Assembly: GCA_036495095.1 (NCBI GenBank)
Contig: DASXNK010000079.1
Coordinates: 1 to 63,513, forward strand
DNA: 63,513 bases
Source: Candidatus Dormiibacterota bacterium
Lineage (GTDB): Bacteria; Chloroflexota; Dormibacteria; Aeolococcales; Aeolococcaceae
Direction: 5' to 3'
This document shows, in pieces, positions 1 through 63,513 of this stretch. The notes below the pieces were generated by a model that was not told the DNA's origin, ran no database searches, and worked only from the letters and a program-made list of their open reading frames with translations. The translations under genes were made by a program, and so were the position numbers. Positions within the stretch are counted from its first letter, which is position 1. Every line of letters starts with the position of its first letter.

Positions 1-1383
1 TACCTCGAGTCCGGCGACCTCACCGCGAAGACCCCCAAGCAGGTGATCACGTACCGCATCAACCCGAAGGCGGTCTGGTACGACGGCACGCCGATCACCG
101 TCGCCGACTTCGCCGCGCAGTGGAAAGCGCTGCGCGGCACCGACACCGCCTACAAGGTGGCCTCGACCCAGGGCTACGACAAGGTCGAGAGCGTGGTGCA
201 GGGGAAGGACGACCATGAGGTGGTGGTCACCTTCGCCAAGCCCTACGTCGACTGGCGGGGGCTCTTCAGCTTCCTGTATCCGGCGTCGACCAACTCCAAC
301 CCGAGCGTCTTCAACGACGGCTGGAAGGGGAGGCCGCTGACCACCGCCGGCCCCTTCAAGGTCGAGAGCATCGACCAGACCGCGAAGACCATCACCCTGG
401 CGCGCAACGAGAGGTGGTGGGGGAGGCCGGCCAAGCTCGACCACATCATCTACCGCGTCATCGACGCCGACGCCCAGATCGACTCGCTGGCCAACGGCGA
501 GATCGACTTCATGGACATCGGCCCGGACGTCAACAAGCTGAGGCGCGCCAGCACCACCAAGGGGATCACCATCCACCGGGCCGGCGGCCCCAACTTCCGC
601 CACCTCACCATCAACGGCACCAGCGCGATCCTCAGCGACCTGAACGTGCGCAGGGCGGTGGCGATGTCGATCAATCGCTCGACGATCGCGAAGGCGCTGC
701 TCGGCCCGCTCGGGGTGACGGCGGTGCCGCTGGGCAACCACATCTTCATGGCCAACCAGAAGGGCTACCAGGACAACTCCGGCGACGTCGGCACCTACGA
801 CCCGACCAGGGCGGCGACGCTGTTCGACGCCGCCGGTTGGAAGCTGAGCGGCACCCAGCGGACCAGGGGCGGCAAGCCGCTGACCCTGCGCATCGTGATC
901 CCGTCACAGGTGTCGACCAGCAAGCAGGAGTCGGAGCTGATGCAGTCGATGCTCAGCGCCGTGGGGGTGAAGCTGGACATCCAGACGGTGCCCTCGGCCG
1001 ACTTCTTCGACAAGTACATCACCCCCGGCGACTTCGACCTCACCGTGTTCTCCTGGCTGGGCACGGTGTTCCCGATCAGCTCGAGCAAGTCGATCTACGC
1101 CAAGCCCAAGAGCGTCGGCGGTCAGCTCGACGTCCAGCAGAACTACGCACGGACCGGCTCCGACCAGATCGACCAGCTCTTCGACCAGGCCACCAGCGAG
1201 TTCGACACCACCAGGGCGCTGGCTCTGGGCAACCAGATCGACACCCTGATCTGGCAGGAGGTGCACTCGCTGACCTTCTACCAGCGGCCGGAGATCATCG
1301 CCTCCAAGTCGACGCTCGCGAACTTCGGCGCCTTCGGGTTCGCGAGCGCGCCGCTCGAGGACATCGGCTTCGTCAAGGCCTGA
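1..1383 (+). CDS. ABC transporter substrate-binding protein, family 5 (C-terminal part)
   Basis: The frame is open from the first base, so the N-terminus and signal sequence lie outside the window; about 460 residues are present. The sequence has the pattern of family 5 extracellular solute-binding proteins (peptide/nickel/opine importers): VWYDGTPITVADF near the left edge, GPFKVESID, LARNERWW and ADAQIDSLANGEIDF. These proteins bind peptides or similar solutes outside the membrane and deliver them to an ABC permease. No permease or ATPase gene follows; the next gene starts 3 bases after the stop and encodes a channel. The partner subunits are therefore upstream or elsewhere, and the substrate cannot be inferred. 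Confidence 0.9.
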   Translation, partial: YLESGDLTAKTPKQVITYRINPKAVWYDGTPITVADFAAQWKALRGTDTAYKVASTQGYDKVESVVQGKDDHEVVVTFAKPYVDWRGLFSFLYPASTNSNPSVFNDGWKGRPLTTAGPFKVESIDQTAKTITLARNERWWGRPAKLDHIIYRVIDADAQIDSLANGEIDFMDIGPDVNKLRRASTTKGITIHRAGGPNFRHLTINGTSAILSDLNVRRAVAMSINRSTIAKALLGPLGVTAVPLGNHIFMANQKGYQDNSGDVGTYDPTRAATLFDAAGWKLSGTQRTRGGKPLTLRIVIPSQVSTSKQESELMQSMLSAVGVKLDIQTVPSADFFDKYITPGDFDLTVFSWLGTVFPISSSKSIYAKPKSVGGQLDVQQNYARTGSDQIDQLFDQATSEFDTTRALALGNQIDTLIWQEVHSLTFYQRPEIIASKSTLANFGAFGFASAPLEDIGFVKA

Positions 1384-1386
1384 CCC

Positions 1387-2208
1387 GTGGCGGAGAAGGC
1401 TGCCCAGGGGAAGGAGGCGGCGCCGGCCGCCGGCGAGGCCGAGCGCGAGCTGGCGTCGGCATTCTCGCGCTCGGTCGACGAGGGCAGCCACCGGCTGGAG
1501 CGCAGCCTGCCCGAGCTGCTCGCCACCGGCGCGGTGGGAGGGATCGACGTCACCTTCGGGGTGTTCGCGCTCTTCATCGTCGAGGCCGCCACCGGCAACC
1601 GGCTGCTCGCGGCGCTCGCCTTCGGCATCGGCTTCATCGCCCTGACCCTGGCCCGCAGCGAGCTCTTCACCGAGAACTTCCTGCTCCCCATCGCCGCCGT
1701 GGTCGCCGGCCGCCAGCCGCCCCTCTCGATCCTGCGGCTGTGGGCTGGGACCGCGGTGATGAACCTTCTGGCGGGGTGGGTGATGACCTGGCTGGTGCTC
1801 ATCGCCTTCCCGGGCCTCGAACACGTGGCCCGCGAGTCCGCCGCCCACTTCACCGACTCCGGCATCTCGGGCCGCTCCTTCGCGAGCGCCCTGCTCGGCG
1901 GGGCGATCATCACCCTGATGACCTGGATGCAGCAGGGGGCGACCTCGGAGATGCCGAAGCTGGTGGCCGCGGCGCTGATCGCCTTCGTGCTCGCCGCCGC
2001 GCCCCTCGACCACGTGATCGTGGCCACCCTGGAGATGTTCGCCGGGCTGCATGCGGGCGCGACCTTCGGCTATGGCACCTGGGCGGTCACCGCCGCCTGG
2101 TTCGCGCTCGGCAACGTTGTCGGCGGGGTCGGCCTGGTCACCATGCTCCGGCTGGTGCAGGTCGGCGAGGACCGCATCCGCGACGAGCGGGGAGCGAGCG
2201 CCTCGTAG
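1387..2208 (+). CDS. Formate/nitrite transporter (FNT) family channel
   Basis: A 273-residue membrane protein of normal FNT length (FocA, NirC, HSC), with six hydrophobic segments after a charged N-terminal region of about 45 residues. The signature DHVIVATLEMFAGL near the fifth/sixth helix contains His209, the same number as the conserved gating His of E. coli FocA. FNT channels move small monovalent anions (formate, nitrite, hydrosulfide) or their protonated acids. GTG is used as start, 3 bases after the binding-protein stop. The neighbours do not show which anion is carried. A stand-alone member this far from formate or nitrite enzymes could serve general weak-acid export. Confidence 0.88.
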   Translation: MAEKAAQGKEAAPAAGEAERELASAFSRSVDEGSHRLERSLPELLATGAVGGIDVTFGVFALFIVEAATGNRLLAALAFGIGFIALTLARSELFTENFLLPIAAVVAGRQPPLSILRLWAGTAVMNLLAGWVMTWLVLIAFPGLEHVARESAAHFTDSGISGRSFASALLGGAIITLMTWMQQGATSEMPKLVAAALIAFVLAAAPLDHVIVATLEMFAGLHAGATFGYGTWAVTAAWFALGNVVGGVGLVTMLRLVQVGEDRIRDERGASAS

Positions 2209-2221
2209 CATCGGCCTGTCC

Positions 2222-2251
2222 TTGACCGGGTCACGGCGCCGCTGCTACCTT
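2222..2251 (+). promoter_or_regulatory. Sigma70-type promoter of the catabolic operon
   Basis: TTGACC at 2222-2227 and TACCTT at 2246-2251 are separated by 18 bp, matching the TTGACN/TANNNT pattern of high-GC bacteria. Transcription would begin near 2258, about 20 bases before the ATG at 2278. It explains why the operon starts here, although the FNT gene ends only 69 bases upstream. Confidence 0.55.
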
Positions 2252-2277
2252 ACTGGCGCGCAGGTAGAAGAGGGGTT

Positions 2278-2682
2278 ATGACCGCCATCCGGGACCTCGT
2301 CCGCGGTGTGTACGCGGCCCTCGCCGAGGGCGACGCGGCGGCTCTGGGCGTGCTCCTCGACCCCGGGTTCGAGGCCGAGGTCTCCGAGGGCATGCCGCTC
2401 GGGTGCGGGGGACGGCGCACCGGCGCCGAGGCGATGATCCGCGACACCTGGTGGGCGATCGGGCGCACCTACAGGGTGCGGCCGGAGGCCCGGGAGTGGA
2501 TCGCCTGCGAGGACGGCCGGCTGGTGGTGCTGGGCCGCTACCTCGGCCGCTGCCGCTCCACCGGGCAGCCCCTCGACGCCGCCTTCGCCCACCTCTGGAC
2601 CGCGGGCGACGGCCGGCTGACCGGCCTGATGCAGGTCACCGACACCGCGCTGTGGGCGGCGGCGCTCGAGCAGCCGGCATGA
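2278..2682 (+). CDS. SnoaL/NTF2-like protein
   Basis: 134 residues with the outline of the NTF2-like fold: an N-terminal helix (IRDLVRGVYAALAEGD), a middle helix (TGAEAMIRDTWWAIGR) and C-terminal beta strands ending in a Trp-Ala helix. Proteins of this size and pattern act as ketosteroid-isomerase-like, hydrolase-like or ligand-binding subunits. It is the first gene of the operon and overlaps the next one by ATGA, so it is translationally coupled to a crotonase. A role in processing the same substrate is inferred; no catalytic residue can be assigned. Confidence 0.75.
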   Translation: MTAIRDLVRGVYAALAEGDAAALGVLLDPGFEAEVSEGMPLGCGGRRTGAEAMIRDTWWAIGRTYRVRPEAREWIACEDGRLVVLGRYLGRCRSTGQPLDAAFAHLWTAGDGRLTGLMQVTDTALWAAALEQPA

Positions 2683-3470
2683 GGAGCTCCGCGGACCGGG
2701 TCACCCTCGAGGTCGACGGCGGGGTCGCCCGGCTCCGGCTGGCGCGACCCGACGCCCACAACGCCATCGACCCTGCGATGGTCGCCGGGCTCGGCGCGGC
2801 GGTCGCCGCCGTGGAGGAGCACCCCGGGGTGCGCTGCCTGCTCCTCTCCGCCGCGGGTCGCAGCTTCAGCGCCGGCGGCGACCTGCGCCACCTCGCCGGC
2901 ATCGAGCTGATCCCCGAGGAGCTCGAGGCGATGGTGGGCGCGTACCACGTCACCCTCTCCCGGCTGGCGGAGCTTCCGGTGCCGGTGGTGTGCGCGGTGC
3001 AGGGGGGCGCGGCGGGTGGTGCGCTGGGGCTGCTCTGGTGCGCCGACGTGGTGATCGCCGCCGCCGACCTGCGGCTCGCCAGCGGCTTCGCGAAGCTGGG
3101 GCTGAGCGGTGACGGCGGCAGCACCTGGCACCTCCCCCGGCTGGTGGGGATGCGCCGCGCGTTGGAGCTCACCCTCGAGGGGCGGGTGCTCTCCGCCGAG
3201 GAGGCGCTGGCGTGGGGGCTGGTCGGCCGGGTGGTCCCCGTGGAGGCGCTCGAGGCGGAGGCGGAGGCGACCGCGCGCCGCTACGCCGCCGGGCCCACGG
3301 TGGCGTACGGCCACATCCGGCGGCTGCTCCGCACCTCGTGGTCGGCGACCTTCGAGGAGCAGCTCGCCGCCGAGCGCGCCGCGATCGTCGACTGCGGCGG
3401 CACCGCCGACGCCCGCGAGGGCATCGAGGCCTTCGCCGCGCGCCGCGCCGCACGCTTCGAGGGACGCTGA
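2679..3470 (+). CDS. Enoyl-CoA hydratase/isomerase (crotonase), PaaG-like
   Basis: 263 residues with both crotonase oxyanion-hole regions: SFSAGGDLRHL near residue 67 and AVQGGAAGGALGLLWCADVV near residue 107. Where hydratases carry the second catalytic Glu (in PGxGGTQRL) this protein has GLSGDGGSTWHLPRLVG, with Asp. That pattern is typical of PaaG-type and delta3-delta2 isomerases that move double bonds rather than hydrate. The start overlaps the upstream stop (ATGA at 2679-2682). It is paired with a second crotonase and a Rieske dioxygenase, which fits CoA-thioester degradation of a ring or terpenoid. Hydratase activity is not excluded. Confidence 0.88.
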   Translation: MRSSADRVTLEVDGGVARLRLARPDAHNAIDPAMVAGLGAAVAAVEEHPGVRCLLLSAAGRSFSAGGDLRHLAGIELIPEELEAMVGAYHVTLSRLAELPVPVVCAVQGGAAGGALGLLWCADVVIAAADLRLASGFAKLGLSGDGGSTWHLPRLVGMRRALELTLEGRVLSAEEALAWGLVGRVVPVEALEAEAEATARRYAAGPTVAYGHIRRLLRTSWSATFEEQLAAERAAIVDCGGTADAREGIEAFAARRAARFEGR

Positions 3471-3471
3471 G

Positions 3472-4284
3472 GTGGACGCCGTGGAGCCGCTGATCGACTC
3501 CGGGCCGGTGCTCCTCGACCTCGACGGCGGGGTGGCGCGGCTGCGGCTCAACCGGCCCGACGCCTCGAACGGCATGAACCTGGCGCTGCTGCGGGCGCTG
3601 TTCGAGGCGGTGATGCGCTGCCACGGCGACCCCCGGGTGCGGGCGGTGCTGCTCAGCGGGGAGGGCGCGCACTTCTGCGCCGGCGGCGACGTCCGCGAAT
3701 TCGCGCGCCGGGGCGAGCGGCTGCCCGAGTACCTCCGCGAGGCCACCACCTGGCTGCAGGCGTCGGCCTCGGCGCTCACCCGCCTGGAGGCGCCGGTGGT
3801 GGCGATGGTGCACGGCCACGCCGCCGGCGGCGGGGGCTTCGGACTGGTCTGCGCCTCCGACCTGGTGATCGCCGCCGAGTCGGCGCGCTTCCTGCTCGGC
3901 GCCACCCGGGTGGGGATGGCCCCCGACGCGGGCGTCTCGGTCACGCTCTCGCGCCTGGTCGGCCACCGCCGCGCCCTGGAGATCGCGCTCACCAATCCCA
4001 CCCTGAGCGCCGCCCGGGCGCTCGAGCTGGGGCTGATCACCCGGGTGGTGGCCGACGAGGCGCTCGCCGCCGAGGGCATCGCCCTCGCCCGGGAGCTGGC
4101 CGCGGGCGCCACCCGCGCGCTCGGGGCCACCAAGCGGCTGCTCTGGGACGGCCTCGGCGCCACCGTCGAGGCGCGTCTCGCCGAGGAGGCGCGCACCGTC
4201 TCCGAGCTGTCGGGCACCGAGGACGCCCGCGAGGGACTGGCAGCGGTGCTCGAGCGCCGTCCGCCGGTGTTCCGGGGCGGCTGA
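3472..4284 (+). CDS. Second enoyl-CoA hydratase/isomerase (crotonase), PaaG-like
   Basis: 270 residues if read from GTG 3472; GTG 3481 is a possible later start. Oxyanion-hole segments HFCAGGDVREF and MVHGHAAGGGGFGLVCASDL are clear. The catalytic segment reads TRVGMAPDAGVSVTLSRLVG, again with Asp in place of the hydratase Glu. It follows the first crotonase after one base. The two proteins share the fold but are well diverged, suggesting two successive isomerase/hydratase steps rather than a recent duplication. Product and substrate are unknown. Confidence 0.87.
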   Translation: MDAVEPLIDSGPVLLDLDGGVARLRLNRPDASNGMNLALLRALFEAVMRCHGDPRVRAVLLSGEGAHFCAGGDVREFARRGERLPEYLREATTWLQASASALTRLEAPVVAMVHGHAAGGGGFGLVCASDLVIAAESARFLLGATRVGMAPDAGVSVTLSRLVGHRRALEIALTNPTLSAARALELGLITRVVADEALAAEGIALARELAAGATRALGATKRLLWDGLGATVEARLAEEARTVSELSGTEDAREGLAAVLERRPPVFRGG

Positions 4285-4285
4285 G

Positions 4286-5023
4286 GTGCTGCTCGAGGGG
4301 CGCCGGGCCCTGGTCACCGGTGGGGCGGGTGGCATCGGCGCGGCGATCGCACGCCGGCTCGCAGCCGAGGGGGCGGAGGTGGTGATCGGCGACCTCGCCG
4401 TCGACGCCGCCGAGGCGCTGGCGGCGGAGATCGGCGGCCGCGCGGTGGGGTTCGACGTCGCCGACGCCGGCCAGGCCCGGGCCGCCGTCACCGGCGCCGG
4501 CACCCTCGACGTGCTCGTCAACAACGCTGGCGTCGACGACTTCGGCTGGTTCACCGAGCTCACCCCGGAGCGCTGGCGGCGGCTGATCGCGGTCAACCTC
4601 GAGGGGGTGCTCGCCTGCACCCACGCGGCGCTGCCGGCGATGCAGCGCGCCGGCTACGGCCGCATCGTGAACATCTCGTCCGAGGCCGGCCGGGTGGGTG
4701 CGAAGGGGAACGCGGTGTACGCCGCCACCAAGGGCGCGGTGATCGCCTTCACCAAGTCGATCGCCCGCGAGAACGCGCGCCACGGCATCACCGCCAACGC
4801 GGTCGCGCCGGGGCCGGTCGAGACCCCGATGCTCGAGGCCACCCGGCGCCTCCCCGGCGTCGGCGAGCGCCTCGTCGCCGCGATGCGCGAGGGCACCCAG
4901 CTGCGCCGCCTCGGCCGCCCCGAGGAGGTCGCCGCGGCGGTCGCGTTCCTCGCCTCCGAGCAGGCCTCCTACATCACCGGCGAGACCCTGGGGGTCTCCG
5001 GCGGCATGGGGCTGGGAGCATGA
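4286..5023 (+). CDS. Short-chain dehydrogenase/reductase (SDR)
   Basis: 245 residues, a classical SDR. The cofactor motif is TGGAGGIG (residues 11-18), followed by NNAGV, a catalytic Ser in VNISSEAG and the Y-x-x-x-K pair in YAATKGAV. An Asp at the end of beta2 (VIGDLAVD) points to NAD rather than NADP. Overall it resembles 3-hydroxyacyl-CoA or 2-hydroxycyclohexanecarboxyl-CoA dehydrogenases, fitting oxidation of the hydroxyacyl product of the crotonases just upstream. GTG start, one base after the previous stop; its end overlaps the dioxygenase start by 4 bases. Confidence 0.9.
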   Translation: MLLEGRRALVTGGAGGIGAAIARRLAAEGAEVVIGDLAVDAAEALAAEIGGRAVGFDVADAGQARAAVTGAGTLDVLVNNAGVDDFGWFTELTPERWRRLIAVNLEGVLACTHAALPAMQRAGYGRIVNISSEAGRVGAKGNAVYAATKGAVIAFTKSIARENARHGITANAVAPGPVETPMLEATRRLPGVGERLVAAMREGTQLRRLGRPEEVAAAVAFLASEQASYITGETLGVSGGMGLGA

Positions 5024-6270
5024 GCTCGCGGCGCTGGGACGAGCTGATCCATCCCGACCGCGTCCATGGGTCGCTGTACACCGATCCCACGATCTTCGAG
5101 GCCGAGCTGGAGCGGATCTGGTACCGCACCTGGGTCTACGTCGGCCACCTCAGCGAGGTGCCCGATCCCGACGACTTCGTGATGAAGTCGATCGGGCCGC
5201 AGCCGGTGATCATGACCCGCGACCGCGAGGGGCGGGTGCACCTGCTGCTCAACCGCTGCAGCCACCGCGCCAACCTGGTCTGCGCCGCCGAGCGCGGCCG
5301 GGCCCGCAGCTTCCGCTGCCCGTACCACGGCTGGACCTTCGGCAACGACGGCAGCCTGCTCGGCTATCCCTTCAACAGCGGCTACCAGGGCCTCGATGCG
5401 CGCGCCGAGCTCGGCCTCGGGCGGGTGCCCCGGGTGGAGACCCACCGCGGGTTCGTCTTCGGCTCGTTCGCCGAGGAGGGGCCGGGCCTGCTCGAGCACC
5501 TCGGCGCCGCCGCCGAGGCCTTCGACCGGCTGGCGCGGCTGTCGCCCGAGGGCGAGGTGATGCTCACCGCCGGCTGGCTGAAGCACCGGGTGCGGGCCAA
5601 CTGGAAGCTCCTCGTCGAGAACGAGACCGACGGTTACCACCCCCAGTTCGTGCACAGCTCGATCTTCTCGGTGGCCGAGAGCGGCATCGGCGCGCTCTAC
5701 ACCGAGGGCTCGACGGCGCTGTCGCGCGACCTCGGCAACGGCCACACCGAGAACGACCTCCGCCCCGAGTTCCGCCGCCGCGGCGAACCCCTGGGCTGGT
5801 TCGGCACCACCCCCGAGCGCCAGCCCGACTACGTGGCGCGGATGCGCGCGGTCCACGGCGACGCCGCCGAGTCGATCCTCGTCGACGGCTCGCCCCACGT
5901 CATGGTCTTCCCCAACCTCTTCATCGCCGAGATCCAGCTCTTCGTCATCCAGCCGCTGGCGGTGGACGACACCGTCCAGCACGTCACCGCGGTGCAGCTC
6001 AGGGGCGCGCCCGACATGAACCGCCGGATGCTCTCGCAGACGGTCGGGTCGGTCGGCCCGGCGGGGCTGCTGCTCGCCGACGACTCGGAGATGTACGAGC
6101 GCAACCAGCGCGGCGTGCAGGGGCTGCGTCCGGAGTGGCTGGTGCTGCGCCGCGGCCTCCATCGCGAGCGCCTCGACGAGAACGGGCACCTGGTCGGCGA
6201 CGCCACCGACGAGGTGCCGCAGCGGGCGATCTGGCGGCACTACCGGCGGCTGATGGAGGGGAGCCGATGA
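5020..6270 (+). CDS. Aromatic ring-hydroxylating dioxygenase, alpha (Rieske) subunit
   Basis: 416 residues. The Rieske cluster ligands are Cys80/His82 (NRCSHRAN) and Cys100/His103 (RCPYHGW). The bridging Asp204 and iron ligands His207 and His212 sit in NETDGYHPQFVH, as in the benzoate/anthranilate dioxygenase group. The oligomer would take electrons from a ferredoxin or reductase and add O2 to an aromatic ring to give a cis-diol. No ferredoxin or reductase gene lies in this operon; the FAD reductase at 33458 is the only candidate in the window. The ATG overlaps the SDR stop. The substrate is not evident. Confidence 0.93.
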   Translation: MSSRRWDELIHPDRVHGSLYTDPTIFEAELERIWYRTWVYVGHLSEVPDPDDFVMKSIGPQPVIMTRDREGRVHLLLNRCSHRANLVCAAERGRARSFRCPYHGWTFGNDGSLLGYPFNSGYQGLDARAELGLGRVPRVETHRGFVFGSFAEEGPGLLEHLGAAAEAFDRLARLSPEGEVMLTAGWLKHRVRANWKLLVENETDGYHPQFVHSSIFSVAESGIGALYTEGSTALSRDLGNGHTENDLRPEFRRRGEPLGWFGTTPERQPDYVARMRAVHGDAAESILVDGSPHVMVFPNLFIAEIQLFVIQPLAVDDTVQHVTAVQLRGAPDMNRRMLSQTVGSVGPAGLLLADDSEMYERNQRGVQGLRPEWLVLRRGLHRERLDENGHLVGDATDEVPQRAIWRHYRRLMEGSR

Positions 6271-6764
6271 GCGCGGGCGCGATCGACGTCGAGCTGCTGC
6301 GCGCCGTCGAGCAGTTCATCTACCGCGAGGCACGCCTGCAGGACGAGCACCGCTATGCGGAGTGGGAGGCGCTGTGGACCGACGACGCCCTCTATTGGGT
6401 GCCCGTCACCCACGAGGCCGGCGAGCCAGGAGTGCAGATGTCGATCGTCCACGACAACCGTTCGCGGATCCGCACCCGCATCCGCCAGCTGGAGACGGGG
6501 AAGCGACACTCCCAGGCGCCGCCCTCGCGGCTGCGCCGGGTCGTCTCCAACATCGAGCTGCTCGGCACCAGGGACGGGGATGTCCTCGCCGGCGCCAACT
6601 TCCTGGTCGCCGAGTCGCGCGACCGCGGCCTCACCCTGTGGGCGGGTCGCAGCGAGTACCGGCTGCGCGGCGCCGGCGACGGCGACGGATGGAGGATGGC
6701 GGCGAAGACCGTCCGCCTCGTCGACTGCGACCGTCCCCTGCCCACCCTGTCGTTCCTGATCTGA
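6267..6764 (+). CDS. Aromatic ring-hydroxylating dioxygenase, beta subunit
   Basis: 165 residues with the pattern of the small dioxygenase subunit: FIYREARLQDEHRYAEWEAL near the N-terminus, then YWVPVTHEAG, RIRTRIRQLETG, SRLRRVVSNIELL and a C-terminal RLVDCDRPLPTLSFLI. The subunit is structural and stabilises the alpha trimer. The ATG at 6267 overlaps the alpha stop by 4 bases, the usual arrangement for stoichiometric translation. The next gene overlaps its stop in TGATG. Confidence 0.92.
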   Translation: MSAGAIDVELLRAVEQFIYREARLQDEHRYAEWEALWTDDALYWVPVTHEAGEPGVQMSIVHDNRSRIRTRIRQLETGKRHSQAPPSRLRRVVSNIELLGTRDGDVLAGANFLVAESRDRGLTLWAGRSEYRLRGAGDGDGWRMAAKTVRLVDCDRPLPTLSFLI

Positions 6765-8029
6765 TGAGCGCGCGCGTGTACGACGAGGTCGACATCTCCT
6801 CCACCGCCTTCTGGTCGCAGCCGCCCGAGCAGCGCGAGCGGTCGTTCGCGGTGCTGCGCCGTGAACGGCCGGTGTCCTGGCACCGGCCCGCCGAGGGGGG
6901 CCTGGTGCCCCAGGACAGCGTCGACCCCGGCTACTGGGCGGTGGTGCGCCACGAGGACGTGGTCGCGGTGAGCCGGAACGCGCAGACGTTCTGCTCGGGC
7001 CGCGGGGTGATGTTCGAGGACATCCCGGAGGAGATCAACGAGGCGGCGACGTCCTTCCTCGCCATGGACGCGCCCCGCCACGCCACCCTGCGCCGGCTGG
7101 TGGCGTCGGCCTTCACCGTGCGCCAGGTGGCGCGCATCGAGGAGCGGATCCGGGTGCTGGCGCGCGCCCTGGTGACCGAGCTGGCGCCGCTGGGCGAGTG
7201 CGACCTGGTGGCGCAGGTGTCGGAGCGGCTGCCGGTGCTCACCCTGTCGGAGATGCTCGGCGTGGCTCCGGCGGACCGCGAGCTGGTCGCCCGCGCGGCC
7301 AACGACATGGTCGGCTGGAACGATCCCGAGCTGGTCGGCGGGCGCGAGCCGATCGAGCTCACCTACGAGGCTCTGCTGAGCCTCCTCGGGGTCGCGCTGC
7401 GGATGGCCGAGGAGCGCCGCCGCCGTCCCGGCGACGACCTGATGACCGCGCTGGTGCAGGCCGAGGTCGAGGGCGACCGGCTCACCGACGAGGAGGTCGG
7501 TGCCTTCTTCGTGCTCCTCAACGTCGCCGGCAACGACACCACCCGGCACACCATCAGCCACGGCGTCCGCCTGCTCACCGAGCACCCCGAGCAGCGGCGG
7601 CGGCTGATGGACGACTTCGGCGACCGCATCGACGGCGCCGTCGACGAGATCCTGCGCTGGTCGACGCCGGTGATGACCTTCCGGCGCACCGTCACCCGCG
7701 ACGCCGAGCTGCGCGGCCAGAGGATCGCCGAGGGCGACAAGGTGGTGCTCTTCTACTCCGCCGCGAACCGCGACGCGCGCGCCTTCGACCATCCCGAGCG
7801 CTTCGACATCCTCCGTCACCCCAACCCCCACGTCGGCTTCGGCGGGGGAGGGCCGCACTTCTGCCTGGGCTTCTCGCTCGCCCGAGCCGAGCTGCGCGCG
7901 ATCTTCGACGAGATGCTGCACCGGGTCCCGGACATCGAGGCGGGGCCGCCGCAGTACCTCGGCGGAAACTTCATGAACGGCATCAAGCGGCTGCCGGTGC
8001 GGTTCACGCCCACCGGTCCGCGCGGGTAG
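6764..8029 (+). CDS. Cytochrome P450, CYP125/CYP124-like
   Basis: 421 residues. The I-helix oxygen-activation motif is AGNDTTRH, the K-helix ExxR is in VDEILRW, and the haem-binding loop is GFGGGGPHFCLGFSLAR with Cys367. The ending LGGNFMNGIKRLPVRF matches mycobacterial steroid/terpenoid side-chain hydroxylases (CYP125, CYP124, CYP142). Such enzymes oxidise a terminal methyl so the side chain can be activated as a CoA ester. That gives a plausible first step for an operon also holding crotonases, an SDR and a Rieske oxygenase. Start at ATG 6764 in TGATG overlap. Confidence 0.92.
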   Translation: MSARVYDEVDISSTAFWSQPPEQRERSFAVLRRERPVSWHRPAEGGLVPQDSVDPGYWAVVRHEDVVAVSRNAQTFCSGRGVMFEDIPEEINEAATSFLAMDAPRHATLRRLVASAFTVRQVARIEERIRVLARALVTELAPLGECDLVAQVSERLPVLTLSEMLGVAPADRELVARAANDMVGWNDPELVGGREPIELTYEALLSLLGVALRMAEERRRRPGDDLMTALVQAEVEGDRLTDEEVGAFFVLLNVAGNDTTRHTISHGVRLLTEHPEQRRRLMDDFGDRIDGAVDEILRWSTPVMTFRRTVTRDAELRGQRIAEGDKVVLFYSAANRDARAFDHPERFDILRHPNPHVGFGGGGPHFCLGFSLARAELRAIFDEMLHRVPDIEAGPPQYLGGNFMNGIKRLPVRFTPTGPRG

Positions 8030-8032
8030 GCT
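8003..8032 (+). promoter_or_regulatory. Possible promoter of the glutamate decarboxylase gene
   Basis: TTCACG at 8003-8008 and TAGGCT at 8027-8032 are 18 bp apart and overlap the end of the P450 gene. The downstream ATG is at 8065 with a GGAGG ribosome site at 8054-8058. The -35 match is partial. Confidence 0.35.
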
Positions 8033-8064
8033 GTCCCGCACCCACGTCCACCCGGAGGTCGGCC

Positions 8065-9462
8065 ATGCAGAGGGTGCGTCACAGCCGCGACGGCGCCAGC
8101 GATGTCCATGCGGTGACGTACGCGGGGCGCTACTTCGCCGAGGAGGTGCCCAAGTACCGCATGCCCACCCGCGGCATGCCCGCCGACGCGGCGCTCCAGC
8201 TGGTCCGGGACGAGCTCAGCCTCGACGGCAACCCGGCGCTCAACCTCGCGTCGTTCGTGACCACGTGGATGGAGCCGGAGGCCGACCAGCTCTCCCTCGA
8301 CACCCGCAACAAGAACCTCATCGACCAGGACGAGTACCCGCAGACGAAGCAGATCCACGAGCGGGTGATGAGCATGCTCGGGCACATGCTCAACCCTCCC
8401 CGCGAGTGCACCCCGGTGGGCACGGCGACGGTGGGCTCGTCGGAGGCGATCATGCTCGCCCTGCTCGCCCACAAGCGTGCCTGGGCGAACCGGCGCAGGG
8501 CGGCCGGGCTGCCCGCCGACCGTCCCAACCTCGTCTTCGGCGCCGACGTGCACACCTGCTGGGAGAAGTTCACCCGCTACTTCGAGGTGGAGGAGCGGGT
8601 GGTGCCGATGACCCACGACCGCTTCGTGCTCGACGCCGCCGGCGCACGCGGGCACGTCGACGAGAACACCATCGCCATCGGCGCGGTGGTGGGCACCACC
8701 TACACCGGGCAGATGGACGACGTCGCCGGCCTCGACGCGCTCGCCGGCGAGCTCGAGCGCGAGCACGGCTGGACCATCCCCATCCACGTCGACGCCGCCA
8801 GCGGCGGGTTCATCCTGCCCTTCACGGAGCCGGAGCTCCGCTGGGACTTCCGGCTCGAGCACGTGCGCTCGATCAACCTCTCCAACCACAAGTACGGCCT
8901 CGTCTACCCGGGGATGGGGACGGTGCTGTTCCGCGACCGCGGTGACCTGCCCGAGGAGCTGGTCTTCCACATCACCTATCTGGGCGGCGACATGCCCAAC
9001 TACAGCCTCAACTTCTCGCGGCCCAGCACCCAGGTCACGCTCCAGTACTACAACCTTCTCCGGCTCGGCCGCGAGGGATACGCGCGGATCATGTCGAACA
9101 TCATGGCCAACGCCCACCACCTCCGCGACCGCCTCCTCGACGGCGGGCGCTTCGCCCCCGCCGGCGACGGGCGGCTGTTCCCGGTGGTCGCGCTGCGCGC
9201 CCTCGATCCGCAGAGCCTCGACCTGTTCGCGCTCTCCCAGCGGCTCCGCCAGCGGGGCTGGATCGTGCCCGCCTACCCGCTGCCCGCGGACGCCCAGGAC
9301 ATCACCGTGCTGCGGATGGTGGTCCGCGAGAACCTCAGCCGGGACATGTGCGACATGCTCGTGGACGACGTCGACGCCGCGGTCCGGGACGTCTGGGGTC
9401 CGACCAGCGGGCCGCCGGTGGCCCACGGGATGCGCCGGCAGGATCCGCGGCCGGTCTGCTGA
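8065..9462 (+). CDS. gadB: Glutamate decarboxylase (PLP-dependent)
   Basis: 465 residues, the length of bacterial GadB. The PLP lysine lies in SNHKYGL at Lys276, the same number as in E. coli GadB. VDAASGG carries the Asp that contacts the PLP nitrogen, and ATVGSSEAIMLALLAHK and NLIDQDEYPQT are other family blocks. The enzyme converts glutamate plus a proton to GABA and CO2 in the cytoplasm, giving acid resistance when coupled to a GABA antiporter. No antiporter gene is next to it. A CGGAGG ribosome site precedes the ATG. It may be a separate unit behind the catabolic operon. Confidence 0.93.
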   Translation: MQRVRHSRDGASDVHAVTYAGRYFAEEVPKYRMPTRGMPADAALQLVRDELSLDGNPALNLASFVTTWMEPEADQLSLDTRNKNLIDQDEYPQTKQIHERVMSMLGHMLNPPRECTPVGTATVGSSEAIMLALLAHKRAWANRRRAAGLPADRPNLVFGADVHTCWEKFTRYFEVEERVVPMTHDRFVLDAAGARGHVDENTIAIGAVVGTTYTGQMDDVAGLDALAGELEREHGWTIPIHVDAASGGFILPFTEPELRWDFRLEHVRSINLSNHKYGLVYPGMGTVLFRDRGDLPEELVFHITYLGGDMPNYSLNFSRPSTQVTLQYYNLLRLGREGYARIMSNIMANAHHLRDRLLDGGRFAPAGDGRLFPVVALRALDPQSLDLFALSQRLRQRGWIVPAYPLPADAQDITVLRMVVRENLSRDMCDMLVDDVDAAVRDVWGPTSGPPVAHGMRRQDPRPVC

Positions 9463-9473
9463 GGGGGTGGGAA

Positions 9474-9487
9474 CCGGGTTCACCCGG
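9474..9487 (+). terminator. Weak hairpin after gadB
   Basis: CCGGG at 9474-9478 pairs with CCCGG at 9483-9487 around a TTCA loop. It is short and has no T-run, so it is only a candidate terminator between gadB and the protease gene. Confidence 0.25.
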
Positions 9488-9542
9488 GCCCCCGGTGGAT
9501 TCCGCCTCCCTGTAATCGGAATGAAAGGCGGGCGGTCCGAGG

Positions 9543-10985
9543 ATGGCGGCCATGGACACCCCTCTGATGCCGGATCCCGCCTCCGGTGAGAACTCCCCGG
9601 AGCTCGGCGTGCCGGCTCCCGGGGTGCACGGCGGTCATCCGGACGCGGGATCCGCGTCCGAGCCAACGCCGGCGTTCGCGGCGTCCGAGCCCTGGGCCTC
9701 GCCCTCGCCCTCGCCCTCGCCAGTCCCGGGCGGCTGGGCACCCCCGGTCCCCCCGCCGCCGGCCTGGCCGCAGCGCCCCTGGGGGCCCGCCTCGGAGGGG
9801 CCGCCCCCGGCACCGCCCGGCCGTCGCGGCCTCGCCCTCGCCTTCGGTGCCGCGCTGATCGCCGGCGGCGTCGCTGGCGCCGCGGTGATGGGGACGGTCG
9901 GCAACCGGGCCGGCGGCTCGGCGACGGCCAGCACCCCGGTGACCACCCCCGCCCCGGTCCAGCAGCGGCCCTTCGGCGGCCGCCTCGGCAACCCGTACCC
10001 GGGGGGCACCGGCTCGTCCGGCACCACCACCACACCGTCGACCGTCGATCCGACCTCGGTCGCCGGCAAGGTCGATCCCGCGGTCGTCGACATCACCTCG
10101 AACCTGACCAGCGGGACCGCCGCGGGCACCGGAATGGTGATCACCGCCGGCGGCCAGGTGCTCACCAACAACCACGTCATCCAGGGCGCCACCTTCATCA
10201 CCGCCCAGATCGGCGGCACCGGCAGGAAGTACAGGGCCACCGTGGTCGGCGCCGACCCGGCCGACGACGTCGCCCTCCTCCAGCTCCAGGGCGTCTCCTC
10301 CAACCTCACGACCATCAGCATCGGCGACCCCTCGAAGGTCGCGGTCGGCGATGCCATCGTCGCCCTCGGCAACGCCCTCGGCCAGGGCGACTCCGCCGCC
10401 GCCGGCAGCGTGGTCGCGGTGGGTCAGACGATCACCGCCACCGACGACACCGGGGCCAACGCCGAGACCCTGACCAACCTCATCCAGGTCGACGCCAACG
10501 TGCAGCCGGGCGACTCCGGCGGCCCGCTGATCGACGCCACGGGGAAGGTCATCGGCATGGACACGGCCGCCTCCACGAGCGGTCGCGGCTTCCGCTTCCG
10601 GGGCACCTCGGCCCAGGGCTTCGCCATCCCGATCGACACCGCGATGTCGATCGTCCAGCAGCTGCGCACCGGCGGCGGCGCTCCCCAGACCGCGGCCCAG
10701 ACGGCGCTCCTCGGGGTCCAGGTCGCCGACGCCTCCAGCCAGGGCACCACCGGCGCCCTGGTGGTCGGCATCGCCCCCGGCACCCCCGCCGAGAGCGCCG
10801 GGCTCGCCGCCGGCGACGTGATCGTCACCTTCGGCGGCAAGAGCATCACCTCGGCGCCGACCCTGAGCACCGCGGTCAAGGCGACCAAGCCCGGCGACCG
10901 GGTGAAGGTCACGTGGCTCGACCAGAACGGCCAGCAGCACAGCACCACCGTTCAGCTCGCCGGCCAGTCTGCACCGGCAGCCTGA
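9543..10985 (+). CDS. htrA: HtrA/DegP-type trypsin-like serine protease with PDZ domain, membrane-anchored
   Basis: 480 residues. A Pro-rich cytoplasmic region (about 1-95) is followed by one membrane helix near 96-118, a Thr/Ser-rich spacer and the protease domain. The catalytic triad is His211 (TNNHVI), Asp242 (DPADDVALL) and Ser325 (QPGDSGGPL). A PDZ domain occupies about 390-480 (GTPAESAGLAAGDVIVTFGG). This is the architecture of mycobacterial PepD/HtrA proteases that degrade or refold misfolded proteins outside the membrane. A two-component system follows, as with mprAB-pepD in mycobacteria or CssRS-HtrA in Bacillus. ATG 9552 is an alternative start. Confidence 0.93.
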   Translation: MAAMDTPLMPDPASGENSPELGVPAPGVHGGHPDAGSASEPTPAFAASEPWASPSPSPSPVPGGWAPPVPPPPAWPQRPWGPASEGPPPAPPGRRGLALAFGAALIAGGVAGAAVMGTVGNRAGGSATASTPVTTPAPVQQRPFGGRLGNPYPGGTGSSGTTTTPSTVDPTSVAGKVDPAVVDITSNLTSGTAAGTGMVITAGGQVLTNNHVIQGATFITAQIGGTGRKYRATVVGADPADDVALLQLQGVSSNLTTISIGDPSKVAVGDAIVALGNALGQGDSAAAGSVVAVGQTITATDDTGANAETLTNLIQVDANVQPGDSGGPLIDATGKVIGMDTAASTSGRGFRFRGTSAQGFAIPIDTAMSIVQQLRTGGGAPQTAAQTALLGVQVADASSQGTTGALVVGIAPGTPAESAGLAAGDVIVTFGGKSITSAPTLSTAVKATKPGDRVKVTWLDQNGQQHSTTVQLAGQSAPAA

Positions 10986-11015
10986 GCAACCCTCCTCCTC
11001 GCCCCTTCCATCAGG

Positions 11016-11063
11016 CGGCCCGCCGGCCCCCGGGAACTCTTCCCCCGGGGCGCAGGCGGGCCG
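11016..11063 (+). terminator. Nested hairpin after the HtrA gene
   Basis: CGGCCCGCC at 11016-11024 pairs perfectly with GGCGGGCCG at 11055-11063. A second GC-rich hairpin lies inside (about 11026-11050). It sits 31 bases after the protease stop and before the regulator's operator, so it probably separates the two transcripts. No T-run follows. Confidence 0.5.
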
Positions 11064-11078
11064 TGCTGCGTCCAGGCT

Positions 11079-11118
11079 CTCCCAGCAATCTCCCAGAGTC
11101 CTCCCAGCCGGCTCCCAG
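11079..11118 (+). promoter_or_regulatory. Operator: four CTCCCAG direct repeats at 11-bp pitch
   Basis: CTCCCAG occurs at 11079, 11090, 11101 and 11112: four exact copies, each 11 bp from the last, so all face the same side of the helix. Seven-base direct repeats at 11-bp pitch are the standard binding site of OmpR/PhoB-family regulators. The array ends 22 bases before the response-regulator ATG and occupies the -35 position of the likely promoter, as expected for direct activation. A variant copy of the whole array lies at 13595-13634. Autoregulation by the adjacent regulator is inferred. Confidence 0.75.
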
Positions 11119-11128
11119 GCCGGACCGG

Positions 11129-11140
11129 CATGATGCGGTC
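11129..11140 (+). promoter_or_regulatory. Probable -10 element of the response-regulator gene
   Basis: CATGAT at 11129-11134 lies 6 bases before the ATG at 11141. With the operator occupying the -35 region this would give a leaderless or nearly leaderless mRNA. No Shine-Dalgarno sequence is present before the ATG. The hexamer match is only moderate. Confidence 0.35.
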
Positions 11141-11839
11141 ATGGACGACCTCACCCGCATCCTCGTCGTCGACGACGAGCGCTCGATCACCGACCTGGTG
11201 GCGATGGCCCTGCGCTACGAGGGCTTCGGGGTCCAGACGGCGGCGAGCGCCCGTGACGCCCGGGCCGCGCTGATGGACTTCCGGCCGGCGCTGGTGGTGC
11301 TGGACGTCGGCCTCCCCGACGAGGACGGCTTCACCTTCGTGCAGCGGCTGGTCTCCGACGGCCTGAAGGTGCCGGTCATCTTCCTGACCGCCCGCGACGC
11401 CACCGAGGAGAAGGTGCGCGGCCTCACCGTCGGCGGCGACGACTACGTCACCAAGCCCTTCAGCATCGAGGAGCTGGTGGCGCGGATCCGCGTGGTGCTG
11501 CGCCGCCACCAGCCCGAGGCGGCGGAGCAGAGCAAACGGCTGGCGCTCGCCGACCTCGAGCTCGACGAGGACACCCACGAGGTGATCCGCGCCGGGCAGC
11601 TGGTCGAGCTCACCCGCACCGAGTTCCGCCTGCTCCGCTACCTGCTGATGAACGCGGGACGGGTGCTCTCCCGGGCGCAGATCCTCGACCACGTCTGGGA
11701 CTACGACTTCGGCGGCGACGCCAGCGTGCTGGAGACCTACATCAGCTACCTGCGCCGCAAGATCGACTGGGCGGAGCCGGCGCTGGTGCACACCGTGCGT
11801 GGTGTCGGCTACGTGCTCCGGGTGCCCCGCAGCGCCTGA
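11141..11839 (+). CDS. OmpR/MprA-type response regulator
   Basis: 232 residues. The receiver domain (about 6-120) has acidic residues DD11-12, the phosphoacceptor Asp55 (VVLDVGLPD), Thr in FLTARD and Lys in VTKPF. The winged-helix domain (about 135-229) includes LTRTEFRLLRYLLMNAGRV and TYISYLRRKID. It should bind phased direct repeats when phosphorylated by the kinase encoded immediately downstream (ATG two bases after its stop). The repeats at 11079-11118 and 13595-13634 are the obvious targets. Similarity and the htrA neighbour suggest a cell-envelope stress system like MprAB; the inducing signal is unknown. Confidence 0.93.
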   Translation: MDDLTRILVVDDERSITDLVAMALRYEGFGVQTAASARDARAALMDFRPALVVLDVGLPDEDGFTFVQRLVSDGLKVPVIFLTARDATEEKVRGLTVGGDDYVTKPFSIEELVARIRVVLRRHQPEAAEQSKRLALADLELDEDTHEVIRAGQLVELTRTEFRLLRYLLMNAGRVLSRAQILDHVWDYDFGGDASVLETYISYLRRKIDWAEPALVHTVRGVGYVLRVPRSA

Positions 11840-11840
11840 G

Positions 11841-13301
11841 ATGTCGCTTCGCCTCCGGCTGCTGATCACGCTGTGCCCGCTCTTCGTCGTCGCCCTGCTG
11901 GTGGCCGACGGCGGCACCTACGTGGCGCTGCGCTCGTTCCTGCTCTCGCGGATCGACAGCCAGCTCAGCGACGGCCACCAGGCCGTCGAGCAGACGCTCG
12001 AGGCCAGCGCCGGCCTGGCCGGCGGTCACGGGCCGGGAGATCGCGGCTCCGGCGGTCCGGGCGGGGGCGGTCCCATCCCCCTCCCCACGGGCGCGTACGC
12101 CGAGCTGCGCAGCCCGTCCGGCCAGGTGCTCGCCACCTACGCCTCCTACGTCCCGGGGCCCGGGGACACCGCGGCGCGTCCCGTCCTCCCCGCCGACCTC
12201 ACCCCGCCACCGTCGCCGCGGCTGCTCACCGTCCCCGGAAGCGGCGGGGTCGGCAGCTACCGGGTGTACGTCGAGACCGCATCGGGCGCGGCTGCCGGTG
12301 ACCTGCTGATGGTCGCCATGCCCCTCGACGACGTCGCCACCACCCTGCGCCAGCTGCTCCTCCTCGAGCTGGCGATCGCCGGCGGCGTCACCCTGGTGGT
12401 GATCCTCGCCACCGCGGTGCTGGTGCGGCGGGGGCTGCGGCCGCTGGAGCGGATCGGCTCGACGGCGCGCTCGATCGTGCTCAGCGACCTCAGCCAGCGG
12501 GTGAGCCCGGCCACCGAGAACACCGAGGTGGGCCGGCTCGGCCTCGCCCTCAACAGCATGCTCGGCCAGCTGGAGGCGGCCTTCGTCGAGCGCGAGGCCA
12601 ACGAGCAGCGGCTGCGCCACTTCGTGTCCGACGCCTCCCACGAGCTGCGCACCCCGCTCACCTCGATGCGGGGATACGCCGAGCTGCTCCGCCGCACCAC
12701 CGACATGTCCGCCGAGGACATGACCCTGGCGATGCGCCGCATCGACGAGGAGACCCAGCGCATGGGCATCCTCGTCGACGACCTGCTGCTGCTCGCCCGC
12801 CTCGATCAGGGACGCCCGCTGGAGAGCCGGCCGGTCGACCTCGAGGCGCTGGTCGCGGACGCCTGCGCCGACGCCAGGGCCGCCGACGGCGGGCGCCCGA
12901 TCAGCACCCGGGTGACCGCGCCCCTCGTGGTCGCCGGCGACCAGATGCGGCTGCGCCAGGTGCTCTCCAACCTGCTCCGGAACGCCCTCGTGCACACCCC
13001 CGCGGGCACCCCGATCGAGGTCGGGCTGCGCCGCGTCGACGGCAGCGCCGTGCTCGAGGTCGTCGACCACGGGCCGGGCATCCAGGCCGAGCACGCCGGC
13101 CGCATCTTCGAGCGGTTCTACCGCGCCGACGCGGCCCGGAGCGGCGATCAGGGTGGCAGCGGCCTCGGCCTCAGCATCGCCGCCGCCGTGGTGCAGGCCC
13201 ACGGCGGCCGGATCTCCGTCGACCGCACCCCGGGCGGCGGTGCGACCTTCCGGATCGTGCTCCCCCTCCCCGACGGACGCGGAGTAGGCTCACCCCGGTG
13301 A
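11841..13301 (+). CDS. Membrane sensor histidine kinase
   Basis: 486 residues. Two membrane helices (about 7-30 and 172-194) flank an extracellular sensor region of about 140 residues rich in Gly and Pro. HAMP follows, then the dimerisation/phosphoacceptor domain with His267 in SDASHELRTPL. The ATPase domain has an N-box NLLRNALVHT, G1 DHGPGI and G2 GGSGLGLSIAAAVV. It phosphorylates the partner regulator encoded two bases upstream. Its stop overlaps the GTG of a small membrane-protein gene, so the three may be co-translated. The Gly-rich sensor insert gives no clue to the ligand. Confidence 0.93.
   Translation: MSLRLRLLITLCPLFVVALLVADGGTYVALRSFLLSRIDSQLSDGHQAVEQTLEASAGLAGGHGPGDRGSGGPGGGGPIPLPTGAYAELRSPSGQVLATYASYVPGPGDTAARPVLPADLTPPPSPRLLTVPGSGGVGSYRVYVETASGAAAGDLLMVAMPLDDVATTLRQLLLLELAIAGGVTLVVILATAVLVRRGLRPLERIGSTARSIVLSDLSQRVSPATENTEVGRLGLALNSMLGQLEAAFVEREANEQRLRHFVSDASHELRTPLTSMRGYAELLRRTTDMSAEDMTLAMRRIDEETQRMGILVDDLLLLARLDQGRPLESRPVDLEALVADACADARAADGGRPISTRVTAPLVVAGDQMRLRQVLSNLLRNALVHTPAGTPIEVGLRRVDGSAVLEVVDHGPGIQAEHAGRIFERFYRADAARSGDQGGSGLGLSIAAAVVQAHGGRISVDRTPGGGATFRIVLPLPDGRGVGSPR
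13285..13297 (+). promoter_or_regulatory. -10-like TAGGCT seven bases before a GTG
   Basis: TAGGCT at 13285-13290, then 7 bases, then GTG at 13298. The spacing fits a leaderless transcript for the small membrane-protein gene, internal to the end of the kinase gene. The same geometry recurs at 33445 and 35940. Confidence 0.35.
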
Positions 13302-13525
13302 CGCGCATGCGAGTCCTGGTGGTGCTGGTGGTCGCGGTGGTCGCCGCCGTCGCCCTGTTCGGCCCGGGGCACCTCGCGACCATCGCCATCCTCATCGGCC
13401 TGGCGTTCCTCGCCCTCGTGGCCGTCGGCGTGGTCCACGGCCTGCGCGACGGGCTGGCGGGCGACCGCGACGAGGCCGGGCCCGAGCCGCCCTCCGGGCC
13501 GGGGACGACGAACGCCGGGTCGTGA
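13298..13525 (+). CDS. Small two-helix membrane protein
   Basis: 75 residues: a basic start (MTRMR), two adjacent hydrophobic stretches (about 5-22 and 27-48) and a polar acidic/Pro-rich tail. It resembles no family I can name. GTG overlaps the kinase stop (GTGA), suggesting translational coupling. By position it could be an accessory or modulator of the sensor kinase, but this is inference. Confidence 0.6.
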   Translation: MTRMRVLVVLVVAVVAAVALFGPGHLATIAILIGLAFLALVAVGVVHGLRDGLAGDRDEAGPEPPSGPGTTNAGS

Positions 13526-13594
13526 GGTCAGGCGCCGCCGAGGACCTCGTTCCACTCGCGGATGGTCCAGCTGCGGACGACGCCGTGGATTGCA

Positions 13595-13634
13595 CTCGCA
13601 GCCAACTCCCAGGCAGCGCCCAGGGTCGTCCCAG
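13595..13634 (+). promoter_or_regulatory. Second operator: four degenerate CTCCCAG repeats at 11-bp pitch
   Basis: CTCGCAG at 13595, CTCCCAG at 13606, CGCCCAG at 13617 and GTCCCAG at 13628 are each exactly 11 bp apart, so pitch and copy number equal those at 11079-11118. The array ends 61 bases before the ATG at 13696. It probably places the small-protein/ApbE/Nudix/SDR genes under the regulator encoded at 11141. The degenerate copies suggest lower affinity than the autoregulatory site. Confidence 0.65.
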
Positions 13635-13695
13635 CCGCCGCCGTCACCGTGGGGATCGTTCACCACGTCGGACGATCCACCAGGGAGACCCAGCC

Positions 13696-14031
13696 ATGAC
13701 CCCGGCCCCGCAGCCTCCGACCCCGATCGACCGCGACCGGGCGCTGGCGCTGCGCCGCCGCCTCACCGCCGCGGTGGGGATCGGCGGCGCCGCCGCCGTC
13801 GGCGCCTTCGTCGCCCTCGGCTCCACCGGAGCGGCCGGGAACGCCACCGCATCCACGGTGGCCACGACCACCCCCGTGACCACCGCGGCGCAGAGCGTCA
13901 GCGCCGCATCGAGCTCCGGCACCGCCGCCGCGGCGCCCACCGCCGCCCCCACGCTGGCCCCGTCGCCCACCCCGGTGTCGAGCGGCTCGGGCAGGGCCCA
14001 CGCCGTGAGCGGCGGCTCCGGGGGGGGCTGA
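13696..14031 (+). CDS. Small exported or membrane-anchored Ala/Thr-rich protein
   Basis: 111 residues. A cytoplasmic stretch (1-25) is followed by one hydrophobic helix (about 27-45, LTAAVGIGGAAAVGAFVALG), then a Thr/Ala/Ser/Pro-rich tail ending in SGGSGGG. The ATG is chosen for the GGGAG ribosome site at 13683-13687, downstream of the phased operator. The apbE gene begins 6 bases after its stop. The tail looks like an unstructured wall-spanning linker. It has no FMN-binding domain, so it is not an obvious ApbE substrate. Function unknown. Confidence 0.6.
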   Translation: MTPAPQPPTPIDRDRALALRRRLTAAVGIGGAAAVGAFVALGSTGAAGNATASTVATTTPVTTAAQSVSAASSSGTAAAAPTAAPTLAPSPTPVSSGSGRAHAVSGGSGGG

Positions 14032-14036
14032 CGGCG

Positions 14037-14969
14037 ATGCTGGCCGCCGCCGACGGTCGCGCCATCGGTACCTCGGTTCGGGTGGTGGTCACGCGCGCGG
14101 ACCGGCTCGGCGAGGCCGGGGCGGCGGTCGACGGCCTGATCCGCGAGGTCGACGAGGCCTGCAGCCGCTTCCGCGAGGACAGCGAGCTGCGCCGGATCCA
14201 GGCCCGGCCCGGCGCCGAGGCGCAGCTGTCGCCGCTGCTCGCCAGCCTGCTCGCCGCCGCCCTGCGCGGCGCCGAGCTCAGCGACGGCGCCGTCGACCCC
14301 ACCGTGGGGACCGCGGTGCGGGCGGCCGGCTACGAGGGCGACTTCGCCTCGGTTGCGGCCGAGGGTGGCCCGATCTCGCTGACCGTGCGCCCGGTTCCGG
14401 GCTGGCGGCGGATCCGGCTGGACCCGGCTCGCCGCACCGTCGTCATCCCTCCCGGGGTCGAGGTCGACCTCGGCTCCACCGCCAAGGCGCTCGCGGCCGA
14501 TCTGGCCGCCACCCGCGCGCTCGCGGCGATCGGCGGCGGCGGCGGCGTGCTGGTGAGCCTCGGCGGCGACATCGCCGTCGCCGGCGATGCGCCCGAGGGC
14601 GGCTGGCGGATCCAGGTCGCCGACGACAGCGACGCGCCGATCACCGCCGACGGGGAGACCGTGACCGTCACCGCCGGCGGGGTGGCGACGTCGAGCACGG
14701 CGGTGCGTCGCTGGACCAGGGGCGGGGTGGTGCTCCACCACATCATCGACCCCGCCACCGGCCTGCCCGCCGCCGGCCCCTGGCGGACGGTGACGGTGGT
14801 CGCCGCCAACTGCCTCGACGCCAACATCGCGGCGACCGCCGCGGTGGTGCGCGGGGCGAGCGCGGTGGCGTGGCTGGAGTCGCTGCGGCTTCCCTCGCGG
14901 CTGGTCGGGCACGACGGCGCCGTGACCCGGGCGGCGGGCTGGCCGGAACGCCGCTGGCGCTCACCCTGA
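14037..14969 (+). CDS. apbE: FAD:protein FMN transferase (ApbE)
   Basis: 310 residues with the ApbE pattern: CSRFREDSELRRI near residue 38, VDLGSTAKALAAD near 142, VSLGGDIAV, and HHIIDPATGLPA near 240, which supplies metal and flavin contacts. ApbE covalently attaches FMN from FAD to a Thr/Ser of target flavoproteins, usually extracytoplasmic electron carriers. No signal peptide is visible from this start. No FMN-bind-domain target is encoded nearby, so the substrate lies elsewhere. It follows the small membrane protein by 5 bases, behind the phased operator. Confidence 0.88.
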   Translation: MLAAADGRAIGTSVRVVVTRADRLGEAGAAVDGLIREVDEACSRFREDSELRRIQARPGAEAQLSPLLASLLAAALRGAELSDGAVDPTVGTAVRAAGYEGDFASVAAEGGPISLTVRPVPGWRRIRLDPARRTVVIPPGVEVDLGSTAKALAADLAATRALAAIGGGGGVLVSLGGDIAVAGDAPEGGWRIQVADDSDAPITADGETVTVTAGGVATSSTAVRRWTRGGVVLHHIIDPATGLPAAGPWRTVTVVAANCLDANIAATAAVVRGASAVAWLESLRLPSRLVGHDGAVTRAAGWPERRWRSP

Positions 14970-15005
14970 GCAGAGGATCTCGCCGAGGCGGATGATCGCG
15001 AGGAC

Positions 15006-15545
15006 ATGCCGCACAAGCTGAGCGCGGGGATCCTCCTCCATCGCATCACCGACCAGGGTGCCGTCGAGGTGCTCATCGCCCACATGGGCGGCCCCTTCTG
15101 GCAGCGCAAGGACGCCGGCGCGTGGTCGATTCCCAAGGGCGAGCACCTCGCCGAGGACGACCCGCTCGAGGCGGCCCGGCGGGAGTTCCAGGAGGAGATC
15201 GGCGTCCCCGTGCCGGCGTCCGAGTTCCTGCCGTTGGGAGAGGTCACCCAGGCGGGCGGGAAGGTCGTCTCGGTGTGGGCCGCGGCCGGCGACCTCGACC
15301 CGAGCACGGCGGTCAGCACCACGTTCGAGATGGAATGGCCGAGGGGATCGGGGCGGATCCGGACGTTCCCGGAGGTGGACAGGGTGGCCTGGTACGGGAT
15401 GGAGGGGGCACGGGCCCGGCTGGTCCGGGGGCAGCTCCCCTTCCTCGATCGACTTGCTGAGGCGCTCCAGGGTCAGGATCGGCAGGGCCCCGACGGCATC
15501 CGGACGGGCGGTGCCAGACTCCCCACCGTCGACGATGGGCGCTGA
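15006..15545 (+). CDS. Nudix hydrolase
   Basis: 179 residues. The Nudix box runs from Gly45 to Val67 (GEHLAEDDPLEAARREFQEE plus IGV). It fits GX5EX7REUXEEXGU except that the first Glu is Asp51; the metal-binding REFQEE is intact. WSIPKGE before the box resembles the AP4A/ADP-ribose and YfcD-like groups. The substrate is some nucleoside-diphosphate-linked compound. It lies 36 bases after apbE and 11 bases before the SDR. The last 25 residues look disordered. FAD is a conceivable substrate given the apbE neighbour, but that is speculation. Confidence 0.85.
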   Translation: MPHKLSAGILLHRITDQGAVEVLIAHMGGPFWQRKDAGAWSIPKGEHLAEDDPLEAARREFQEEIGVPVPASEFLPLGEVTQAGGKVVSVWAAAGDLDPSTAVSTTFEMEWPRGSGRIRTFPEVDRVAWYGMEGARARLVRGQLPFLDRLAEALQGQDRQGPDGIRTGGARLPTVDDGR

Positions 15546-15556
15546 GGGAGGTTGCG

Positions 15557-16303
15557 GTGGGCCGGGCGGCGGTGGTGACCGGAGGGGGGCGCGGCATCGG
15601 AGCGGCCACGGCGCGGCTGCTGGCCGCCCAGGGGTGGGACGTGTGCGTGAGCTACCGCGCCGACGCCGGCGCCGCCCAGCGGGTGGTGGACGAGTGCCGC
15701 GCGGCGGGCCGCAGGGCGATCGCCGTGGGCGCCGACGTCTCGTCGGAGCACGACGTCGCCGCCCTGTTCGAGCGGGTCGACGCCGAGCTCGGCCGTCCTG
15801 GCGCGCTCGTCAACAACGCGGGCATCGTGGGTGCGAGGAGCCGGGTCGAGGACATGACCTTCGAGCGGATCGAGCGGATGATGTCGGTCAACGTTCTCGG
15901 GTCGTTCCTCTGCGCTCGCGAGGCGGTCCGGCGCATGTCGACCAACAACGGCGGTGCCGGCGGTGTGATCGTCAACCTGTCGTCCGCCGCGTCGAGGCTC
16001 GGCAGCCCCGGTGAGTACGTCGACTATGCCGCTTCCAAGGGTGCGATCGATACCATGACCATCGGGTTGGCGCGCGAGGTGGCGGCCGAGGGGATCCGGG
16101 TCAACGCCGTCCGGCCTGGCATCGTCGATACCGACATCCATGCCAGCGGCGGCCAGCCGGACCGTGTGGCGCGGCTCGGTCCACAGATCCCGATCGGGCG
16201 GGCGGGCGATCCGGCCGAGGTCGCCGCCGCGATCGCCTGGCTCTGCTCCGACGCGTCGTCGTATGTCACCGGCGCGCTTCTCGACGTCAGCGGCGGCCGC
16301 TGA
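15557..16303 (+). CDS. SDR-family oxidoreductase
   Basis: 248 residues. Cofactor loop TGGGRGIG (9-16), NNAGIVG, catalytic Ser in VNLSSAAS and YAASKGAI, and the C-terminal ending TGALLDVSGG. An Arg in VCVSYRADAG after beta2 favours NADP(H). Overall it resembles YgfF-type glucose or 3-oxoacyl reductases; the substrate is not predictable. The GTG start is supported by the GGGAGG ribosome site at 15546-15551. It is the last gene before a convergent unit and may close the apbE operon. Confidence 0.85.
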   Translation: MGRAAVVTGGGRGIGAATARLLAAQGWDVCVSYRADAGAAQRVVDECRAAGRRAIAVGADVSSEHDVAALFERVDAELGRPGALVNNAGIVGARSRVEDMTFERIERMMSVNVLGSFLCAREAVRRMSTNNGGAGGVIVNLSSAASRLGSPGEYVDYAASKGAIDTMTIGLAREVAAEGIRVNAVRPGIVDTDIHASGGQPDRVARLGPQIPIGRAGDPAEVAAAIAWLCSDASSYVTGALLDVSGGR

Positions 16304-16315
16304 GCGCCATCACAG

Positions 16316-16333
16316 CCGGCGCTCGGACGCCGG
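16316..16333. terminator. Hairpin between convergent genes
   Basis: CCGGCG at 16316-16321 pairs with CGCCGG at 16328-16333 around CTCGGA. It lies between the SDR stop (16303) and the end of the minus-strand gene at 16360, a suitable place for a bidirectional terminator. No T-run. Confidence 0.4.
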
Positions 16334-16359
16334 GTCCAGCACGGATCACTCGAGCCGCC

Positions 16360-17070
16360 TCAGCGCCCGCCGGCGCACTGGGGCAGCCCCGACGAGGGCT
16401 GGCCGGAGTCGCCGCAGTAGAGCACGCCGTGGGTCCTGATCGGGATGTCGATCAGCCGGTCCAGGGTGGCCACCACGGCGATGGTCACGACCAGGAAGAA
16501 CACGAGCGCGAGACGGACGATGAGGCGGTCGGCCCGCCTGATGCCGAGGGCTGCCGAGCCGCCGCCGGAGTGCTGCGGCCGCGCCGGCCAGGGTTCCACC
16601 GGTGCCGGGACGAACGGCCCGACGGTGCCCCAGGTGGGCGCGATCGCAGTGCTCACCACCGCCGCGGGTGTGGCGGCCGCGGCGACCGGTCCCCAGGCGG
16701 GCGGGGACCCGGTGCGCCCCGGAGGGAGCGCTGGATCGGACCAGGGATCGCGACCCCCGGTCCGGGCGATTGCCGGCAGGTAGGAGAGAATCGCCGAGCC
16801 GTCGGGCAGCGCGCGCACGTACCCACGCCGGGCGAGGTCGCGGACCACCCCCACCACATCCGGGATCAGGAGCGGCACCTCGACCGGTCGACGCAGCTGC
16901 GGTCCGAGGCGGAGGGTGATCTGGGCGGCCTTCAGCGGCCTGACCGGGGACCACCGCCACCAGTCATCGATGATCCCGAGAACGGCCTCCTCGGTGACGA
17001 GCTCCACATCCCCTCCGGCGCCCTCATCGACGGGACCTGGGATGATACCGCCGCGCGCGGCACCGCGCAC
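16360..17070 (-). CDS. Hypothetical protein with C-terminal membrane helix
   Basis: Up to 236 residues. The N-terminal part (about 20-110) is predicted globular and helical, with VLGIIDDWWRWSPVRPLKAA and a segment like a winged helix (IPDVVGVVRDLARRGYVRAL). A Pro/Ala-rich linker, one membrane helix (LIVRLALVFFLVVTIAVVA, about 185-205) and a short Cys-containing tail follow. No family is recognised. The exact start is uncertain because several ATG/GTG codons lie near 17000-17070. Codon choice looks milder than in neighbouring operons. Confidence 0.5.
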   Translation of the reverse strand: MRGAARGGIIPGPVDEGAGGDVELVTEEAVLGIIDDWWRWSPVRPLKAAQITLRLGPQLRRPVEVPLLIPDVVGVVRDLARRGYVRALPDGSAILSYLPAIARTGGRDPWSDPALPPGRTGSPPAWGPVAAAATPAAVVSTAIAPTWGTVGPFVPAPVEPWPARPQHSGGGSAALGIRRADRLIVRLALVFFLVVTIAVVATLDRLIDIPIRTHGVLYCGDSGQPSSGLPQCAGGR

Positions 17071-17106
17071 CGGCCGGTGCCTCGGTGGGGCTCGACCTGC
17101 TCATGG

Positions 17107-17535
17107 TCAGCCGGCGGCGTGGAGGGTGATCGTCGTCCTGCCGTGGCAGCTGCAGCAGACCAGTGCGAAGCGGTGGAGCCCGCGGTACGGATGGACGACC
17201 TGAGAGGTGCCGCAGCGGCCGCAGGACACGGTGATGCCGTCTCCGACCGGGGTGCGGCCCTCGCGGAACCGACGGATCATGGAGTCCTCGACCGTGTCTG
17301 CGGCGATCTGGTCCGGGTTGGCCGTCGCGGCCTCGAAGGCCGGCGTCGCAGGCCGCGCGTCGGGGTCGTGGCGCCGCCGGCGGCAGCCCAGGCGTCGACC
17401 CAGGGGGGACGAGGTGTGCTGGTCACTCTGGAAAATGGCGAGGGCGAACAGGATCACCGTCACCAGCACCAGCACGGGCACGAAGATCATCAGGTCCGCC
17501 AATGTCGACCCATCCCACGGATGACGCCAGTCCAT
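17107..17535 (-). CDS. Hypothetical membrane protein with zinc-ribbon-like C-terminus
   Basis: 142 residues from ATG at 17535. A hydrophobic helix (about 11-34, ADLMIFVPVLVLVTVILFAL) is followed by a basic region. The C-terminal CGRCGTSQVV...LVCCSCHG has two CxxC pairs like a zinc ribbon. No function known. It is co-directional with the preceding hypothetical gene 36 bases away and may form a pair with it. Confidence 0.5.
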   Translation of the reverse strand: MDWRHPWDGSTLADLMIFVPVLVLVTVILFALAIFQSDQHTSSPLGRRLGCRRRRHDPDARPATPAFEAATANPDQIAADTVEDSMIRRFREGRTPVGDGITVSCGRCGTSQVVHPYRGLHRFALVCCSCHGRTTITLHAAG

Positions 17536-17614
17536 GCCGCCAGCCTGAATGCCACACCGTGCTGGCCATCCGTCCTTCGGGACAGAAGAGCCTGTACCTA
17601 CCCCCAGGCAGCGT

Positions 17615-19423
17615 TCAGCTCGGGGTGCCGGGGAGCAGGTTCTCCTCGTCGGCTGTGATCTGCAGGGCCAGGAACTTCGAGTATGTGCGAGCCTGCTGGA
17701 GGTTTCCGCCCATGAACCAGAGACGGTCATGGCCGGAGCGGCGCCAGATCGTGCGGAGCTCACCCTCGTCGTCGAGGCCCCATACCGGCGAGCAGCGATC
17801 GGCGACCTTGTCCCCCAGCAGCTGACGGGCGCTCTCGCGCATGTTCTGGTAGCCCGTCGCCAGCACGACCACGTCGGCGGCCAACGAGGTTCCGTCGGTG
17901 AAGACGACGCCGCCCTCGGTGAACCGCTCGATCTCGACGCCCTGCTTGATCTTGATCTTGCCGTCGACGATGAGCTGGGAGGCACCGACGTCGATGTAGT
18001 AGCCACCGCCCCGAGTGAGGTACTTCATGAACAGGCCACTGCCGTCGTCGCCGAAATCGACCTTGAATCCGGCCTTCTCCAAGCCGGCGAGCAGCTCCCC
18101 GTCGAGGTCGGCGAGCACCCTGGTCGCCTGTTTGTGCAACTCGCCGACCAGCGGGAACGGCAGCGACGAGAACATCATGTCCGCGTCCTCCACCGGCGGG
18201 CCACCCTCCTCGTAGATCCCTGCGAAGAGAATGGCGATGCCGTTCTCGCTGCTCATCACGTAGCTGCTGGAGCGCTGCACCATGGTGACATCTGCACCCT
18301 GCTCCCAGAAGTCGTGGGCGATGTCGTGCCCGCTGTTGCAGGAGCCGACCACGACGGCCTTGCGGCCGGTGAATTCCCGCCCACCGCCGTGGGCGCTCGA
18401 ATGGCGGACCGTCCCGGCGAACTTGTCGACGCCGGGGATCTCCGGCATCTTCGGTACGCCGCTCATTCCGGTGGCCACCACGACGTGGTGGGGGTGCAGC
18501 GTCCGCTGGGTGCCGTCCTGGCGGCGGACCCGCACCGTCCACCGCCGGGCCTCGTCGTCGTACTCGCCGCCCAGGAACTCCGTCCCCGTCCACACGTTGA
18601 GCTCCATGGCCGCCACGTACGTCTCGAACCAGCCGGCGAGCTTGTCCTTCGGAGTGAAGACCGGCCAGTGAGGCGGGAAGGGCAGGTACGGCATGTGGTC
18701 GTACCAGACCGGGTCGTGCAGAACCAGCGAACGGTACCGGTTGCGCCAGTTGTCCCCGACCCGGAGGTTGCGCTCGACAACGAGGGTGTCCACACCGAGT
18801 TGCCCGAGACGCGCCGCGATGGTGAGGCCGCCCTGACCGGCACCGATGACCACCACCCGCGGCTCGGTGTCGGTGAACTCCCGCACCGCCTCACGCCGCT
18901 CGAGCCAGCTCTGGCGGGCTCGCTGTTCGCCGTGGATCACGCCCCTGGCGCGCCGGGGGCCGAGCTGCTCCTCGAAGCCCTTCAGCGCGTCCATCGTCGT
19001 GAGCACCGTCCAGGCCTTCCAGGGACCCTCACCGTCGCCGGTCGGCATCAACCGGAAGAATCCGGAGCCGCTGGCGACGCCGGTCTCGAAGTCGAAAAAG
19101 GCCTGCACCCACCTGGTGTTCTCGTCGATCTCGACGGTGGCGGGTTCCCTGCCCTCGGTGAGCCGGAAGTCGCTGGGGCGGGTGTCCTCGAGCGCCGCGG
19201 TGAGGGCACCGGTGATGGCGCCGGTGCCGTGGAAGGTCCGCAGGTCCCAGGTGAAGGCGAGCAGGTCGCGCCACCAGCCGTCGGGCAGGAAGAGCGCCTC
19301 GATCATGTCCGGGCGACGCTGCTCGAGTGCCACACCGAAATCCGCCAACCATCCGCTGGCAACTTCGCGGGCCGACGGAACGACCGCCGTCGGTGCGCAG
19401 GGCGTCTCGAGGGTCTCGCTCAT
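17615..19423 (-). CDS. Flavin-containing monooxygenase with N-terminal NTF2-like domain
   Basis: 602 residues. Residues 1-150 form an NTF2/SnoaL-like domain (DMIEALFLPDGWWRDLLAFT, TRWVQAFFDFETG). Residues 185-600 form the FAD/NADPH monooxygenase. The FAD motif GAGQGG is at 194-199, NADPH loop VVVGSCNSGHDIA near 365, and ATGYQN near the C-terminus. Such fusions are frequent in soil actinobacteria and fungi and act as Baeyer-Villiger or N/S-oxygenases; the substrate is unknown. ATG at 19423 with an upstream GAG-rich ribosome site. It is divergent from the P-loop kinase gene at 19587. Confidence 0.9.
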   Translation of the reverse strand: MSETLETPCAPTAVVPSAREVASGWLADFGVALEQRRPDMIEALFLPDGWWRDLLAFTWDLRTFHGTGAITGALTAALEDTRPSDFRLTEGREPATVEIDENTRWVQAFFDFETGVASGSGFFRLMPTGDGEGPWKAWTVLTTMDALKGFEEQLGPRRARGVIHGEQRARQSWLERREAVREFTDTEPRVVVIGAGQGGLTIAARLGQLGVDTLVVERNLRVGDNWRNRYRSLVLHDPVWYDHMPYLPFPPHWPVFTPKDKLAGWFETYVAAMELNVWTGTEFLGGEYDDEARRWTVRVRRQDGTQRTLHPHHVVVATGMSGVPKMPEIPGVDKFAGTVRHSSAHGGGREFTGRKAVVVGSCNSGHDIAHDFWEQGADVTMVQRSSSYVMSSENGIAILFAGIYEEGGPPVEDADMMFSSLPFPLVGELHKQATRVLADLDGELLAGLEKAGFKVDFGDDGSGLFMKYLTRGGGYYIDVGASQLIVDGKIKIKQGVEIERFTEGGVVFTDGTSLAADVVVLATGYQNMRESARQLLGDKVADRCSPVWGLDDEGELRTIWRRSGHDRLWFMGGNLQQARTYSKFLALQITADEENLLPGTPS

Positions 19424-19586
19424 CGGGCCTCACTCCAGCACGGCCGTTCGAACCTACATCAATCCGTGGTGATGATGGGCGATGGGTGCGGCGGGGTCAA
19501 CCGCCTCCGTCGTCGGCGGATGCGGTTCTGCGACCCAACCGAGGATCCGTTGCAGGCGGAGGATTGCGGTGAGAACATCCGGCGCC

Positions 19587-20129
19587 ATGCGACGGATCAT
19601 CGTGGTGGGGCCATCGGGAGCCGGGAAGACGACGACTGGGCGCGAGCTCGGTGCGCGCCTTGGGCTTCCCTTCGTTGAGCTCGACGGGCTGTTCTGGGAG
19701 CCGGGATGGAAGCAGGCGCAACCGGAGACGTTCAAGAGGCGAATGCGGACCGCCGTGTCGTCGGACAGCTGGATCCTTGATGGCAATTACATGAGCGCTG
19801 CCTCGCTGGAGGTGAGCTGGCCGCGCGCGGACACGATCGTGTGGCTCGACCTGCGGAGGCGGACGACGGTGCGCCGGGTGACGGTGAGGACGGTGAGCAG
19901 GGGCCTGCGAAGGACGGTGCTGTGGTCAGGAAATCGCGAATCGATCCGGAGAGCTCTGGCCGGCGGCTCGATCATCCGCTGGGCGTGGAGCTCACACGGG
20001 AAGTACGTCAGCCGTTACGGCGCGCTCATGCGCGACCCGGTGTGGGGGCATCTGTCATGGGTGCGGCTGCGCTCTCCGCGTGAGGTGCGGGCGTGGCTGC
20101 GCTCGCTGGTGCCTGGCACCGCGCTCTGA
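19587..20129 (+). CDS. P-loop nucleotide kinase-like protein (adenylate-kinase/FlaR-related)
   Basis: 180 residues. Walker A GPSGAGKTT at residues 8-16, then LDGLFWEPGWKQA and WILDGNYMS typical of the topology-modulation/FlaR-like family of small P-loop kinases, Walker B-like TIVWLDL, and a basic Arg-rich lid. Members are annotated as adenylate kinase or AAA ATPase but the substrate is usually unknown. It stands alone between a divergent monooxygenase and a convergent kinase gene. Codons such as GAT, AAT and TCG are more frequent than in the neighbouring operons. Confidence 0.8.
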   Translation: MRRIIVVGPSGAGKTTTGRELGARLGLPFVELDGLFWEPGWKQAQPETFKRRMRTAVSSDSWILDGNYMSAASLEVSWPRADTIVWLDLRRRTTVRRVTVRTVSRGLRRTVLWSGNRESIRRALAGGSIIRWAWSSHGKYVSRYGALMRDPVWGHLSWVRLRSPREVRAWLRSLVPGTAL

Positions 20130-20406
20130 CGGCTCGACGGATCAGGGCGGTCCGACCCGGGCCAGCACACAGCGGCTGCGAGCAGCGCGGACTCGCCGGC
20201 TGGCGGGAACGAGCTCGCACCGGCGTGTGAGACGAGACCGACGGCCTACACACGCCGTTGACGGGGATCTCCGGCCCGCCGATACTCCGCGGCGGCGCCA
20301 GGAACCAGCCTCCCGACCAGCCCGGGCAGAGCTCGACCGACCAGGTGGCCGGCGGCGGTGCAGACGCCGCCGGTCCACCCACCTGATCCGGCCGGCTTCG
20401 TCGCCG

Positions 20407-23211
20407 CTACGGAGTCGGGCTCGGGGTCGCCGCGGGTGCGCCGCCGTGCACCCCGCCGCGCATCAGTGGCAGGGTGAACCGCGTTTTCGCCTCCGAGCTG
20501 TCGGCGAACGCATTGCTCACCTTCGGGAATCCCTCGGAGTTGAGCCGGTCCGTCCAGTAGCTGAGCGCATCCGGGCTCTCCGGGTCGCGCTGCAGGTACC
20601 GGTGGTACAGCAGCTTCACGACCACGTCCGGGCTGCCGGCGACCGGCTCCGGGTTGCCGGTCGGTCCGGCGAACTCCCAGAAGGCGAGCAGGTCGGCCTG
20701 CGCCTGGGGGCCGCTCCTGTCACCGGCTGCCTGGGCGACGATCAGCTGGCCGACATTGGTCCATGCCAGCTTGGGGATGCCGCCGGTGCCGACGTAGCAG
20801 AAGAGGTGGCCGTGCGCGGTGGGGGAGGCGATGCTGTCCTGTGCCTCGACTCCGGCGATGGGATAGGTCGACGCCGCGAAGTAGCCCGACTCCGGGTCGG
20901 CACAGGCGCCGCTGTACGCCGTCCCCACCGACCTCCCCGCCTCGCCCTGGATGTTGAGCGCCAGCACGTGGTGGAAGTGGAGCTCGAGGTCGCCGTAGTT
21001 GGAGAACTGCTGGAACACGACGCTGTGGGCGCCGGGGTGGTCGGGCGAGGGCTGGCACTCGACCTCGGCGATCGTGGTGTCGTAGTGGTTGGCGTAGCGG
21101 TGGCAGTTCTGCACGAATGGCGGGAAGCGGGTCGCCAGCGACCGCTCCGCGGCGGTGGGATACGGGGGCGGGCCGGCCTTCGCCGCCGGCGCGACCGGGC
21201 GCCCGCCGGAGCGGGAGTGCATCAGCAGCCCGGCGCCGGCAACCGCGACCGCCACCATCGCGGCGGTGCCGGCGAGCACCGGCATCATCCGGCGGCGTCC
21301 CCGCGGGCGGTCCCCGGCGGCCGCCGGGCTGTCCGCCGGCGGCGGCGGAGGCGGCGTCGCGGCGGGCTGCGAGACCGCGGCGGCGCCGGTCGCGGCGGCC
21401 GGGGCCTCCGCCGGCGCGAGCGTCTCCGCCTCCACGGGCGCCTGCTCCGCCTCGGCGGCGGGCTCGGCGGTGCGCGCCCGCACCGCGGTCAGCTGCTCGC
21501 CGATGCGCTCGCGCGAGGGATGGGCGGCGACCAGCGCGGTCAGCTCGTCGACCAGGGCCTCGTGCCGCTCCAGCTCGAGGTCGGCCTCGATGCGCTCCTC
21601 GAGCGCGGTGAGCCGCAGCTCCTCGATGCGCGCCACCTCGGCGCGGGCCGCGCCCTCGAGGCTGACGCCGTCGAACGCCGGTCCGCGCCAGAGCTCGAGC
21701 GCCTCGCGCAGCACCGCCGAGGCGCGCTCCGGGGTGGAGCGGCGCAGCCGCCGGCCCTGCTCGACGAGGCGCTCGAAGCGGCCGAGGTCGACGTCGTCGG
21801 CGTCGACCCGGAGCAGGTAGCCGGGGGAGCGGTTCACCAGGATGCTTGGGGTGCCGCCACCGCCCCGGGTCCGGCCGGGCTCCAGCGCCCGCCGCAGCGT
21901 GGTGACGTGGGTCTGCAGCGCCTTCGCCGCCGCCTCCGGCGGGGTCCGGTCGCCCCAGAGGGCGTCGACGAGGCTCTCGGTGGAGACCACCATGTTGGTC
22001 TCCATCAGCAGCCGGGCGAGCAGCGCGCGCTGCCGGCCGGTGCCCACGGAGAGCTCGCGGTCGCCGTCCCAGACCTCGAGCGGCCCCAGCACCCTGAAGT
22101 CGAGGTGGGGCGGGGGCTCGGGAACCGGAGTGGCGGGGGTGGCGGCGGTACCCCCGGCCGCCGTGGCCCGCCTCGGGGTCCGCACCGGCGGGGGTGCGAC
22201 CACCCGGGTCTCCGGCACCGGCGCGGGTGCGACCACCCGGGTCTCCGGCACCGGCGCGGGTCCGGGCTGGACCACCCGGGTGTCGGACACCGAGCCCGGG
22301 GTGGCGATGACCGTCGCCGACGAGCGGCGCCGTGCCCGGGTGGCACCGGCCCCGCGCGTCCCCCGCTCGCCGAGGGCGCGCCGCGCCGCCGCCGCCAGCT
22401 CGGTGCCGGTCGCGTAGCGCTCCTCGCGCGACTTGGCCATCGCCCTGACCACCACGGCGTCGAGCCCGAGCGGCAGCCCCGACCGCTTCGCGCTCAGCAG
22501 CGGCGGGTCCTCCGCGAGGTGCGCGTAGATGCTCGCGGCGTCGTTGTCCTTCTGGAAGGGCGGCACCCCGGTCAGCGACTCGTACAGCACGCAGCCGAGC
22601 GCGTAGATGTCGGTGCGCCCGTCCACGCTCTCGCCCTTGATCTGCTCGGGCGCGACGTAGTCGAGGGTGCCCACGTACTGCCCGGTCTTGGTGAGGCTGC
22701 GGGTGCTGCTGTTCTTGGTGATGCCGAAGTCGGCGACGTAGGCGTGGTCGGAGCTCTGCGGATCGGCCCGGGGCACCACCAGGATGTTCGCCGGCTTGAC
22801 GTCGCGGTGGTACAGGCCGCGGGCGTGTGCGGCGTCGAGCGCGCCGCCGACCTGGGCGACGATCGCGACCGCGCGCGCCGCGTCGAGGGGGCCCTCGCGA
22901 CGCACCAGCGCGCCGAGGTCGCAGCCGTCGACGTGGCGCATGGCGATGTAGAGGTTCCCCTCCGACTCGCCGGCCTCGTAGATGGGAATGATGTTGGGGT
23001 GGTCGATGGAGGCGGCCAGCCGGGGCTCGCGGGCGAAGCGCTGGCGCACCCGCTCGTCGTTGGACAGCTCGGTGGCGAGGATCTTGAGGGCCACGCGTCG
23101 CTGCAGCCGCAGGTCGAGCGCGAGGTACACGATGCCGACCCCGCCCCGGCCGAGCAGCCGTTCGATGCGGTAGCCGGCGAACTCGGCTCCCACCTGCGGG
23201 ATGCCGCTCAT
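20407..23211 (-). CDS. Ser/Thr protein kinase fused to SARP-like winged helix/BTAD, membrane helix and ectodomain
   Basis: 934 residues. The kinase domain (about 14-275) has loop GRGGVG, Lys43, HRD at 135-137 (YHRDVKPAN) and DFG 161-163. A Pro/Thr linker carries an 11-residue duplication (TRVVAPAPVPE). A winged helix (about 373-470, LGPLEVWDGDRELSVGTGRQ) and a shortened BTAD region follow, as in AfsR/EmbR-type activators. One membrane helix lies near 650-670. The ectodomain ends in a DUF4214-like repeat (KLLYHRYLQRDPESPDALSY). In mycobacteria the kinase PknH and the activator EmbR are separate proteins; here both functions appear joined and membrane-tethered. A PP2C phosphatase gene lies directly upstream. 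Confidence 0.9.
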   Translation of the reverse strand: MSGIPQVGAEFAGYRIERLLGRGGVGIVYLALDLRLQRRVALKILATELSNDERVRQRFAREPRLAASIDHPNIIPIYEAGESEGNLYIAMRHVDGCDLGALVRREGPLDAARAVAIVAQVGGALDAAHARGLYHRDVKPANILVVPRADPQSSDHAYVADFGITKNSSTRSLTKTGQYVGTLDYVAPEQIKGESVDGRTDIYALGCVLYESLTGVPPFQKDNDAASIYAHLAEDPPLLSAKRSGLPLGLDAVVVRAMAKSREERYATGTELAAAARRALGERGTRGAGATRARRRSSATVIATPGSVSDTRVVQPGPAPVPETRVVAPAPVPETRVVAPPPVRTPRRATAAGGTAATPATPVPEPPPHLDFRVLGPLEVWDGDRELSVGTGRQRALLARLLMETNMVVSTESLVDALWGDRTPPEAAAKALQTHVTTLRRALEPGRTRGGGGTPSILVNRSPGYLLRVDADDVDLGRFERLVEQGRRLRRSTPERASAVLREALELWRGPAFDGVSLEGAARAEVARIEELRLTALEERIEADLELERHEALVDELTALVAAHPSRERIGEQLTAVRARTAEPAAEAEQAPVEAETLAPAEAPAAATGAAAVSQPAATPPPPPPADSPAAAGDRPRGRRRMMPVLAGTAAMVAVAVAGAGLLMHSRSGGRPVAPAAKAGPPPYPTAAERSLATRFPPFVQNCHRYANHYDTTIAEVECQPSPDHPGAHSVVFQQFSNYGDLELHFHHVLALNIQGEAGRSVGTAYSGACADPESGYFAASTYPIAGVEAQDSIASPTAHGHLFCYVGTGGIPKLAWTNVGQLIVAQAAGDRSGPQAQADLLAFWEFAGPTGNPEPVAGSPDVVVKLLYHRYLQRDPESPDALSYWTDRLNSEGFPKVSNAFADSSEAKTRFTLPLMRGGVHGGAPAATPSPTP
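22196..22261. repeat. Two perfect 33-bp tandem repeats inside the kinase linker
   Basis: 22196-22228 and 22229-22261 are identical 33-bp units (GCGACCACCCGGGTCTCCGG plus 13 bases), with a diverged third unit after them. They encode the 11-residue duplication TRVVAPAPVPE between the kinase and the DNA-binding domain. Copy number may vary between strains. Confidence 0.8.
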
Positions 23212-23245
23212 GTCAGCCCCCCCCTCCCTCCACTGAGTCCCGAGA

Positions 23246-23251
23246 AGGATA
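23246..23251 (-). promoter_or_regulatory. -10-like TATCCT upstream of the kinase gene
   Basis: On the minus strand TATCCT lies 34 bases before the ATG at 23211, with a purine-rich ribosome site between. No good -35 is seen. It may give the kinase gene its own promoter behind the phosphatase gene. Confidence 0.3.
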
Positions 23252-23273
23252 GCCGAGCCCGGGCCCGGTGTCC

Positions 23274-24089
23274 TCAGCCGCTCTCGCCGTTGGCGGCGGC
23301 GGCCACCCGGCAGGCGACGAGGGTGACGTTGTCGCGCGAGCCCGCCTCCAGGGCGGCGTCGCAGGCGCGGGTCAGCAGCCCCTCGAGCGGACCCTCGCCG
23401 CCGAGCAGGCGGCCGAGCTGGTCACCGCCGAGGGGGTCCCAGGCACCGTCGCAGCAGAGCAGCAGGACGTCGCCGGCGCGCAGCTCCACCGAGAAGCGGT
23501 CGGCGTCGACGGGCTCGCCGGTGAGCGCCCGGGTGAGCAGGTTGCGTGGCGGGTCGGCGGCGCCTCCCAGCTCGAGGTGCCCGGCGCGGATCGCCTCGGC
23601 GAGCACCGAGTGGTCCTCGGTGACCTGCGCCGCGCCGCCGTCGCGGAGCAGGTAGGCGCGGCTGTCGCCGACGTTGCTGATCGACGCCCGTCCGGCGCTC
23701 ACCGCCGCCAGCACCAGGGTGGTGCCCATCACCGCGCCGCCGTGGTCGCGGCGCAGCTCGGCGATCGCCGCATTGGCGCTCTCGCCGGCCTCGCCGAGGC
23801 CGGCATGGGGATCGGGGCTCACCCGGAGATGATCGGCGGCGTGGCGCACCGCCAGCACCGCGGCCTCGCGGCCGCCAGCGTGCCCGCCCATCCCGTCGGC
23901 GAGCAGCAGCAGGCATCCGCGATCGGGGTCGAGCGGCACCAGCGACCAGGCGTCCTGGTTCTCCGCGCGCACCGTGCCGCGGTCGCTGACGGCGGCGAGC
24001 TCGAGCAGGAGACCGCCGTCGGCGGCAATGGCGGCCTGCATGATCCGCGCCTCGGTCACCACCAGCCCCCTCCTCACCCGCGGGTGCAT
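23274..24089 (-). CDS. PP2C-family Ser/Thr phosphatase
   Basis: 271 residues with the PP2C motif series: VSDRGTVRAENQDAW near 34, DGMGGHAGG near 65, SNVGDSRAYLLRDG near 137, TEDHSV, CCDGAWD near 214 and SRDNVTLVA near 251; the metal-binding Asp residues are present. It removes phosphate from Ser/Thr and is the natural opponent of the kinase whose gene starts 62 bases downstream. It may also act on an FHA-bound partner such as the product at 34703. ATG 24089 gives a 16-residue leader before the conserved domain; ATG codon 17 is an alternative start. Confidence 0.9.
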   Translation of the reverse strand: MHPRVRRGLVVTEARIMQAAIAADGGLLLELAAVSDRGTVRAENQDAWSLVPLDPDRGCLLLLADGMGGHAGGREAAVLAVRHAADHLRVSPDPHAGLGEAGESANAAIAELRRDHGGAVMGTTLVLAAVSAGRASISNVGDSRAYLLRDGGAAQVTEDHSVLAEAIRAGHLELGGAADPPRNLLTRALTGEPVDADRFSVELRAGDVLLLCCDGAWDPLGGDQLGRLLGGEGPLEGLLTRACDAALEAGSRDNVTLVACRVAAAANGESG

Positions 24090-24101
24090 GTCCGTGGTGC
24101 C

Positions 24102-24107
24102 AGCATA
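24102..24107 (-). promoter_or_regulatory. -10-like TATGCT upstream of the PP2C gene
   Basis: Minus-strand TATGCT is 12 bases before the ATG at 24089, which would give a very short leader. No clear -35 is seen. Confidence 0.3.
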
Positions 24108-24169
24108 GCCGCACCCGGGAGGAGGTGGGGATTCAGCAGTCGCGAAGCCCGGGGGTCTGGGACAGGATC

Positions 24170-25108
24170 TCAGGAGCCGGAACGGGTCGGGATCCGGACT
24201 CCGCCGGCGACCACGGCGCAGTTGCGCCCCGCCGACTTGGCCTCGTAGAGGGCGGCGTCGGCGCGGCGCACCAGCGCCTCGTGGTCCTCGACACCGGAGG
24301 CGCAGCCGATGCTCACCGTCACCGCGACGCTGGTCGCGCCCTCGGTGACGAAGGGCCGGCCGGCGATCGCGCCGACGATGCGCTGAGCGAGCGTCCCGGC
24401 GGCGGCGGCGTCGGTGGCGGCGCCCAGCACCAGGAACTCCTCGCCTCCCCAGCGGCCCACCACGTCCTCCTGGCGCACCCTGCGGCGCAGCCGCTCGGCG
24501 ACCTGGCGCAGCACCGCGTCACCGCCGGCGTGGCCGAGGGTGTCGTTGATCTGCTTGAAGTTGTCGACGTCGATCATCAGCACCGCGGCGGGCTCCTGAT
24601 GGCGGCGCGCGGCCGCGAGCATCTCCTGGAGCCGCTCCTCGAGGTGGCGGCGGTTGAAGATCCCGGTCAGCGCATCGGTACGGGTCACCGTCTCCAGCTC
24701 CGCGTTGCGCCGGCGGAGCTCGTCCTGCAGCGACTTGACCCGCAGCGCGGCGCTCACCCGGGCGATCAGCTCGCTGGCCTCGAACGGCTTGCGCAGGTAG
24801 TCGTGGGCGCCCTCCGACAGGCCCCGGACCACGTCCTCGGTCTCGGCATGCGCGGTGAGGAAGACCACCGGGATCTCGCGCATCTCCGGGTCCTCGCGGA
24901 TGATCCGCAGCACGGTGTGGCCGTCGAGCCCGGGCATCTGCACGTCGAGGAGCACGACGTCGGGGCGGAGCATGCGGCAGCCGCGCACCGCCTGGTGACC
25001 GTCCTCCGCCTCCTCCACGCGCAGGCCGCGGGCCTCGAGCTGGCGCCGGAGCATCACCCGCACCACCCTCGAGTCGTCGGCGACCAGCACCAGGTGCCCC
25101 CCGCTCAC
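24170..25108 (-). CDS. Response regulator-diguanylate cyclase (REC-GGDEF, WspR/PleD-like)
   Basis: 312 residues. The receiver (about 4-122) has ADDSRVV, phosphoacceptor Asp in VVLLDVQMPG and Lys in YLRKPF. After a helical linker the cyclase domain carries the active site GGEEF at 221-225. The inhibitory site RQED lies exactly five residues before it (RQEDVVGRW), so product inhibition should be intact. It makes c-di-GMP from two GTP. It is the last gene of the chemosensory operon and overlaps the CheW gene before it by 4 bases, the position expected for the output of a Wsp-type array. Confidence 0.92.
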   Translation of the reverse strand: MSGGHLVLVADDSRVVRVMLRRQLEARGLRVEEAEDGHQAVRGCRMLRPDVVLLDVQMPGLDGHTVLRIIREDPEMREIPVVFLTAHAETEDVVRGLSEGAHDYLRKPFEASELIARVSAALRVKSLQDELRRRNAELETVTRTDALTGIFNRRHLEERLQEMLAAARRHQEPAAVLMIDVDNFKQINDTLGHAGGDAVLRQVAERLRRRVRQEDVVGRWGGEEFLVLGAATDAAAAGTLAQRIVGAIAGRPFVTEGATSVAVTVSIGCASGVEDHEALVRRADAALYEAKSAGRNCAVVAGGVRIPTRSGS

Positions 25109-25497
25109 CGGCGCAGCCGCCGCTCGATGGCGGGCGCGTCGACCACGAACAGGAGGTCGCGGCGCCGCGCGGACACGGTGCCGCCGACCAGCGCGTCGCG
25201 CTGCCCCCGAGGGGCCTCGCCGACGCTGCCGTCGTCGAGGTGCTCGATCCCGACCACCGCGTCGACGAGCAGGGCGAAGGGCTCACCACCGGTGTCGAGG
25301 ACGATGACGTGGCTGCCGCCGGGCCCGAGCGGGGCGACCACGCTGAGGGCGAGGTCGTGCCAGCGCAGCATCCCGACCACGTCGGCCTCGAGGGTCGGCA
25401 GGGGCGTGACCTCGCTGGCGGGCCGGACCTCGCGGCAGTGCTCGACGGGCACGGCATAGTGCCCGTCACCGTTGCGGAACACGAGCACGGTGGTCAT
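25105..25497 (-). CDS. CheW-like coupling protein (first of two; WspB/D-like)
   Basis: 130 residues with the CheW fold pattern: VLVFRNGDGHYAVPVEHCRE at the N-terminus, VVGMLRWHDLALSVVAPLG in the middle and FALLVDAVVGIEHL near 86. It links receptor tips to the kinase CheA. Its start and stop overlap the neighbouring genes (25494-25497 and 25105-25108), so it is tightly coupled to CheR-TPR and the cyclase. It is divergent in sequence from the second CheW at 29758. Confidence 0.85.
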   Translation of the reverse strand: MTTVLVFRNGDGHYAVPVEHCREVRPASEVTPLPTLEADVVGMLRWHDLALSVVAPLGPGGSHVIVLDTGGEPFALLVDAVVGIEHLDDGSVGEAPRGQRDALVGGTVSARRRDLLFVVDAPAIERRLRR

Positions 25498-26702
25498 CGG
25501 CGAGCCTCCAGGCGGGCGGCGAGCAGGGCGGCGAGGGCACCGCGGTCGGGGCCCTGGAGGTCGCTGTCCGCGACCGCGTCCGCGGAGCGGGCGAGGGCGG
25601 CGCGTGCCGCGGTGAAGGCGCGGGCGGCGGCCCCGGCGTCTCCCGCCGCCTCGAGGGCGACGCCGAGCGACGCGTGGGCGGCGCCGTGGTCCGGCGCGAG
25701 GAAGGCGGCCTGCCGGAAGCTGCGGATGGCGCGGTCCAGATCGCCGGCGGCTGCGGCGGCCTCCCCGGCGGCGAGAAGCTCGCCGAGCCGAGGCAGCGCG
25801 GCCGGCGGCGGCACCGGCCGCCGGGTGCGGCTGGGGGGGCTGGGGGGGCTGGGGGCCCGGGCCGGGTGCGGGGCGGCGGCGGGGTGGTGGCGCACCGACC
25901 CGGAAGCGGCACCGGCGCCGGCGCGGCGGTGCACGAAGGCGTCACCGAGGCGCACCACCTCGAAGCCCGGCGGCGCCGACCCGCCGGCGTCCGAGGATGC
26001 GAGGAAGAGCAGCTGGCCGGGGGTGAGGTGGGCGGCGAAGCGGGCGAGCAGCGCCGCCGCGTCGGGCTCGCGCAGGTAGATGATCACGTTGCGGCAGAAG
26101 ATGACGTCGAGGCCGCCGGGCGGTCCCGGGGCCGCGTCGGTGGTGAGGCCCTGCCGGCGCACCTCCACCCGTTCGCGCAGCGCGGGGACCACCTCGAAGC
26201 CGCCGGGCACGGGCCGGAGGTGGCGGGCGCGCCGCTGGGGGTCGAGGCCTCGCAGCTCGCGGTCGACGTAGCTGCCGGCAGCGGTGCGGGCAAGCGCTCG
26301 GGTGGAGACGTCGGTGGCCACCACCCGCCAGTCCGCCACCGGCGACTCGGCGAGCACCATGGCCAGGCTGTAGGCCTCCTGGCCGTTGGCGCAGCCGGCG
26401 CTCCAGACCGTCACCGGCCGCCCGGCGCAGTGCTCGCGCAGGTGCTGGGCGAGCGCCAGGAAGTGCGCGTCCTCGCGGAAGAACCAGCTCTCCTGCACGG
26501 TCACCAGGTCGCAGAGCAGCTGGGTCTCGGCGCCGCCGTCGGCGAGCCGCCCGGCGAAGTCGAGGACGTCCGCGTCCGCCGCCGCCGCGGCGTCCACCAG
26601 GCAGCGTTCCAGGCGGCCGCGCATCGCCGCCTCGTGACGCAGCCCGATGGCCCGCTCCAGCGCCGTCTCGGCGAGGCGCACGGCGTCGCTCGACCGCGTC
26701 AT
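25494..26702 (-). CDS. CheR methyltransferase with C-terminal TPR (WspC-like)
   Basis: 402 residues. The methyltransferase domain (about 15-265) has the SAM-binding motif VWSAGCANGQEAYSLAMVL, FCRNVIIYL and LFLASSD. A Pro-rich linker and a TPR-like C-terminus (about 310-400, AIRSFRQAAFLAPDHGAAHA) follow. It methylates Glu residues on the receptor for adaptation. A CheR carrying a TPR tail is characteristic of Wsp-type systems (WspC) rather than flagellar ones. It overlaps both neighbours by 4 bases. Confidence 0.9.
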   Translation of the reverse strand: MTRSSDAVRLAETALERAIGLRHEAAMRGRLERCLVDAAAAADADVLDFAGRLADGGAETQLLCDLVTVQESWFFREDAHFLALAQHLREHCAGRPVTVWSAGCANGQEAYSLAMVLAESPVADWRVVATDVSTRALARTAAGSYVDRELRGLDPQRRARHLRPVPGGFEVVPALRERVEVRRQGLTTDAAPGPPGGLDVIFCRNVIIYLREPDAAALLARFAAHLTPGQLLFLASSDAGGSAPPGFEVVRLGDAFVHRRAGAGAASGSVRHHPAAAPHPARAPSPPSPPSRTRRPVPPPAALPRLGELLAAGEAAAAAGDLDRAIRSFRQAAFLAPDHGAAHASLGVALEAAGDAGAAARAFTAARAALARSADAVADSDLQGPDRGALAALLAARLEARR

Positions 26703-27709
26703 CGCGCGGCTCCCGCGGCGGCGGAGCGCACCGCGGCGGCAATGAGGTCGAGGGCGGTGAGCCGGTCCACCGCGCCCCGCTGCTGCGCCGCACGGGGCAT
26801 CCCGAAGACCGCGCAGCTGGCCTCGTCCTGGGCGATCACCACGCCGCCCCGCTGCTGGAGAGCGAGCAGCCCGGCGGCACCGTCGTCACCCATCCCGGTG
26901 AGCACGACGCCGATCCCGGAGCCGCCGGCGTGCTCCGCGATGGAGCGGAAGAGGACGTCGGCGGAGGGGCGGTGGATCGACGGTGGCTCGGCGGCGAGCG
27001 CCACCCGCCGGGATCCGCCGAGGCCGAGGTGGACTCCCGGCGGAGCGACGTGCACCCACCCCTCGCGCAGCGCCATGCCGGCGGTCGCCACCTCGACGGG
27101 GAGCGCCGAGCTGCGGCGGAGGAGCTCGACGAACCCGGCGAGGAAGCGCTCGTCGATGTGCTGCACCAGCAGCACGGCGGCGCGGAGGCCCTCGAGCTGC
27201 CCCAGCACCCGGGCGAGCGCCGGCGGCCCGCCGGTGGAGGCGGCGATCCCGACCACGGGCATCCCCCGGTTCGCGCCGCCGAGCAGCCGCCCCCGGGTGT
27301 GCCGCACCACCGTCACCCGCCGGAGCATGCGCACCCGCCCGCGCAGCCGGCGGGCGTCGTCCTCACCCCAGCTCCGGGGGTTGACGATGCATTCCAGCGC
27401 CCCCGCGGCGATCGCCTCGCCGGGAAGCCGGCCGTCGCCGCCGCGGGGGTGGAGGACGAGGACGGGGACCGGGGAGTGGGCCATCACCTGGTCGATGACC
27501 GCGAGGCCGGCGTCGATCGCGGCGGGGGTTGCGGCGAGGTCGACGGCGAGCAGGTCGGGGCGCAGGGTGCGGGTGGCGCGGGCCGCCATCGCGGCGGTGG
27601 TCTGTGCCACCACCGAGATGTCGCCCTCGGCCTCGAGCGCGCGCAGCAGGGCGCCGCGTGAGCCGCCGTCGTCGCTCGCCACCACCACCGAGACGCGCCC
27701 CGTGCTCAC
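26699..27709 (-). CDS. CheB methylesterase with degenerate receiver (WspF-like)
   Basis: 336 residues from GTG 27709, overlapping the kinase stop. The esterase domain (about 148-330) keeps the catalytic Ser in GIAASTGGPPAL, His in LVQHIDERF and Asp in TGMGDDGAAGL. The N-terminal receiver (about 4-120) keeps an acidic pair (ASDD) and a candidate phosphoacceptor Asp (LLAVDLA). It lacks the invariant Lys: where KP is expected it reads ECIVNPRS. Esterase activity should remain, but control by phosphorylation may be weak or lost, making demethylation constitutive. Confidence 0.9.
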   Translation of the reverse strand: MSTGRVSVVVASDDGGSRGALLRALEAEGDISVVAQTTAAMAARATRTLRPDLLAVDLAATPAAIDAGLAVIDQVMAHSPVPVLVLHPRGGDGRLPGEAIAAGALECIVNPRSWGEDDARRLRGRVRMLRRVTVVRHTRGRLLGGANRGMPVVGIAASTGGPPALARVLGQLEGLRAAVLLVQHIDERFLAGFVELLRRSSALPVEVATAGMALREGWVHVAPPGVHLGLGGSRRVALAAEPPSIHRPSADVLFRSIAEHAGGSGIGVVLTGMGDDGAAGLLALQQRGGVVIAQDEASCAVFGMPRAAQQRGAVDRLTALDLIAAAVRSAAAGAAR

Positions 27710-29754
27710 CTCCGGCCGCCGAGCAGGCGGTCGACGGCGTCGAGCAGGGTGGCCTGGTCGAACGCGCTCTTCACCAGGTAGCCGTCGGCGCCGGCCTCGA
27801 GGCCGCGGCGGCGGTCCTCGTCGCCGGACCGCGAGGTGAGCACCAGCACCGCGGTGTTGCGCAGCGCCTGGTGGGCCCGGATCGCCTCGGTGAGGGCGAA
27901 CCCGTCCATGCGCGGCATCTCCACGTCGGTGAGCACCAGGTCGGCGGGCCGCTCGGCGAGCCGCGAGAGCGCCTCCAGGCCGTCGCCGGCGGTGCGCACG
28001 TCGTAGCCGGCGCGCATCAGGATCGACCGCTGCAGCTCGCGCACGGTGAGGGCGTCGTCGACGACGAGCACGCTGCGCCCGGGGCGCGCCACCGGCGGGG
28101 CCGCCACCACCGGGGCGGGCCGGTGGATGCGCCGGGCGCGCTCGATCAGCGCTCCGGGCTCGAGCACGACGAGGACCGACCCGTCGGCCTCGATCGCCGC
28201 CCCGGCGACCACGTCGAGATCGGGCATCAGGCCGCCCAGGCTCTTCAGCACCACGTCGCGCTGCCCCTCCAGGGCGTCGACGCGCACCGCGTGGCTGCGG
28301 GTCGCCCCGGTGAGCACCAGCGCCGGGCCCTGCCCGCCGCCCTCCCCGGTTCCCAGGAGCACCTCCAGGTCGGTCACCGGCACCGCCCGGCCACCGGCCA
28401 TGACCATCTGGCGGCCGCCGGCGTGGAGGGTGGCCGGATCGCCCGCGTTCACCGCGGTGAGCACCGCCTGGGCGGGGAGCGCGTAGCGGCGGGCGCCGCA
28501 GCGCACCACCAGGCAGGGCACCACCGCGAGCGTGATCGGGACCGAGAGGCGGAACTCGCAGCCGCGCCCCGGCTCGTTGTGCACCTCGATGCGGCCCCGG
28601 ATCGCCTGGAGCTGGGCGCGCACCACGTCGAGGCCGACGCCGCGTCCGGAGACGTCGGTGAGCTCTCGCGCGGTGGACACGCCGGAGCGGAAGATGCCGC
28701 CGATGGCGGTCTCGTCGTCGTCCTCGGCGGCGGCGTTCCCGGCCGCCCGGACCGCGTCGACGTCGATGCCGCGTCCGTCGTCGCCGACCACCAGGACCAC
28801 CTCCGACCCGAGCCGGTCGGCGTGGAGACGCACCGTGCCGTGGCGTGGCTTGCCCGCCGCGGCGCGCTCGTCCGGGGTCTCGACGCCATGGTCCACGGCG
28901 TTGCGCACCAGGTGGAGCAGCGGGTCGGCGAGCCGGTCGAGGACGTGCCGGTCGACCTCGGTGTCCTCGCCGCGCACCTCCCACACCACCTCCTTGCCGA
29001 GGGCGCGGGCGAGGTCGCGCACCGCCCGGTGGAGGGGATGGGTGATCGTCGACACCGGCACCATCCGGGTCCGCATCGTCAGCTCCTGGAGCTGCCCGAG
29101 GGTGCGGGCGAGGTCACGGAACTCGGTGATCGTCGAGGGCTGCTGCCCGGTGGCCTGGGCGAGGAGGTGGCCGGTGCGGAGCAGCGCCGTCGACGACTCC
29201 GTGACCAGGCGGACCAGCTCGTCGAGCCGGGCCACGGGCACGGCGATGGTCGGGGCCTCGGCGCGCGGCGAGGGCGGAGGCGCGGGGGCGGGCTCGCCGG
29301 CCCTCGCGGGCGCGAGCGGGACCGCTGCCGGCTCCGGAGCGGCGGCCGGGGGCCGCCCGGCGGCGCGGCGGAGCCGGTCCTCGAGGGCGTCGGCCTCGGC
29401 ATCGTGGTCCTGCTCCCTGCCGGCGGCGTCGATCACCGTGCGCAGCCCGTCGACCGCCGCCAGGGCCGCGTCGACGAGCTCGGAGGAGATGCCGGCGCGG
29501 CCGTCGCGATAGGGGTCGAGCAGGTCCTCGAGGAGGTGGGCGAGACGGGTGACCCGGGGCAGGCCGACCATCGCCGAGCCGCCCTTCAGGGTGTGCGCCT
29601 CGCGCAGCAGCGCGGTCACCATCTCGGCGCGGCCGGCCTTGCCCTCGAGGCTGAGCAGGCTCGCAGCGAGGAGGTCGAGGCGTCCCCGGGCCTCCTCGGC
29701 GAAGAGGCCGCGGAACTCGGCGTCGTGCCCGAAGGGCCGCTCCACGGCGTCCAT
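27706..29754 (-). CDS. Hybrid chemotaxis kinase CheA-REC (WspE-like)
   Basis: 682 residues. The Hpt domain has His54 (REAHTLKGGSAMVG). A Pro/Ala linker without a clear P2 domain follows, then dimerisation helices near 200-260. The ATPase domain has LVRNAVDHGVETPDERAAAG and DDGRGID, then a CheW-like domain near 420-545. A C-terminal receiver (about 560-680) has DDA, phosphoacceptor Asp in LVLTDVEMPRMDG and Lys in YLVKSAF. The receiver on the kinase is a Wsp/Chp-type trait. It should phosphorylate the cyclase at 24170. ATG 29754 lies 3 bases after the CheW stop. Confidence 0.92.
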   Translation of the reverse strand: MDAVERPFGHDAEFRGLFAEEARGRLDLLAASLLSLEGKAGRAEMVTALLREAHTLKGGSAMVGLPRVTRLAHLLEDLLDPYRDGRAGISSELVDAALAAVDGLRTVIDAAGREQDHDAEADALEDRLRRAAGRPPAAAPEPAAVPLAPARAGEPAPAPPPSPRAEAPTIAVPVARLDELVRLVTESSTALLRTGHLLAQATGQQPSTITEFRDLARTLGQLQELTMRTRMVPVSTITHPLHRAVRDLARALGKEVVWEVRGEDTEVDRHVLDRLADPLLHLVRNAVDHGVETPDERAAAGKPRHGTVRLHADRLGSEVVLVVGDDGRGIDVDAVRAAGNAAAEDDDETAIGGIFRSGVSTARELTDVSGRGVGLDVVRAQLQAIRGRIEVHNEPGRGCEFRLSVPITLAVVPCLVVRCGARRYALPAQAVLTAVNAGDPATLHAGGRQMVMAGGRAVPVTDLEVLLGTGEGGGQGPALVLTGATRSHAVRVDALEGQRDVVLKSLGGLMPDLDVVAGAAIEADGSVLVVLEPGALIERARRIHRPAPVVAAPPVARPGRSVLVVDDALTVRELQRSILMRAGYDVRTAGDGLEALSRLAERPADLVLTDVEMPRMDGFALTEAIRAHQALRNTAVLVLTSRSGDEDRRRGLEAGADGYLVKSAFDQATLLDAVDRLLGGRR

Positions 29755-29757
29755 CCT

Positions 29758-30159
29758 CTAGGCGCCGCCGGTGCGGGCGGGGTCGAGCACGGTGTCGAGA
29801 TCGAGGAGCGTCACCAGCCGGGCGCCGCAGCGGTGCACCGCCAGCGCCCCGGGCAGCTCGGGAGCGGCCACCACCTCGGCGAGCTCGCCCACCTCGGGAA
29901 GGGCGGTGGCGACCAGCGCTCCCCGTCCCGACGCGGTGTCCACCACCACGGCGTACGTCCACGACCCCGCCGGCGCCGCACCCAGGAGGACGCCGAGGTC
30001 GAGCAGGGGGACGATGTCACCGCGCACGTTGAGCAGCCCGCGGATCCATGCCGGCGCGGTGGGCACCGGGGTCGGGTGGGGGTCGGAGACCACCTCGCGC
30101 GCGGCCGCGACCGGCACCGCGTAGACGTCGTCCCCGAGCGGGACCAGCAGCGCCCGCAC
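29758..30159 (-). CDS. CheW-like coupling protein (second)
   Basis: 133 residues from GTG 30159: RALLVPLGDDVYAVPVAAAR, IRGLLNVRGDIVPLLDLGVL and VHRCGARLVTLLDLDTVL are the usual CheW segments. It starts 2 bases after the receptor stop and ends 3 bases before the kinase ATG. The pairing of two different CheW proteins with one receptor is the pattern of WspB and WspD. Confidence 0.88.
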   Translation of the reverse strand: MRALLVPLGDDVYAVPVAAAREVVSDPHPTPVPTAPAWIRGLLNVRGDIVPLLDLGVLLGAAPAGSWTYAVVVDTASGRGALVATALPEVGELAEVVAAPELPGALAVHRCGARLVTLLDLDTVLDPARTGGA

Positions 30160-30161
30160 TC

Positions 30162-32003
30162 TCAGCGACCGCCGCCGGCGCCCACGGCGACGTCGAGGTC
30201 GGTGGCCAGGCCCGCCTGCGCGGCGGCGGCGGCGGCGATCTCCTGGGCGGTCGCCGACACCTGGCGGCTGCTCACCGTCACCTGCTCCATCGCGGACACC
30301 ACCTGCTCGGTCGCTGAGCGCTGCTGCTGGGTGGTCATGCGCACCTGGGCGCAGCTCTCCACGACCCGCTCCATCAGCGCCAGCCCGGCCTGCATCTGCT
30401 TGGCGCCCTTCTCCATCGCCATCACCGTGGCGTTGGTCTCGGCCTGGGTCCCCTGGACGATGTGGCCGATCTCCCCGGCGGAGGTCTTCGAGCGCTCGGC
30501 GAGGCGGCGGACCTCGTCGGCGACCACGGCGAAGCCACGCCCCGCCTCGCCGGCGCGGGCGGCCTCGATGGCGGCGTTGAGGGCGAGCAGGTTGGTCTGG
30601 TCGGAGAGGTCGTTGATCAGCGTGAGGATGGCGTTGATGTCGGTGACCCTGGTGGCCAGGCTGAGGGTGCGCTCGCTGGAGACGCGCATGTCCTCCTGCG
30701 CCTGCTCGAGGCTCTGCCGGGTCTCCTCGGCCTGAGCCGCGACCTCGTCGAGGGTCTGGGCCACCGAGCCGGCGGCGCGCGCCAGCTCCTCCATGCTCGC
30801 CGAGGTCTCGGTCGCGGCCGAGCTCTGCTCCACGGTGCTGGCGGCGAGCTGCTCCGAGGCGCTGCTCAGCCGGAGCGCCGACCCGGCGCTGTCGGCGCTC
30901 GCGATGCGCAGCCGCTCGACCAGGTCGGAGAGCCGCTGCACCATTCCGTTGAAGGCGGCACCGAGCCGGACCAGCTCGGCGGCGCCGCCCGGGTGCACCC
31001 GCACCGAGAGGTCGCCGGCGGCGACCCGGTCGGCGGCCTGGCTCAGCTCGGTGATCGGCCGGGTGGTGCGGCGGGCGAAGACGACCGCGAAGCCGGTGAG
31101 CAGCAGCGCTCCGGCGACCACCAGGACGACGGCGAGGGTGCGCAGCCCGTCGATCGGGCTCAGCGCCGCGCCGGCGTTCTCCGAGACCACCACCGCCCAG
31201 TCGACCCCCTGGACGGTGTCGTATCCGGCGAGGACGTCGTCGCCGTTCTCGCCCGGCCCGCGGACGGCGCCTGACCTGCCGCCGAGCCCGGCCTCGACCG
31301 CGGCGGTGCGCACCTGGGTCTGGAGCGCGCCGGCGGCGATCATGGTGGCGTCGGAGCCGACCGGCATCCCGGTCCGGTAGACGAGGTGGTGGTCCTGGTC
31401 GACCGCCACCAGCTGGCTGCTGGCGCGGGTGTTGGCGTCGAGGTCGCGCAGGGTGGTCGCCAGAGCCGCCGGGCGGAGCACCGCCACGACCACCGCCTCG
31501 GGGCGGCCGTCGGCGCCGTTCACCGGGGCGGAGACGAACCAGCGGAGGTGGCCCCCCTGGTTCCTGATCGGGCTGAGCACCGGCCCCGCGGCCGCGGCCT
31601 GGAACCAGTCCTGGCCGCCCACGTCGAGGCCGAGCTGCGGATCGGTGGCGGCGATGACGCGGCCGCCGAGGTCGACGACCTCGAGCACCGAGTAGGGGTC
31701 GGAGGGGGTGGGGGGCGGGAGCAGCGCCCTGCTGGAGGCGGTCACCGGCCGGCCGCCGAGGAGGGCGGCGGCGTGGGTCAGGTCGCGGTTGCGCTCCTCG
31801 AGCCACCCCTCGAGCCGCGAGGTCGCCGCCCGGGCGAGGTTCTCGGCGGAGATCGAGCTCTCGTCGGCGATCGTCGCCGAGGCGCTCCGGCTCAGCAGCA
31901 CGGCGAGCAGCACCATGATCGGCAGCGCGGCGGCGAGCACGCCGGCGAGCAGCCGGACGAAGAAGCGGCTGCGGTGGTCGGCCCAGATGGAGCGGAGATC
32001 CAT
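30162..32003 (-). CDS. Methyl-accepting chemotaxis protein (WspA-like receptor)
   Basis: 613 residues. TM1 is about 16-40. An extracellular region of about 245 residues has double-Cache character ([36 protein letters not shown]). TM2 is near 285-310, followed by HAMP ([20 protein letters not shown]) and a signalling domain with hairpin tip [20 protein letters not shown]. It has no C-terminal CheR-docking pentapeptide, consistent with a TPR-bearing CheR. It is the first gene of the seven-gene operon, after a 164-base gap. The ligand is unknown; Wsp receptors respond to surface contact or envelope stress. Confidence 0.92.
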
Positions 32004-32167
32004 GGAGGTGGGGTGTCCCCAGTGCCGCGCGCAGAGCAGATCAGCGTCGCCGACCCGGCGGCGGGCAGTCTCCGGGCGATCGACGTCTCACATCGTGTCG
32101 CCGCTCTGGGGGCCGACCACCGCCGTTGACGGATCCGTTTCCCGGTTGTCGGTCCGGCGTCGCGGTG

Positions 32168-32704
32168 CTACCCGTGCCGCCCGAGCAGCCGCCGCACCGC
32201 CCAGCGGAGGTCGGCCGCCGCCGACCGCCAGTAGCACTCGGCGACGTAGTACAGGCCCAGCAGGGTGATCAGGCCGATGCCGAGGTCGACGCTCCTCCGG
32301 CCCTGCTGCGCCCAGTAGACGTCGCGGAGGTTGAGCAGCAGCGCGAACTCGTCGACCACCAGGGCCGCGCCGATCCCGAACGGGATGGCGAGCCGGGGGT
32401 GCCACCGGGACTGGTCGAGGTTGAGGGCGAGGAAGCCGCTGACCAGGACCAGGGCGATGCCCCAGACGTAGTGGTGGATGTGGAGGCCGCCGCCGGTCAC
32501 GATGTCGTGGAACGGGCCCAGCTGGATGTGGATCGCGTAGGTGAGCGCCCGGATCAGCCCGAAGGTGATCCCGAAGGAGAGCAGCAGCCGCAGCGCCGTC
32601 CGCCGGCGGTCGTCGAGGTGCCGGGCGGCGCTGCCGCGGAGGCGCCCGCCGAGGCTGTCGCGACCGGGGGCGGCATCGCCGGCGGGGTGGGGGCAGCGCC
32701 TCAT
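32168..32704 (-). CDS. Polytopic membrane protein with HxHH motif
   Basis: 178 residues from ATG 32704, with about four membrane segments after a basic N-terminus. The segment GGLHIHHYVWGIALVL puts three His residues at the start of a helix, a pattern known in uncharacterised integral membrane proteins of actinobacteria. It could bind metal or lipid head groups; function unknown. It is co-directional with the secreted Ig-like gene 23 bases upstream. Confidence 0.65.
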   Translation of the reverse strand: MRRCPHPAGDAAPGRDSLGGRLRGSAARHLDDRRRTALRLLLSFGITFGLIRALTYAIHIQLGPFHDIVTGGGLHIHHYVWGIALVLVSGFLALNLDQSRWHPRLAIPFGIGAALVVDEFALLLNLRDVYWAQQGRRSVDLGIGLITLLGLYYVAECYWRSAAADLRWAVRRLLGRHG

Positions 32705-32727
32705 CGCCGCGGATTCTGACGCCGCGG

Positions 32728-33408
32728 TCAGCGCACCGTGCCCTCGAGTCGCGCGCTCGCCGGGCGCGCGCCCGCGACCGGCACCAGCAGCGAGCCGGCC
32801 TGGTGGCCGGAGGTGGCGGCGCTGAGCTGGACGGTCACCCCGCAGCTGCCGCCGGGGGCCAGCCGCACCCGGCTGCAGCCGTCGCGGACGATCCGGAAGG
32901 CGGGGGCGGTGGTGGTGACCACCCCGACGGTGACCGCCGACGGCCCGGTCGCGGTCACCGTGAACGTGACCAGCGGGCTCAGCGCCGAGCCCGCGGGGAC
33001 GGTCTCGGTGAGCCCCGGAGGCTGCACCCCCAGCGGCGCGGGGGCCAGCGCGACCGCCGGGTGCGGCGCCGGCGGTGGGGGCGAGGCCGGCGGCGGCGGG
33101 GGCGCGGGTGGGGGAGCGGCGGCGGGCGAGGGCGGGGCGGTGGGGGCGGCGGCGCGGTCGGCGGTGTCGGGCGCGGTGACCGGGCCGGTGGGTGGCGCCG
33201 GCGCCGCCGGGGGGGCGGGCGCGGCCCGCAGCGCGACCGGCGCCGGGTGGCCGCCGCCGGCGACGCGAACGCCGGTGACCCCCACCGCGGCGGCGAGCCC
33301 GGCGGAGACCACCCATCCCGCCCGCATCCCCGAGGTGAGCCCGCGGGCGCCCCGCCGTCTCGTGACCATCCTCACCGCCTCCCTCGCGCGCCTCGACGCC
33401 GTCGCCAT
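32728..33408 (-). CDS. Exported Pro/Ala-rich protein with Ig-like (SPD-2/Hydin-type) domain
   Basis: 226 residues from ATG 33408; earlier starts would run into the divergent gene. A basic start and membrane helix (about 28-48, AGWVVSAGLAAAVGVTG) are followed by a long Pro/Ala linker (about 60-130). The C-terminal beta domain of about 90 residues (SPLVTFTVTATGPSAVTVGV, CSRVRLAPGGSCGVTVQLS) has a Cys pair as in ASPM-SPD-2-Hydin-like repeats. It is likely a surface adhesion or scaffold domain presented through the wall. Function unknown. Confidence 0.65.
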   Translation of the reverse strand: MATASRRAREAVRMVTRRRGARGLTSGMRAGWVVSAGLAAAVGVTGVRVAGGGHPAPVALRAAPAPPAAPAPPTGPVTAPDTADRAAAPTAPPSPAAAPPPAPPPPPASPPPPAPHPAVALAPAPLGVQPPGLTETVPAGSALSPLVTFTVTATGPSAVTVGVVTTTAPAFRIVRDGCSRVRLAPGGSCGVTVQLSAATSGHQAGSLLVPVAGARPASARLEGTVR

Positions 33409-33444
33409 GTGACGTCGGAGCAGCACCGGAGCTTGCGCTTCTCG

Positions 33445-33457
33445 TAAGGTCGGCAGG
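33445..33457 (+). promoter_or_regulatory. -10-like TAAGGT giving a leaderless start
   Basis: TAAGGT at 33445-33450, then 7 bases, then GTG at 33458. No ribosome site precedes the GTG, so a leaderless mRNA is likely. No convincing -35 is seen. Confidence 0.4.
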
Positions 33458-34693
33458 GTGGTGACCGAACGCTCGCGGGTGGTGATCGTCGGTGCCAGCA
33501 CCGCGGGTCGCAGCGCGGCCGTCGCCCTGCGCGAGAACGGCTACGCCGGCGAGGTGCTGATGGTCGGTGAGGAGCCCCATCCCCCCTACGACCGTCCCCA
33601 GCTCTCGAAGCAGTTCCTGTGCGGGGACGCCGCCCTCGACGACGTCATCAGACCGATGCGGTTGACCCCGGAGCACGGGGTCGAGGCCCGGCTCGGGGTC
33701 CGCGCGCTGCGGGTGGTGCCCGAGGAGCACGCCGTCGAGCTGGAGGGTGGCGAGCGGGTCGGCTACGACCACCTGCTGATCGCCACCGGGGTGCGCAACC
33801 GGCGGCTGGCGGTGCCCGGCGCCGGCCTCGACGGCGTGCTCGACCTCCGCGACCTCGCGACCTCCGAGCGGATCCGCGCCGCGGTCCGCCCCGGCTGCCG
33901 GGCGGTGGTGGTGGGGATGGGCTTCATCGGCTGCGAGGTCGCCGCCGCGCTGCGCCGTCTCGGCGCCGAGGTGGTCGCGGTCGAGCCCCTCGCGGTGCCC
34001 CTCGAACGCAGCCTCGGCGAGACCGTGGGCCGGGTGGTCGAGGGCCTCCACCGCGACCACGGGGTCGAGCTCCGCCTCGGCGAGGGCGTGGCCGGCTTCG
34101 AGGGGTCGGGCCGGGTCGAGCGGGTGCTGACCCGCAGCGGCGGCCACATCGACTGCGACGTGGTGGTGGTGGGCGTGGGCGTCGTGCCCGCGGTCGAGAC
34201 CGTGACCGGCACCGCGGTGCGGCTCGACGACGGCGTCGTCGTCGACGGGGGCTGCCGCACCACCGTGCCCCAGGTCTTCGCCGCGGGGGACGTGGCCCGG
34301 CAGCACCACCCGGTGGCGGGTCGCGGGATCCGGGTCGAGCACTGGCAGAGCGCCATCGGCCAGGGCAGGGTGGCGGCGCGGAACATGCTCGGCCACGCCG
34401 AGGTGCACGACGAGATCCCCTGGTTCTGGTCGGACCAGTACGACTGCAATCTCCAGTACGCCGGCTTCGCCGGGCCCTGGGACGAGCTCGCGGTCCGCGG
34501 CAGCCTCGAGCAGCGGCGCTTCGTGGGCTTCTACCTGCGCGAGCGCCGGGTGGTGGCCGCGGTGGCGATGAACCAGGGGCGCGACCTGCGCCGGACGGTG
34601 CCGCTGATCCGCGCCGGCACCGTGGTCGACCCGGTGCGACTCGCCGACCCCGGTGTCGACCTCCGCAGCCTGGTCCGCCAGCACGTGGTCTAG
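33458..34693 (+). CDS. FAD-dependent pyridine nucleotide reductase (ferredoxin/rubredoxin reductase type)
   Basis: 411 residues. FAD motif VVIVGASTAGRSAA near residue 8, NAD motif VVVGMGFIGCEVAA near 148, and the second FAD contact VFAAGDVA near 275, then a C-terminal domain with NLQYAGF. This is the layout of ferredoxin reductases serving oxygenases (BphA4, putidaredoxin reductase). It lacks a linked ferredoxin or oxygenase. It could still supply the Rieske dioxygenase or P450 encoded 25-28 kb away, which lack their own reductase. GTG start at 33458; 33461 is an alternative. Confidence 0.9.
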   Translation: MVTERSRVVIVGASTAGRSAAVALRENGYAGEVLMVGEEPHPPYDRPQLSKQFLCGDAALDDVIRPMRLTPEHGVEARLGVRALRVVPEEHAVELEGGERVGYDHLLIATGVRNRRLAVPGAGLDGVLDLRDLATSERIRAAVRPGCRAVVVGMGFIGCEVAAALRRLGAEVVAVEPLAVPLERSLGETVGRVVEGLHRDHGVELRLGEGVAGFEGSGRVERVLTRSGGHIDCDVVVVGVGVVPAVETVTGTAVRLDDGVVVDGGCRTTVPQVFAAGDVARQHHPVAGRGIRVEHWQSAIGQGRVAARNMLGHAEVHDEIPWFWSDQYDCNLQYAGFAGPWDELAVRGSLEQRRFVGFYLRERRVVAAVAMNQGRDLRRTVPLIRAGTVVDPVRLADPGVDLRSLVRQHVV

Positions 34694-34702
34694 CCGCTGA
34701 GG

Positions 34703-35344
34703 TCAGGGCGCGCCCCGGCCCCCCTCGGCCCGGAGCCGCGCGATCACCGCGGGCAGCTGCTCGAGCCCGGCGTCGATCACACTCTCGACGAAGCGCGACC
34801 ACTCCACCCCGCCCACCTCGACCTCGGCATAGCCGTGGGCCGCGGCGAGCCGCCGGCCGGTGCGCTCGTCGAGCGACAGCCCCGGGGTCGGGGTCGGGGT
34901 CGGAGTCGGGGCCGGGGCCGGCGCGGGGTGGCGCGGCGGCCGGGCCGGCGGTGCGGTCGCGGCCGGCGGCGGCGGCGGTGAGCCGGCGGCCGGTCGCCGG
35001 GCCGGTGGCGGCCCCGGGACCATCGCGGAGACGGTCTCGGCGTCCGCGCCGGCGGGCGCGGGGATCGAGATCTCGGTCTCGCCGAGGCGGATCACGTCGC
35101 CGGGGCCGATCTGCTGGGGACGGCCGGTCAGCTGCGCGCCGTTGACGAAGGTGCCGTTGCTGCTCCCCAGGTCGGTGACGAAGAGCCCATCCGGGCCGGG
35201 GGTGAGGGTGATGTGGCGGCGCGAGGCGGCGTCGTCGTGGAGCAGCAGGCCCCGGCAGTCGCGCCCCACCTCGACCCGGGCGGTCACCGGGACCCGGCGC
35301 GGCTTGCGGCCCGGCTCGCGGATCTCGACGATCACGCCCTCCAT
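34703..35344 (-). CDS. FHA-domain protein
   Basis: 213 residues. The N-terminal FHA domain (about 18-95) has VEVGRDCRGLLLHDDAASRR, then VTDLGSSNGTFVNG; the conserved Gly-Arg, Ser-Arg-x-His and Asn-Gly are all present. A Pro/Ala/Thr-rich linker (encoded by a GGTCGG-type repeat) and a helical tail of about 50 residues follow. FHA domains bind phosphothreonine, so this is a likely target or reader of the kinase/PP2C pair at 20407-24089. Its ATG lies 5 bases after the exported protein's stop. Confidence 0.88.
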   Translation of the reverse strand: MEGVIVEIREPGRKPRRVPVTARVEVGRDCRGLLLHDDAASRRHITLTPGPDGLFVTDLGSSNGTFVNGAQLTGRPQQIGPGDVIRLGETEISIPAPAGADAETVSAMVPGPPPARRPAAGSPPPPPAATAPPARPPRHPAPAPAPTPTPTPTPGLSLDERTGRRLAAAHGYAEVEVGGVEWSRFVESVIDAGLEQLPAVIARLRAEGGRGAP

Positions 35345-35349
35345 CGCGG

Positions 35350-35853
35350 TCAGCTCTGGAGCAGCCCGAACCGGGTGACCGTGATCTCGGTGACCGGCGT
35401 CGACACGCAGTCGCCCTTCACCGGACGCACCACGAAGGCGCCGGGGAAGGCGTCGCCCGAGGTCTGGCCGGCGCCGGGGCCGAGGCTGAAGGTCACCGGG
35501 AACCGGAGGTGCACCGGACCGCCGCCGGTGGGGAGGGTGATGGAGAAGAGCGCCTGGCCCAGGGCCGAGCTGCAGCTGCCCTCGATCACCCCGACCTCGC
35601 CGAAGGTGCCCGGGCCGGTCACCTGCCGGCCCTGCACGGTCCCGCTGCACTGGATCGTCCCGGTCTCGCCGTGGCTGCTGAACAGCGCCCGCTGGTTGGT
35701 CGTGGTGGTCCCCGGCGTCACCGTGTCGGTCCACTGGTGGACGCAGGCGGCGCTGCTGGCGGCGGACGCCGCCGGGGTCGGGTGGAGGGAGGGCGCGATC
35801 ACCGCGAGGGCGGCCACGACGAGCAACAGCAGTCTTCCTCGCACCCCGCGCAT
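35350..35853 (-). CDS. Secreted protein, unknown function
   Basis: 167 residues. A signal peptide (RGRLLLLVVAALAVIAP, cleavage near ASA at about 31) precedes a mature beta-rich domain with four Cys (ACVHQW, IQCSGT, GSCSSA, GDCVST) that could form two disulfides. A strong AGGAGGAAGG ribosome site lies before ATG 35853. It is upstream of the FHA gene in the same unit. No family recognised. Confidence 0.7.
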   Translation of the reverse strand: MRGVRGRLLLLVVAALAVIAPSLHPTPAASAASSAACVHQWTDTVTPGTTTTNQRALFSSHGETGTIQCSGTVQGRQVTGPGTFGEVGVIEGSCSSALGQALFSITLPTGGGPVHLRFPVTFSLGPGAGQTSGDAFPGAFVVRPVKGDCVSTPVTEITVTRFGLLQS

Positions 35854-35939
35854 GGCCTTCCTCCTGGGGCGACGGCTGCCCCGACTGCAGGGTACTCCTT
35901 CGCCGTCACCCGACCCGCCCGGCGAGGCGGCGCCCCTGA

Positions 35940-35951
35940 TAGCCTCGGTCC
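35940..35951 (+). promoter_or_regulatory. -10-like TAGCCT six bases before an ATG
   Basis: TAGCCT at 35940-35945, 6 bases, then ATG 35952, again without a ribosome site. Same geometry as 13285 and 33445. Confidence 0.35.
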
Positions 35952-36200
35952 ATGACCGAGAGCCCGATGTCCCGGATCGCCGACCTGCGCCGGCCGGCGT
36001 GCGCCCACTGCGGGGTGCGCGCGTCCGCGGCCACCGCGCCGGAGCCGGGCCGGGTCGAGGTGGTGGCGATGGCGGCGACGGCGCTGCCCGTGATGGTCTG
36101 CCCCGCCTGCCGGGTCCAGGGCATGGGCAGCGACCGGGTGCCGCTCTGCCGCGGCTGTGCCGGGGGCGGCACCGGCTCGCTCCCGCACCTCGGCGTCTAG
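35952..36200 (+). CDS. Small Cys-rich zinc-ribbon-like protein
   Basis: 82 residues with three CxxC pairs (PACAHCGV, VCPACRV, PLCRGCAG), enough for one or two zinc sites. It has no other recognisable domain. It ends 13 bases before the GTG of the TPR-zincin gene and may be co-transcribed with it. Function unknown; protein-protein or nucleic-acid contact is possible. Confidence 0.55.
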   Translation: MTESPMSRIADLRRPACAHCGVRASAATAPEPGRVEVVAMAATALPVMVCPACRVQGMGSDRVPLCRGCAGGGTGSLPHLGV

Positions 36201-36213
36201 CGAGGCGGTTCGG

Positions 36214-37080
36214 GTGGGCATGCTCGACCGCCTCCTCGACCGGCGGCTGCCCCGCGACGGCGACGAGGCGGGGCGCTTCCTCGCCGAGGCCGAGGCGGCG
36301 TTCCACGAGGGCGACGCCGTGCACGCCGTGCAGCTGGCCGAGGACGCGGTGCGGTCGGGGCGGCTGGAGCCGGCCGCCGAGGTGCGGGCGCTGCTCATCC
36401 AGGCCCGCGGTCTCCGGGTCACCGCCGACCGCTCCTGGCCGCTGCGGCAGCGCGCCCTGCGCAGCGCCGAGCGGGCGGCCGCCCTCGACCCCGGGTCGTT
36501 CATGGTGGCGCTCGAGCTCGGCATGGCGTGCTTCGACGCCGGCGCCATGGAGCGCGCCGAGACCAGCTTCCGCCAGGCGGCGCTGCTGGAGCCTCGCAGC
36601 GCCCGGCCCTGGGCGATGCTCGGCCGCACCCTTCCGTACGTCCAGCGCCTCGAGGAGGCCGACGCCGCCGCCGCCGCCGCGGCGCGCCTCGACCCCTATC
36701 ACCACGCGGTGCCGTACCGGGTCGGCGAGGACGCCTTCCACGCCATCGCCACCGCCGAGTGGGCGGACATCCCGGCGACGTACCAGGAGGCGCTGGGCGA
36801 CACCGACGTGCTCATCCACGACCTGCCCAGCCGGGAGATGATCGAGCAAGGCTTCGTGACCCCGACCACGCTGGGGGTGTACAGCGGAGGCGGCCGTCCC
36901 CGCACCGCCGTGTCGGAGTCGCAGTGGCTGGAGCAGATCATCCTGTTCCAGCGGATCATCGAGAGCTACAGCCGGAACCAGGCCGAGCTGCAGCACCAGG
37001 TCCGCGTCACCCTCCGCCACGAGATCGGCCACAACCTCGGGCTCGACCACGCCGCGCTCCATGAGATGGGCCTGGCCTGA
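36214..37080 (+). CDS. TPR protein fused to a zincin-like metallopeptidase domain
   Basis: 288 residues from GTG 36214, chosen for the GAGG ribosome site 8 bases upstream; ATG 36220 is the alternative. The first about 165 residues are TPR-like helices (AEAAFHEGDAVHAVQLAEDA, MERAETSFRQAALLEPRSAR). The rest matches the small zincin family with the zinc-site motif HEIGHNLGLDH near the C-terminus and DIPATYQEALGDTDVLIHDL before it. Stand-alone zincins of this family are about 120 residues; the TPR fusion is unusual. Probably a cytoplasmic peptidase or peptidase-like binding protein. Confidence 0.75.
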   Translation: MGMLDRLLDRRLPRDGDEAGRFLAEAEAAFHEGDAVHAVQLAEDAVRSGRLEPAAEVRALLIQARGLRVTADRSWPLRQRALRSAERAAALDPGSFMVALELGMACFDAGAMERAETSFRQAALLEPRSARPWAMLGRTLPYVQRLEEADAAAAAAARLDPYHHAVPYRVGEDAFHAIATAEWADIPATYQEALGDTDVLIHDLPSREMIEQGFVTPTTLGVYSGGGRPRTAVSESQWLEQIILFQRIIESYSRNQAELQHQVRVTLRHEIGHNLGLDHAALHEMGLA

Positions 37081-37167
37081 TCGGTCACGGGGTGGTCACC
37101 GAGGCGGCGATCGCGGCGGTTCGTGGGAGACTGTGCGCAGGCTCACACGACACGGGACGTGCGCGGG

Positions 37168-37488
37168 ATGACGGCAGGCGATCAGGCGAAGGCGCGGTAC
37201 CTCGAGGGCGAGCTCCTCGACGTCGACGGGGTCACCGCCTGGATCACCAGCGCCGCCGAGGCGGTGGAGTGGCTCGCCGCGCTCGGCGCCCAGCCGGTGT
37301 CGGTGCACAACCCCGCGGTCTCCGGCAGCGCGATCCGCAGCCGGCTCGAGACCGCCGCCGGCGAGCTCGCCGGGCGGCGCAGCTTCTGGCTCGCGGGCGG
37401 CCTGATGGTGCTCACCGTGAACGTCGACGGCAGCATCGTCGCCGTGGTCCGCGAGGTCGCCGAGGCGCAGAGCTCGACCGCCGCCTGA
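37168..37488 (+). CDS. Conserved hypothetical protein
   Basis: 106 residues from ATG 37168. Alternating helix and strand (GVTAWITSAAEAVEWLAALG, AIRSRLETAAGELA, LMVLTVNVDGSIVAVV) suggest a small alpha/beta fold. No family recognised. It lies 87 bases after the TPR-zincin gene and before a promoter-like TAGAGT. Confidence 0.5.
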   Translation: MTAGDQAKARYLEGELLDVDGVTAWITSAAEAVEWLAALGAQPVSVHNPAVSGSAIRSRLETAAGELAGRRSFWLAGGLMVLTVNVDGSIVAVVREVAEAQSSTAA

Positions 37489-37510
37489 GCGGGGGCCGCG
37501 GATGCGACCA

Positions 37511-37519
37511 TGGTAGAGT
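37511..37519 (+). promoter_or_regulatory. Extended -10 TGGTAGAGT
   Basis: TGG directly before TAGAGT (37514-37519) forms an extended -10 element, 37 bases upstream of GTG 37557. No -35 match, as is usual for extended -10 promoters. Confidence 0.4.
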
Positions 37520-37556
37520 GCCGGGGTCGAACGGATGTGCGCGAGGCGGGAGAGGG

Positions 37557-38333
37557 GTGGCGGAGCGGCGGTTCGGTGATCCACGCCGCGCTGTGAGGGC
37601 GGCGGTCCTCTGCGCTGTGCCGATGCTCCTCGCCGGCTGCTCGCCGGAGATCCACACCTGGACTGCGATGGCCACCACTCCGGCGCCGCGATCCGCACCG
37701 GTGACGGCCGCCACCCTGGCCCCGACCGCCTCGCCCGGCCCGACGCCCGCGGCCACGGCGACCCCGGGGCGCCCGCCGGCGGCGACCTCGACCCCGCTCC
37801 CGCCTCCGCCGGCGACCGGAGCCACCCCCACCCCCACCCCCGCGCCCGCGCCGCCCCCGGCCACCGCCGATCCCCCCGGCGGGGCGACGGGGATCGGCGA
37901 CTCGGTGATGCTCGGCGCGTCGTCGGCGCTGCGCGCCGCCATCCCGTCCATCGAGGTCGACGCGGTGGTCAGCCGCCAGTGGGATCCCGGGGTGGCCACC
38001 GTCCAGTCCGATCGCGGCTCCGGACGGCTGCGCCCCACCCTGGTGGTCGACCTCGGCACCAACGGCACCGTCTCCCCGGCGCAGTTCGACGCCATGGTGC
38101 GGGCGGCGGCCGGCAGCCGCCGGGTCGTGTTCGTCACCGTGCGGGTGCCCCGGCCGTGGGAGGCGTCGGTGAACGCCACCCTCCGGGACGGCGTGGCCCG
38201 CCATCCCGGCACCGTCCTCGCCGACTGGTATGCGGCCAGCGCCGGCCACCCGGAGTGGTTCGGCCCGGACGGCTACCACCTCCAGCCCGCGGGGGCGCGC
38301 GCGTTCGCCGCGATGATCGCGGGCGCGGTCTGA
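37557..38333 (+). CDS. Lipoprotein with SGNH-hydrolase-like domain
   Basis: 258 residues from GTG 37557 with a GGGAGAGG ribosome site. A lipoprotein signal (AVLCAVPMLLAGC, lipid Cys near 28) is followed by a Thr/Pro/Ala-rich stalk (about 35-105). The SGNH domain has block I GDSVMLGAS with Ser116, DLGTNG and DGYHLQPAGARAF near the C-terminus with the Asp/His pair. The form resembles the SGNH domains of acyltransferase-3 surface enzymes. It may be an extracytoplasmic esterase or acetyltransferase acting on wall glycans. Substrate unknown. Confidence 0.8.
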   Translation: MAERRFGDPRRAVRAAVLCAVPMLLAGCSPEIHTWTAMATTPAPRSAPVTAATLAPTASPGPTPAATATPGRPPAATSTPLPPPPATGATPTPTPAPAPPPATADPPGGATGIGDSVMLGASSALRAAIPSIEVDAVVSRQWDPGVATVQSDRGSGRLRPTLVVDLGTNGTVSPAQFDAMVRAAAGSRRVVFVTVRVPRPWEASVNATLRDGVARHPGTVLADWYAASAGHPEWFGPDGYHLQPAGARAFAAMIAGAV

Positions 38334-38439
38334 CCGGGCCCGACCTCCCGTCACCTCGGGCACCCACAGGCGGCGCTCCGCTGCCTCAAGATGACCCGAG
38401 CGCCGGAGAACAGCCGCCCCGGGGAGGAAGGGAGAGAAC

Positions 38440-40122
38440 GTGGCCAGCCGCCGCCGACGCCGTCTCGCCATCGCCGCCGCCTGCGTCCTCCTGGTCGGCC
38501 TGCTCACCGGCGTCCGCGGCGGCCACGCCGAGACCCTCGGGGGCTCCGCCGGCGGCGACTCCTACGCGCTGCTGATGCGCGGGGTCAGCGGCGCCGCCGG
38601 GCCGGTTGCGCCGGTCGCCGCCCACGTCCCTCCGGAGGTGACCGCGGCGCGGCACTCGGGCACCTTCTCGTGCGGGGGCACGGCGCCGCCGGGATGCCCG
38701 ATCACCGGCCTCGACGTCCTCCACGTCGCCGGCGACGCCGCCGTCGCCACCCTCGACCCGGGGGGCGCCGGAGCCTGCCCCCCGGCCGGCACCGCGCTCC
38801 CCGACAGCGGCCCGACCTCGCGGCTCGCGGCGCCCGGGGCCAGCGCCTGCGCCGGCGTCGCCCACGTCGAGCTGTTCCGGGGCAGCCCGATCGCGCTGAT
38901 CGCCGATTCGGTGGCGAGCCGCTCGCTGACCCAGGGCTGCACCGGCGCCACCGGCCTCGGCAGCATCGGCGCCCTGGAGGTCGGCGGTGCCCAGCTCATC
39001 GGCGGCGCCCATCCGGTGCTGGCCAGCTCGACGCCGCCGCCCAACCAGGTGGTGGTCCTGCCCCAGGGCGCCCAGGGCGCGGCGGTGGCGCTCACCGTGG
39101 TGCTCAACGAGCAGCTCACCGATCCCGGAGGGCCGGGGCTGATCGTCAACGCCATCCACCTGTGGACCGGGCCGGCGCTGGGACCGGGGCTGCGCGAGGA
39201 GGTGGTCGTCGGGCACAGCCACAGCGCGGCGACGTGCTCGCTCGAGGTGCGCCACGAGGCGCTGCCCCTCGACACCGAGGTGGCCTACGCGCAGGTCGAC
39301 CTCGCCCGGCACACCATCGCCGCCGCGGTCGCCGGCGCCACCGCCCCGGAGTGCTTCGGCGGCGACCGGCGCGGCGGCGGCTGCCACGAGCCGGTGGCCA
39401 CCCTGGTCACCCGCGCCGGGGCGCAGCTGGGGATCACCGCCAACTACTCCGACTACACCCACGCCCTGGGCGCGGTGATCGTCGACCACCGCCGCGCCAC
39501 CCCCGACGACCTCCACACCACCAGCCTCTGCGTCGGCGACCCGGTGGCCGGGCACCCCACCCCGGTACGCCTGGCCAGGGGGACGGACGCCGCGGCCTGC
39601 CGCGCCGCGGTCAGCGGTGAGCGGCTGGTGAGCGACTCCCATGTGGACATCGACGGCCTCGACGACCACGGCCGCCGCGGTGCCTTCTGGTGGAGCGTGC
39701 GCCCCTTCGACCACACCGGTCGCACCCTCGTCGGGCTCCGCTCCGACGGCAGCCTGCTGCTGGCGGTGGCGAGCGCGCCGCCGGGGCGGCACGGCGGCCT
39801 CACCCTGCCCGACGCGGCGGCGTGGCTGATCGGCCACGGCGCCCGCGACGGCATCGCCCTCGACGGCGGCGAGCAGGCCGACATGGTGCTCGCCGGCGGC
39901 GTCCACCCGGTGCCGCTGGAGCGTGGCGCGCCCCAGGTGCAGGTCGCGCTGGTGGTCGGCACCCCGCCGCCGCCGCCGCCGCCCAGCGGCGGCGGAGCTC
40001 AGACGGCGGGAGCCGGCGGGGTGGGTGACGGTGTGGCCCACCTCGCTGACATCGCAGCGCGGCGGCCTCGCGTCATCCCCGCGGCGGGGCGGCAGCCACC
40101 ATTGCTGGTGGGCCGGCCCTGA
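38440..40122 (+). CDS. Exported protein with phosphodiester-glycosidase-like C-terminus
   Basis: 560 residues from GTG 38440 with a long GGGGAGGAAGGGAGAG ribosome site. A signal peptide (RRRRRLAIAAACVLLVGLLT) precedes a Gly/Ala/Cys-rich beta region. The C-terminal about 150 residues resemble the phosphodiester glycosidase (NAGPA) family: DIDGLDDHGRR, SDGSLLLAVASA, GLTLPDAAAWLIGHGA and IALDGGEQADM. Members remove N-acetylglucosamine or similar groups from phosphodiesters. Here it may act on cell-wall polymers, close to the SGNH lipoprotein. The N-terminal two thirds match nothing I recognise. Confidence 0.7.
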   Translation: MASRRRRRLAIAAACVLLVGLLTGVRGGHAETLGGSAGGDSYALLMRGVSGAAGPVAPVAAHVPPEVTAARHSGTFSCGGTAPPGCPITGLDVLHVAGDAAVATLDPGGAGACPPAGTALPDSGPTSRLAAPGASACAGVAHVELFRGSPIALIADSVASRSLTQGCTGATGLGSIGALEVGGAQLIGGAHPVLASSTPPPNQVVVLPQGAQGAAVALTVVLNEQLTDPGGPGLIVNAIHLWTGPALGPGLREEVVVGHSHSAATCSLEVRHEALPLDTEVAYAQVDLARHTIAAAVAGATAPECFGGDRRGGGCHEPVATLVTRAGAQLGITANYSDYTHALGAVIVDHRRATPDDLHTTSLCVGDPVAGHPTPVRLARGTDAAACRAAVSGERLVSDSHVDIDGLDDHGRRGAFWWSVRPFDHTGRTLVGLRSDGSLLLAVASAPPGRHGGLTLPDAAAWLIGHGARDGIALDGGEQADMVLAGGVHPVPLERGAPQVQVALVVGTPPPPPPPSGGGAQTAGAGGVGDGVAHLADIAARRPRVIPAAGRQPPLLVGRP

Positions 40123-40156
40123 CCCTTTCGACGTCCCCGCCCGGCCCCTCTCTCCG

Positions 40157-40192
40157 GCCCCCACCGATCGCACCATGCTAGAGCGTGGGGGC
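40157..40192. terminator. Hairpin between convergent genes
   Basis: GCCCCCAC at 40157-40164 pairs with GTGGGGGC at 40185-40192 around a 20-base loop, between the exported-protein stop (40122) and the end of the minus-strand gene (40222). Confidence 0.4.
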
Positions 40193-40221
40193 GTCGGGGG
40201 AAAGAGTCGAGATCGTGAAGC

Positions 40222-40797
40222 TCAGGCGGCCAGGTCGGCGCCCTCGGTGAGGTCGCCGAACTCGGCGGCGTAGCGGGTGGCGGCGGCGTACGGGATCATG
40301 GGGACGCCGTACGCCTGACAGATCGCCTGCAGGGTCTCCTCGCGGCTGGCGACGTTCTCCGGGCTGACCGACGAGGGGTCGTTGCTGCCGCTCCGGGGCG
40401 CCCAGAGGTCGGGCTTCTCGGTGAGGCAGAGCACCCGTGAGTACTGCGCCCTGATCACCCGCTTACCGCGCAGCGTCCCGCCCCACATCAGCACCGCGCC
40501 CATCGCCATCAGGCCGCTGGTGGGGGCGCTGCGGTAGGCCCAGTAGCCGTGCACCGGGTAGTACGGGTACTCCTCGGTGCAGCCGTCGAGGGTGGTGCGG
40601 GCGTGGAGCCCGCAGCGGCAGCGCTCGTCCGGGGCGGCGTGCTTCGCGGGCTCATGCGGGGAGCACATGCACAGCGCCTCGGCGATCCGGCCGGTGGGCC
40701 ACTCGTAGCGCATCGCCACGCTCTTGAGGACCGGCCGGCCGAGCTCGAGGACCCAGCAGCGGAAACCGACGATCGGGGTCGAGATCTCGTCGTCCAT
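40222..40797 (-). CDS. Conserved hypothetical protein with Cys cluster
   Basis: 191 residues beginning MDDEISTPIVGFRCWVLELG. A Cys cluster (LCMCSPHEPAKHAAPDERC then RCGLHA) resembles a motif I recall from uncharacterised actinobacterial proteins starting with a GFR/W segment, possibly a metal site. Gly/Ala-rich alpha/beta sequence follows (GLMAMGAVLMWGGTLRGKRV). No function known. The start codon follows directly on the stop of the 32-residue ORF. Confidence 0.65.
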   Translation of the reverse strand: MDDEISTPIVGFRCWVLELGRPVLKSVAMRYEWPTGRIAEALCMCSPHEPAKHAAPDERCRCGLHARTTLDGCTEEYPYYPVHGYWAYRSAPTSGLMAMGAVLMWGGTLRGKRVIRAQYSRVLCLTEKPDLWAPRSGSNDPSSVSPENVASREETLQAICQAYGVPMIPYAAATRYAAEFGDLTEGADLAA

Positions 40798-40896
40798 CTA
40801 CTTTGCCGGAGCGGGCTCCTGCGGCTGGGGCAGGGGGATGACGATGGGCTCGGGTGCCGAGCGCCGCTCCTTGTGGGTGACCTCGTCCGGTGTCAT
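40798..40896 (-). CDS. Very small ORF (32 residues) with strong ribosome site
   Basis: MTPDEVTHKERRSAPEPIVI and a Pro-rich end (ending PAPAK). A GGAGGA ribosome site lies 6 bases before the ATG, and its stop abuts the ATG of the Cys-cluster gene with no gap. Such geometry suggests real translation and coupling, as either a small protein or a leader ORF. No homologue recognised. Confidence 0.45.
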   Translation of the reverse strand: MTPDEVTHKERRSAPEPIVIPLPQPQEPAPAK

Positions 40897-41022
40897 CGCC
40901 TGGTCCTCCAACCCCCGGTGCCGGCGCCGCACGGCGTCGCCCACCCTCATGCAGGTTAGAACGTCCGAGCCGTGCCCAAGCTGGCGCGCCGCTCGAAAAC
41001 GCGCGACGGCGCACCCGCTCAC

Positions 41023-41475
41023 CGGTTATCCATGTCGGATAGCGCGCGCCGTGCATCTCTATCCGGGGGGCAGATGGACGGCCCCCGGCGGCTTGGCGAA
41101 CATGCTCACCGTCAGGGGACCCACGCGGGGAGGGCGTTCCCGCACTGAGGAGGACTTGCCGGAGGGAGCAACGCGGTCCGGCCACCGGGACCGCGACCGC
41201 GGGTTTCCGTAGGGTTTGTGCGGTCACGACCCGCACAAGACTACGGACTGCCGTGTCGCGACCACTGAGCGCCGCCGCCTAGCATTGCAAAGGGATTGAG
41301 CAGGAGGAGGTGAGGCTGAAACGCTCGCCCGAGGCCCTGCTCATCCAGCGGTGAGGCCGGCCGGCGCGATACCGCGCGGCCGAACGGGAGCTCTTTGGCA
41401 GAAACGGAGGCTCACACAGGAGGTCGCATCACGTCATGACGCGGATAGAACAACACATGTGGGGAAGGTGAAAAT
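41023..41475 (+). promoter_or_regulatory. 453-base gene-free leader before the branched-chain-type ABC transporter
   Basis: No convincing gene is seen. The region contains a strong hairpin at 41358-41382 (CGGCC and GCGCG pairing with CGCGC and GGCCG, one bulged G, ATAC loop), purine-rich GGAGGAGGTGAGG-like stretches near 41300, and GGAAGG at 41463-41468 as ribosome site for ATG 41476. It probably holds the promoter and a long structured 5' leader. I could not match it to a known riboswitch. Confidence 0.4.
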
Positions 41476-43017
41476 ATGAGGCGGGTAGATAACAGCATGT
41501 GGTCGCGATACGCGCGCTTCTCGGTGCTGACCGCGGGCGTGGCGCTGGCGGCCGCAGCGTGCGGCGGGGGCTCGGCGTCGCTGTCGAGCTCCGGGGGCAG
41601 CGGCCAGGGCTCCGGCCTCGCCGCCCAGCCACCGCCGGCGCAGGCGCCGCAGGCGGCGCCCAACGGCTCGCAGAGCCAGTCGCAGCCCGCGCCGGGCGCG
41701 GCGGCTCCCGCACCCGCCCAGGGCGCTCCGGCGCCGGGTGCCGCAAAGCCCGCGTCCGGCGGCCAGGGCGTCCTGCCCCCGGCTCCGGGCGTCCCCGCAC
41801 CGCCGTTGCCCGGCCAGGGCAAGCCGGCTCCTCCCGCCAACGGCGCGAACTTCGCCTCCGACGTGGGGGTGACGGCCAGCACCATCACCTTCGGCGCCAT
41901 CAACCTGGCATCGGCCACGCGCAGCCTCGGCCCGGTGGTCTCCGAGCCCACCCAGAAGATCACCGAGGCGGCGCTCACCTACATCAACAACCGCGGCGGC
42001 ATCAACGGACGCAAGGTCCAGCTGCTCACCTGTGACGACGGCGGCGACGTGACCCGCGCACGCGCGTGCTACGAGAAGCTGAAGACACAGGTGTTCGCAT
42101 TCCTGCCGGCCGAGACGTTCCTCACCGACGTCATCCATCCCGCGCTCGCCCAGGACCACGTCCCCTTCATGAGCTGGGGCTGGTTCCAGAGCGAATACAC
42201 CGATCCATACATGTTCCCCTGCCACGCCAATGGGATCCGCGAGGCCAGCTCGATGGCCAAGTGGGTGGCGGAGAACAAGCACCCGAAGACGGTCGGGATC
42301 ATGTATCTGAACGTGTCCGAGGACATCGCGGCCAAGGACATCGCGACCCAGACCCTGCAGAAGTACGGGATCAAGGTCGTGCAGAACCTCTCCATGGAGT
42401 GGGACTCCCCCGACGAGTCCCAGCACGTGCTCTCGATGCGCGTCGCCAATCCCGACGCGGTGTTCACCTTCACCTGGGCGGCTCCGCTGGCCAAGTTCTT
42501 CCGCGACGCCGGTGGCCAGAACTGGGCGCCCCCGCTCGGCTACTACTCCAACCACGTCACCACCGACCCCGGCTTCGGCCCGGTCTGGGGTGACTACATC
42601 CGCGACCACGACGCCGGCATCACGTCGTTCCTGATCCCCGAGCCCTGGCAGGAGCCGGTGTCGCCGGGCAACCTGCTCTGGGAGCAGGTCACCAAGCAGT
42701 ACAGCGGCTTCGACGTCGCCGGTCTGCACTTCAAGTACGCGATGGGCCACCACATCTCGCAGGCGGCCTTCGTGTGCGCCATCGCCCTGCCGCAGATGAT
42801 CGGGCCGCTGGGGGCCAACGTCACCCGGTCGGCATTCATCCAGCAGATCGAGACCCACCAGTACGACACCGGCATGGGTGTGGTGCTGAAGTGGCCACAC
42901 GGTGACCACGGGCAGTACCCGTACTCCTTCAACAAGGAATACATCTACCAGTGGATCACCGCGCCGGACGGCGGCTGGGAGGAGAAGCATATCTATCCCG
43001 ATCCGCTCTACCAGTAA
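41476..43017 (+). CDS. Branched-chain-amino-acid-type ABC substrate-binding lipoprotein
   Basis: 513 residues. A lipoprotein signal with lipid Cys in AAAACGGGS (near 29) is followed by a very long Gly/Pro/Ala/Gln-rich stalk (about 30-125). The periplasmic-binding domain of the Leu/Ile/Val type has TLTFGAINLAS-like VTASTITFGAINLAS, GGINGRKVQLLTCDDGGDVT, KWVAENKHPKTVGIMYLNVS and YAMGHHISQAAFVCA. It captures an amino acid, amide or aromatic acid for the LivH/LivMG/LivF proteins encoded downstream. The stalk suggests the domain is held far from the membrane, beyond a thick wall. The 114-base gap to the permease gene is unremarkable. Confidence 0.9.
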   Translation: MRRVDNSMWSRYARFSVLTAGVALAAAACGGGSASLSSSGGSGQGSGLAAQPPPAQAPQAAPNGSQSQSQPAPGAAAPAPAQGAPAPGAAKPASGGQGVLPPAPGVPAPPLPGQGKPAPPANGANFASDVGVTASTITFGAINLASATRSLGPVVSEPTQKITEAALTYINNRGGINGRKVQLLTCDDGGDVTRARACYEKLKTQVFAFLPAETFLTDVIHPALAQDHVPFMSWGWFQSEYTDPYMFPCHANGIREASSMAKWVAENKHPKTVGIMYLNVSEDIAAKDIATQTLQKYGIKVVQNLSMEWDSPDESQHVLSMRVANPDAVFTFTWAAPLAKFFRDAGGQNWAPPLGYYSNHVTTDPGFGPVWGDYIRDHDAGITSFLIPEPWQEPVSPGNLLWEQVTKQYSGFDVAGLHFKYAMGHHISQAAFVCAIALPQMIGPLGANVTRSAFIQQIETHQYDTGMGVVLKWPHGDHGQYPYSFNKEYIYQWITAPDGGWEEKHIYPDPLYQ

Positions 43018-43131
43018 CCGGCGGTCTCACCAGCCGATCACAACCTAGAACAGCCTCCGTCCACTGCATCTCCCCAACAGCCCGGGGGACCATTCGCTTC
43101 CGCGCCCATCCCCCGGGCCTCGGGAGGTGCA

Positions 43132-44046
43132 ATGGCGGAGGTCACTGAGAGGGACCTGAAGTCCGTGGCACTGTTCATCTCCGCCCTGATCATCGGGGTG
43201 TCCCTGGGGACCATCTATGGGCTGATGGCCTTTGGAATGGTGGCCTCGTACCGCATCAGCAAGGTGGTCAACCTCGGCCAGGCGGGGATTGCCGCCCTCG
43301 GCGCCTCCGTGTACTGGTGGATGTCCTCGCAGTGGGGCGCACCGCTGGTGGTCTCGCTCGTCGGCGGGGTGCTGATCGGCGGCGTGCTCGGGGCCATCCT
43401 CGGCTACGCCAACCTGCGCCTGGCGAACCGGGCCAAGGGCCTGGTCATGATCTTCACCCTCACCGTGACCCTGCTGCTGTTCGCGTGGGTCGACCTGATC
43501 ATCCCGTCGTACAACATCAGCCCGCCGTCGCCCTTCGGCCAGGGCGGCTTCAACTTCCAGCTCACCTTCATCACCTACTCACAGATCGGCACCTTCGCCA
43601 CCTGCATCGCGGTGGTGCTGGTGACCACCTGGGTGATGCGCATGACCCGGTTCGGGATGTTCGTGCGCGCCATCTACGACGACCCCGACGGCGCCTCGAC
43701 GGTGGGCATCCCGCTCGGTGTCTACGTCGTCGGGGTCTGGGCGGTGGCCGGCGGGATGGCCGGGCTCGCCGGCATCCTGGCGAGCAGCCGCGTCCAGCTG
43801 GACAGCGTCCTGCTGCTCTTCGTCATGGTCTGGGGCCTGGCGGGAGCGGTCCTCGGCGGCCTCGAGTCCTTCGCCCTCGCCTTCGCCGGCGGAGTCACCC
43901 TCGGCGTCGCCGAGGGTCTCCTCGGGGGAATGCTCGGCGGCAGCCTCGGGCCGGGCCTGGAGAACCTGAGCGCGATCCTGATCATGGCGGTGGGCGTGCT
44001 CTACGCGGGCACGAAGCGGCGCCATCTCGCCCACCTGCAGACCTGA
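43132..44046 (+). CDS. livH: LivH-type ABC transporter permease
   Basis: 304 residues, eight or so membrane helices. LivH features: GTIYGLMAFGMVASYRISKV near the first helix, VVNLGQAGIAALGA, MRMTRFGMFVRAIYDDPDGA (the cytoplasmic coupling loop that meets the ATPase) and AVLGGLESFALAFAGGV. It has a normal bacterial length of about 300. ATG 43132 is preceded by GGGAGG. It forms the channel with the permease half of the next gene product. Confidence 0.9.
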   Translation: MAEVTERDLKSVALFISALIIGVSLGTIYGLMAFGMVASYRISKVVNLGQAGIAALGASVYWWMSSQWGAPLVVSLVGGVLIGGVLGAILGYANLRLANRAKGLVMIFTLTVTLLLFAWVDLIIPSYNISPPSPFGQGGFNFQLTFITYSQIGTFATCIAVVLVTTWVMRMTRFGMFVRAIYDDPDGASTVGIPLGVYVVGVWAVAGGMAGLAGILASSRVQLDSVLLLFVMVWGLAGAVLGGLESFALAFAGGVTLGVAEGLLGGMLGGSLGPGLENLSAILIMAVGVLYAGTKRRHLAHLQT

Positions 44047-44057
44047 GGAGGCGAATC

Positions 44058-46037
44058 ATGCTGCGTACCGACGACGCCGCACCCGCCGCCGCCGAGGGCG
44101 TGGCGCTGGGCTCGACCCAGGCCAACGGTCACTCCGCCGCCGCCGTCGCGCCGCCCAGCGGCGGGCTGCTGGTGCGACTCCGCGCGCAGAGCCGGCTGGT
44201 GCTCCCCGCCCTGGTGCTGATCCTCGGCACCGCCAGCTTCCTGCTGCTCCCCGGTCACCTGCTCTACGCCGGCTCCACCGCGCTGGTGGCGGGGATCATC
44301 GGCCTCGCCCTCTTCCTGCCGATCGCGGCGCTGCGCGAGATGCCGCTGAACGCGGCCGGGCTGGCCGGCCTGGGCGCCTACCTCTACGCCAACCTCGCCT
44401 CCCAGGGCGGACCCGGCCGGGTGCTGCTCGGCGGCCTGGTGGCGCTGGCGGCGGTGACCGGCCTCTCCGTGGTCGGCGGCCTCGCCTCGCTGGTGGTGAC
44501 CGGCCTCTACTTCGTGGTCGCCTCCCTGGTGCTCCAGATCGGCATCGAGAAGGTGATCTTCTCCATCCCCGGGGTCACCGGCGGCGCCGCCGGTGAGGCG
44601 GTGCCCCAGCCGGTGCTCCAGGGCTGGTTCGACACCCAGCGCGCCATCTTCCTGGTGGTCGCTCTGTTCGCGATGGCGGTCGGGGCCGCGGTGTGGGCGG
44701 TGCGCCGTTCCCGCTTCGGCTACCACGCGGTGCTCGTCGGCCACGTGCCCGAGGGCGCGTCCGCGGTCGGGGTGCGCAACTGGGCGGTCAAGCTGCTGGT
44801 GTTCGCATTCTCCGGGGTGCTGATCGGCGTCGCCGGCTGCCTCTTCTCGTTCATCAACGGCACCCCTCCGGGAACGCAGTCGTTCATCCTCATCATCTCG
44901 GTGCTCTACGTCGCCATCCCCATCGCCAGCGGGATGCGCGACCTCTCCTCGGTCTGGCTGGTGGCGGCGGCCTTCACCACCATCCCGATCGTGCTCGAGC
45001 CGCTCCGGCTGTCGCCCAGCTTCCTCGCCGGCATGATCCTGCTCGTCGCGCTGATCGTCGGCGACCGCCGCGAGTGGGTGGCCGGCCAGGTGCGCCGCCT
45101 CCGCCACCGCGCCGTGGAGGAGGCGGCCGAGCCCGCGACCGAGCTGCCGGTCGCGCCCGCGCCCGTGGTCGCCGCCAACGGCGCCGCCGGCGGCAACGGC
45201 GCGGTCGCCGCCGGGCTGCCCGTCGAGCTCACCGGCCGGCGTGAGCCCGGTGACGGCGGCTTCTCGCTGCGCAGCGACGCCGCCATCTCCTCCGCCCCCG
45301 CGACGGTGCCGGCCGGCGCCATGGCCCTCGAGGGAAGGGACATCACCGTCGACTTCGGTGGCGTGCGCGCCGTCGACTCGGTGAGCGTGCGCATCGCCCC
45401 GGGCAGCCGGGTCGGCATCGTGGGCGCCAACGGCGCGGGCAAGACCACGCTCTTCAACGCGCTGACCGGCTTCGTCCCCCACCAGGGCAGCGTCCACCTG
45501 GGCGGCCGCGACATCACCGGCTGGTCCTCCTTCCACCGGGCCCGGGCTGGGATCCGCCGCACCTTCCAGCAGCCCCGCCTCGCCGACATGCTCAGCGTCG
45601 AGCAGAACCTGATGGTCGGCCACGGCCGCGGCGACGGCGCCGAGCGGCGCGAGCGGGTGGCCTGGCTGCTCGACCGGTTCGGCCTCACCGGGCTGCGCGG
45701 CACGCCGGTGGCGGCGCTGCCCTTCGGCGTGCGCCGCGAGATCGAGCTGGTCCGGGCGCTCACCCGCACCCCCCGGGTGCTGATGCTCGACGAGCCGGTG
45801 AGCGGGCTCGAGGACGAGGAGGCCGAGAAGCTCCTCGCCGTCCTCCTCGACCTCCAGGCGCGGGAGGGGTGGGGGCTGCTCGTCATCGAGCACGACCTCC
45901 GCTTCATCACCCGCGTCGCCGAGCACCTGATGGTGATGGAGGACGGCCACCTCCTCGTGGAGGGGCCGCTGCACGACGTCATGCGCCAGGAGCAGGTCCG
46001 GCGCGTCTACCTCGGTGAGCTGGTGACCGCGTCATGA
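44058..46037 (+). CDS. LivM permease fused to LivG-type ATPase
   Basis: 659 residues. The permease half (about 40-345) has LivM features (LREMPLNAAGLAGLGAYLYA, AVRRSRFGYHAVLVGHVPEG). A disordered Ala/Glu/Gly linker (about 350-415) follows. The ATPase half (about 420-655) has Walker A GANGAGKTT, Walker B VLMLDEP and switch His in IEHDLRF. The ABC signature reads LPFGVRRE rather than LSGGQ, a variant seen in LivG-like subunits. Fusion of permease and ATPase fixes their ratio; separate LivM and LivG is the usual arrangement. The stop overlaps the LivF start. Confidence 0.9.
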   Translation: MLRTDDAAPAAAEGVALGSTQANGHSAAAVAPPSGGLLVRLRAQSRLVLPALVLILGTASFLLLPGHLLYAGSTALVAGIIGLALFLPIAALREMPLNAAGLAGLGAYLYANLASQGGPGRVLLGGLVALAAVTGLSVVGGLASLVVTGLYFVVASLVLQIGIEKVIFSIPGVTGGAAGEAVPQPVLQGWFDTQRAIFLVVALFAMAVGAAVWAVRRSRFGYHAVLVGHVPEGASAVGVRNWAVKLLVFAFSGVLIGVAGCLFSFINGTPPGTQSFILIISVLYVAIPIASGMRDLSSVWLVAAAFTTIPIVLEPLRLSPSFLAGMILLVALIVGDRREWVAGQVRRLRHRAVEEAAEPATELPVAPAPVVAANGAAGGNGAVAAGLPVELTGRREPGDGGFSLRSDAAISSAPATVPAGAMALEGRDITVDFGGVRAVDSVSVRIAPGSRVGIVGANGAGKTTLFNALTGFVPHQGSVHLGGRDITGWSSFHRARAGIRRTFQQPRLADMLSVEQNLMVGHGRGDGAERRERVAWLLDRFGLTGLRGTPVAALPFGVRREIELVRALTRTPRVLMLDEPVSGLEDEEAEKLLAVLLDLQAREGWGLLVIEHDLRFITRVAEHLMVMEDGHLLVEGPLHDVMRQEQVRRVYLGELVTAS

Positions 46038-46801
46038 ACGGCACAGGCGGGCTCGAGGTCGAGGACCTCCGCGTCTTCTACGGGCCGGTCCCGGCGGTGC
46101 GCGGGGTCAGCCTCGCGTGCCGGCCCGGCGAGATCGTCGGGGTGATCGGGGCCAACGGGGCGGGCAAGACCAGCCTGCTCTCGGGGATCGCCGGGCTGGT
46201 GAAGACCTCCGGCGGAAGCGTTGCGCTCGACCGCCGGGACATCACCCGCTGGCCCGCCCACCGGCGCGGCCAGGCGGGGGTGGTGATGGTCGCCGAGCGA
46301 CGCCGCGTCTTCCCCTCGCTGTCGGTCCGGGAGAACCTGGCGGTCGGAGGGTTCGGGCTGGATCGCGCCGAGGTCGATCGCCGGGTGAACCGGATCTTCG
46401 AGCTCTTCCCGAGACTGAGGGAGCGGGAGGGCGTGCCCTCCTTCCGCCTCTCCGGCGGCGAGCAGCGGATGGTGTCGATCGGGCGGGCGCTGGTCACCGG
46501 CGCCCAGTGCATCCTCTTCGACGAGCTGTCGCTGGGGCTGGCGCCGCGGATCGTCGCCGAGCTCACCGGCACCGTGCGGGCGCTCGCCGACGAGGGCCGG
46601 ATGGTCGTGCTCGTCGAGCAGTACATCGGCGTGCTGCTGCGGCTGGCCGACTCCGTCCACGTGCTCGAGCGCGGGCGGATCCGGTTCGCGGGCCCCACCC
46701 AGGAGGCGGCGCGATGGCTCGAGCACCACGGCTACCTGGCGCACGCGGAGACGGCGGCGGTGACCCAGGGCGCGGGACAGACGGCGGCAGCGAGGACATG
46801 A
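46034..46801 (+). CDS. livF: LivF-type ABC transporter ATPase
   Basis: 255 residues. Walker A GANGAGKTS near 40, Q-loop region MVAERRRVFPSLSV, intact signature LSGGEQRM, Walker B CILFDELSLGL and switch region VEQYI. The Gln-rich VEQ in place of the switch His is typical of LivF. It pairs with the LivG half of the preceding protein so that each site combines one canonical and one variant signature. ATG 46034 overlaps the previous stop by 4 bases. Confidence 0.92.
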   Translation: MNGTGGLEVEDLRVFYGPVPAVRGVSLACRPGEIVGVIGANGAGKTSLLSGIAGLVKTSGGSVALDRRDITRWPAHRRGQAGVVMVAERRRVFPSLSVRENLAVGGFGLDRAEVDRRVNRIFELFPRLREREGVPSFRLSGGEQRMVSIGRALVTGAQCILFDELSLGLAPRIVAELTGTVRALADEGRMVVLVEQYIGVLLRLADSVHVLERGRIRFAGPTQEAARWLEHHGYLAHAETAAVTQGAGQTAAART

Positions 46802-46842
46802 GGAACACCACCATGGACGGATCGACAGAAGGAGGGGAGCGC

Positions 46843-48054
46843 ATGGGCTCCAGGCGGACGACGACGGTGCGCTCGGCCCGCCGCGCACTGCTGCTCACAG
46901 CGGCCGCGGGCGTGGTGATCGGAGGCGGCACCCCCTGGCGTGCCCACGCCGACGACGCCGGCGGCTCCACCGCCGACTGTGTGAGCGGCTGGAACTCGCT
47001 CGGCACCGTCGCCGCCATCGGCGAGGGCGCGCTGTTCCCCTACGAGAACGTGGTCGGTGAGCCCTACGCGGACGCGCTCATCGACGACACCCCCCACTCC
47101 AAGGCCAAGGCGAGCAGCGCCTACGAGGGCTTCGTCGGAGAGGTCCTGCTCGGCACCGCCTCCAAGCTCGGCCCGGACAATCCCACCGGCGCCAACGCGT
47201 ACTACCCGCCCCCCGCGGAGGGCGGCTACGGCGGCGTCCACGACGCCCACGACTTCGGCCCGGTGGCCCATACCGAGGCGGTCGCGGCACCGGACCACGT
47301 CCTCGCCGACGCCCGGTCGGCGCACCTGGACGGCGGCCCCCAGGCCTCGGTGGGACCGTCCTCGGCGCACATCGAGACCAAGGTCGTGAGCGACGCCCTC
47401 TCCGGTGTCAACAGCGCCAGCGCCTATGACCTCCGCCTGGGCTCGCTGCACATCGCCCTGGCCACCACCAACCTGGTCTGGAAGAGCGACGGCAGCGAGC
47501 GGGGCACGCTCGCGAACTGGACGATGGAGCTGCACGGCGTCGAGGTCGACGGCAAGTCGATCTCCGCGTCCAACGGTGACGGCTTCTCCTTCCAGGGCCA
47601 GTCGCCGCAGCCGGGACCGGCGGCGCACAAGCAGTCCAACGACCAGTTCAAGCAGTTCACCGACGCCCTTCAGAAGGGCGGCGCCGGCAGGTTCGCGGTG
47701 GTGCTGCAGGATGGTCTGTTCGACGTCAGAGCCGGCTCCATCAACATCGACGAGGTCGGGCTGAAGATCGAGACGATCCCCGAGGCGAGCAAGGGTGGCT
47801 CGCTGCGCGGCGCCAACATCCAGTTCGCGCGCCTCATCAACCACACCAACGTCAGCCGCGGGTCCTGCGACGCGGTGAAGACGATGCCGGGCTGGACCGA
47901 CAAGACCCCGCCCGCGGGTCCCAACCTTCCGCCCTACCCGCCGCCCCCCTCGGGCCAGAGCCGTCTGGCCGGACGGCAGGCGCTCACGGCGCTGCCCACG
48001 GCGGCCGGCCTGGTGACCCCGGCCGGTCCGCAGGGTGCGCGTCCGGTGGCCTGA
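46843..48054 (+). CDS. Exported protein of unknown function
   Basis: 403 residues from ATG 46843, preferred over ATG 46798 because GGAGGGG lies 5-11 bases before it. The twin-arginine-like signal (RRTTTVRSARRALLLTAAAG) ends near HADD. The mature part is beta-rich with repeated Ala/Gly/Ser segments (SAYDLRLGSLHIALATTNLV, GGAGRFAVVLQDGLFDVRAG), two distant Cys and a Pro-rich tail. No family recognised. It starts 41 bases after livF and ends 10 bases before copCD, so it links the transporter and copper-type genes in one unit. Confidence 0.65.
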   Translation: MGSRRTTTVRSARRALLLTAAAGVVIGGGTPWRAHADDAGGSTADCVSGWNSLGTVAAIGEGALFPYENVVGEPYADALIDDTPHSKAKASSAYEGFVGEVLLGTASKLGPDNPTGANAYYPPPAEGGYGGVHDAHDFGPVAHTEAVAAPDHVLADARSAHLDGGPQASVGPSSAHIETKVVSDALSGVNSASAYDLRLGSLHIALATTNLVWKSDGSERGTLANWTMELHGVEVDGKSISASNGDGFSFQGQSPQPGPAAHKQSNDQFKQFTDALQKGGAGRFAVVLQDGLFDVRAGSINIDEVGLKIETIPEASKGGSLRGANIQFARLINHTNVSRGSCDAVKTMPGWTDKTPPAGPNLPPYPPPPSGQSRLAGRQALTALPTAAGLVTPAGPQGARPVA

Positions 48055-48064
48055 GACCACGGCG

Positions 48065-49606
48065 ATGGGACGAGGCGTGGCGGGGAGGTGGCTCCGGCCC
48101 GGTCGCATCGCGGCCGTGGTCGGGATGGCGCTCGTGCTGCTGCTCGCCGCACCGCTGAGGGCGGAGGCGCACGCTCGCCTGATGGGCGTGCTCCCCGCCC
48201 CCTCGTCCACCGTCCCGGCTCCGCTGCGGCAGGTGCTGCTGGAGTTCAACGAGCCCATCGACCGCTCGCTCTTCCGCGCCCGGATCGACACCGACAGCGG
48301 CGCGCCGGGGCTGTCCGGGCAGCCGGTCTTCCAGACCGACCGGACCATCCTGCTCCCGCTCCGCCGCGACCTCTCCGGCGTGCTGGTGATCAGCTGGGTG
48401 GCGATCGGCACCGACGCCCACCCGGTCCAGGGTCAGTTCGTGGTCGGGGTGCGGACCGCCGCCGGCGCCGCGTCGCTCGCCTCCAACCTGAGCCTCGCAG
48501 CCCAGCGCAGCGGCAGCTTCGAGAGCGGTGCGGGCTCGGGGTGGCTGAGCGGCGCCATCGAGGCGGCGCGCGCCGTCGAGATCGTGCTCCTGTACACCGT
48601 GCTCGGGCTGGTGCTGGTCGGCGCGCTGCTGCTCGGCCCCGGCCTGGTCCGCCGCCGTGGCGCCCTCCCCGCCGGCCCGGGCGCGGTGCTGGCGGCGACG
48701 GCCCCGACGGTGCCGGCGCCGGCGATGGCGCACGCCGGCCGCGCGCTGCTCGCCGCGGGGCTGCTCTCGGTCGCGCTGGTGCCGCTGCTGTTCTGGCTGG
48801 AGGCGTCGCGGATCACCGAGCTGATCGCCGGCGTCGGCATCGACCGCATCCTGCTCTCGACCATCGGCGCGGTGTCGGTGAGCAAGGCGCTGCTCTGGAC
48901 CGGGGTGCTGGCGTCGGCGGCCGTCGCCGGGCGCCGCGCCGCCCGGGGACGGCCGCTGGGCCGTCCTCTCCTCGGCGTCGCCGTGCTCAGCCTCGGCCTC
49001 GCCGCGGCCTTCGTCGCCGGCACCCACGTCGGCACCGGCAGCGCCGGGCCGGGGTGGCTCTACATCCCGATGATGATGGGCCACGTGCTCCTCACCGCCT
49101 TCTGGGCGGGCGGCCTGGTGGCGCTGCTGCTGGTGGTGTTCCCGTCCCGTGACCCCGCCCGGATCTGGGCCGCGGTGAGCCGCTACTCCCGGGTGATGAC
49201 CGTCAGCGTGGTGCTGCTGATCGGCTCCGGCCTGCTCCTGCTGCTCCGGCTGCTCAACAACCTCAACGCGCTGTGGTGCACCTCGTACGGACTGGTGGCG
49301 GGCTTCAAGGTGACCACCGTGGTGCTCGCGCTGGTGGTGGGGCTGGTGAACAACCGCCTCGTCGCCGCCCACCGCCGCGACCAGGAACTGCCCGAGACCG
49401 CCCGCCGGATGATGCGGCGGACGGGCCCGTCGATCCGCACCCTGCAGCGGGTGGTGCTGCTCGAGGCCGGGGTGCTGCTCGGGGTGCTGGTGCTCGCCGC
49501 GGTGCTCGGCGAGAGCCAGCTGCCGCCGCTGTTCAACGGCAGGGTGCTCCCCGGCGACGCCCAGGACGTCGTCCAGTCCGGGCTCTTCGGCTCGGGCTGC
49601 CGGTAG
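48065..49606 (+). CDS. CopC-CopD fusion, copper-handling membrane protein
   Basis: 513 residues. A signal peptide is cleaved before HARLMGVLP, leaving His at or near the mature N-terminus, the Cu(II) ligand of CopC. The CopC beta domain (about 40-140) includes LLEFNEPIDRSLFRARIDTD and a second His in IGTDAHPVQGQF. CopD (about 165-450) has some eight membrane helices with AGTHVGTGSAGPGWL and HVLLTAFWAGGLVALLLVVF. Such fusions import or tolerate copper in actinobacteria; some homologues serve copper-enzyme assembly. ATG 48065 follows the exported-protein stop by 10 bases. Confidence 0.88.
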   Translation: MGRGVAGRWLRPGRIAAVVGMALVLLLAAPLRAEAHARLMGVLPAPSSTVPAPLRQVLLEFNEPIDRSLFRARIDTDSGAPGLSGQPVFQTDRTILLPLRRDLSGVLVISWVAIGTDAHPVQGQFVVGVRTAAGAASLASNLSLAAQRSGSFESGAGSGWLSGAIEAARAVEIVLLYTVLGLVLVGALLLGPGLVRRRGALPAGPGAVLAATAPTVPAPAMAHAGRALLAAGLLSVALVPLLFWLEASRITELIAGVGIDRILLSTIGAVSVSKALLWTGVLASAAVAGRRAARGRPLGRPLLGVAVLSLGLAAAFVAGTHVGTGSAGPGWLYIPMMMGHVLLTAFWAGGLVALLLVVFPSRDPARIWAAVSRYSRVMTVSVVLLIGSGLLLLLRLLNNLNALWCTSYGLVAGFKVTTVVLALVVGLVNNRLVAAHRRDQELPETARRMMRRTGPSIRTLQRVVLLEAGVLLGVLVLAAVLGESQLPPLFNGRVLPGDAQDVVQSGLFGSGCR

Positions 49607-49616
49607 GAGAGGACCG

Positions 49617-50780
49617 ATGGGAGAGCAGGCGGCACGGAAGCGGGAGCGGAGGGCGGGGCAGGTCCGCGTCGCCGCCGCGGTGACGGCGCGCCCGGCGGCG
49701 GCGGGGCGGCCGGCTCGGGTGATGGCGACGCTGGTCGCCGCGGTGGTGGTGATCGGCCTCGGCGCCGCCGGGTTCCTGGTCTGGCTCAGCCGGCAGAGCG
49801 ACTCCGCGGTGGCCGCGCCCGGACCGCCCCCGGTGCGGCCGGCGGCGTCGTACCGCGCCGTCTACCGGGTCGCCGACACCGCCGGGCCGCAGCTCCGCGA
49901 GCAGACCGACGTCGTCGAGGTGCGCCGCCCCGACGAGGTGCGCGTCGAGCATCACGAGGGGCCGCCCCCGGGCGGGCGGATCTTCTCCGGGAGCATCGTC
50001 AACCGCACCGCCCAGACCTTCCTCCCCGACCGCAACAAGGGGTACGCCACCCCGCTCACCGCGGTGCTCACCCCCGACGTCTTCTCGGAGCCGGCGCTCG
50101 CCGCCGCCGCCGATGCCGGGACGGTGGCGCGCCTCGGCCTCGGCTCGGTGCTGGGGCAGCAGTGCAGCCGCTACCTGTACCACCACGGCGGCGGCGAGGC
50201 CCTCTCCCGGGGCGACGACCAGGAGCGGGTCGAGGTCTGCGTCACCGCCGACGACGTCATGCTGCGCCAGGCGGTCACCCTGGCCGGCCGGGTGGTGCGC
50301 CTCGCCGAGGTGGTGCGGCTCGACCGTTCCCCCGCCTTCCCGGACGGCGAGTTCAGCTCGGCGACCGGCGACACCGCCGCGGGCGCGCAGATCACCGAGA
50401 AGGTGGTCGAGGGCAGGCCCACCGACGCCGGCGCGGTGGTGAGCGGCCAGGCGCCGGCGGGCTTCCACCTCGACCGCCGGCTCACCGACAGCCATCAGGA
50501 GATCGACACCCCGCTGCTCCCCTTCTACATCGAGAGCTTCGTCCGCGACAGCGAGTTCGCGATCTCCCAGCAGCTGCTGACGGGGAACGGCGCCAGCCGG
50601 CCGTGGCAGAGCGCCGGCGGCTCGCCCGTCACTCTCGCCGACGGCAGCAGCGGGCAGATCCTGTACCACACCGGCTACGTGGAGGTGCAGACGGTGGTGA
50701 ACGGGTCCCCGGTGCGGGTGCTCGCCTCCAGCGCCGAGCTCGCCCGCTGGTTCGCCGCCACCCTGCGCGCGTCGCCGTGA
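49617..50780 (+). CDS. Single-pass membrane protein, possibly LolA/RseB-like fold
   Basis: 387 residues. A basic N-terminus, a membrane helix (about 35-58, VMATLVAAVVVIGLGAAGFL) and an extracellular region of about 320 residues follow. The extracellular part has strands YRAVYRVADTAGPQLREQTD and VEVRRPDEVRVEHHEG. HTGYVEVQTVVNGSPVRVLA near the end resembles the sheet of LolA/RseB-like proteins. Assignment is tentative. It follows copCD by 10 bases and closes the transporter unit. It may sense or carry a hydrophobic ligand. Confidence 0.55.
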   Translation: MGEQAARKRERRAGQVRVAAAVTARPAAAGRPARVMATLVAAVVVIGLGAAGFLVWLSRQSDSAVAAPGPPPVRPAASYRAVYRVADTAGPQLREQTDVVEVRRPDEVRVEHHEGPPPGGRIFSGSIVNRTAQTFLPDRNKGYATPLTAVLTPDVFSEPALAAAADAGTVARLGLGSVLGQQCSRYLYHHGGGEALSRGDDQERVEVCVTADDVMLRQAVTLAGRVVRLAEVVRLDRSPAFPDGEFSSATGDTAAGAQITEKVVEGRPTDAGAVVSGQAPAGFHLDRRLTDSHQEIDTPLLPFYIESFVRDSEFAISQQLLTGNGASRPWQSAGGSPVTLADGSSGQILYHTGYVEVQTVVNGSPVRVLASSAELARWFAATLRASP

Positions 50781-50790
50781 ACGCCCTCGC

Positions 50791-53571
50791 TCACCCCGCG
50801 GGGTCGAGGTCCGGCTCCTCCCGGGCGAGGTGCGCCACCAGCTGGGTGCGTGAGGCCACGCCGAGCTTCCGGTAGATGTTCTTCAGGTGGTACTCGACGG
50901 TGTTGAGGCTGACCACCAGCTGCTCGGCCACCGCGTGGTTGGTGAGCCCCTGGGTCACCAGCCGCACCACCGCGACCTCATGGGGGGTCAGCGTCGGCCG
51001 ATGGCGGCCGCCGGCGGCGGCGCCGGTGAGCTCGCGTTCGCAGCACTCGGCGTAGGGGCGGGCGCCCAGCCGGTCGAAGCGGTCGCGGGCCGCCCGCAGC
51101 ACCGACAGCCCGGCGCCGCGCTTGCCGGTGCGCCGCAGAAAGCGGCCGTATGCGGCCTCGAGCCGGGCCCGGTCGAAGGGCGCGCCCGCCGGGTCGGTGA
51201 GCTCGATGCCCGCGCGGAACGCGGCGTCGGCTCGCTCGACCCGCCTGCGGGCCGCCTCCAGGCTGCCGCGCACCCGGGCGGCGCACCCCATCGCCCCGCG
51301 CACCCGGCGCAACCCGGCGAGCTCCTCGTAGGGGGCGAGCACCGCCTCCGCCTCCTCGAGGCGGTCGAGCCGGATCAGCGCCTCGGCGTACAGCTCCTGC
51401 CACGGCCACTGCGCCCCGGGCTCGTCGACGCCCTCGCGGCGGGGCATGCGCACCACCGGCAGGAGCGCGTCGACCACCGCCTCGTGGTCGTCCTGGGCGG
51501 CGGCGAGGCGGGCGGCGGCGAGGGCGGCGTCGGCGACGCTGCCGTCGTCCCGCACGGCGCGGGCGTGGCGCGCCGCCGCGTCCGCGTGGGCGCGGGCGCG
51601 GTCCCACTCGCCGCGTCCGGCGAGCGGCGCGGTGGCGACGCCGTGGAGCCAGCTCAGCATCCAGACCTGGCCGGCGTCCTCGCCGATCGCCGCCGCCCGC
51701 TCGGCTCGCTCGACGGCGTCGTCCCAGGCGCCGAGCCGGTACTCGGCGTGGGCGAGCAGGGCGAGGCCCGCGAAGACGAAGGCGAACGGTCCCCAGCGGC
51801 GCGCCCCGGGCTCGACCGCGAGCAGGTCGGCGCGGGCCCCGGCGGGGTCGTCGGTGGCGAGCCGGAGCAGGCCGCGCGCGTAGCTCGCCTGGACCTGTCC
51901 GGCGCCGAGCTCGGGCGGCGGCTCGGGGAGGAACGCCAGCTCGGCGAGGCCGCGCGGAGCGTCACCGGCCTGGACCAGCGCGTAGGCGAGGTGGGCCCAG
52001 GGCGCCGGGGTCTCGGTGCCCTCGGTGGCCGCGAGCGCGCGCCGCGCCCAGGGCACCGCCTCCGCCCCCCGCGCCCGGCGGATGTCCGCGAGCGCGAGCT
52101 CGGCGGCGATCCGCCCGGCCAGCTCCCGCTCGCGGCTGCGGTCGCAGCCGTCCCAGGCCCCGAGCAGGAGCTCGCGTGCCTCGGCGGGTCGCCCACCGCG
52201 GAAGGCGAGACGGCCCAGCACGTAGCGCCGGTAGGGTCCGTCGGCGCACCGCCGCACCTCCTCGATCAGCGTCGCCGCCCGGTTGACGTCACCTCCGACC
52301 AGAAGGCAGTCGACGCCCTCCAGCAGCCGGCGCTCGCGCAGCGGGGCGCTCGGGCTGAGGTCGCTGGCGCGCAGCATCGCGCTGGCGGCGCCGGCCAGGG
52401 CTCCCCGGGCCGCCTCGCGCCGGCCGTGGGCGGCGAGGTCGGCGGCGAGCGCCTCGTCCTCGCCGAGGGCGGCGGCGCTGCGATGCTGGAGGGCGGCGTC
52501 GGGCCGGGTCACCAGGCCGGCGGCGCGGCGGTGGAGCGCCGCCCTCCGCGCCGGCCCGACGTCGTTGTAGATCGCCGAGCGGGTCATGGGGTCGGGGAAG
52601 GCGATGCGGTGGTCGCGCTCGGCGTCATGGGTCTCCAGCAGGCCCGCCGCCATCGCCGCCTCCAGGGCGCCGAGGGGGTCGTCGATGCCGGCGAGCCGCT
52701 GGGCGAGGAGGAGCGGCCCGTGCTCGCCGAGGATGGCGGCGGCGACCACCAGCCGCTGCGCCTGTGGCGGGCAGAGCGCCACCCGGGCGAGCACCTGTGC
52801 GCCCACCGAGCGGGGGGCGGGCAGCGGCGCGTCGCCGGCCCGGCGCAGCCGCTCCAGCGGGTGCTCCTCGAGCAGCGCACGCAGGTGGAGCGGATTGGCG
52901 CCGGTGTGCTCGCGCAGCTGCTCGGCGAGCGACACCGGCACCACGTCCTCGGTGAGCGCGGCGGCGAGCTCGCGCACATCGCCGAGCGACAGCCCGCGCA
53001 GCCGCAGGGTGGTGCCCCGCTCGCCGTCGGCCAGCTTGAGAAGCCCGGCGGGCAGGGTGAAGGCCCGGTCCTCCCGCACCGCGATCAGGGTGAGCACCCG
53101 GTCGGCCTGGAGGCGGCGGATGGCGAAGAGCATCGCGACCAGCGAGGGGCGGTCGGCCCACTGGGCGTCGTCGACGACCAGGCACACCGGGCCGTGCTCC
53201 TGGAGGGCGTCGAGCAGCTCCACGAGCCCGGCGCCGATGGCCACCGCACGGCGGCTGGGGACGGTCGTCGCACCCAGCGCCGCCCGCTGGTCGGGCCGGG
53301 GCACCCGCGCCGACCGCACCAGCTGCTCGACGACCGCGTAGGGGAGAAGGTGCTCCTCCTCCTCGCCGCTGGCGGTGACCACCCGGAGGTCGGGGCACTC
53401 GGCGAGGAACCGCTGCAGCAGCGCGGTCTTGCCCACCCCGGCGACCCCCTGGACGAGCACCACCCGCGGCTCGCCGGCGCGGACCTCGCCGACCCGGGTG
53501 AGGAGCACCCCCAGCTCGTCCTGCCGGCCCACGAAGATGGTGCGCCCGGGGTGACGCGCGCTCGTGGTCAT
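50791..53571 (-). CDS. LuxR-family transcriptional regulator with AAA/TPR region (LAL)
   Basis: 926 residues from ATG 53571. The N-terminal ATPase has Walker A GVAGVGKTALLQRF near 37 and Walker B VCLVVDDAQWADRPS. A long helical TPR-like middle and a C-terminal LuxR HTH (HEVAVVRLVTQGLTNHAVAE, EYHLKNIYRKLGVASRTQLV) follow. LAL proteins are large ligand-responsive activators of catabolic or secondary-metabolite genes. ATG overlaps the PucR-type stop by 4 bases at the end of the microcompartment operon, so it probably regulates it. The inducer is unknown. Confidence 0.9.
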   Translation of the reverse strand: MTTSARHPGRTIFVGRQDELGVLLTRVGEVRAGEPRVVLVQGVAGVGKTALLQRFLAECPDLRVVTASGEEEEHLLPYAVVEQLVRSARVPRPDQRAALGATTVPSRRAVAIGAGLVELLDALQEHGPVCLVVDDAQWADRPSLVAMLFAIRRLQADRVLTLIAVREDRAFTLPAGLLKLADGERGTTLRLRGLSLGDVRELAAALTEDVVPVSLAEQLREHTGANPLHLRALLEEHPLERLRRAGDAPLPAPRSVGAQVLARVALCPPQAQRLVVAAAILGEHGPLLLAQRLAGIDDPLGALEAAMAAGLLETHDAERDHRIAFPDPMTRSAIYNDVGPARRAALHRRAAGLVTRPDAALQHRSAAALGEDEALAADLAAHGRREAARGALAGAASAMLRASDLSPSAPLRERRLLEGVDCLLVGGDVNRAATLIEEVRRCADGPYRRYVLGRLAFRGGRPAEARELLLGAWDGCDRSRERELAGRIAAELALADIRRARGAEAVPWARRALAATEGTETPAPWAHLAYALVQAGDAPRGLAELAFLPEPPPELGAGQVQASYARGLLRLATDDPAGARADLLAVEPGARRWGPFAFVFAGLALLAHAEYRLGAWDDAVERAERAAAIGEDAGQVWMLSWLHGVATAPLAGRGEWDRARAHADAAARHARAVRDDGSVADAALAAARLAAAQDDHEAVVDALLPVVRMPRREGVDEPGAQWPWQELYAEALIRLDRLEEAEAVLAPYEELAGLRRVRGAMGCAARVRGSLEAARRRVERADAAFRAGIELTDPAGAPFDRARLEAAYGRFLRRTGKRGAGLSVLRAARDRFDRLGARPYAECCERELTGAAAGGRHRPTLTPHEVAVVRLVTQGLTNHAVAEQLVVSLNTVEYHLKNIYRKLGVASRTQLVAHLAREEPDLDPAG

Positions 53572-55421
53572 GCCGGTGCGGACACCTGCAGGACCCGCAG
53601 CGCGAGGTCGGCGCGGAAGCGGTCCTCGTGACGGCGGAGGTCGAGCGCGCTGAGCTCCTGGACGCGGTTCAGCCGGTAGCGCAGGGTCTTGTGGTGCACC
53701 GCCAGGCGGGCCGCGGCGGCGTTGAGCGAGCAGTCGCACTCGAGGTACGCGCGCAGGGTGGCGATCAGCGGGGTGCCGCGCTCGCGGTCGTAGGCGAGCA
53801 CTGGCCCGAGCACCTCCTTCACGTAGTCGGCGAGGTCGGGCTGGTCGCCGGGACCGAGCAGCAGGCGGGTGACCCCGAGCTCGTCGAAGACCGCCACCAC
53901 GCCGGCCTCGCCGGGACGCGCCGCCACCCGCATCGCGAGGGTCGCCTCGCGGTAGGCGATGCGGTACTCGAGCGGGCCGGTGTGGAGGCGGCTGACCCCC
54001 CACAGGGTGGTGAGCCCTGGCAGCACGGCGGTCATCTGCTCGGTGGCCTCGGCGGCGAGCGCCCGCGCGGCGGCGGGGTCGGCGCAGGGGGCCACCGCCA
54101 CCATCGCGTCGCCGCGCATGCTGACCAGGTCGGGGCCGCCGTGCTTCGCCGACACCCGCTGCAGGATGCCGCGCAGCTGGTGCCGGGTGCGCTCCAGGCG
54201 GGCGGGCTCGAGCCCCTCCTGCCGGGCGATGAGGTCGATGTCCTCGAGCCGGCAGCAGAGCACCCGGTGGGGCCGGCGCAGGTCGATGTGGAGGCGCTCG
54301 GCGCGCCGCGCCGCCGCCCGCTGGTACTCGTCGGAGCCGTGGAGCAGGTCCCAGACGATCTCGTCGCGGGCGCCGGCCCGGGCCTCGTCGGCGGCGCGCT
54401 GCTCGAGGTGGTGGAGGGCGGTGACCAGCGCCGCCTGCCCGATCGCGATCTCCTGCACGTCGCCCGGGGTCTCGTCGCCGAGCAGGCAGACGTACCCGAA
54501 GCCGCCGGCCGCCGCCTGGATCGGCTGCACCGAGAGCCAGCCGCCGCCGTCACGCAGCCGCACCGGCGCCGGGCGGCCGCCGCCGCGCTCGCGCATCAGC
54601 CGGCGCAGCTCGGTGCCCACCCCTGCGAGGTCGAGGTCGCGGGGATGGGTGGCCAGCGTCTCCAGGGTGGGGGAGAGGATGGCGACGCGGTCGCCGGTGA
54701 GGGTGGCGAGGGTGCGCGCGATCGCGGGCAGGCCGGCGCCCTCGAGGAGCAGCTGGATGAGGGCGCGCTGCATCGCGGCCGACCGCCGGTTGGCCTCGAC
54801 CCGTGCCTCGAGGGTGGTGTACGCGATCTCGAGGCGGCGCATGCCGGTGGCCTGGGCGTCGTTGAGCCGCGCGTTCTCGATGGCGATGGTCACCAGGTTG
54901 GCCATCGCCACCAGGCGGCGCACCTCGTGGGGCGCGAACACCGAGCGCCGCCGCCGCCAGACCTCGAGCACGCCGATGATCTCCCCGCGGACGGCGAGCG
55001 GGGCGCCGAGTGCCGAACGCACCGACTCCATCTGCGCCAGCGGGATGAAGTCGTCGCTGATCGCCTCGGCGCGCACGTAGTCGTCGACCTGCACCGGCGC
55101 CACCGTCTGCAGCACCCGGCCGGCCAGCCCCTGGCCGCGGGTCATCCGCAGGCTCGCGGTCTCGGGCCGGCGGTGACCGACGCAGCTGCGCATCACGATC
55201 TCGTCGCCCTCGCGCAGGAACACCCCGGCGATATCGGCGGAGAGCAGCCGCAGCGCGGTGTGGGTGATCGAGAGCAGGACGTCGGAGCCGTCGCGCACCG
55301 ACAGGATCTCGGTGGCCACCTCCTGGAGCGCCGCCGCCTCCTCGCGGGCGCGCGCCGCCCGCTCGACCTCCTCCTCCAGGTCCCTGCGGAGCAGCTCGAC
55401 GGCGGTCTCGGGGGGAATCAC
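53568..55421 (-). CDS. PucR/CdaR-type regulator with GAF domain
   Basis: 617 residues. A coiled-coil start and GAF domain (about 35-190) have SVRSALGAPLAVRGEIIGVL. The middle (about 250-360) is PucR-like, a GGDEF-like/CdaR region lies near 380-500, and the C-terminal PucR HTH includes AYLECDCSLNAAAARLAVHH and TLRYRLNRVQEL. These proteins respond to small molecules and switch catabolic operons. It lies 10 bases after the alcohol dehydrogenase stop and overlaps the LAL regulator, so two regulators end the microcompartment operon. Ligand unknown. Confidence 0.88.
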   Translation of the reverse strand: MIPPETAVELLRRDLEEEVERAARAREEAAALQEVATEILSVRDGSDVLLSITHTALRLLSADIAGVFLREGDEIVMRSCVGHRRPETASLRMTRGQGLAGRVLQTVAPVQVDDYVRAEAISDDFIPLAQMESVRSALGAPLAVRGEIIGVLEVWRRRRSVFAPHEVRRLVAMANLVTIAIENARLNDAQATGMRRLEIAYTTLEARVEANRRSAAMQRALIQLLLEGAGLPAIARTLATLTGDRVAILSPTLETLATHPRDLDLAGVGTELRRLMRERGGGRPAPVRLRDGGGWLSVQPIQAAAGGFGYVCLLGDETPGDVQEIAIGQAALVTALHHLEQRAADEARAGARDEIVWDLLHGSDEYQRAAARRAERLHIDLRRPHRVLCCRLEDIDLIARQEGLEPARLERTRHQLRGILQRVSAKHGGPDLVSMRGDAMVAVAPCADPAAARALAAEATEQMTAVLPGLTTLWGVSRLHTGPLEYRIAYREATLAMRVAARPGEAGVVAVFDELGVTRLLLGPGDQPDLADYVKEVLGPVLAYDRERGTPLIATLRAYLECDCSLNAAAARLAVHHKTLRYRLNRVQELSALDLRRHEDRFRADLALRVLQVSAPA

Positions 55422-55431
55422 GTCGTCGCCG

Positions 55432-56466
55432 TCAGGGGTCGATCAGGATCTTCACCGAGGTGTGCTCCGCCAGCCGCCGGTAGGCGTCGGGGACGCCGTC
55501 CAGCGACACCCGTTCGGAGATCACCCCGGTGGGGTCGATCGCCCCCACGGTGAGCAGCGGAAGGATGCGCGGTCCGAGGCGGATCGAGTCGCCGATCGCG
55601 AAGCACAGCGACAGCTCGTCGGCGAAGGCGCGCGCCACCGGCATCGCCCAGTGCGCGGCGAAGTGCGCGCCCACCGACACCACGCGCCCGCGGCGGCGCA
55701 CCAGGTCGAAGGCGGTCTCCAGCGGGCCGCTTCCACCCACCGCCTCGACCACCACGTCGGCGCCCCGCCCGTCGGTGAGCTCGTCGACGAGCTGGCGCGC
55801 ACCCTCGGGGGCGCTGGGCACGCCGCCGTTTGCGGCGATCAGCTGGCGCCGCGCCGGGATGAGGTCGGTCACCACCACCGCGGCGGCACCGTAGCTCTGA
55901 CACGCGAGGCTCGCCATCTGGCCGACGGCGCCGCCGCCGATCACCGCGACCACGTCGCCCGGGACCACGCCGCCCCGCTCCGCCGCCGCAACCCCGCTGG
56001 CCAGGGTGTCGCCGGCGAAGATCGCCGCCTCGTCGCTGCAGCCCGCGGGCAGGCGCTGCAGCGTGGTCTGCGCGAACGGCACCCGCAGCAGCTCGGCCTG
56101 GGCGCCGCCGAGCGGCGGCCCGAACACCGAGCCCATGCCGAACATGCACCGCTGCGGGCACTCCCAGTGGTCGCCGCGGCGGCACCACCAGCAGTGGCCG
56201 CAGGCGGCGAAGTCCGAGCCGACGACGCGGTCGCCGGGGGCGAGGTGCTGCACCGCGGTGCCGACCGCGACCACCTCGCCGACGAACTCGTGGCCGAGCG
56301 GGGTGCCGGCGGGGATGCCGTCGAGCCCGTGCCAGGCGTGCAGGTCGGTGCCGCAGATCGCGCTCAGCGTGACCCGGACCAGGGCGTCCTCGGGCGCCTC
56401 GATCCGCGGGTCGGGGACGCTGCGCACCTCGACGCGCTCCGGGCCGGCGTACACGACCGCTCGCAT
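55432..56466 (-). CDS. Zinc-dependent alcohol dehydrogenase (MDR family)
   Basis: 344 residues. Catalytic zinc ligands in AICGTDLHAW and GHEFVGEV; structural zinc Cys in CGHCWWCRRGDHWEC. Rossmann motif VIGGGAVGQMASLA with Asp in VVTDLIPARR, pointing to NAD. It interconverts a primary or secondary alcohol and an aldehyde/ketone. It lies 4 bases after the malate-dehydrogenase-like gene in the microcompartment operon, so it may make the aldehyde for the CoA-acylating dehydrogenase or reduce aldehyde to recycle NAD. No targeting tail is visible. Confidence 0.9.
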   Translation of the reverse strand: MRAVVYAGPERVEVRSVPDPRIEAPEDALVRVTLSAICGTDLHAWHGLDGIPAGTPLGHEFVGEVVAVGTAVQHLAPGDRVVGSDFAACGHCWWCRRGDHWECPQRCMFGMGSVFGPPLGGAQAELLRVPFAQTTLQRLPAGCSDEAAIFAGDTLASGVAAAERGGVVPGDVVAVIGGGAVGQMASLACQSYGAAAVVVTDLIPARRQLIAANGGVPSAPEGARQLVDELTDGRGADVVVEAVGGSGPLETAFDLVRRRGRVVSVGAHFAAHWAMPVARAFADELSLCFAIGDSIRLGPRILPLLTVGAIDPTGVISERVSLDGVPDAYRRLAEHTSVKILIDP

Positions 56467-56470
56467 CGGG

Positions 56471-57739
56471 CTAGGCGAGCTGTCGGGCGCGCTCGTCGAT
56501 GCGCGCCGCCGCGGCTCGCAGCATCTCCAGCTCGCCGGCGGTGAGCGGCAGCTCGACGATCTCGACGACCCCGGCGCGACCGATGCGGGCGGGGAGGCCG
56601 AGATAGACGTCGCGGATGCCGTAGGCGCCGTCGGCGCGCACGCAGACGGGCATCACCTCGCGGCTGTCCGCGGCCATCGCCAGCACCATCCGCGCCACCG
56701 ACGCCGCGGGGGCGAAGAAGGCGCTGCCCTTCTTGAGATGCCGCACCACCTCGGCGCCGGAGTCGCGCGCCCGGGCGACCAGCGCCTCCAGGGTGGGGGC
56801 GTCGACCGTGGCGCTGAGCGGCCGGCCGTCCACGGTGGCCTGGCTGAGCGGGATCACCATCTCCTCGCCGTGGCTGCCCAGCGCCACCGCAGAGATCCGG
56901 TCGGGCCGGGCCACCCCGCCAAGCGCGGTGAGCGCACAGAAGCGGGCGGCGTCGAGCACCCCGGCCATGCCCATCACCCGCTGGGGCGGGAACCCGGTCG
57001 CCCGCCAGGCCAGCTCGGTCATCTCGTCGAGCGGGTTGGTGACCACCACCACGATGGCCCCGGGCGAGTGCCGGGCGACGTTCGCGGAGATCTCGCCGAC
57101 GATGGCCGCATTCATCTGGGTGAGGTCGGTGCGGGTCATCCCCGGCTGGCGGGCCCGGCCGGCGGTGATCACCACGAAGTCCGAGCCGGCGCCGGCGGCG
57201 AGGTCGGTCGAGCCGGTCACCCGGGTGTCGAAGCCGCGCAGCGCCGAGCTGTGCCAGAGGTCCAGGGCGATGCCCTCGGCGAGGCCGTCGGCGACGTCGA
57301 CGACCACCACCTCGGAGAAGCGGTCGGCGTCGGCGAGCCGTGCCGCCACCTGGGCGCCGACGTGCCCGGCGCCGACCACGGTGACCCGCGAGCGCCCGCC
57401 ATTGCCGTTGCCGCTGGCGTTCGCCCGCGGCACCGGCCAGCCCAGCGCCGCGGCGGGCGCGCCCCGCCGGTAGAGCGCCCCGGAGACCGGAAGGGTCGAG
57501 GGCGGGGGTGCGAGGGAGGGCGCGGTCCCATTGCCCGGTCCCCCTGCCGCCAGGGGCGGGCGGCTCTGCGGCCGGCTCCGGGACTCGCCCTCCCCGGCGA
57601 TCAGGGTGGAGGAGATGGAGATGCTGACGCCGCGCTCCCTGGCGCGATCGCGAGCGAGCGGGGTGACCAGGTCGCCGCGGGCGATGTGCAGGACGCCGTT
57701 CTCGGCGCGGTCCACGTCCTCGACACCGATGACCCTCAT
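56471..57739 (-). CDS. Malate/lactate dehydrogenase-like enzyme with long N-terminal extension
   Basis: 422 residues, over 100 more than a normal malate dehydrogenase. Residues 117-422 form the enzyme: NAD motif VVGAGHVGAQVAA with VVVDV, substrate loop RQPGMTRTDL, VTNPLDEM, GMAGVLDAARF and catalytic His290 in GSHGEEMV. The Arg pattern fits malate rather than lactate. Residues 1-40 carry GDLVTPLARDRARERGVSI, and a Pro/Gly/Asn-rich linker (about 45-115, ending SGNGNGG) joins them to the enzyme. The extension looks like a targeting or docking segment for the microcompartment. ATG overlaps the BMC-T stop. Confidence 0.88.
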   Translation of the reverse strand: MRVIGVEDVDRAENGVLHIARGDLVTPLARDRARERGVSISISSTLIAGEGESRSRPQSRPPLAAGGPGNGTAPSLAPPPSTLPVSGALYRRGAPAAALGWPVPRANASGNGNGGRSRVTVVGAGHVGAQVAARLADADRFSEVVVVDVADGLAEGIALDLWHSSALRGFDTRVTGSTDLAAGAGSDFVVITAGRARQPGMTRTDLTQMNAAIVGEISANVARHSPGAIVVVVTNPLDEMTELAWRATGFPPQRVMGMAGVLDAARFCALTALGGVARPDRISAVALGSHGEEMVIPLSQATVDGRPLSATVDAPTLEALVARARDSGAEVVRHLKKGSAFFAPAASVARMVLAMAADSREVMPVCVRADGAYGIRDVYLGLPARIGRAGVVEIVELPLTAGELEMLRAAAARIDERARQLA

Positions 57740-58359
57740 GACGTTCGACCCTCGATGGACTCCAGCGTCGAGATCGCCGCCCGGCCCGCGGTCTGCACCT
57801 CGCTCTCGCTGCCCGCGATGAAGAGGCGGCCGAAGCGGCCGACGGCGCGGATCTCGACGATGTTGATGGTGGCCGCCTTCTCGGCCTCGTTGGCGGCCAG
57901 GCTCACGTACGCCGCCGGCGCCGACTCGAGGACGAAGAGGCTCTGACCGGGGAGCAGCAGCGCGCCCTTGCGGAACTTGTTCAGCAGCTGCGCCTGGTAG
58001 TGGTGCACGTTGGTGATCAGCTGGGTCGAGGCGATCACCGGGCGCACCCGGTCGGACTCCTCGAGGCCGAGGTAGTCGAGGATGGCGGAGCCCGCGGCGA
58101 GCACCTCGGCCTGGCTGGCGGCGTGGATCTCGAGCAGGCCGAACTCGCGCTCGATGATCTGCAGCGCGGGGCGCACGTCCGCCGCCTTGAGGGCGACGTC
58201 GGCGACGCGGAAGACCTCGTTGCCGGGAGCCACCTCGACGAAGAGCTCGGACATGCCGGCGATGGGCACGTCGCCCTGGCATGTGGCGGCGATGTGGGCG
58301 GCGCACTGCGGCTGCATGCGGTCGATCAGCGCGAAGGTGCGTAGCTGGAAGCTGCTCAT
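57736..58359 (-). CDS. Tandem-domain microcompartment shell protein (BMC-T)
   Basis: 207 residues with two BMC domains: first about 6-95 (RTFALIDRMQPQCAAHIAAT, DVALKAADVRPALQIIEREF), second about 105-205 (NVHHYQAQLLNKFRKGALLL, NEAEKAATINIVEIRAVGRF). BMC-T trimers form pseudohexamers, often with large gated pores, in the shell facets. The sequence resembles BMC-T proteins of actinobacterial-type loci. Start and stop overlap the EutJ and malate-dehydrogenase-like genes, so shell and enzymes are co-translated. Confidence 0.9.
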   Translation of the reverse strand: MSSFQLRTFALIDRMQPQCAAHIAATCQGDVPIAGMSELFVEVAPGNEVFRVADVALKAADVRPALQIIEREFGLLEIHAASQAEVLAAGSAILDYLGLEESDRVRPVIASTQLITNVHHYQAQLLNKFRKGALLLPGQSLFVLESAPAAYVSLAANEAEKAATINIVEIRAVGRFGRLFIAGSESEVQTAGRAAISTLESIEGRTS

Positions 58360-59180
58360 GCTCTCCGTCCGGCGATGCCGAGGGGGGTGATGAGGAGCGC
58401 GTGCTCGTAGGCGAGCACCGGGCGCTCCAGGTAGCTGGCGATGATCTCCGCCGCCCCGGGGAGCATCAGCGCGCCGCCGGCGAGGTGCAGCGGTGACGCC
58501 GAGTGGCCCTCGGTGAGGATGGAGATCGAGGTGGCGATCCGCTCGATCCCGGGACGGAGCACGCGCAGGTACTCCTCGCCGTTCTCGCGCTTCAGCCGTT
58601 CCGCCTCCTCGATGGTCACCTTCAGGGTGCCGGCGAGGATGAGGTCGAGGTGGTGGCCGCCGCCGGGGCGGTCGCCCAGCTTCACCAGGTGGCCGCCGGA
58701 GTAGACGCCGACGCCGGTGGAGCCGCCGCCGACGTCCACGATGACCCCGTCGTCGACGCCGAGCAGTCGGTTGGCGGCGGAGACCTCGTCGACGAGCTCG
58801 GTGCAGGTCAGGCCCGCCTGCTCGAGCACGAACCGGCTGGCCCGGCTCTCGGCGGCGCCCACGCCGGGCGGGTAGGCGGTGGCCGCCTCCTCGATGCGCC
58901 GGCCCAGCGCCTCCTCGGCGGAGGCCCTGAGCCGCGCCACCGTGGTGGCGGCGGCATGGAAGTCGACGATCACGCCGTCGCGCAGAGCGCGCGAGGGCAG
59001 CTGGTCGACGTAGACCGGCGCGCCGGTGCCGTCGACGACGGCGAGGACGCAGGTGGCGGTGCCCAGGTCGACGCCGCAGGAGATCGGCTCGGTGTACTCG
59101 GCCACCGGCTGGGACAGACATGCGGCCGCGCGTCGCAGCGCCTCGCGCACGGGCAGGCTGGGACGCAGGGCCGGGGTCAC
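58356..59180 (-). CDS. eutJ: EutJ-like actin/Hsp70-fold protein
   Basis: 274 residues from GTG 59180. Phosphate loops CGVDLGTATCVLAVVD (near 35) and VIVDVGGGSTGVGV (near 145), and C-terminal LAGGALMLPGAAEIIASYLE. EutJ is a putative chaperone found in ethanolamine and similar microcompartment loci; its biochemical role is not settled. It is placed between the aldehyde dehydrogenase and the BMC-T genes with overlaps at both ends. This supports assignment of the operon to the metabolosome class. Confidence 0.88.
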   Translation of the reverse strand: MTPALRPSLPVREALRRAAACLSQPVAEYTEPISCGVDLGTATCVLAVVDGTGAPVYVDQLPSRALRDGVIVDFHAAATTVARLRASAEEALGRRIEEAATAYPPGVGAAESRASRFVLEQAGLTCTELVDEVSAANRLLGVDDGVIVDVGGGSTGVGVYSGGHLVKLGDRPGGGHHLDLILAGTLKVTIEEAERLKRENGEEYLRVLRPGIERIATSISILTEGHSASPLHLAGGALMLPGAAEIIASYLERPVLAYEHALLITPLGIAGRRA

Positions 59181-60589
59181 CGGGTGGCCAGCTCGCGTGC
59201 CGACAGGGCGAGGGCGCCCCGCCAGGGGCGCACCTCGTGGGCGACCCGCTTGATGTTGATGAGGTGGAGCGCGGTGATGTTGTCCGAGGCGATCGAGCCG
59301 GACCAGCTGCCGGTGCCGAGGACGAACGAGGGGTCGATGCCGGTGGAGTAGCCCATCCCGCCGAAGAGCGCCGGGGTGTTGACCAGGATCCGCGAGGCGG
59401 GGAGGGCGCTGAAGCGGGCGATGACGTCCGGGTCGGAGGCGTGGAGCGCGAGGGTGTGTCCCTCGCCGCCGAAGGCGAGGATCTCGCGGCAGCGCCGCCA
59501 TCCCTGGTCGGCGTCCGCGGCGCGATAGACCTTGAGGACGGGCCCCAGGATCTCCGCCGAGAGCGGGGTGTGACGCCCCACCTGGTCGAGGCGGACGCCG
59601 AGCACACGGGAGGAGGCGGGGACGGAGAAGCCGGAGCGCCGGGCGAGCTCGACCGCGCTCTGGCCCACCGCCTCGGGGCGGAGACCGCCGGCTTCGGTGA
59701 AGAGCACGGCGGCGAGGGAGTCGTGGTGGGCGGGGTCGACCCAGGCGCAGCCGGCGGCCCCGAGCGCGGCCTCGAGGGCGTCGGCGACCGGCTGGTCGAC
59801 GACGACGGCCTGCTCGGCGACGCACGCGGTGCCGTTGTCGAAAGACTTGGAGGTGACCATCATCACGGCCGCCTCGGTGACGTCCGGTACCGACCGATGC
59901 ACGAAGGCGGGGACGTTGCCCGCACCCACCGCGATGGTGGGCTTGCCGCACGAGTAGCAGGCCCGCACCATGTCGGCGCCGCCGGTGGCGAGGATCATGG
60001 CGACGGCGTCGTGCATCATCAGCTCGCGGGTGGCGGAGAGGGTGGGGTGCTCGAGGCAGGAGATGAGGCCCGGGGGCGCGCCGGCGCGCTCCGCCGCCGC
60101 GGCGAGGACCTGGGCGGCACGGTTGCAGCAGCGTGCCGCGCGGGGATGGGGTGCGCAGACGATGGCGTTGCCGGCCTTGACCGAGGCGAGGATCTTGAAG
60201 AGCACGGTCGAGGTGGGGTTGGTGACCGGGATGATGCCGGCGACCACGCCGACAGGACAGCCGACGGCGGTGGTGCGCGCCCCCTCGTCGACCCACAGCA
60301 CGCCGCTGGTGCGCATCCCGAGGAGCGAGTCGGCGACCACCTGCGTGTTGTAGAGGTTCTTGACGATCTTGTCCTCGAAGACGCCGTAGCCGGTCTCGTC
60401 GACGGCGAGGCGCGCGAGCTCCTCGGCGGCGGCGGTGCCGGCGTCTGCCATGGCGCGGACGATGGTGTCGATGCGCGCCTGGTCGGCGCCCTCGAAGAGC
60501 TCGAAGGCGGTGCGTGCCGCGCGCGCCTTGAGGCGCGCGTCGAGGATGGCCGCGAGATCTGCATCGAGCGCGGCTGCGGTGCTGCTCAT
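59177..60589 (-). CDS. CoA-acylating aldehyde dehydrogenase (EutE/PduP type)
   Basis: 470 residues. Catalytic Cys256 is in [14 protein letters not shown], the pattern of CoA-acylating enzymes. [36 protein letters not shown] and GHTLALHAS are other family blocks. It converts an aldehyde with CoA and NAD to acyl-CoA plus NADH; this is the core enzyme of metabolosomes. The N-terminal helix region ([20 protein letters not shown]) could serve as encapsulation peptide, as in PduP, but no separated linker is seen. It begins 40 bases after the BMC-H stop. Confidence 0.93.
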
Positions 60590-60629
60590 GGTCTCTCCAT
60601 CCGGCGCTCGGGTCGAGCGCGGAGGGCGG

Positions 60630-60971
<342 letters not shown>

Positions 60972-60978
60972 TGACTGC

Positions 60979-61302
60979 TCACCTCATGTCTCGTGTCTTG
61001 TCGAATCTCGGCCGCCCCTCGACGACCACGGTGTCAACGATCCCCACCACGGCGAGGTCCACGGGGGTACCGGCGGTGCGCGCGCCGACCCGCGCGGCGC
61101 TGCCCGTGGTCACCACCACCACCTCGCCCTCCCCCGCACCGGCGAGGTCGACGGCCACGTAGGGCATGCGCTGAACGGTCGCGCCGTTGGCAGGCTCGAG
61201 GTAGTCGAGGTCGTGGACGAGCAGGAGCTTGAACCCGTTGAGCTCGGGCTCCTTCACCGTCGCCACCACCTGGCCGACGACCCGTGCGAGACGCACCACC
61301 AT
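60979..61302 (-). CDS. Pentameric microcompartment vertex protein (BMC-P, EutN/CcmL family)
   Basis: 107 residues: [30 protein letters not shown] and [20 protein letters not shown] are the hallmark EutN/CcmL segments. [10 protein letters not shown] is near the end. Pentamers close the vertices of the shell. It is the first gene of the operon, with the ATG right after GGAGG. Upstream lies the 238-base divergent region with two inverted repeats. Confidence 0.94.
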
Positions 61303-61323
61303 GCCTCCATCAACGGCCGGTCT

Positions 61324-61343
61324 CAGCGGTCGGAGAACCGCTG
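61324..61343. promoter_or_regulatory. Perfect 7-bp inverted repeat before the microcompartment operon
   Basis: CAGCGGT at 61324-61330 and ACCGCTG at 61337-61343, 6-base spacer, 21 bases upstream of the BMC-P ATG on the minus strand. It could be the operator of a dimeric regulator or a 5' hairpin. Confidence 0.4.
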
Positions 61344-61389
61344 CCCATGAGGTTGTACCCGGCGCCCGGAGGCACTGGCATTGGCCATG

Positions 61390-61423
61390 GGGGATAGGAA
61401 AGTACGGTGAGGTGTTATCTCCC
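61390..61423. promoter_or_regulatory. Imperfect inverted repeat in the divergent region
   Basis: GGGGATA at 61390-61396 faces TATCTCCC at 61416-61423, about 19 bases apart, with one extra base in an arm. It lies midway between the divergent operons. Operator function is only suggested by position. Confidence 0.25.
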
Positions 61424-61540
61424 GTCTCCGTGGCCGCGGCCCCCGCGCGGCGTCAAGATGGAGACACTCGCAGCATGAGGGGCGCGCATTCGGAGGAACG
61501 TGAACACGCCACGGCACGACGCCGCAGCAGGGGTGGCCCG

Positions 61541-62509
61541 GTGACCCCCAGCACCGTGATCTTCGACTTCGACGGGACGCTGGTGAAGACCCGGGAGGCA
61601 TCCTGGCGGCTGTTCCAGCGGACCAACGCGGAGTTCGACCTCGGCGTCGACCGCCCCGAGGACTTCTACGCGCTCTTCCGGCGCAACTTCTACGCCGCCC
61701 TCGACGAGGTGTGCTCCGGCGACCCCGCGCGCCTCGACCGGGTGCGCGCACACTTTCTCCAGCTGCTGCGCGACGAGTACAGCCCCGACCTCGTGCCCGG
61801 CATGGGGGACGTCATCCACCGGCTGGCGGGCAGCTGCACCCTGGTGCTGGCGTCGTCGAACACCATGGAGTCGGTGCGCCGCACCATGGAGCGGCACGGC
61901 CTCGCCTGCTGCTTCGCCCACGCGTTCACCGGTGACCTCGAGCCCGACAAGGCGGCGAGCATCCGCTGCTTCCTCGCCGACCCCGGCTACTCGATGCGCC
62001 GCCTCTGCGAGCCCGAGTACACGGAGGAGTGCGCGGCGGTCGCCCAGCAGGGCGACGAGGTGGTGCTGGTCACCGACACCGTCGGCGACGTCGAGGAGGC
62101 GATCCGCTGCGGCATCCGCGCCGTCGGCGTGGTCTGGGGCATGCACACCGCCGACGAGCTGCTCGCCGCCGGCGCCGAGTTCGTCGCCATCTGGCCCCAG
62201 GAGCTGCTCACCCACCTCCTCGACGACCCCACCGTCGCGGTCACCTGCGCGGTGGCGCGGACCGCCGCCCCCCCTGCCGTGACCCCGGTGCTCGACCAGG
62301 CCCGCCGCGCCGCCGCCACCCGCCGCCGCCAGCGCGTCGCCGCCGCCAGCGCTCTGGGGTCCCACGGGTGCGGGTGCGAGTCGTGTGCCGTGCCGGTCGT
62401 GGGCTCGAACGGCAACGGCGTGTCCGCAGCTCCGGTGGCCGTCGACCCGATGCTGCGTGACGCCGTGGCGCGGCTGGTGTGGCTGTCGGCGAACGGCCAC
62501 CGGCAGTGA
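61541..62509 (+). CDS. HAD-family phosphatase with C-terminal extension
   Basis: 322 residues from GTG 61541 (ATG 61475 would add 22). Motif I FDFDGTLVK, motif II LASSN, a Lys in LEPDKAAS and motif IV VTDTVGDVEEA resemble phosphoglycolate-phosphatase-like HADs. After about residue 225 a tail of about 95 residues follows. It has an Arg/Ala-rich helix, a Cys cluster (HGCGCESCAV), an Asn/Gly linker (GSNGNGVSA) and a final amphipathic helix (PMLRDAVARLVWLS). Linker plus short amphipathic helix is the form of microcompartment encapsulation peptides. It is divergent from the shell operon. Confidence 0.8.
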   Translation: MTPSTVIFDFDGTLVKTREASWRLFQRTNAEFDLGVDRPEDFYALFRRNFYAALDEVCSGDPARLDRVRAHFLQLLRDEYSPDLVPGMGDVIHRLAGSCTLVLASSNTMESVRRTMERHGLACCFAHAFTGDLEPDKAASIRCFLADPGYSMRRLCEPEYTEECAAVAQQGDEVVLVTDTVGDVEEAIRCGIRAVGVVWGMHTADELLAAGAEFVAIWPQELLTHLLDDPTVAVTCAVARTAAPPAVTPVLDQARRAAATRRRQRVAAASALGSHGCGCESCAVPVVGSNGNGVSAAPVAVDPMLRDAVARLVWLSANGHRQ

Positions 62510-62541
62510 CCCCCGGCTGATCCGCCGAGAACTCAACCGGC

Positions 62542-63396
62542 TCAGCCGTCGCCCCGCAGCGCATGCAGCTCGGCGAGCAGCGCGCGGATGTCCTCGGCCG
62601 CGTGGGCGACGAATTCGGCGTCGCGATCCGCCTGCTCGCGGCGCTGCGACGACGAGTCGCGCTCCCGCGGGGTGACGAGGAGCGCGACCCCGCCGTCGTC
62701 CTCGGACCAGACGTCGCAGCCGTGGCGGGCCCAGCGCCCGCGTGTGACCGCCCTCAGGCGCGCCTCGATCGCCGCGGTGTCGAGCGGACGCACCTCGGGC
62801 GCGGCCACCGGGTCGGGGTCGGTCCAGCCCTCCATCTCGCCGGCCTTCTCAGCGGCGATGTGGGCGGCGGCCTGGGCCTCGACCGCCGCCCGGGCGGCGG
62901 TGCCGGCCTCGGCCATCGCCGTGGCTGCGGCGCTCGAGGCGGTCCGTGCCGCGTCCTCGGCGAACGTCGACAGGGACGCGCCCCGCCCCTCGAGCAGGGC
63001 CGCGGCGTCGGCGGCGGTCTCGGCGTCGGCGGCTGCCGCATCCGCGGCGGTGGCGCTGTACGCGGCGGCGTTCGCGGCCGTGGCGGCCTCCCGGGCGGCG
63101 CTCGCGGCGGCGATGGCGGCATCCTCCGGGGTCCGGCGGGTCGTCGCCGCGATGGCGTCCGCCTCCGGCGATGCCTCGCCGGTGGCGAGCGCCGTCTCGG
63201 CCGTCACCTCCTCGGCGGCGATCATCGCGTCGGTGGCCTCCGCCCGGGCGGCGAGGGCCGCCTCGCGTGCGGCCGCCGCGGCACGCTCGGCGTCGTTCGC
63301 CGCCTCGGCGGCGGCCGCTGCCGCTGCCAGCTGCGCGGTCTCGCCGTGCGCTTCCGGGGCCCGCTCGTGCTCGATGTCCATGTCACCCCTCGACAC
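62542..63396 (-). CDS. Ala-rich helical protein with conserved C-terminal domain
   Basis: 284 residues. Residues 15-185 are almost wholly Ala/Glu/Thr and predicted to be a long helix or coiled coil. The C-terminal about 80 residues (AIEARLRAVTRGRWARHGCD, DAEFVAHAAEDIRALLAELH) resemble a domain I recall from uncharacterised actinobacterial and phage proteins. Function unknown. MDIEHE (63381) is a second possible start. It converges on the HAD gene, 32 bases from its stop. Confidence 0.6.
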   Translation of the reverse strand: MSRGDMDIEHERAPEAHGETAQLAAAAAAAEAANDAERAAAAAREAALAARAEATDAMIAAEEVTAETALATGEASPEADAIAATTRRTPEDAAIAAASAAREAATAANAAAYSATAADAAAADAETAADAAALLEGRGASLSTFAEDAARTASSAAATAMAEAGTAARAAVEAQAAAHIAAEKAGEMEGWTDPDPVAAPEVRPLDTAAIEARLRAVTRGRWARHGCDVWSEDDGGVALLVTPRERDSSSQRREQADRDAEFVAHAAEDIRALLAELHALRGDG

Positions 63397-63413
63397 GGTC
63401 GGGGAACCGCGGC

Positions 63414-63445
63414 CCCGTCCCCGGCACCGGAGTGCCGGGGACGGG
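63414..63445. terminator. Perfect 14-bp hairpin
   Basis: CCCGTCCCCGGCAC at 63414-63427 pairs with GTGCCGGGGACGGG at 63432-63445 around CGGA with no mismatch. It stands 17 bases upstream of the Ala-rich gene's ATG and probably ends a minus-strand transcript entering from the right. No T-run. Confidence 0.6.
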
Positions 63446-63513
63446 ACCCGGTGACCCCGGGTCAGCTGCCGCCGGGTCCACCCGAGGGATCCGGCCCGGC
63501 GAGGGCGGGCTTG

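Follow-up and report, generated by a model that had tools for sequence, protein, structure and literature searches.

Wsp, known from Pseudomonas, where it senses surfaces, and from Betaproteobacteria, is a chemosensory system that combines a receptor, two CheW proteins, a CheA-REC kinase, CheB and a TPR-bearing CheR with a REC-GGDEF cyclase that has a GGEEF motif and an I-site. It has been identified by wspA-F synteny together with at least 30% identity, and has been reported only from Beta- and Gammaproteobacteria (PMC8552884). Chemosensory pathways of Chloroflexi have been classed as ACF, use CheR-TPR and occur where flagella are absent, and GGDEF response regulators are found in ACF clusters (PMC3447774). 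In addition, a cyanobacterial cluster from Phormidesmis priestleyi has a Wsp-like parts list outside the Proteobacteria (PMC4971617), with a class 3 adenylate cyclase in the output position where the locus described here has a diguanylate cyclase.

The window, which is the whole stretch of 63,513 nucleotides that was analysed, corresponds to contig C79 of a 4.38 Mb genome (96.6% complete) of a Candidatus Dormiibacterota bacterium (Chloroflexota), and contains a chemosensory cluster of seven genes, given here in the direction of transcription:

30162-32003, minus strand: MCP chemoreceptor, 613 aa, with dCache_1 (46-274), HAMP (308-359) and MCPsignal (425-595) domains
29758-30159, minus strand: CheW1, 133 aa, GTG start
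27706-29754, minus strand: CheA-REC hybrid kinase, 682 aa, with Hpt (H54), HATPase, CheW and REC domains
26699-27709, minus strand: CheB methylesterase, 336 aa, GTG start, with a degenerate receiver and a catalytic domain
25494-26702, minus strand: CheR methyltransferase, 402 aa, with a short C-terminal TPR
25105-25497, minus strand: CheW2, 130 aa
24170-25108, minus strand: REC-GGDEF diguanylate cyclase, 312 aa, GTG start

The seven open reading frames (24170-32003) have no internal stops and a third-position GC of 0.94-0.98, and their products match the expected Pfam families well over the cut-off (CheB 189 bits, GGDEF 160, CheR 139, MCPsignal 120). The dCache_1 match in the MCP lies barely at the Pfam cut-off (45.1 vs 45), and TPR_16 in CheR is under the cut-off yet significant (2.5e-4). 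Reading frames and domains thus bear out a preliminary description of seven co-directional genes of these types, and also the intact GGEEF and RxxD sites that it ascribed to the cyclase, the I-site reading RQED. The tightness of the junctions holds as well, but there are six of them rather than the five claimed: in the 5' to 3' direction, gaps of 2 and 3 bases are followed by four 4-base overlaps. The active-site motifs of CheA, namely the Hpt histidine, the ATPase boxes and the REC residues, are intact, while the MCP has a signalling domain of 36H length and lacks a C-terminal CheR pentapeptide.

All three CheW-domain matches in the genome (CheW1, CheA and CheW2) fall within the cluster, which is therefore its only complete chemosensory system. 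A further dCache-HAMP MCP, encoded alone on another contig (L065:11324-13132, G000:C24), has a related signalling domain and presumably feeds the same CheA. The 96.6% complete genome gave no match to FlhA, while control genomes gave the expected matches, in line with the earlier remark that no flagellar gene is present. The non-proteobacterial background suggested from the sequence is likewise correct: one contig (G025:C146) of another genome in the family is base-for-base identical to DNAU01000364.1 ('Chloroflexi bacterium UBA12275').

The cluster has the features by which ACF pathways are delimited in PMC3447774, that is, a complete core, a multidomain output that is not of motility type, CheR-TPR and no flagella, and it shares with the Chloroflexi pathways described there the phylum label and the ACF-type multidomain response regulator. 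Since Chloroflexi ACF pathways and GGDEF outputs were already known, it is a distinct, lineage-specific variant and not the first of its type. The other Chloroflexota clusters read here mostly have stand-alone REC or Hpt-REC proteins, whereas the window cluster ends in CheW-REC-GGDEF and its CheA belongs to a clade of its own; two of the others (L194 and L197) have REC-GGDEF too. Taken together, sequence features indicate that the locus probably encodes a self-contained phosphorelay of the ACF kind with c-di-GMP output, Wsp-like in its working and separate in its lineage.

The preliminary description had called the operon Wsp-type. For the comparison, annotated or recognisable clusters from Azoarcus, Mesorhizobium, Novosphingobium, Cupriavidus, Burkholderia and Variovorax served as Wsp references. 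All seven Wsp component types, including the REC-GGDEF output, are present, so the parts list stands together with the likely logic of an array, a CheA kinase and a cyclase, and the cluster likely works like Wsp. Membership in Wsp is not supported. The gene order is MCP-W-A-B-R-W-DGC in the window as against MCP-W-R-W-A-B-DGC in the references (L147, L149, L150), which departs from the synteny of PMC8552884. Identity to the reference set used here does not reach 30% throughout: it exceeds 30% locally for CheA, the CheB catalytic domain and the cyclase, is about 30% for the MCP and 29-36% for CheR, and CheW2 has no match to WspD at E 1e-3.

The receptors also differ. The window receptor has a dCache_1 sensor, while the three WspA references scanned have 4HB_MCP_1, and in the alignment each arm of the WspA signalling hairpin is longer by 14 residues than that of the window receptor, the length of which equals that of E. 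coli Tar. Tar belongs to the 36H class, so that the window receptor is 36H-like and WspA 40H-like. The combination of a 4HB sensor and 40H length, a trait common to the WspA references and no formal definition, is not found in the window receptor. Homology to WspA therefore lends no support to surface or envelope sensing, which had been proposed for this lineage; the usual ligands of dCache domains are small molecules.

CheA is 86% identical in a genome of the same genus, the contig of which stops within cheR and so covers no cyclase position, 55-61% identical in two sister genera and 52% in one genome of another family of the same class, and is absent from many relatives; judged by these matches, the distribution of the cluster in this Chloroflexota class is patchy. 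In the best covered sister genus (g12), the genes run CheW-CheA-CheB-CheR-CheW-REC-GGDEF as in the window; no MCP adjoins it, and the MCP genes of that genus sit on contigs other than that of its cluster. The genes that flank the cluster in the window were not found beside it in relatives. The order CheA-CheB-CheR-TPR-CheW-REC-GGDEF is thus kept while the surroundings change, which argues for a functional unit. Downstream of the cyclase, after 80 bases and on the same strand, comes a PP2C phosphatase gene, followed by a gene for a Ser/Thr kinase fused to Trans_reg_C and BTAD domains, with a weak DUF4214 match (window positions 20407-24089); since the pair does not accompany the cluster in relatives, both genes were rejected as cluster parts and no function was drawn from them.

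The cyclase itself retains the receiver residues DD/D/T/K. The linker from the receiver Lys to the DxLT motif has 38 residues in the window cyclase and in two relatives, and its residues before DALT, read by eye as Leu -7, Leu -14, Val -4 and Thr -3, match the a/d/e pattern of the register switch in Rec-GGDEF enzymes (PMC8041772). By analogy with DgcR, this pattern would be consistent with a cyclase that is activated by phosphorylation. In phmmer searches, PleD and DgcR gave the best scores and WspR the third. The window cyclase thus resembles DgcR of Leptospira, PleD and WspR (PMC8041772) in architecture and linker register pattern, but it is linked to a CheA array instead of an ordinary histidine kinase.

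It could still be asked whether the locus is a true Wsp, that is, an orthologue of WspA-F and WspR, transferred or inherited vertically, with reordered genes, a swapped receptor domain and a role in surface or envelope sensing. The match of all seven component types would be expected under such an origin, and AU tests did not reject window CheA and WspE as one clade (p 0.44; 0.32 in a second test) or the window cyclase and the broad WspR branch as sisters (p 0.35). In the trees of the CheA core, however, the window family and WspE each form a clade of their own (100/100), with the window CheA outside WspE; once Chloroflexota are included, WspE is joined, with weak support, by a Deinococcus plasmid cluster and a single further Chloroflexota CheA, and not by the window family. 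In the cyclase tree, the window clade (99/98) lies outside the WspR branch (100/98). A strict clade of the window cyclase family and six WspR gave an AU p of 0.005, partly since WspR is not closed in the tree, and in view of the fairer value of 0.35 the tree-based claim is limited to the cyclase not being inside WspR. Moreover, CheA is 34-37% identical to WspE yet 38-40% to CheA of Thermoleophilia, Myxococcus and other Chloroflexota, and the receptor is 40% identical to a Thermoleophilia receptor (105 bits) as against 30-31% to WspA (at most 47 bits), each arm being two heptads shorter. Gene order, class of receptor, the CheA and cyclase clades and homology to WspD all fail to place the cluster in Wsp, several of them exclude it, and a Wsp origin is improbable; the host phylum differs as well. 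A second alternative is a chemosensory system for type IV pili (Tfp-like) or another form of motility, to which the linked cyclase would be a mere side branch. The genome has T2SSE/PilB ATPases, two of them with PilC-like neighbours, and the AU test did not reject window CheA with Tfp at 0.05 (p 0.08), nor with flagellar CheA (p 0.31). In the CheA trees, flagellar and type IV pilus kinases nevertheless form supported clades apart from the window family, and the Tfp kinases, together with the Chloroflexota sequences L200 and L201, form their own clade (99/93) that leaves it out. The outcome that had been named beforehand as counting against the Wsp-type reading, proteins falling within a flagellar or type IV pilus class, was hence not recovered, even though neither grouping is rejected by the AU test. 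The cluster has no stand-alone REC, thus no PilG/PilH-type receiver, and no pilus gene, and the genome has no FlhA; both classes were rejected for the cluster since its CheA lies outside both clades, and a motility system of this sort has little likelihood.

A third reading concerns the output alone. The cyclase might be constitutive or controlled otherwise, while the chemosensory proteins act mainly through the CheA-attached REC or unlinked partners. The hybrid CheA does have its own intact REC, and at a locus with a related CheA from another family of the same class (L055) no cyclase is linked, with REC and REC-ParA/AAA proteins instead, so that CheA of the window clade is not tied to one kind of output. 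Against an independent cyclase, its gene shares 4 bases with cheW2 and still closes the cluster in the sister genus, and such a separation of the two therefore seems quite unlikely. A c-di-GMP output of the cluster is likely.

Most of the 79 CheB receivers surveyed retain the set D/E-D, D, S/T, K. The window CheB receiver, which is more degenerate than that of Wsp, reads S-D, D, H, N (S/T replaced by H, K by N), and those of the sister genera mostly read T-Q, D, V, Y/F. The window family keeps the catalytic Ser, His and Asp, and AlphaFold2 still predicts a receiver fold for the N-terminus (mean pLDDT 77.5, seven sequences). The receiver Lys is missing in all seven WspF references too, and in Lysobacter WspF residue D53 remains important in vivo (PMC9758175), so the loss of Lys alone is no proof of lost phosphorylation. 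Because the S/T is also lost here, as is the acidic pair in the sister genera, weak or absent control of CheB by CheA is likely, and these substitutions suggest that demethylation is probably little affected by the kinase or independent of it. CheB receivers without the Lys, sometimes with the acidic pair gone too, occur in L048, L050, L147-L151, L154, L194, L198, L152, L084 and the window family, a set that takes in every one of the seven Wsp references and two clusters with a cyclase output, L154 and L194; other clusters with such an output (L068, L088, L090, L120) retain the Lys.

In the mechanism preferred here, the dCache receptor, coupled through one or both CheW proteins, would control autophosphorylation of CheA at the Hpt residue H54, and the phosphate would pass from CheA to the receiver of the REC-GGDEF cyclase. 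Phosphorylation would then switch the coiled-coil linker of the cyclase and promote c-di-GMP synthesis, with product feedback through the I-site. The CheA-attached REC may serve as a competing acceptor or sink, and CheR-TPR and CheB would set receptor methylation. As a counterpoint, most of the phosphate could go to the REC attached to CheA, or the target of CheA could be an unlinked receiver.

Downstream, PilZ proteins were rejected as c-di-GMP effectors, since no PilZ was found in the genome, while control genomes gave the expected matches. Eight T2SSE ATPases are encoded, two of which are full-length PilB-type proteins with MshEN domains (L156:1483-3204 and L157:949-2667), each adjoined by a PilC-like gene. 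MshEN is a known c-di-GMP-binding domain, and by this domain the two ATPases are possible effectors; less certainly than the preceding steps, c-di-GMP might thus act through them on a type IV pilus or related machinery. The genome also has 23 GGDEF and 18 EAL domain matches, so global c-di-GMP control by the single cyclase of the cluster cannot be assumed.

The cluster is a component-for-component analogue of Wsp with separate CheA and cyclase branches, which raises the possibility that array control of c-di-GMP arose more than once. A broader proposal, which joins a Wsp-independent origin of chemosensory cyclase control in this Chloroflexota class, a dCache/36H receptor, adaptation uncoupled by CheB decay and c-di-GMP acting on MshEN-PilB rather than on flagella or PilZ, is tentative and on balance doubtful. 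As the sole complete chemosensory system of a genome with no detectable flagella, the cluster offers a simple setting for array function without flagella, and it poses the question of whether a second-messenger output requires CheB feedback regulated by phosphorylation.

Chemosensory clusters linked to REC-GGDEF also occur, in several gene orders, in Thermoleophilia, Nitrospirota, Desulfofervidaceae, Spirochaetaceae, Deinococcus and other Chloroflexota. A different, recurrent cluster, MCP-CheB-CheR-TPR-CheA-(REC)-Hpt-REC-REC-GGDEF, was seen in Halomonadaceae, Buttiauxella, Sulfurimicrobium, Stygiobacter and a deltaproteobacterium (L071, L073, L075, L080, L084, L098, L129). The Deinococcus actinosclerus plasmid cluster with REC-GGDEF output (L154:3019-11212) is mostly annotated as hypothetical proteins; its CheA-like protein has no Pfam Hpt, and a weak Hpt-like match lies in a separate open reading frame at 8505. 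Finally, full wspA-R synteny with WspE-clade kinases is present on two alphaproteobacterial plasmids, Mesorhizobium pWSM1497 (L150, 2934-11334) and one of Novosphingobium humi (L149), which speaks against Wsp being exclusive to Beta- and Gammaproteobacteria (PMC8552884).
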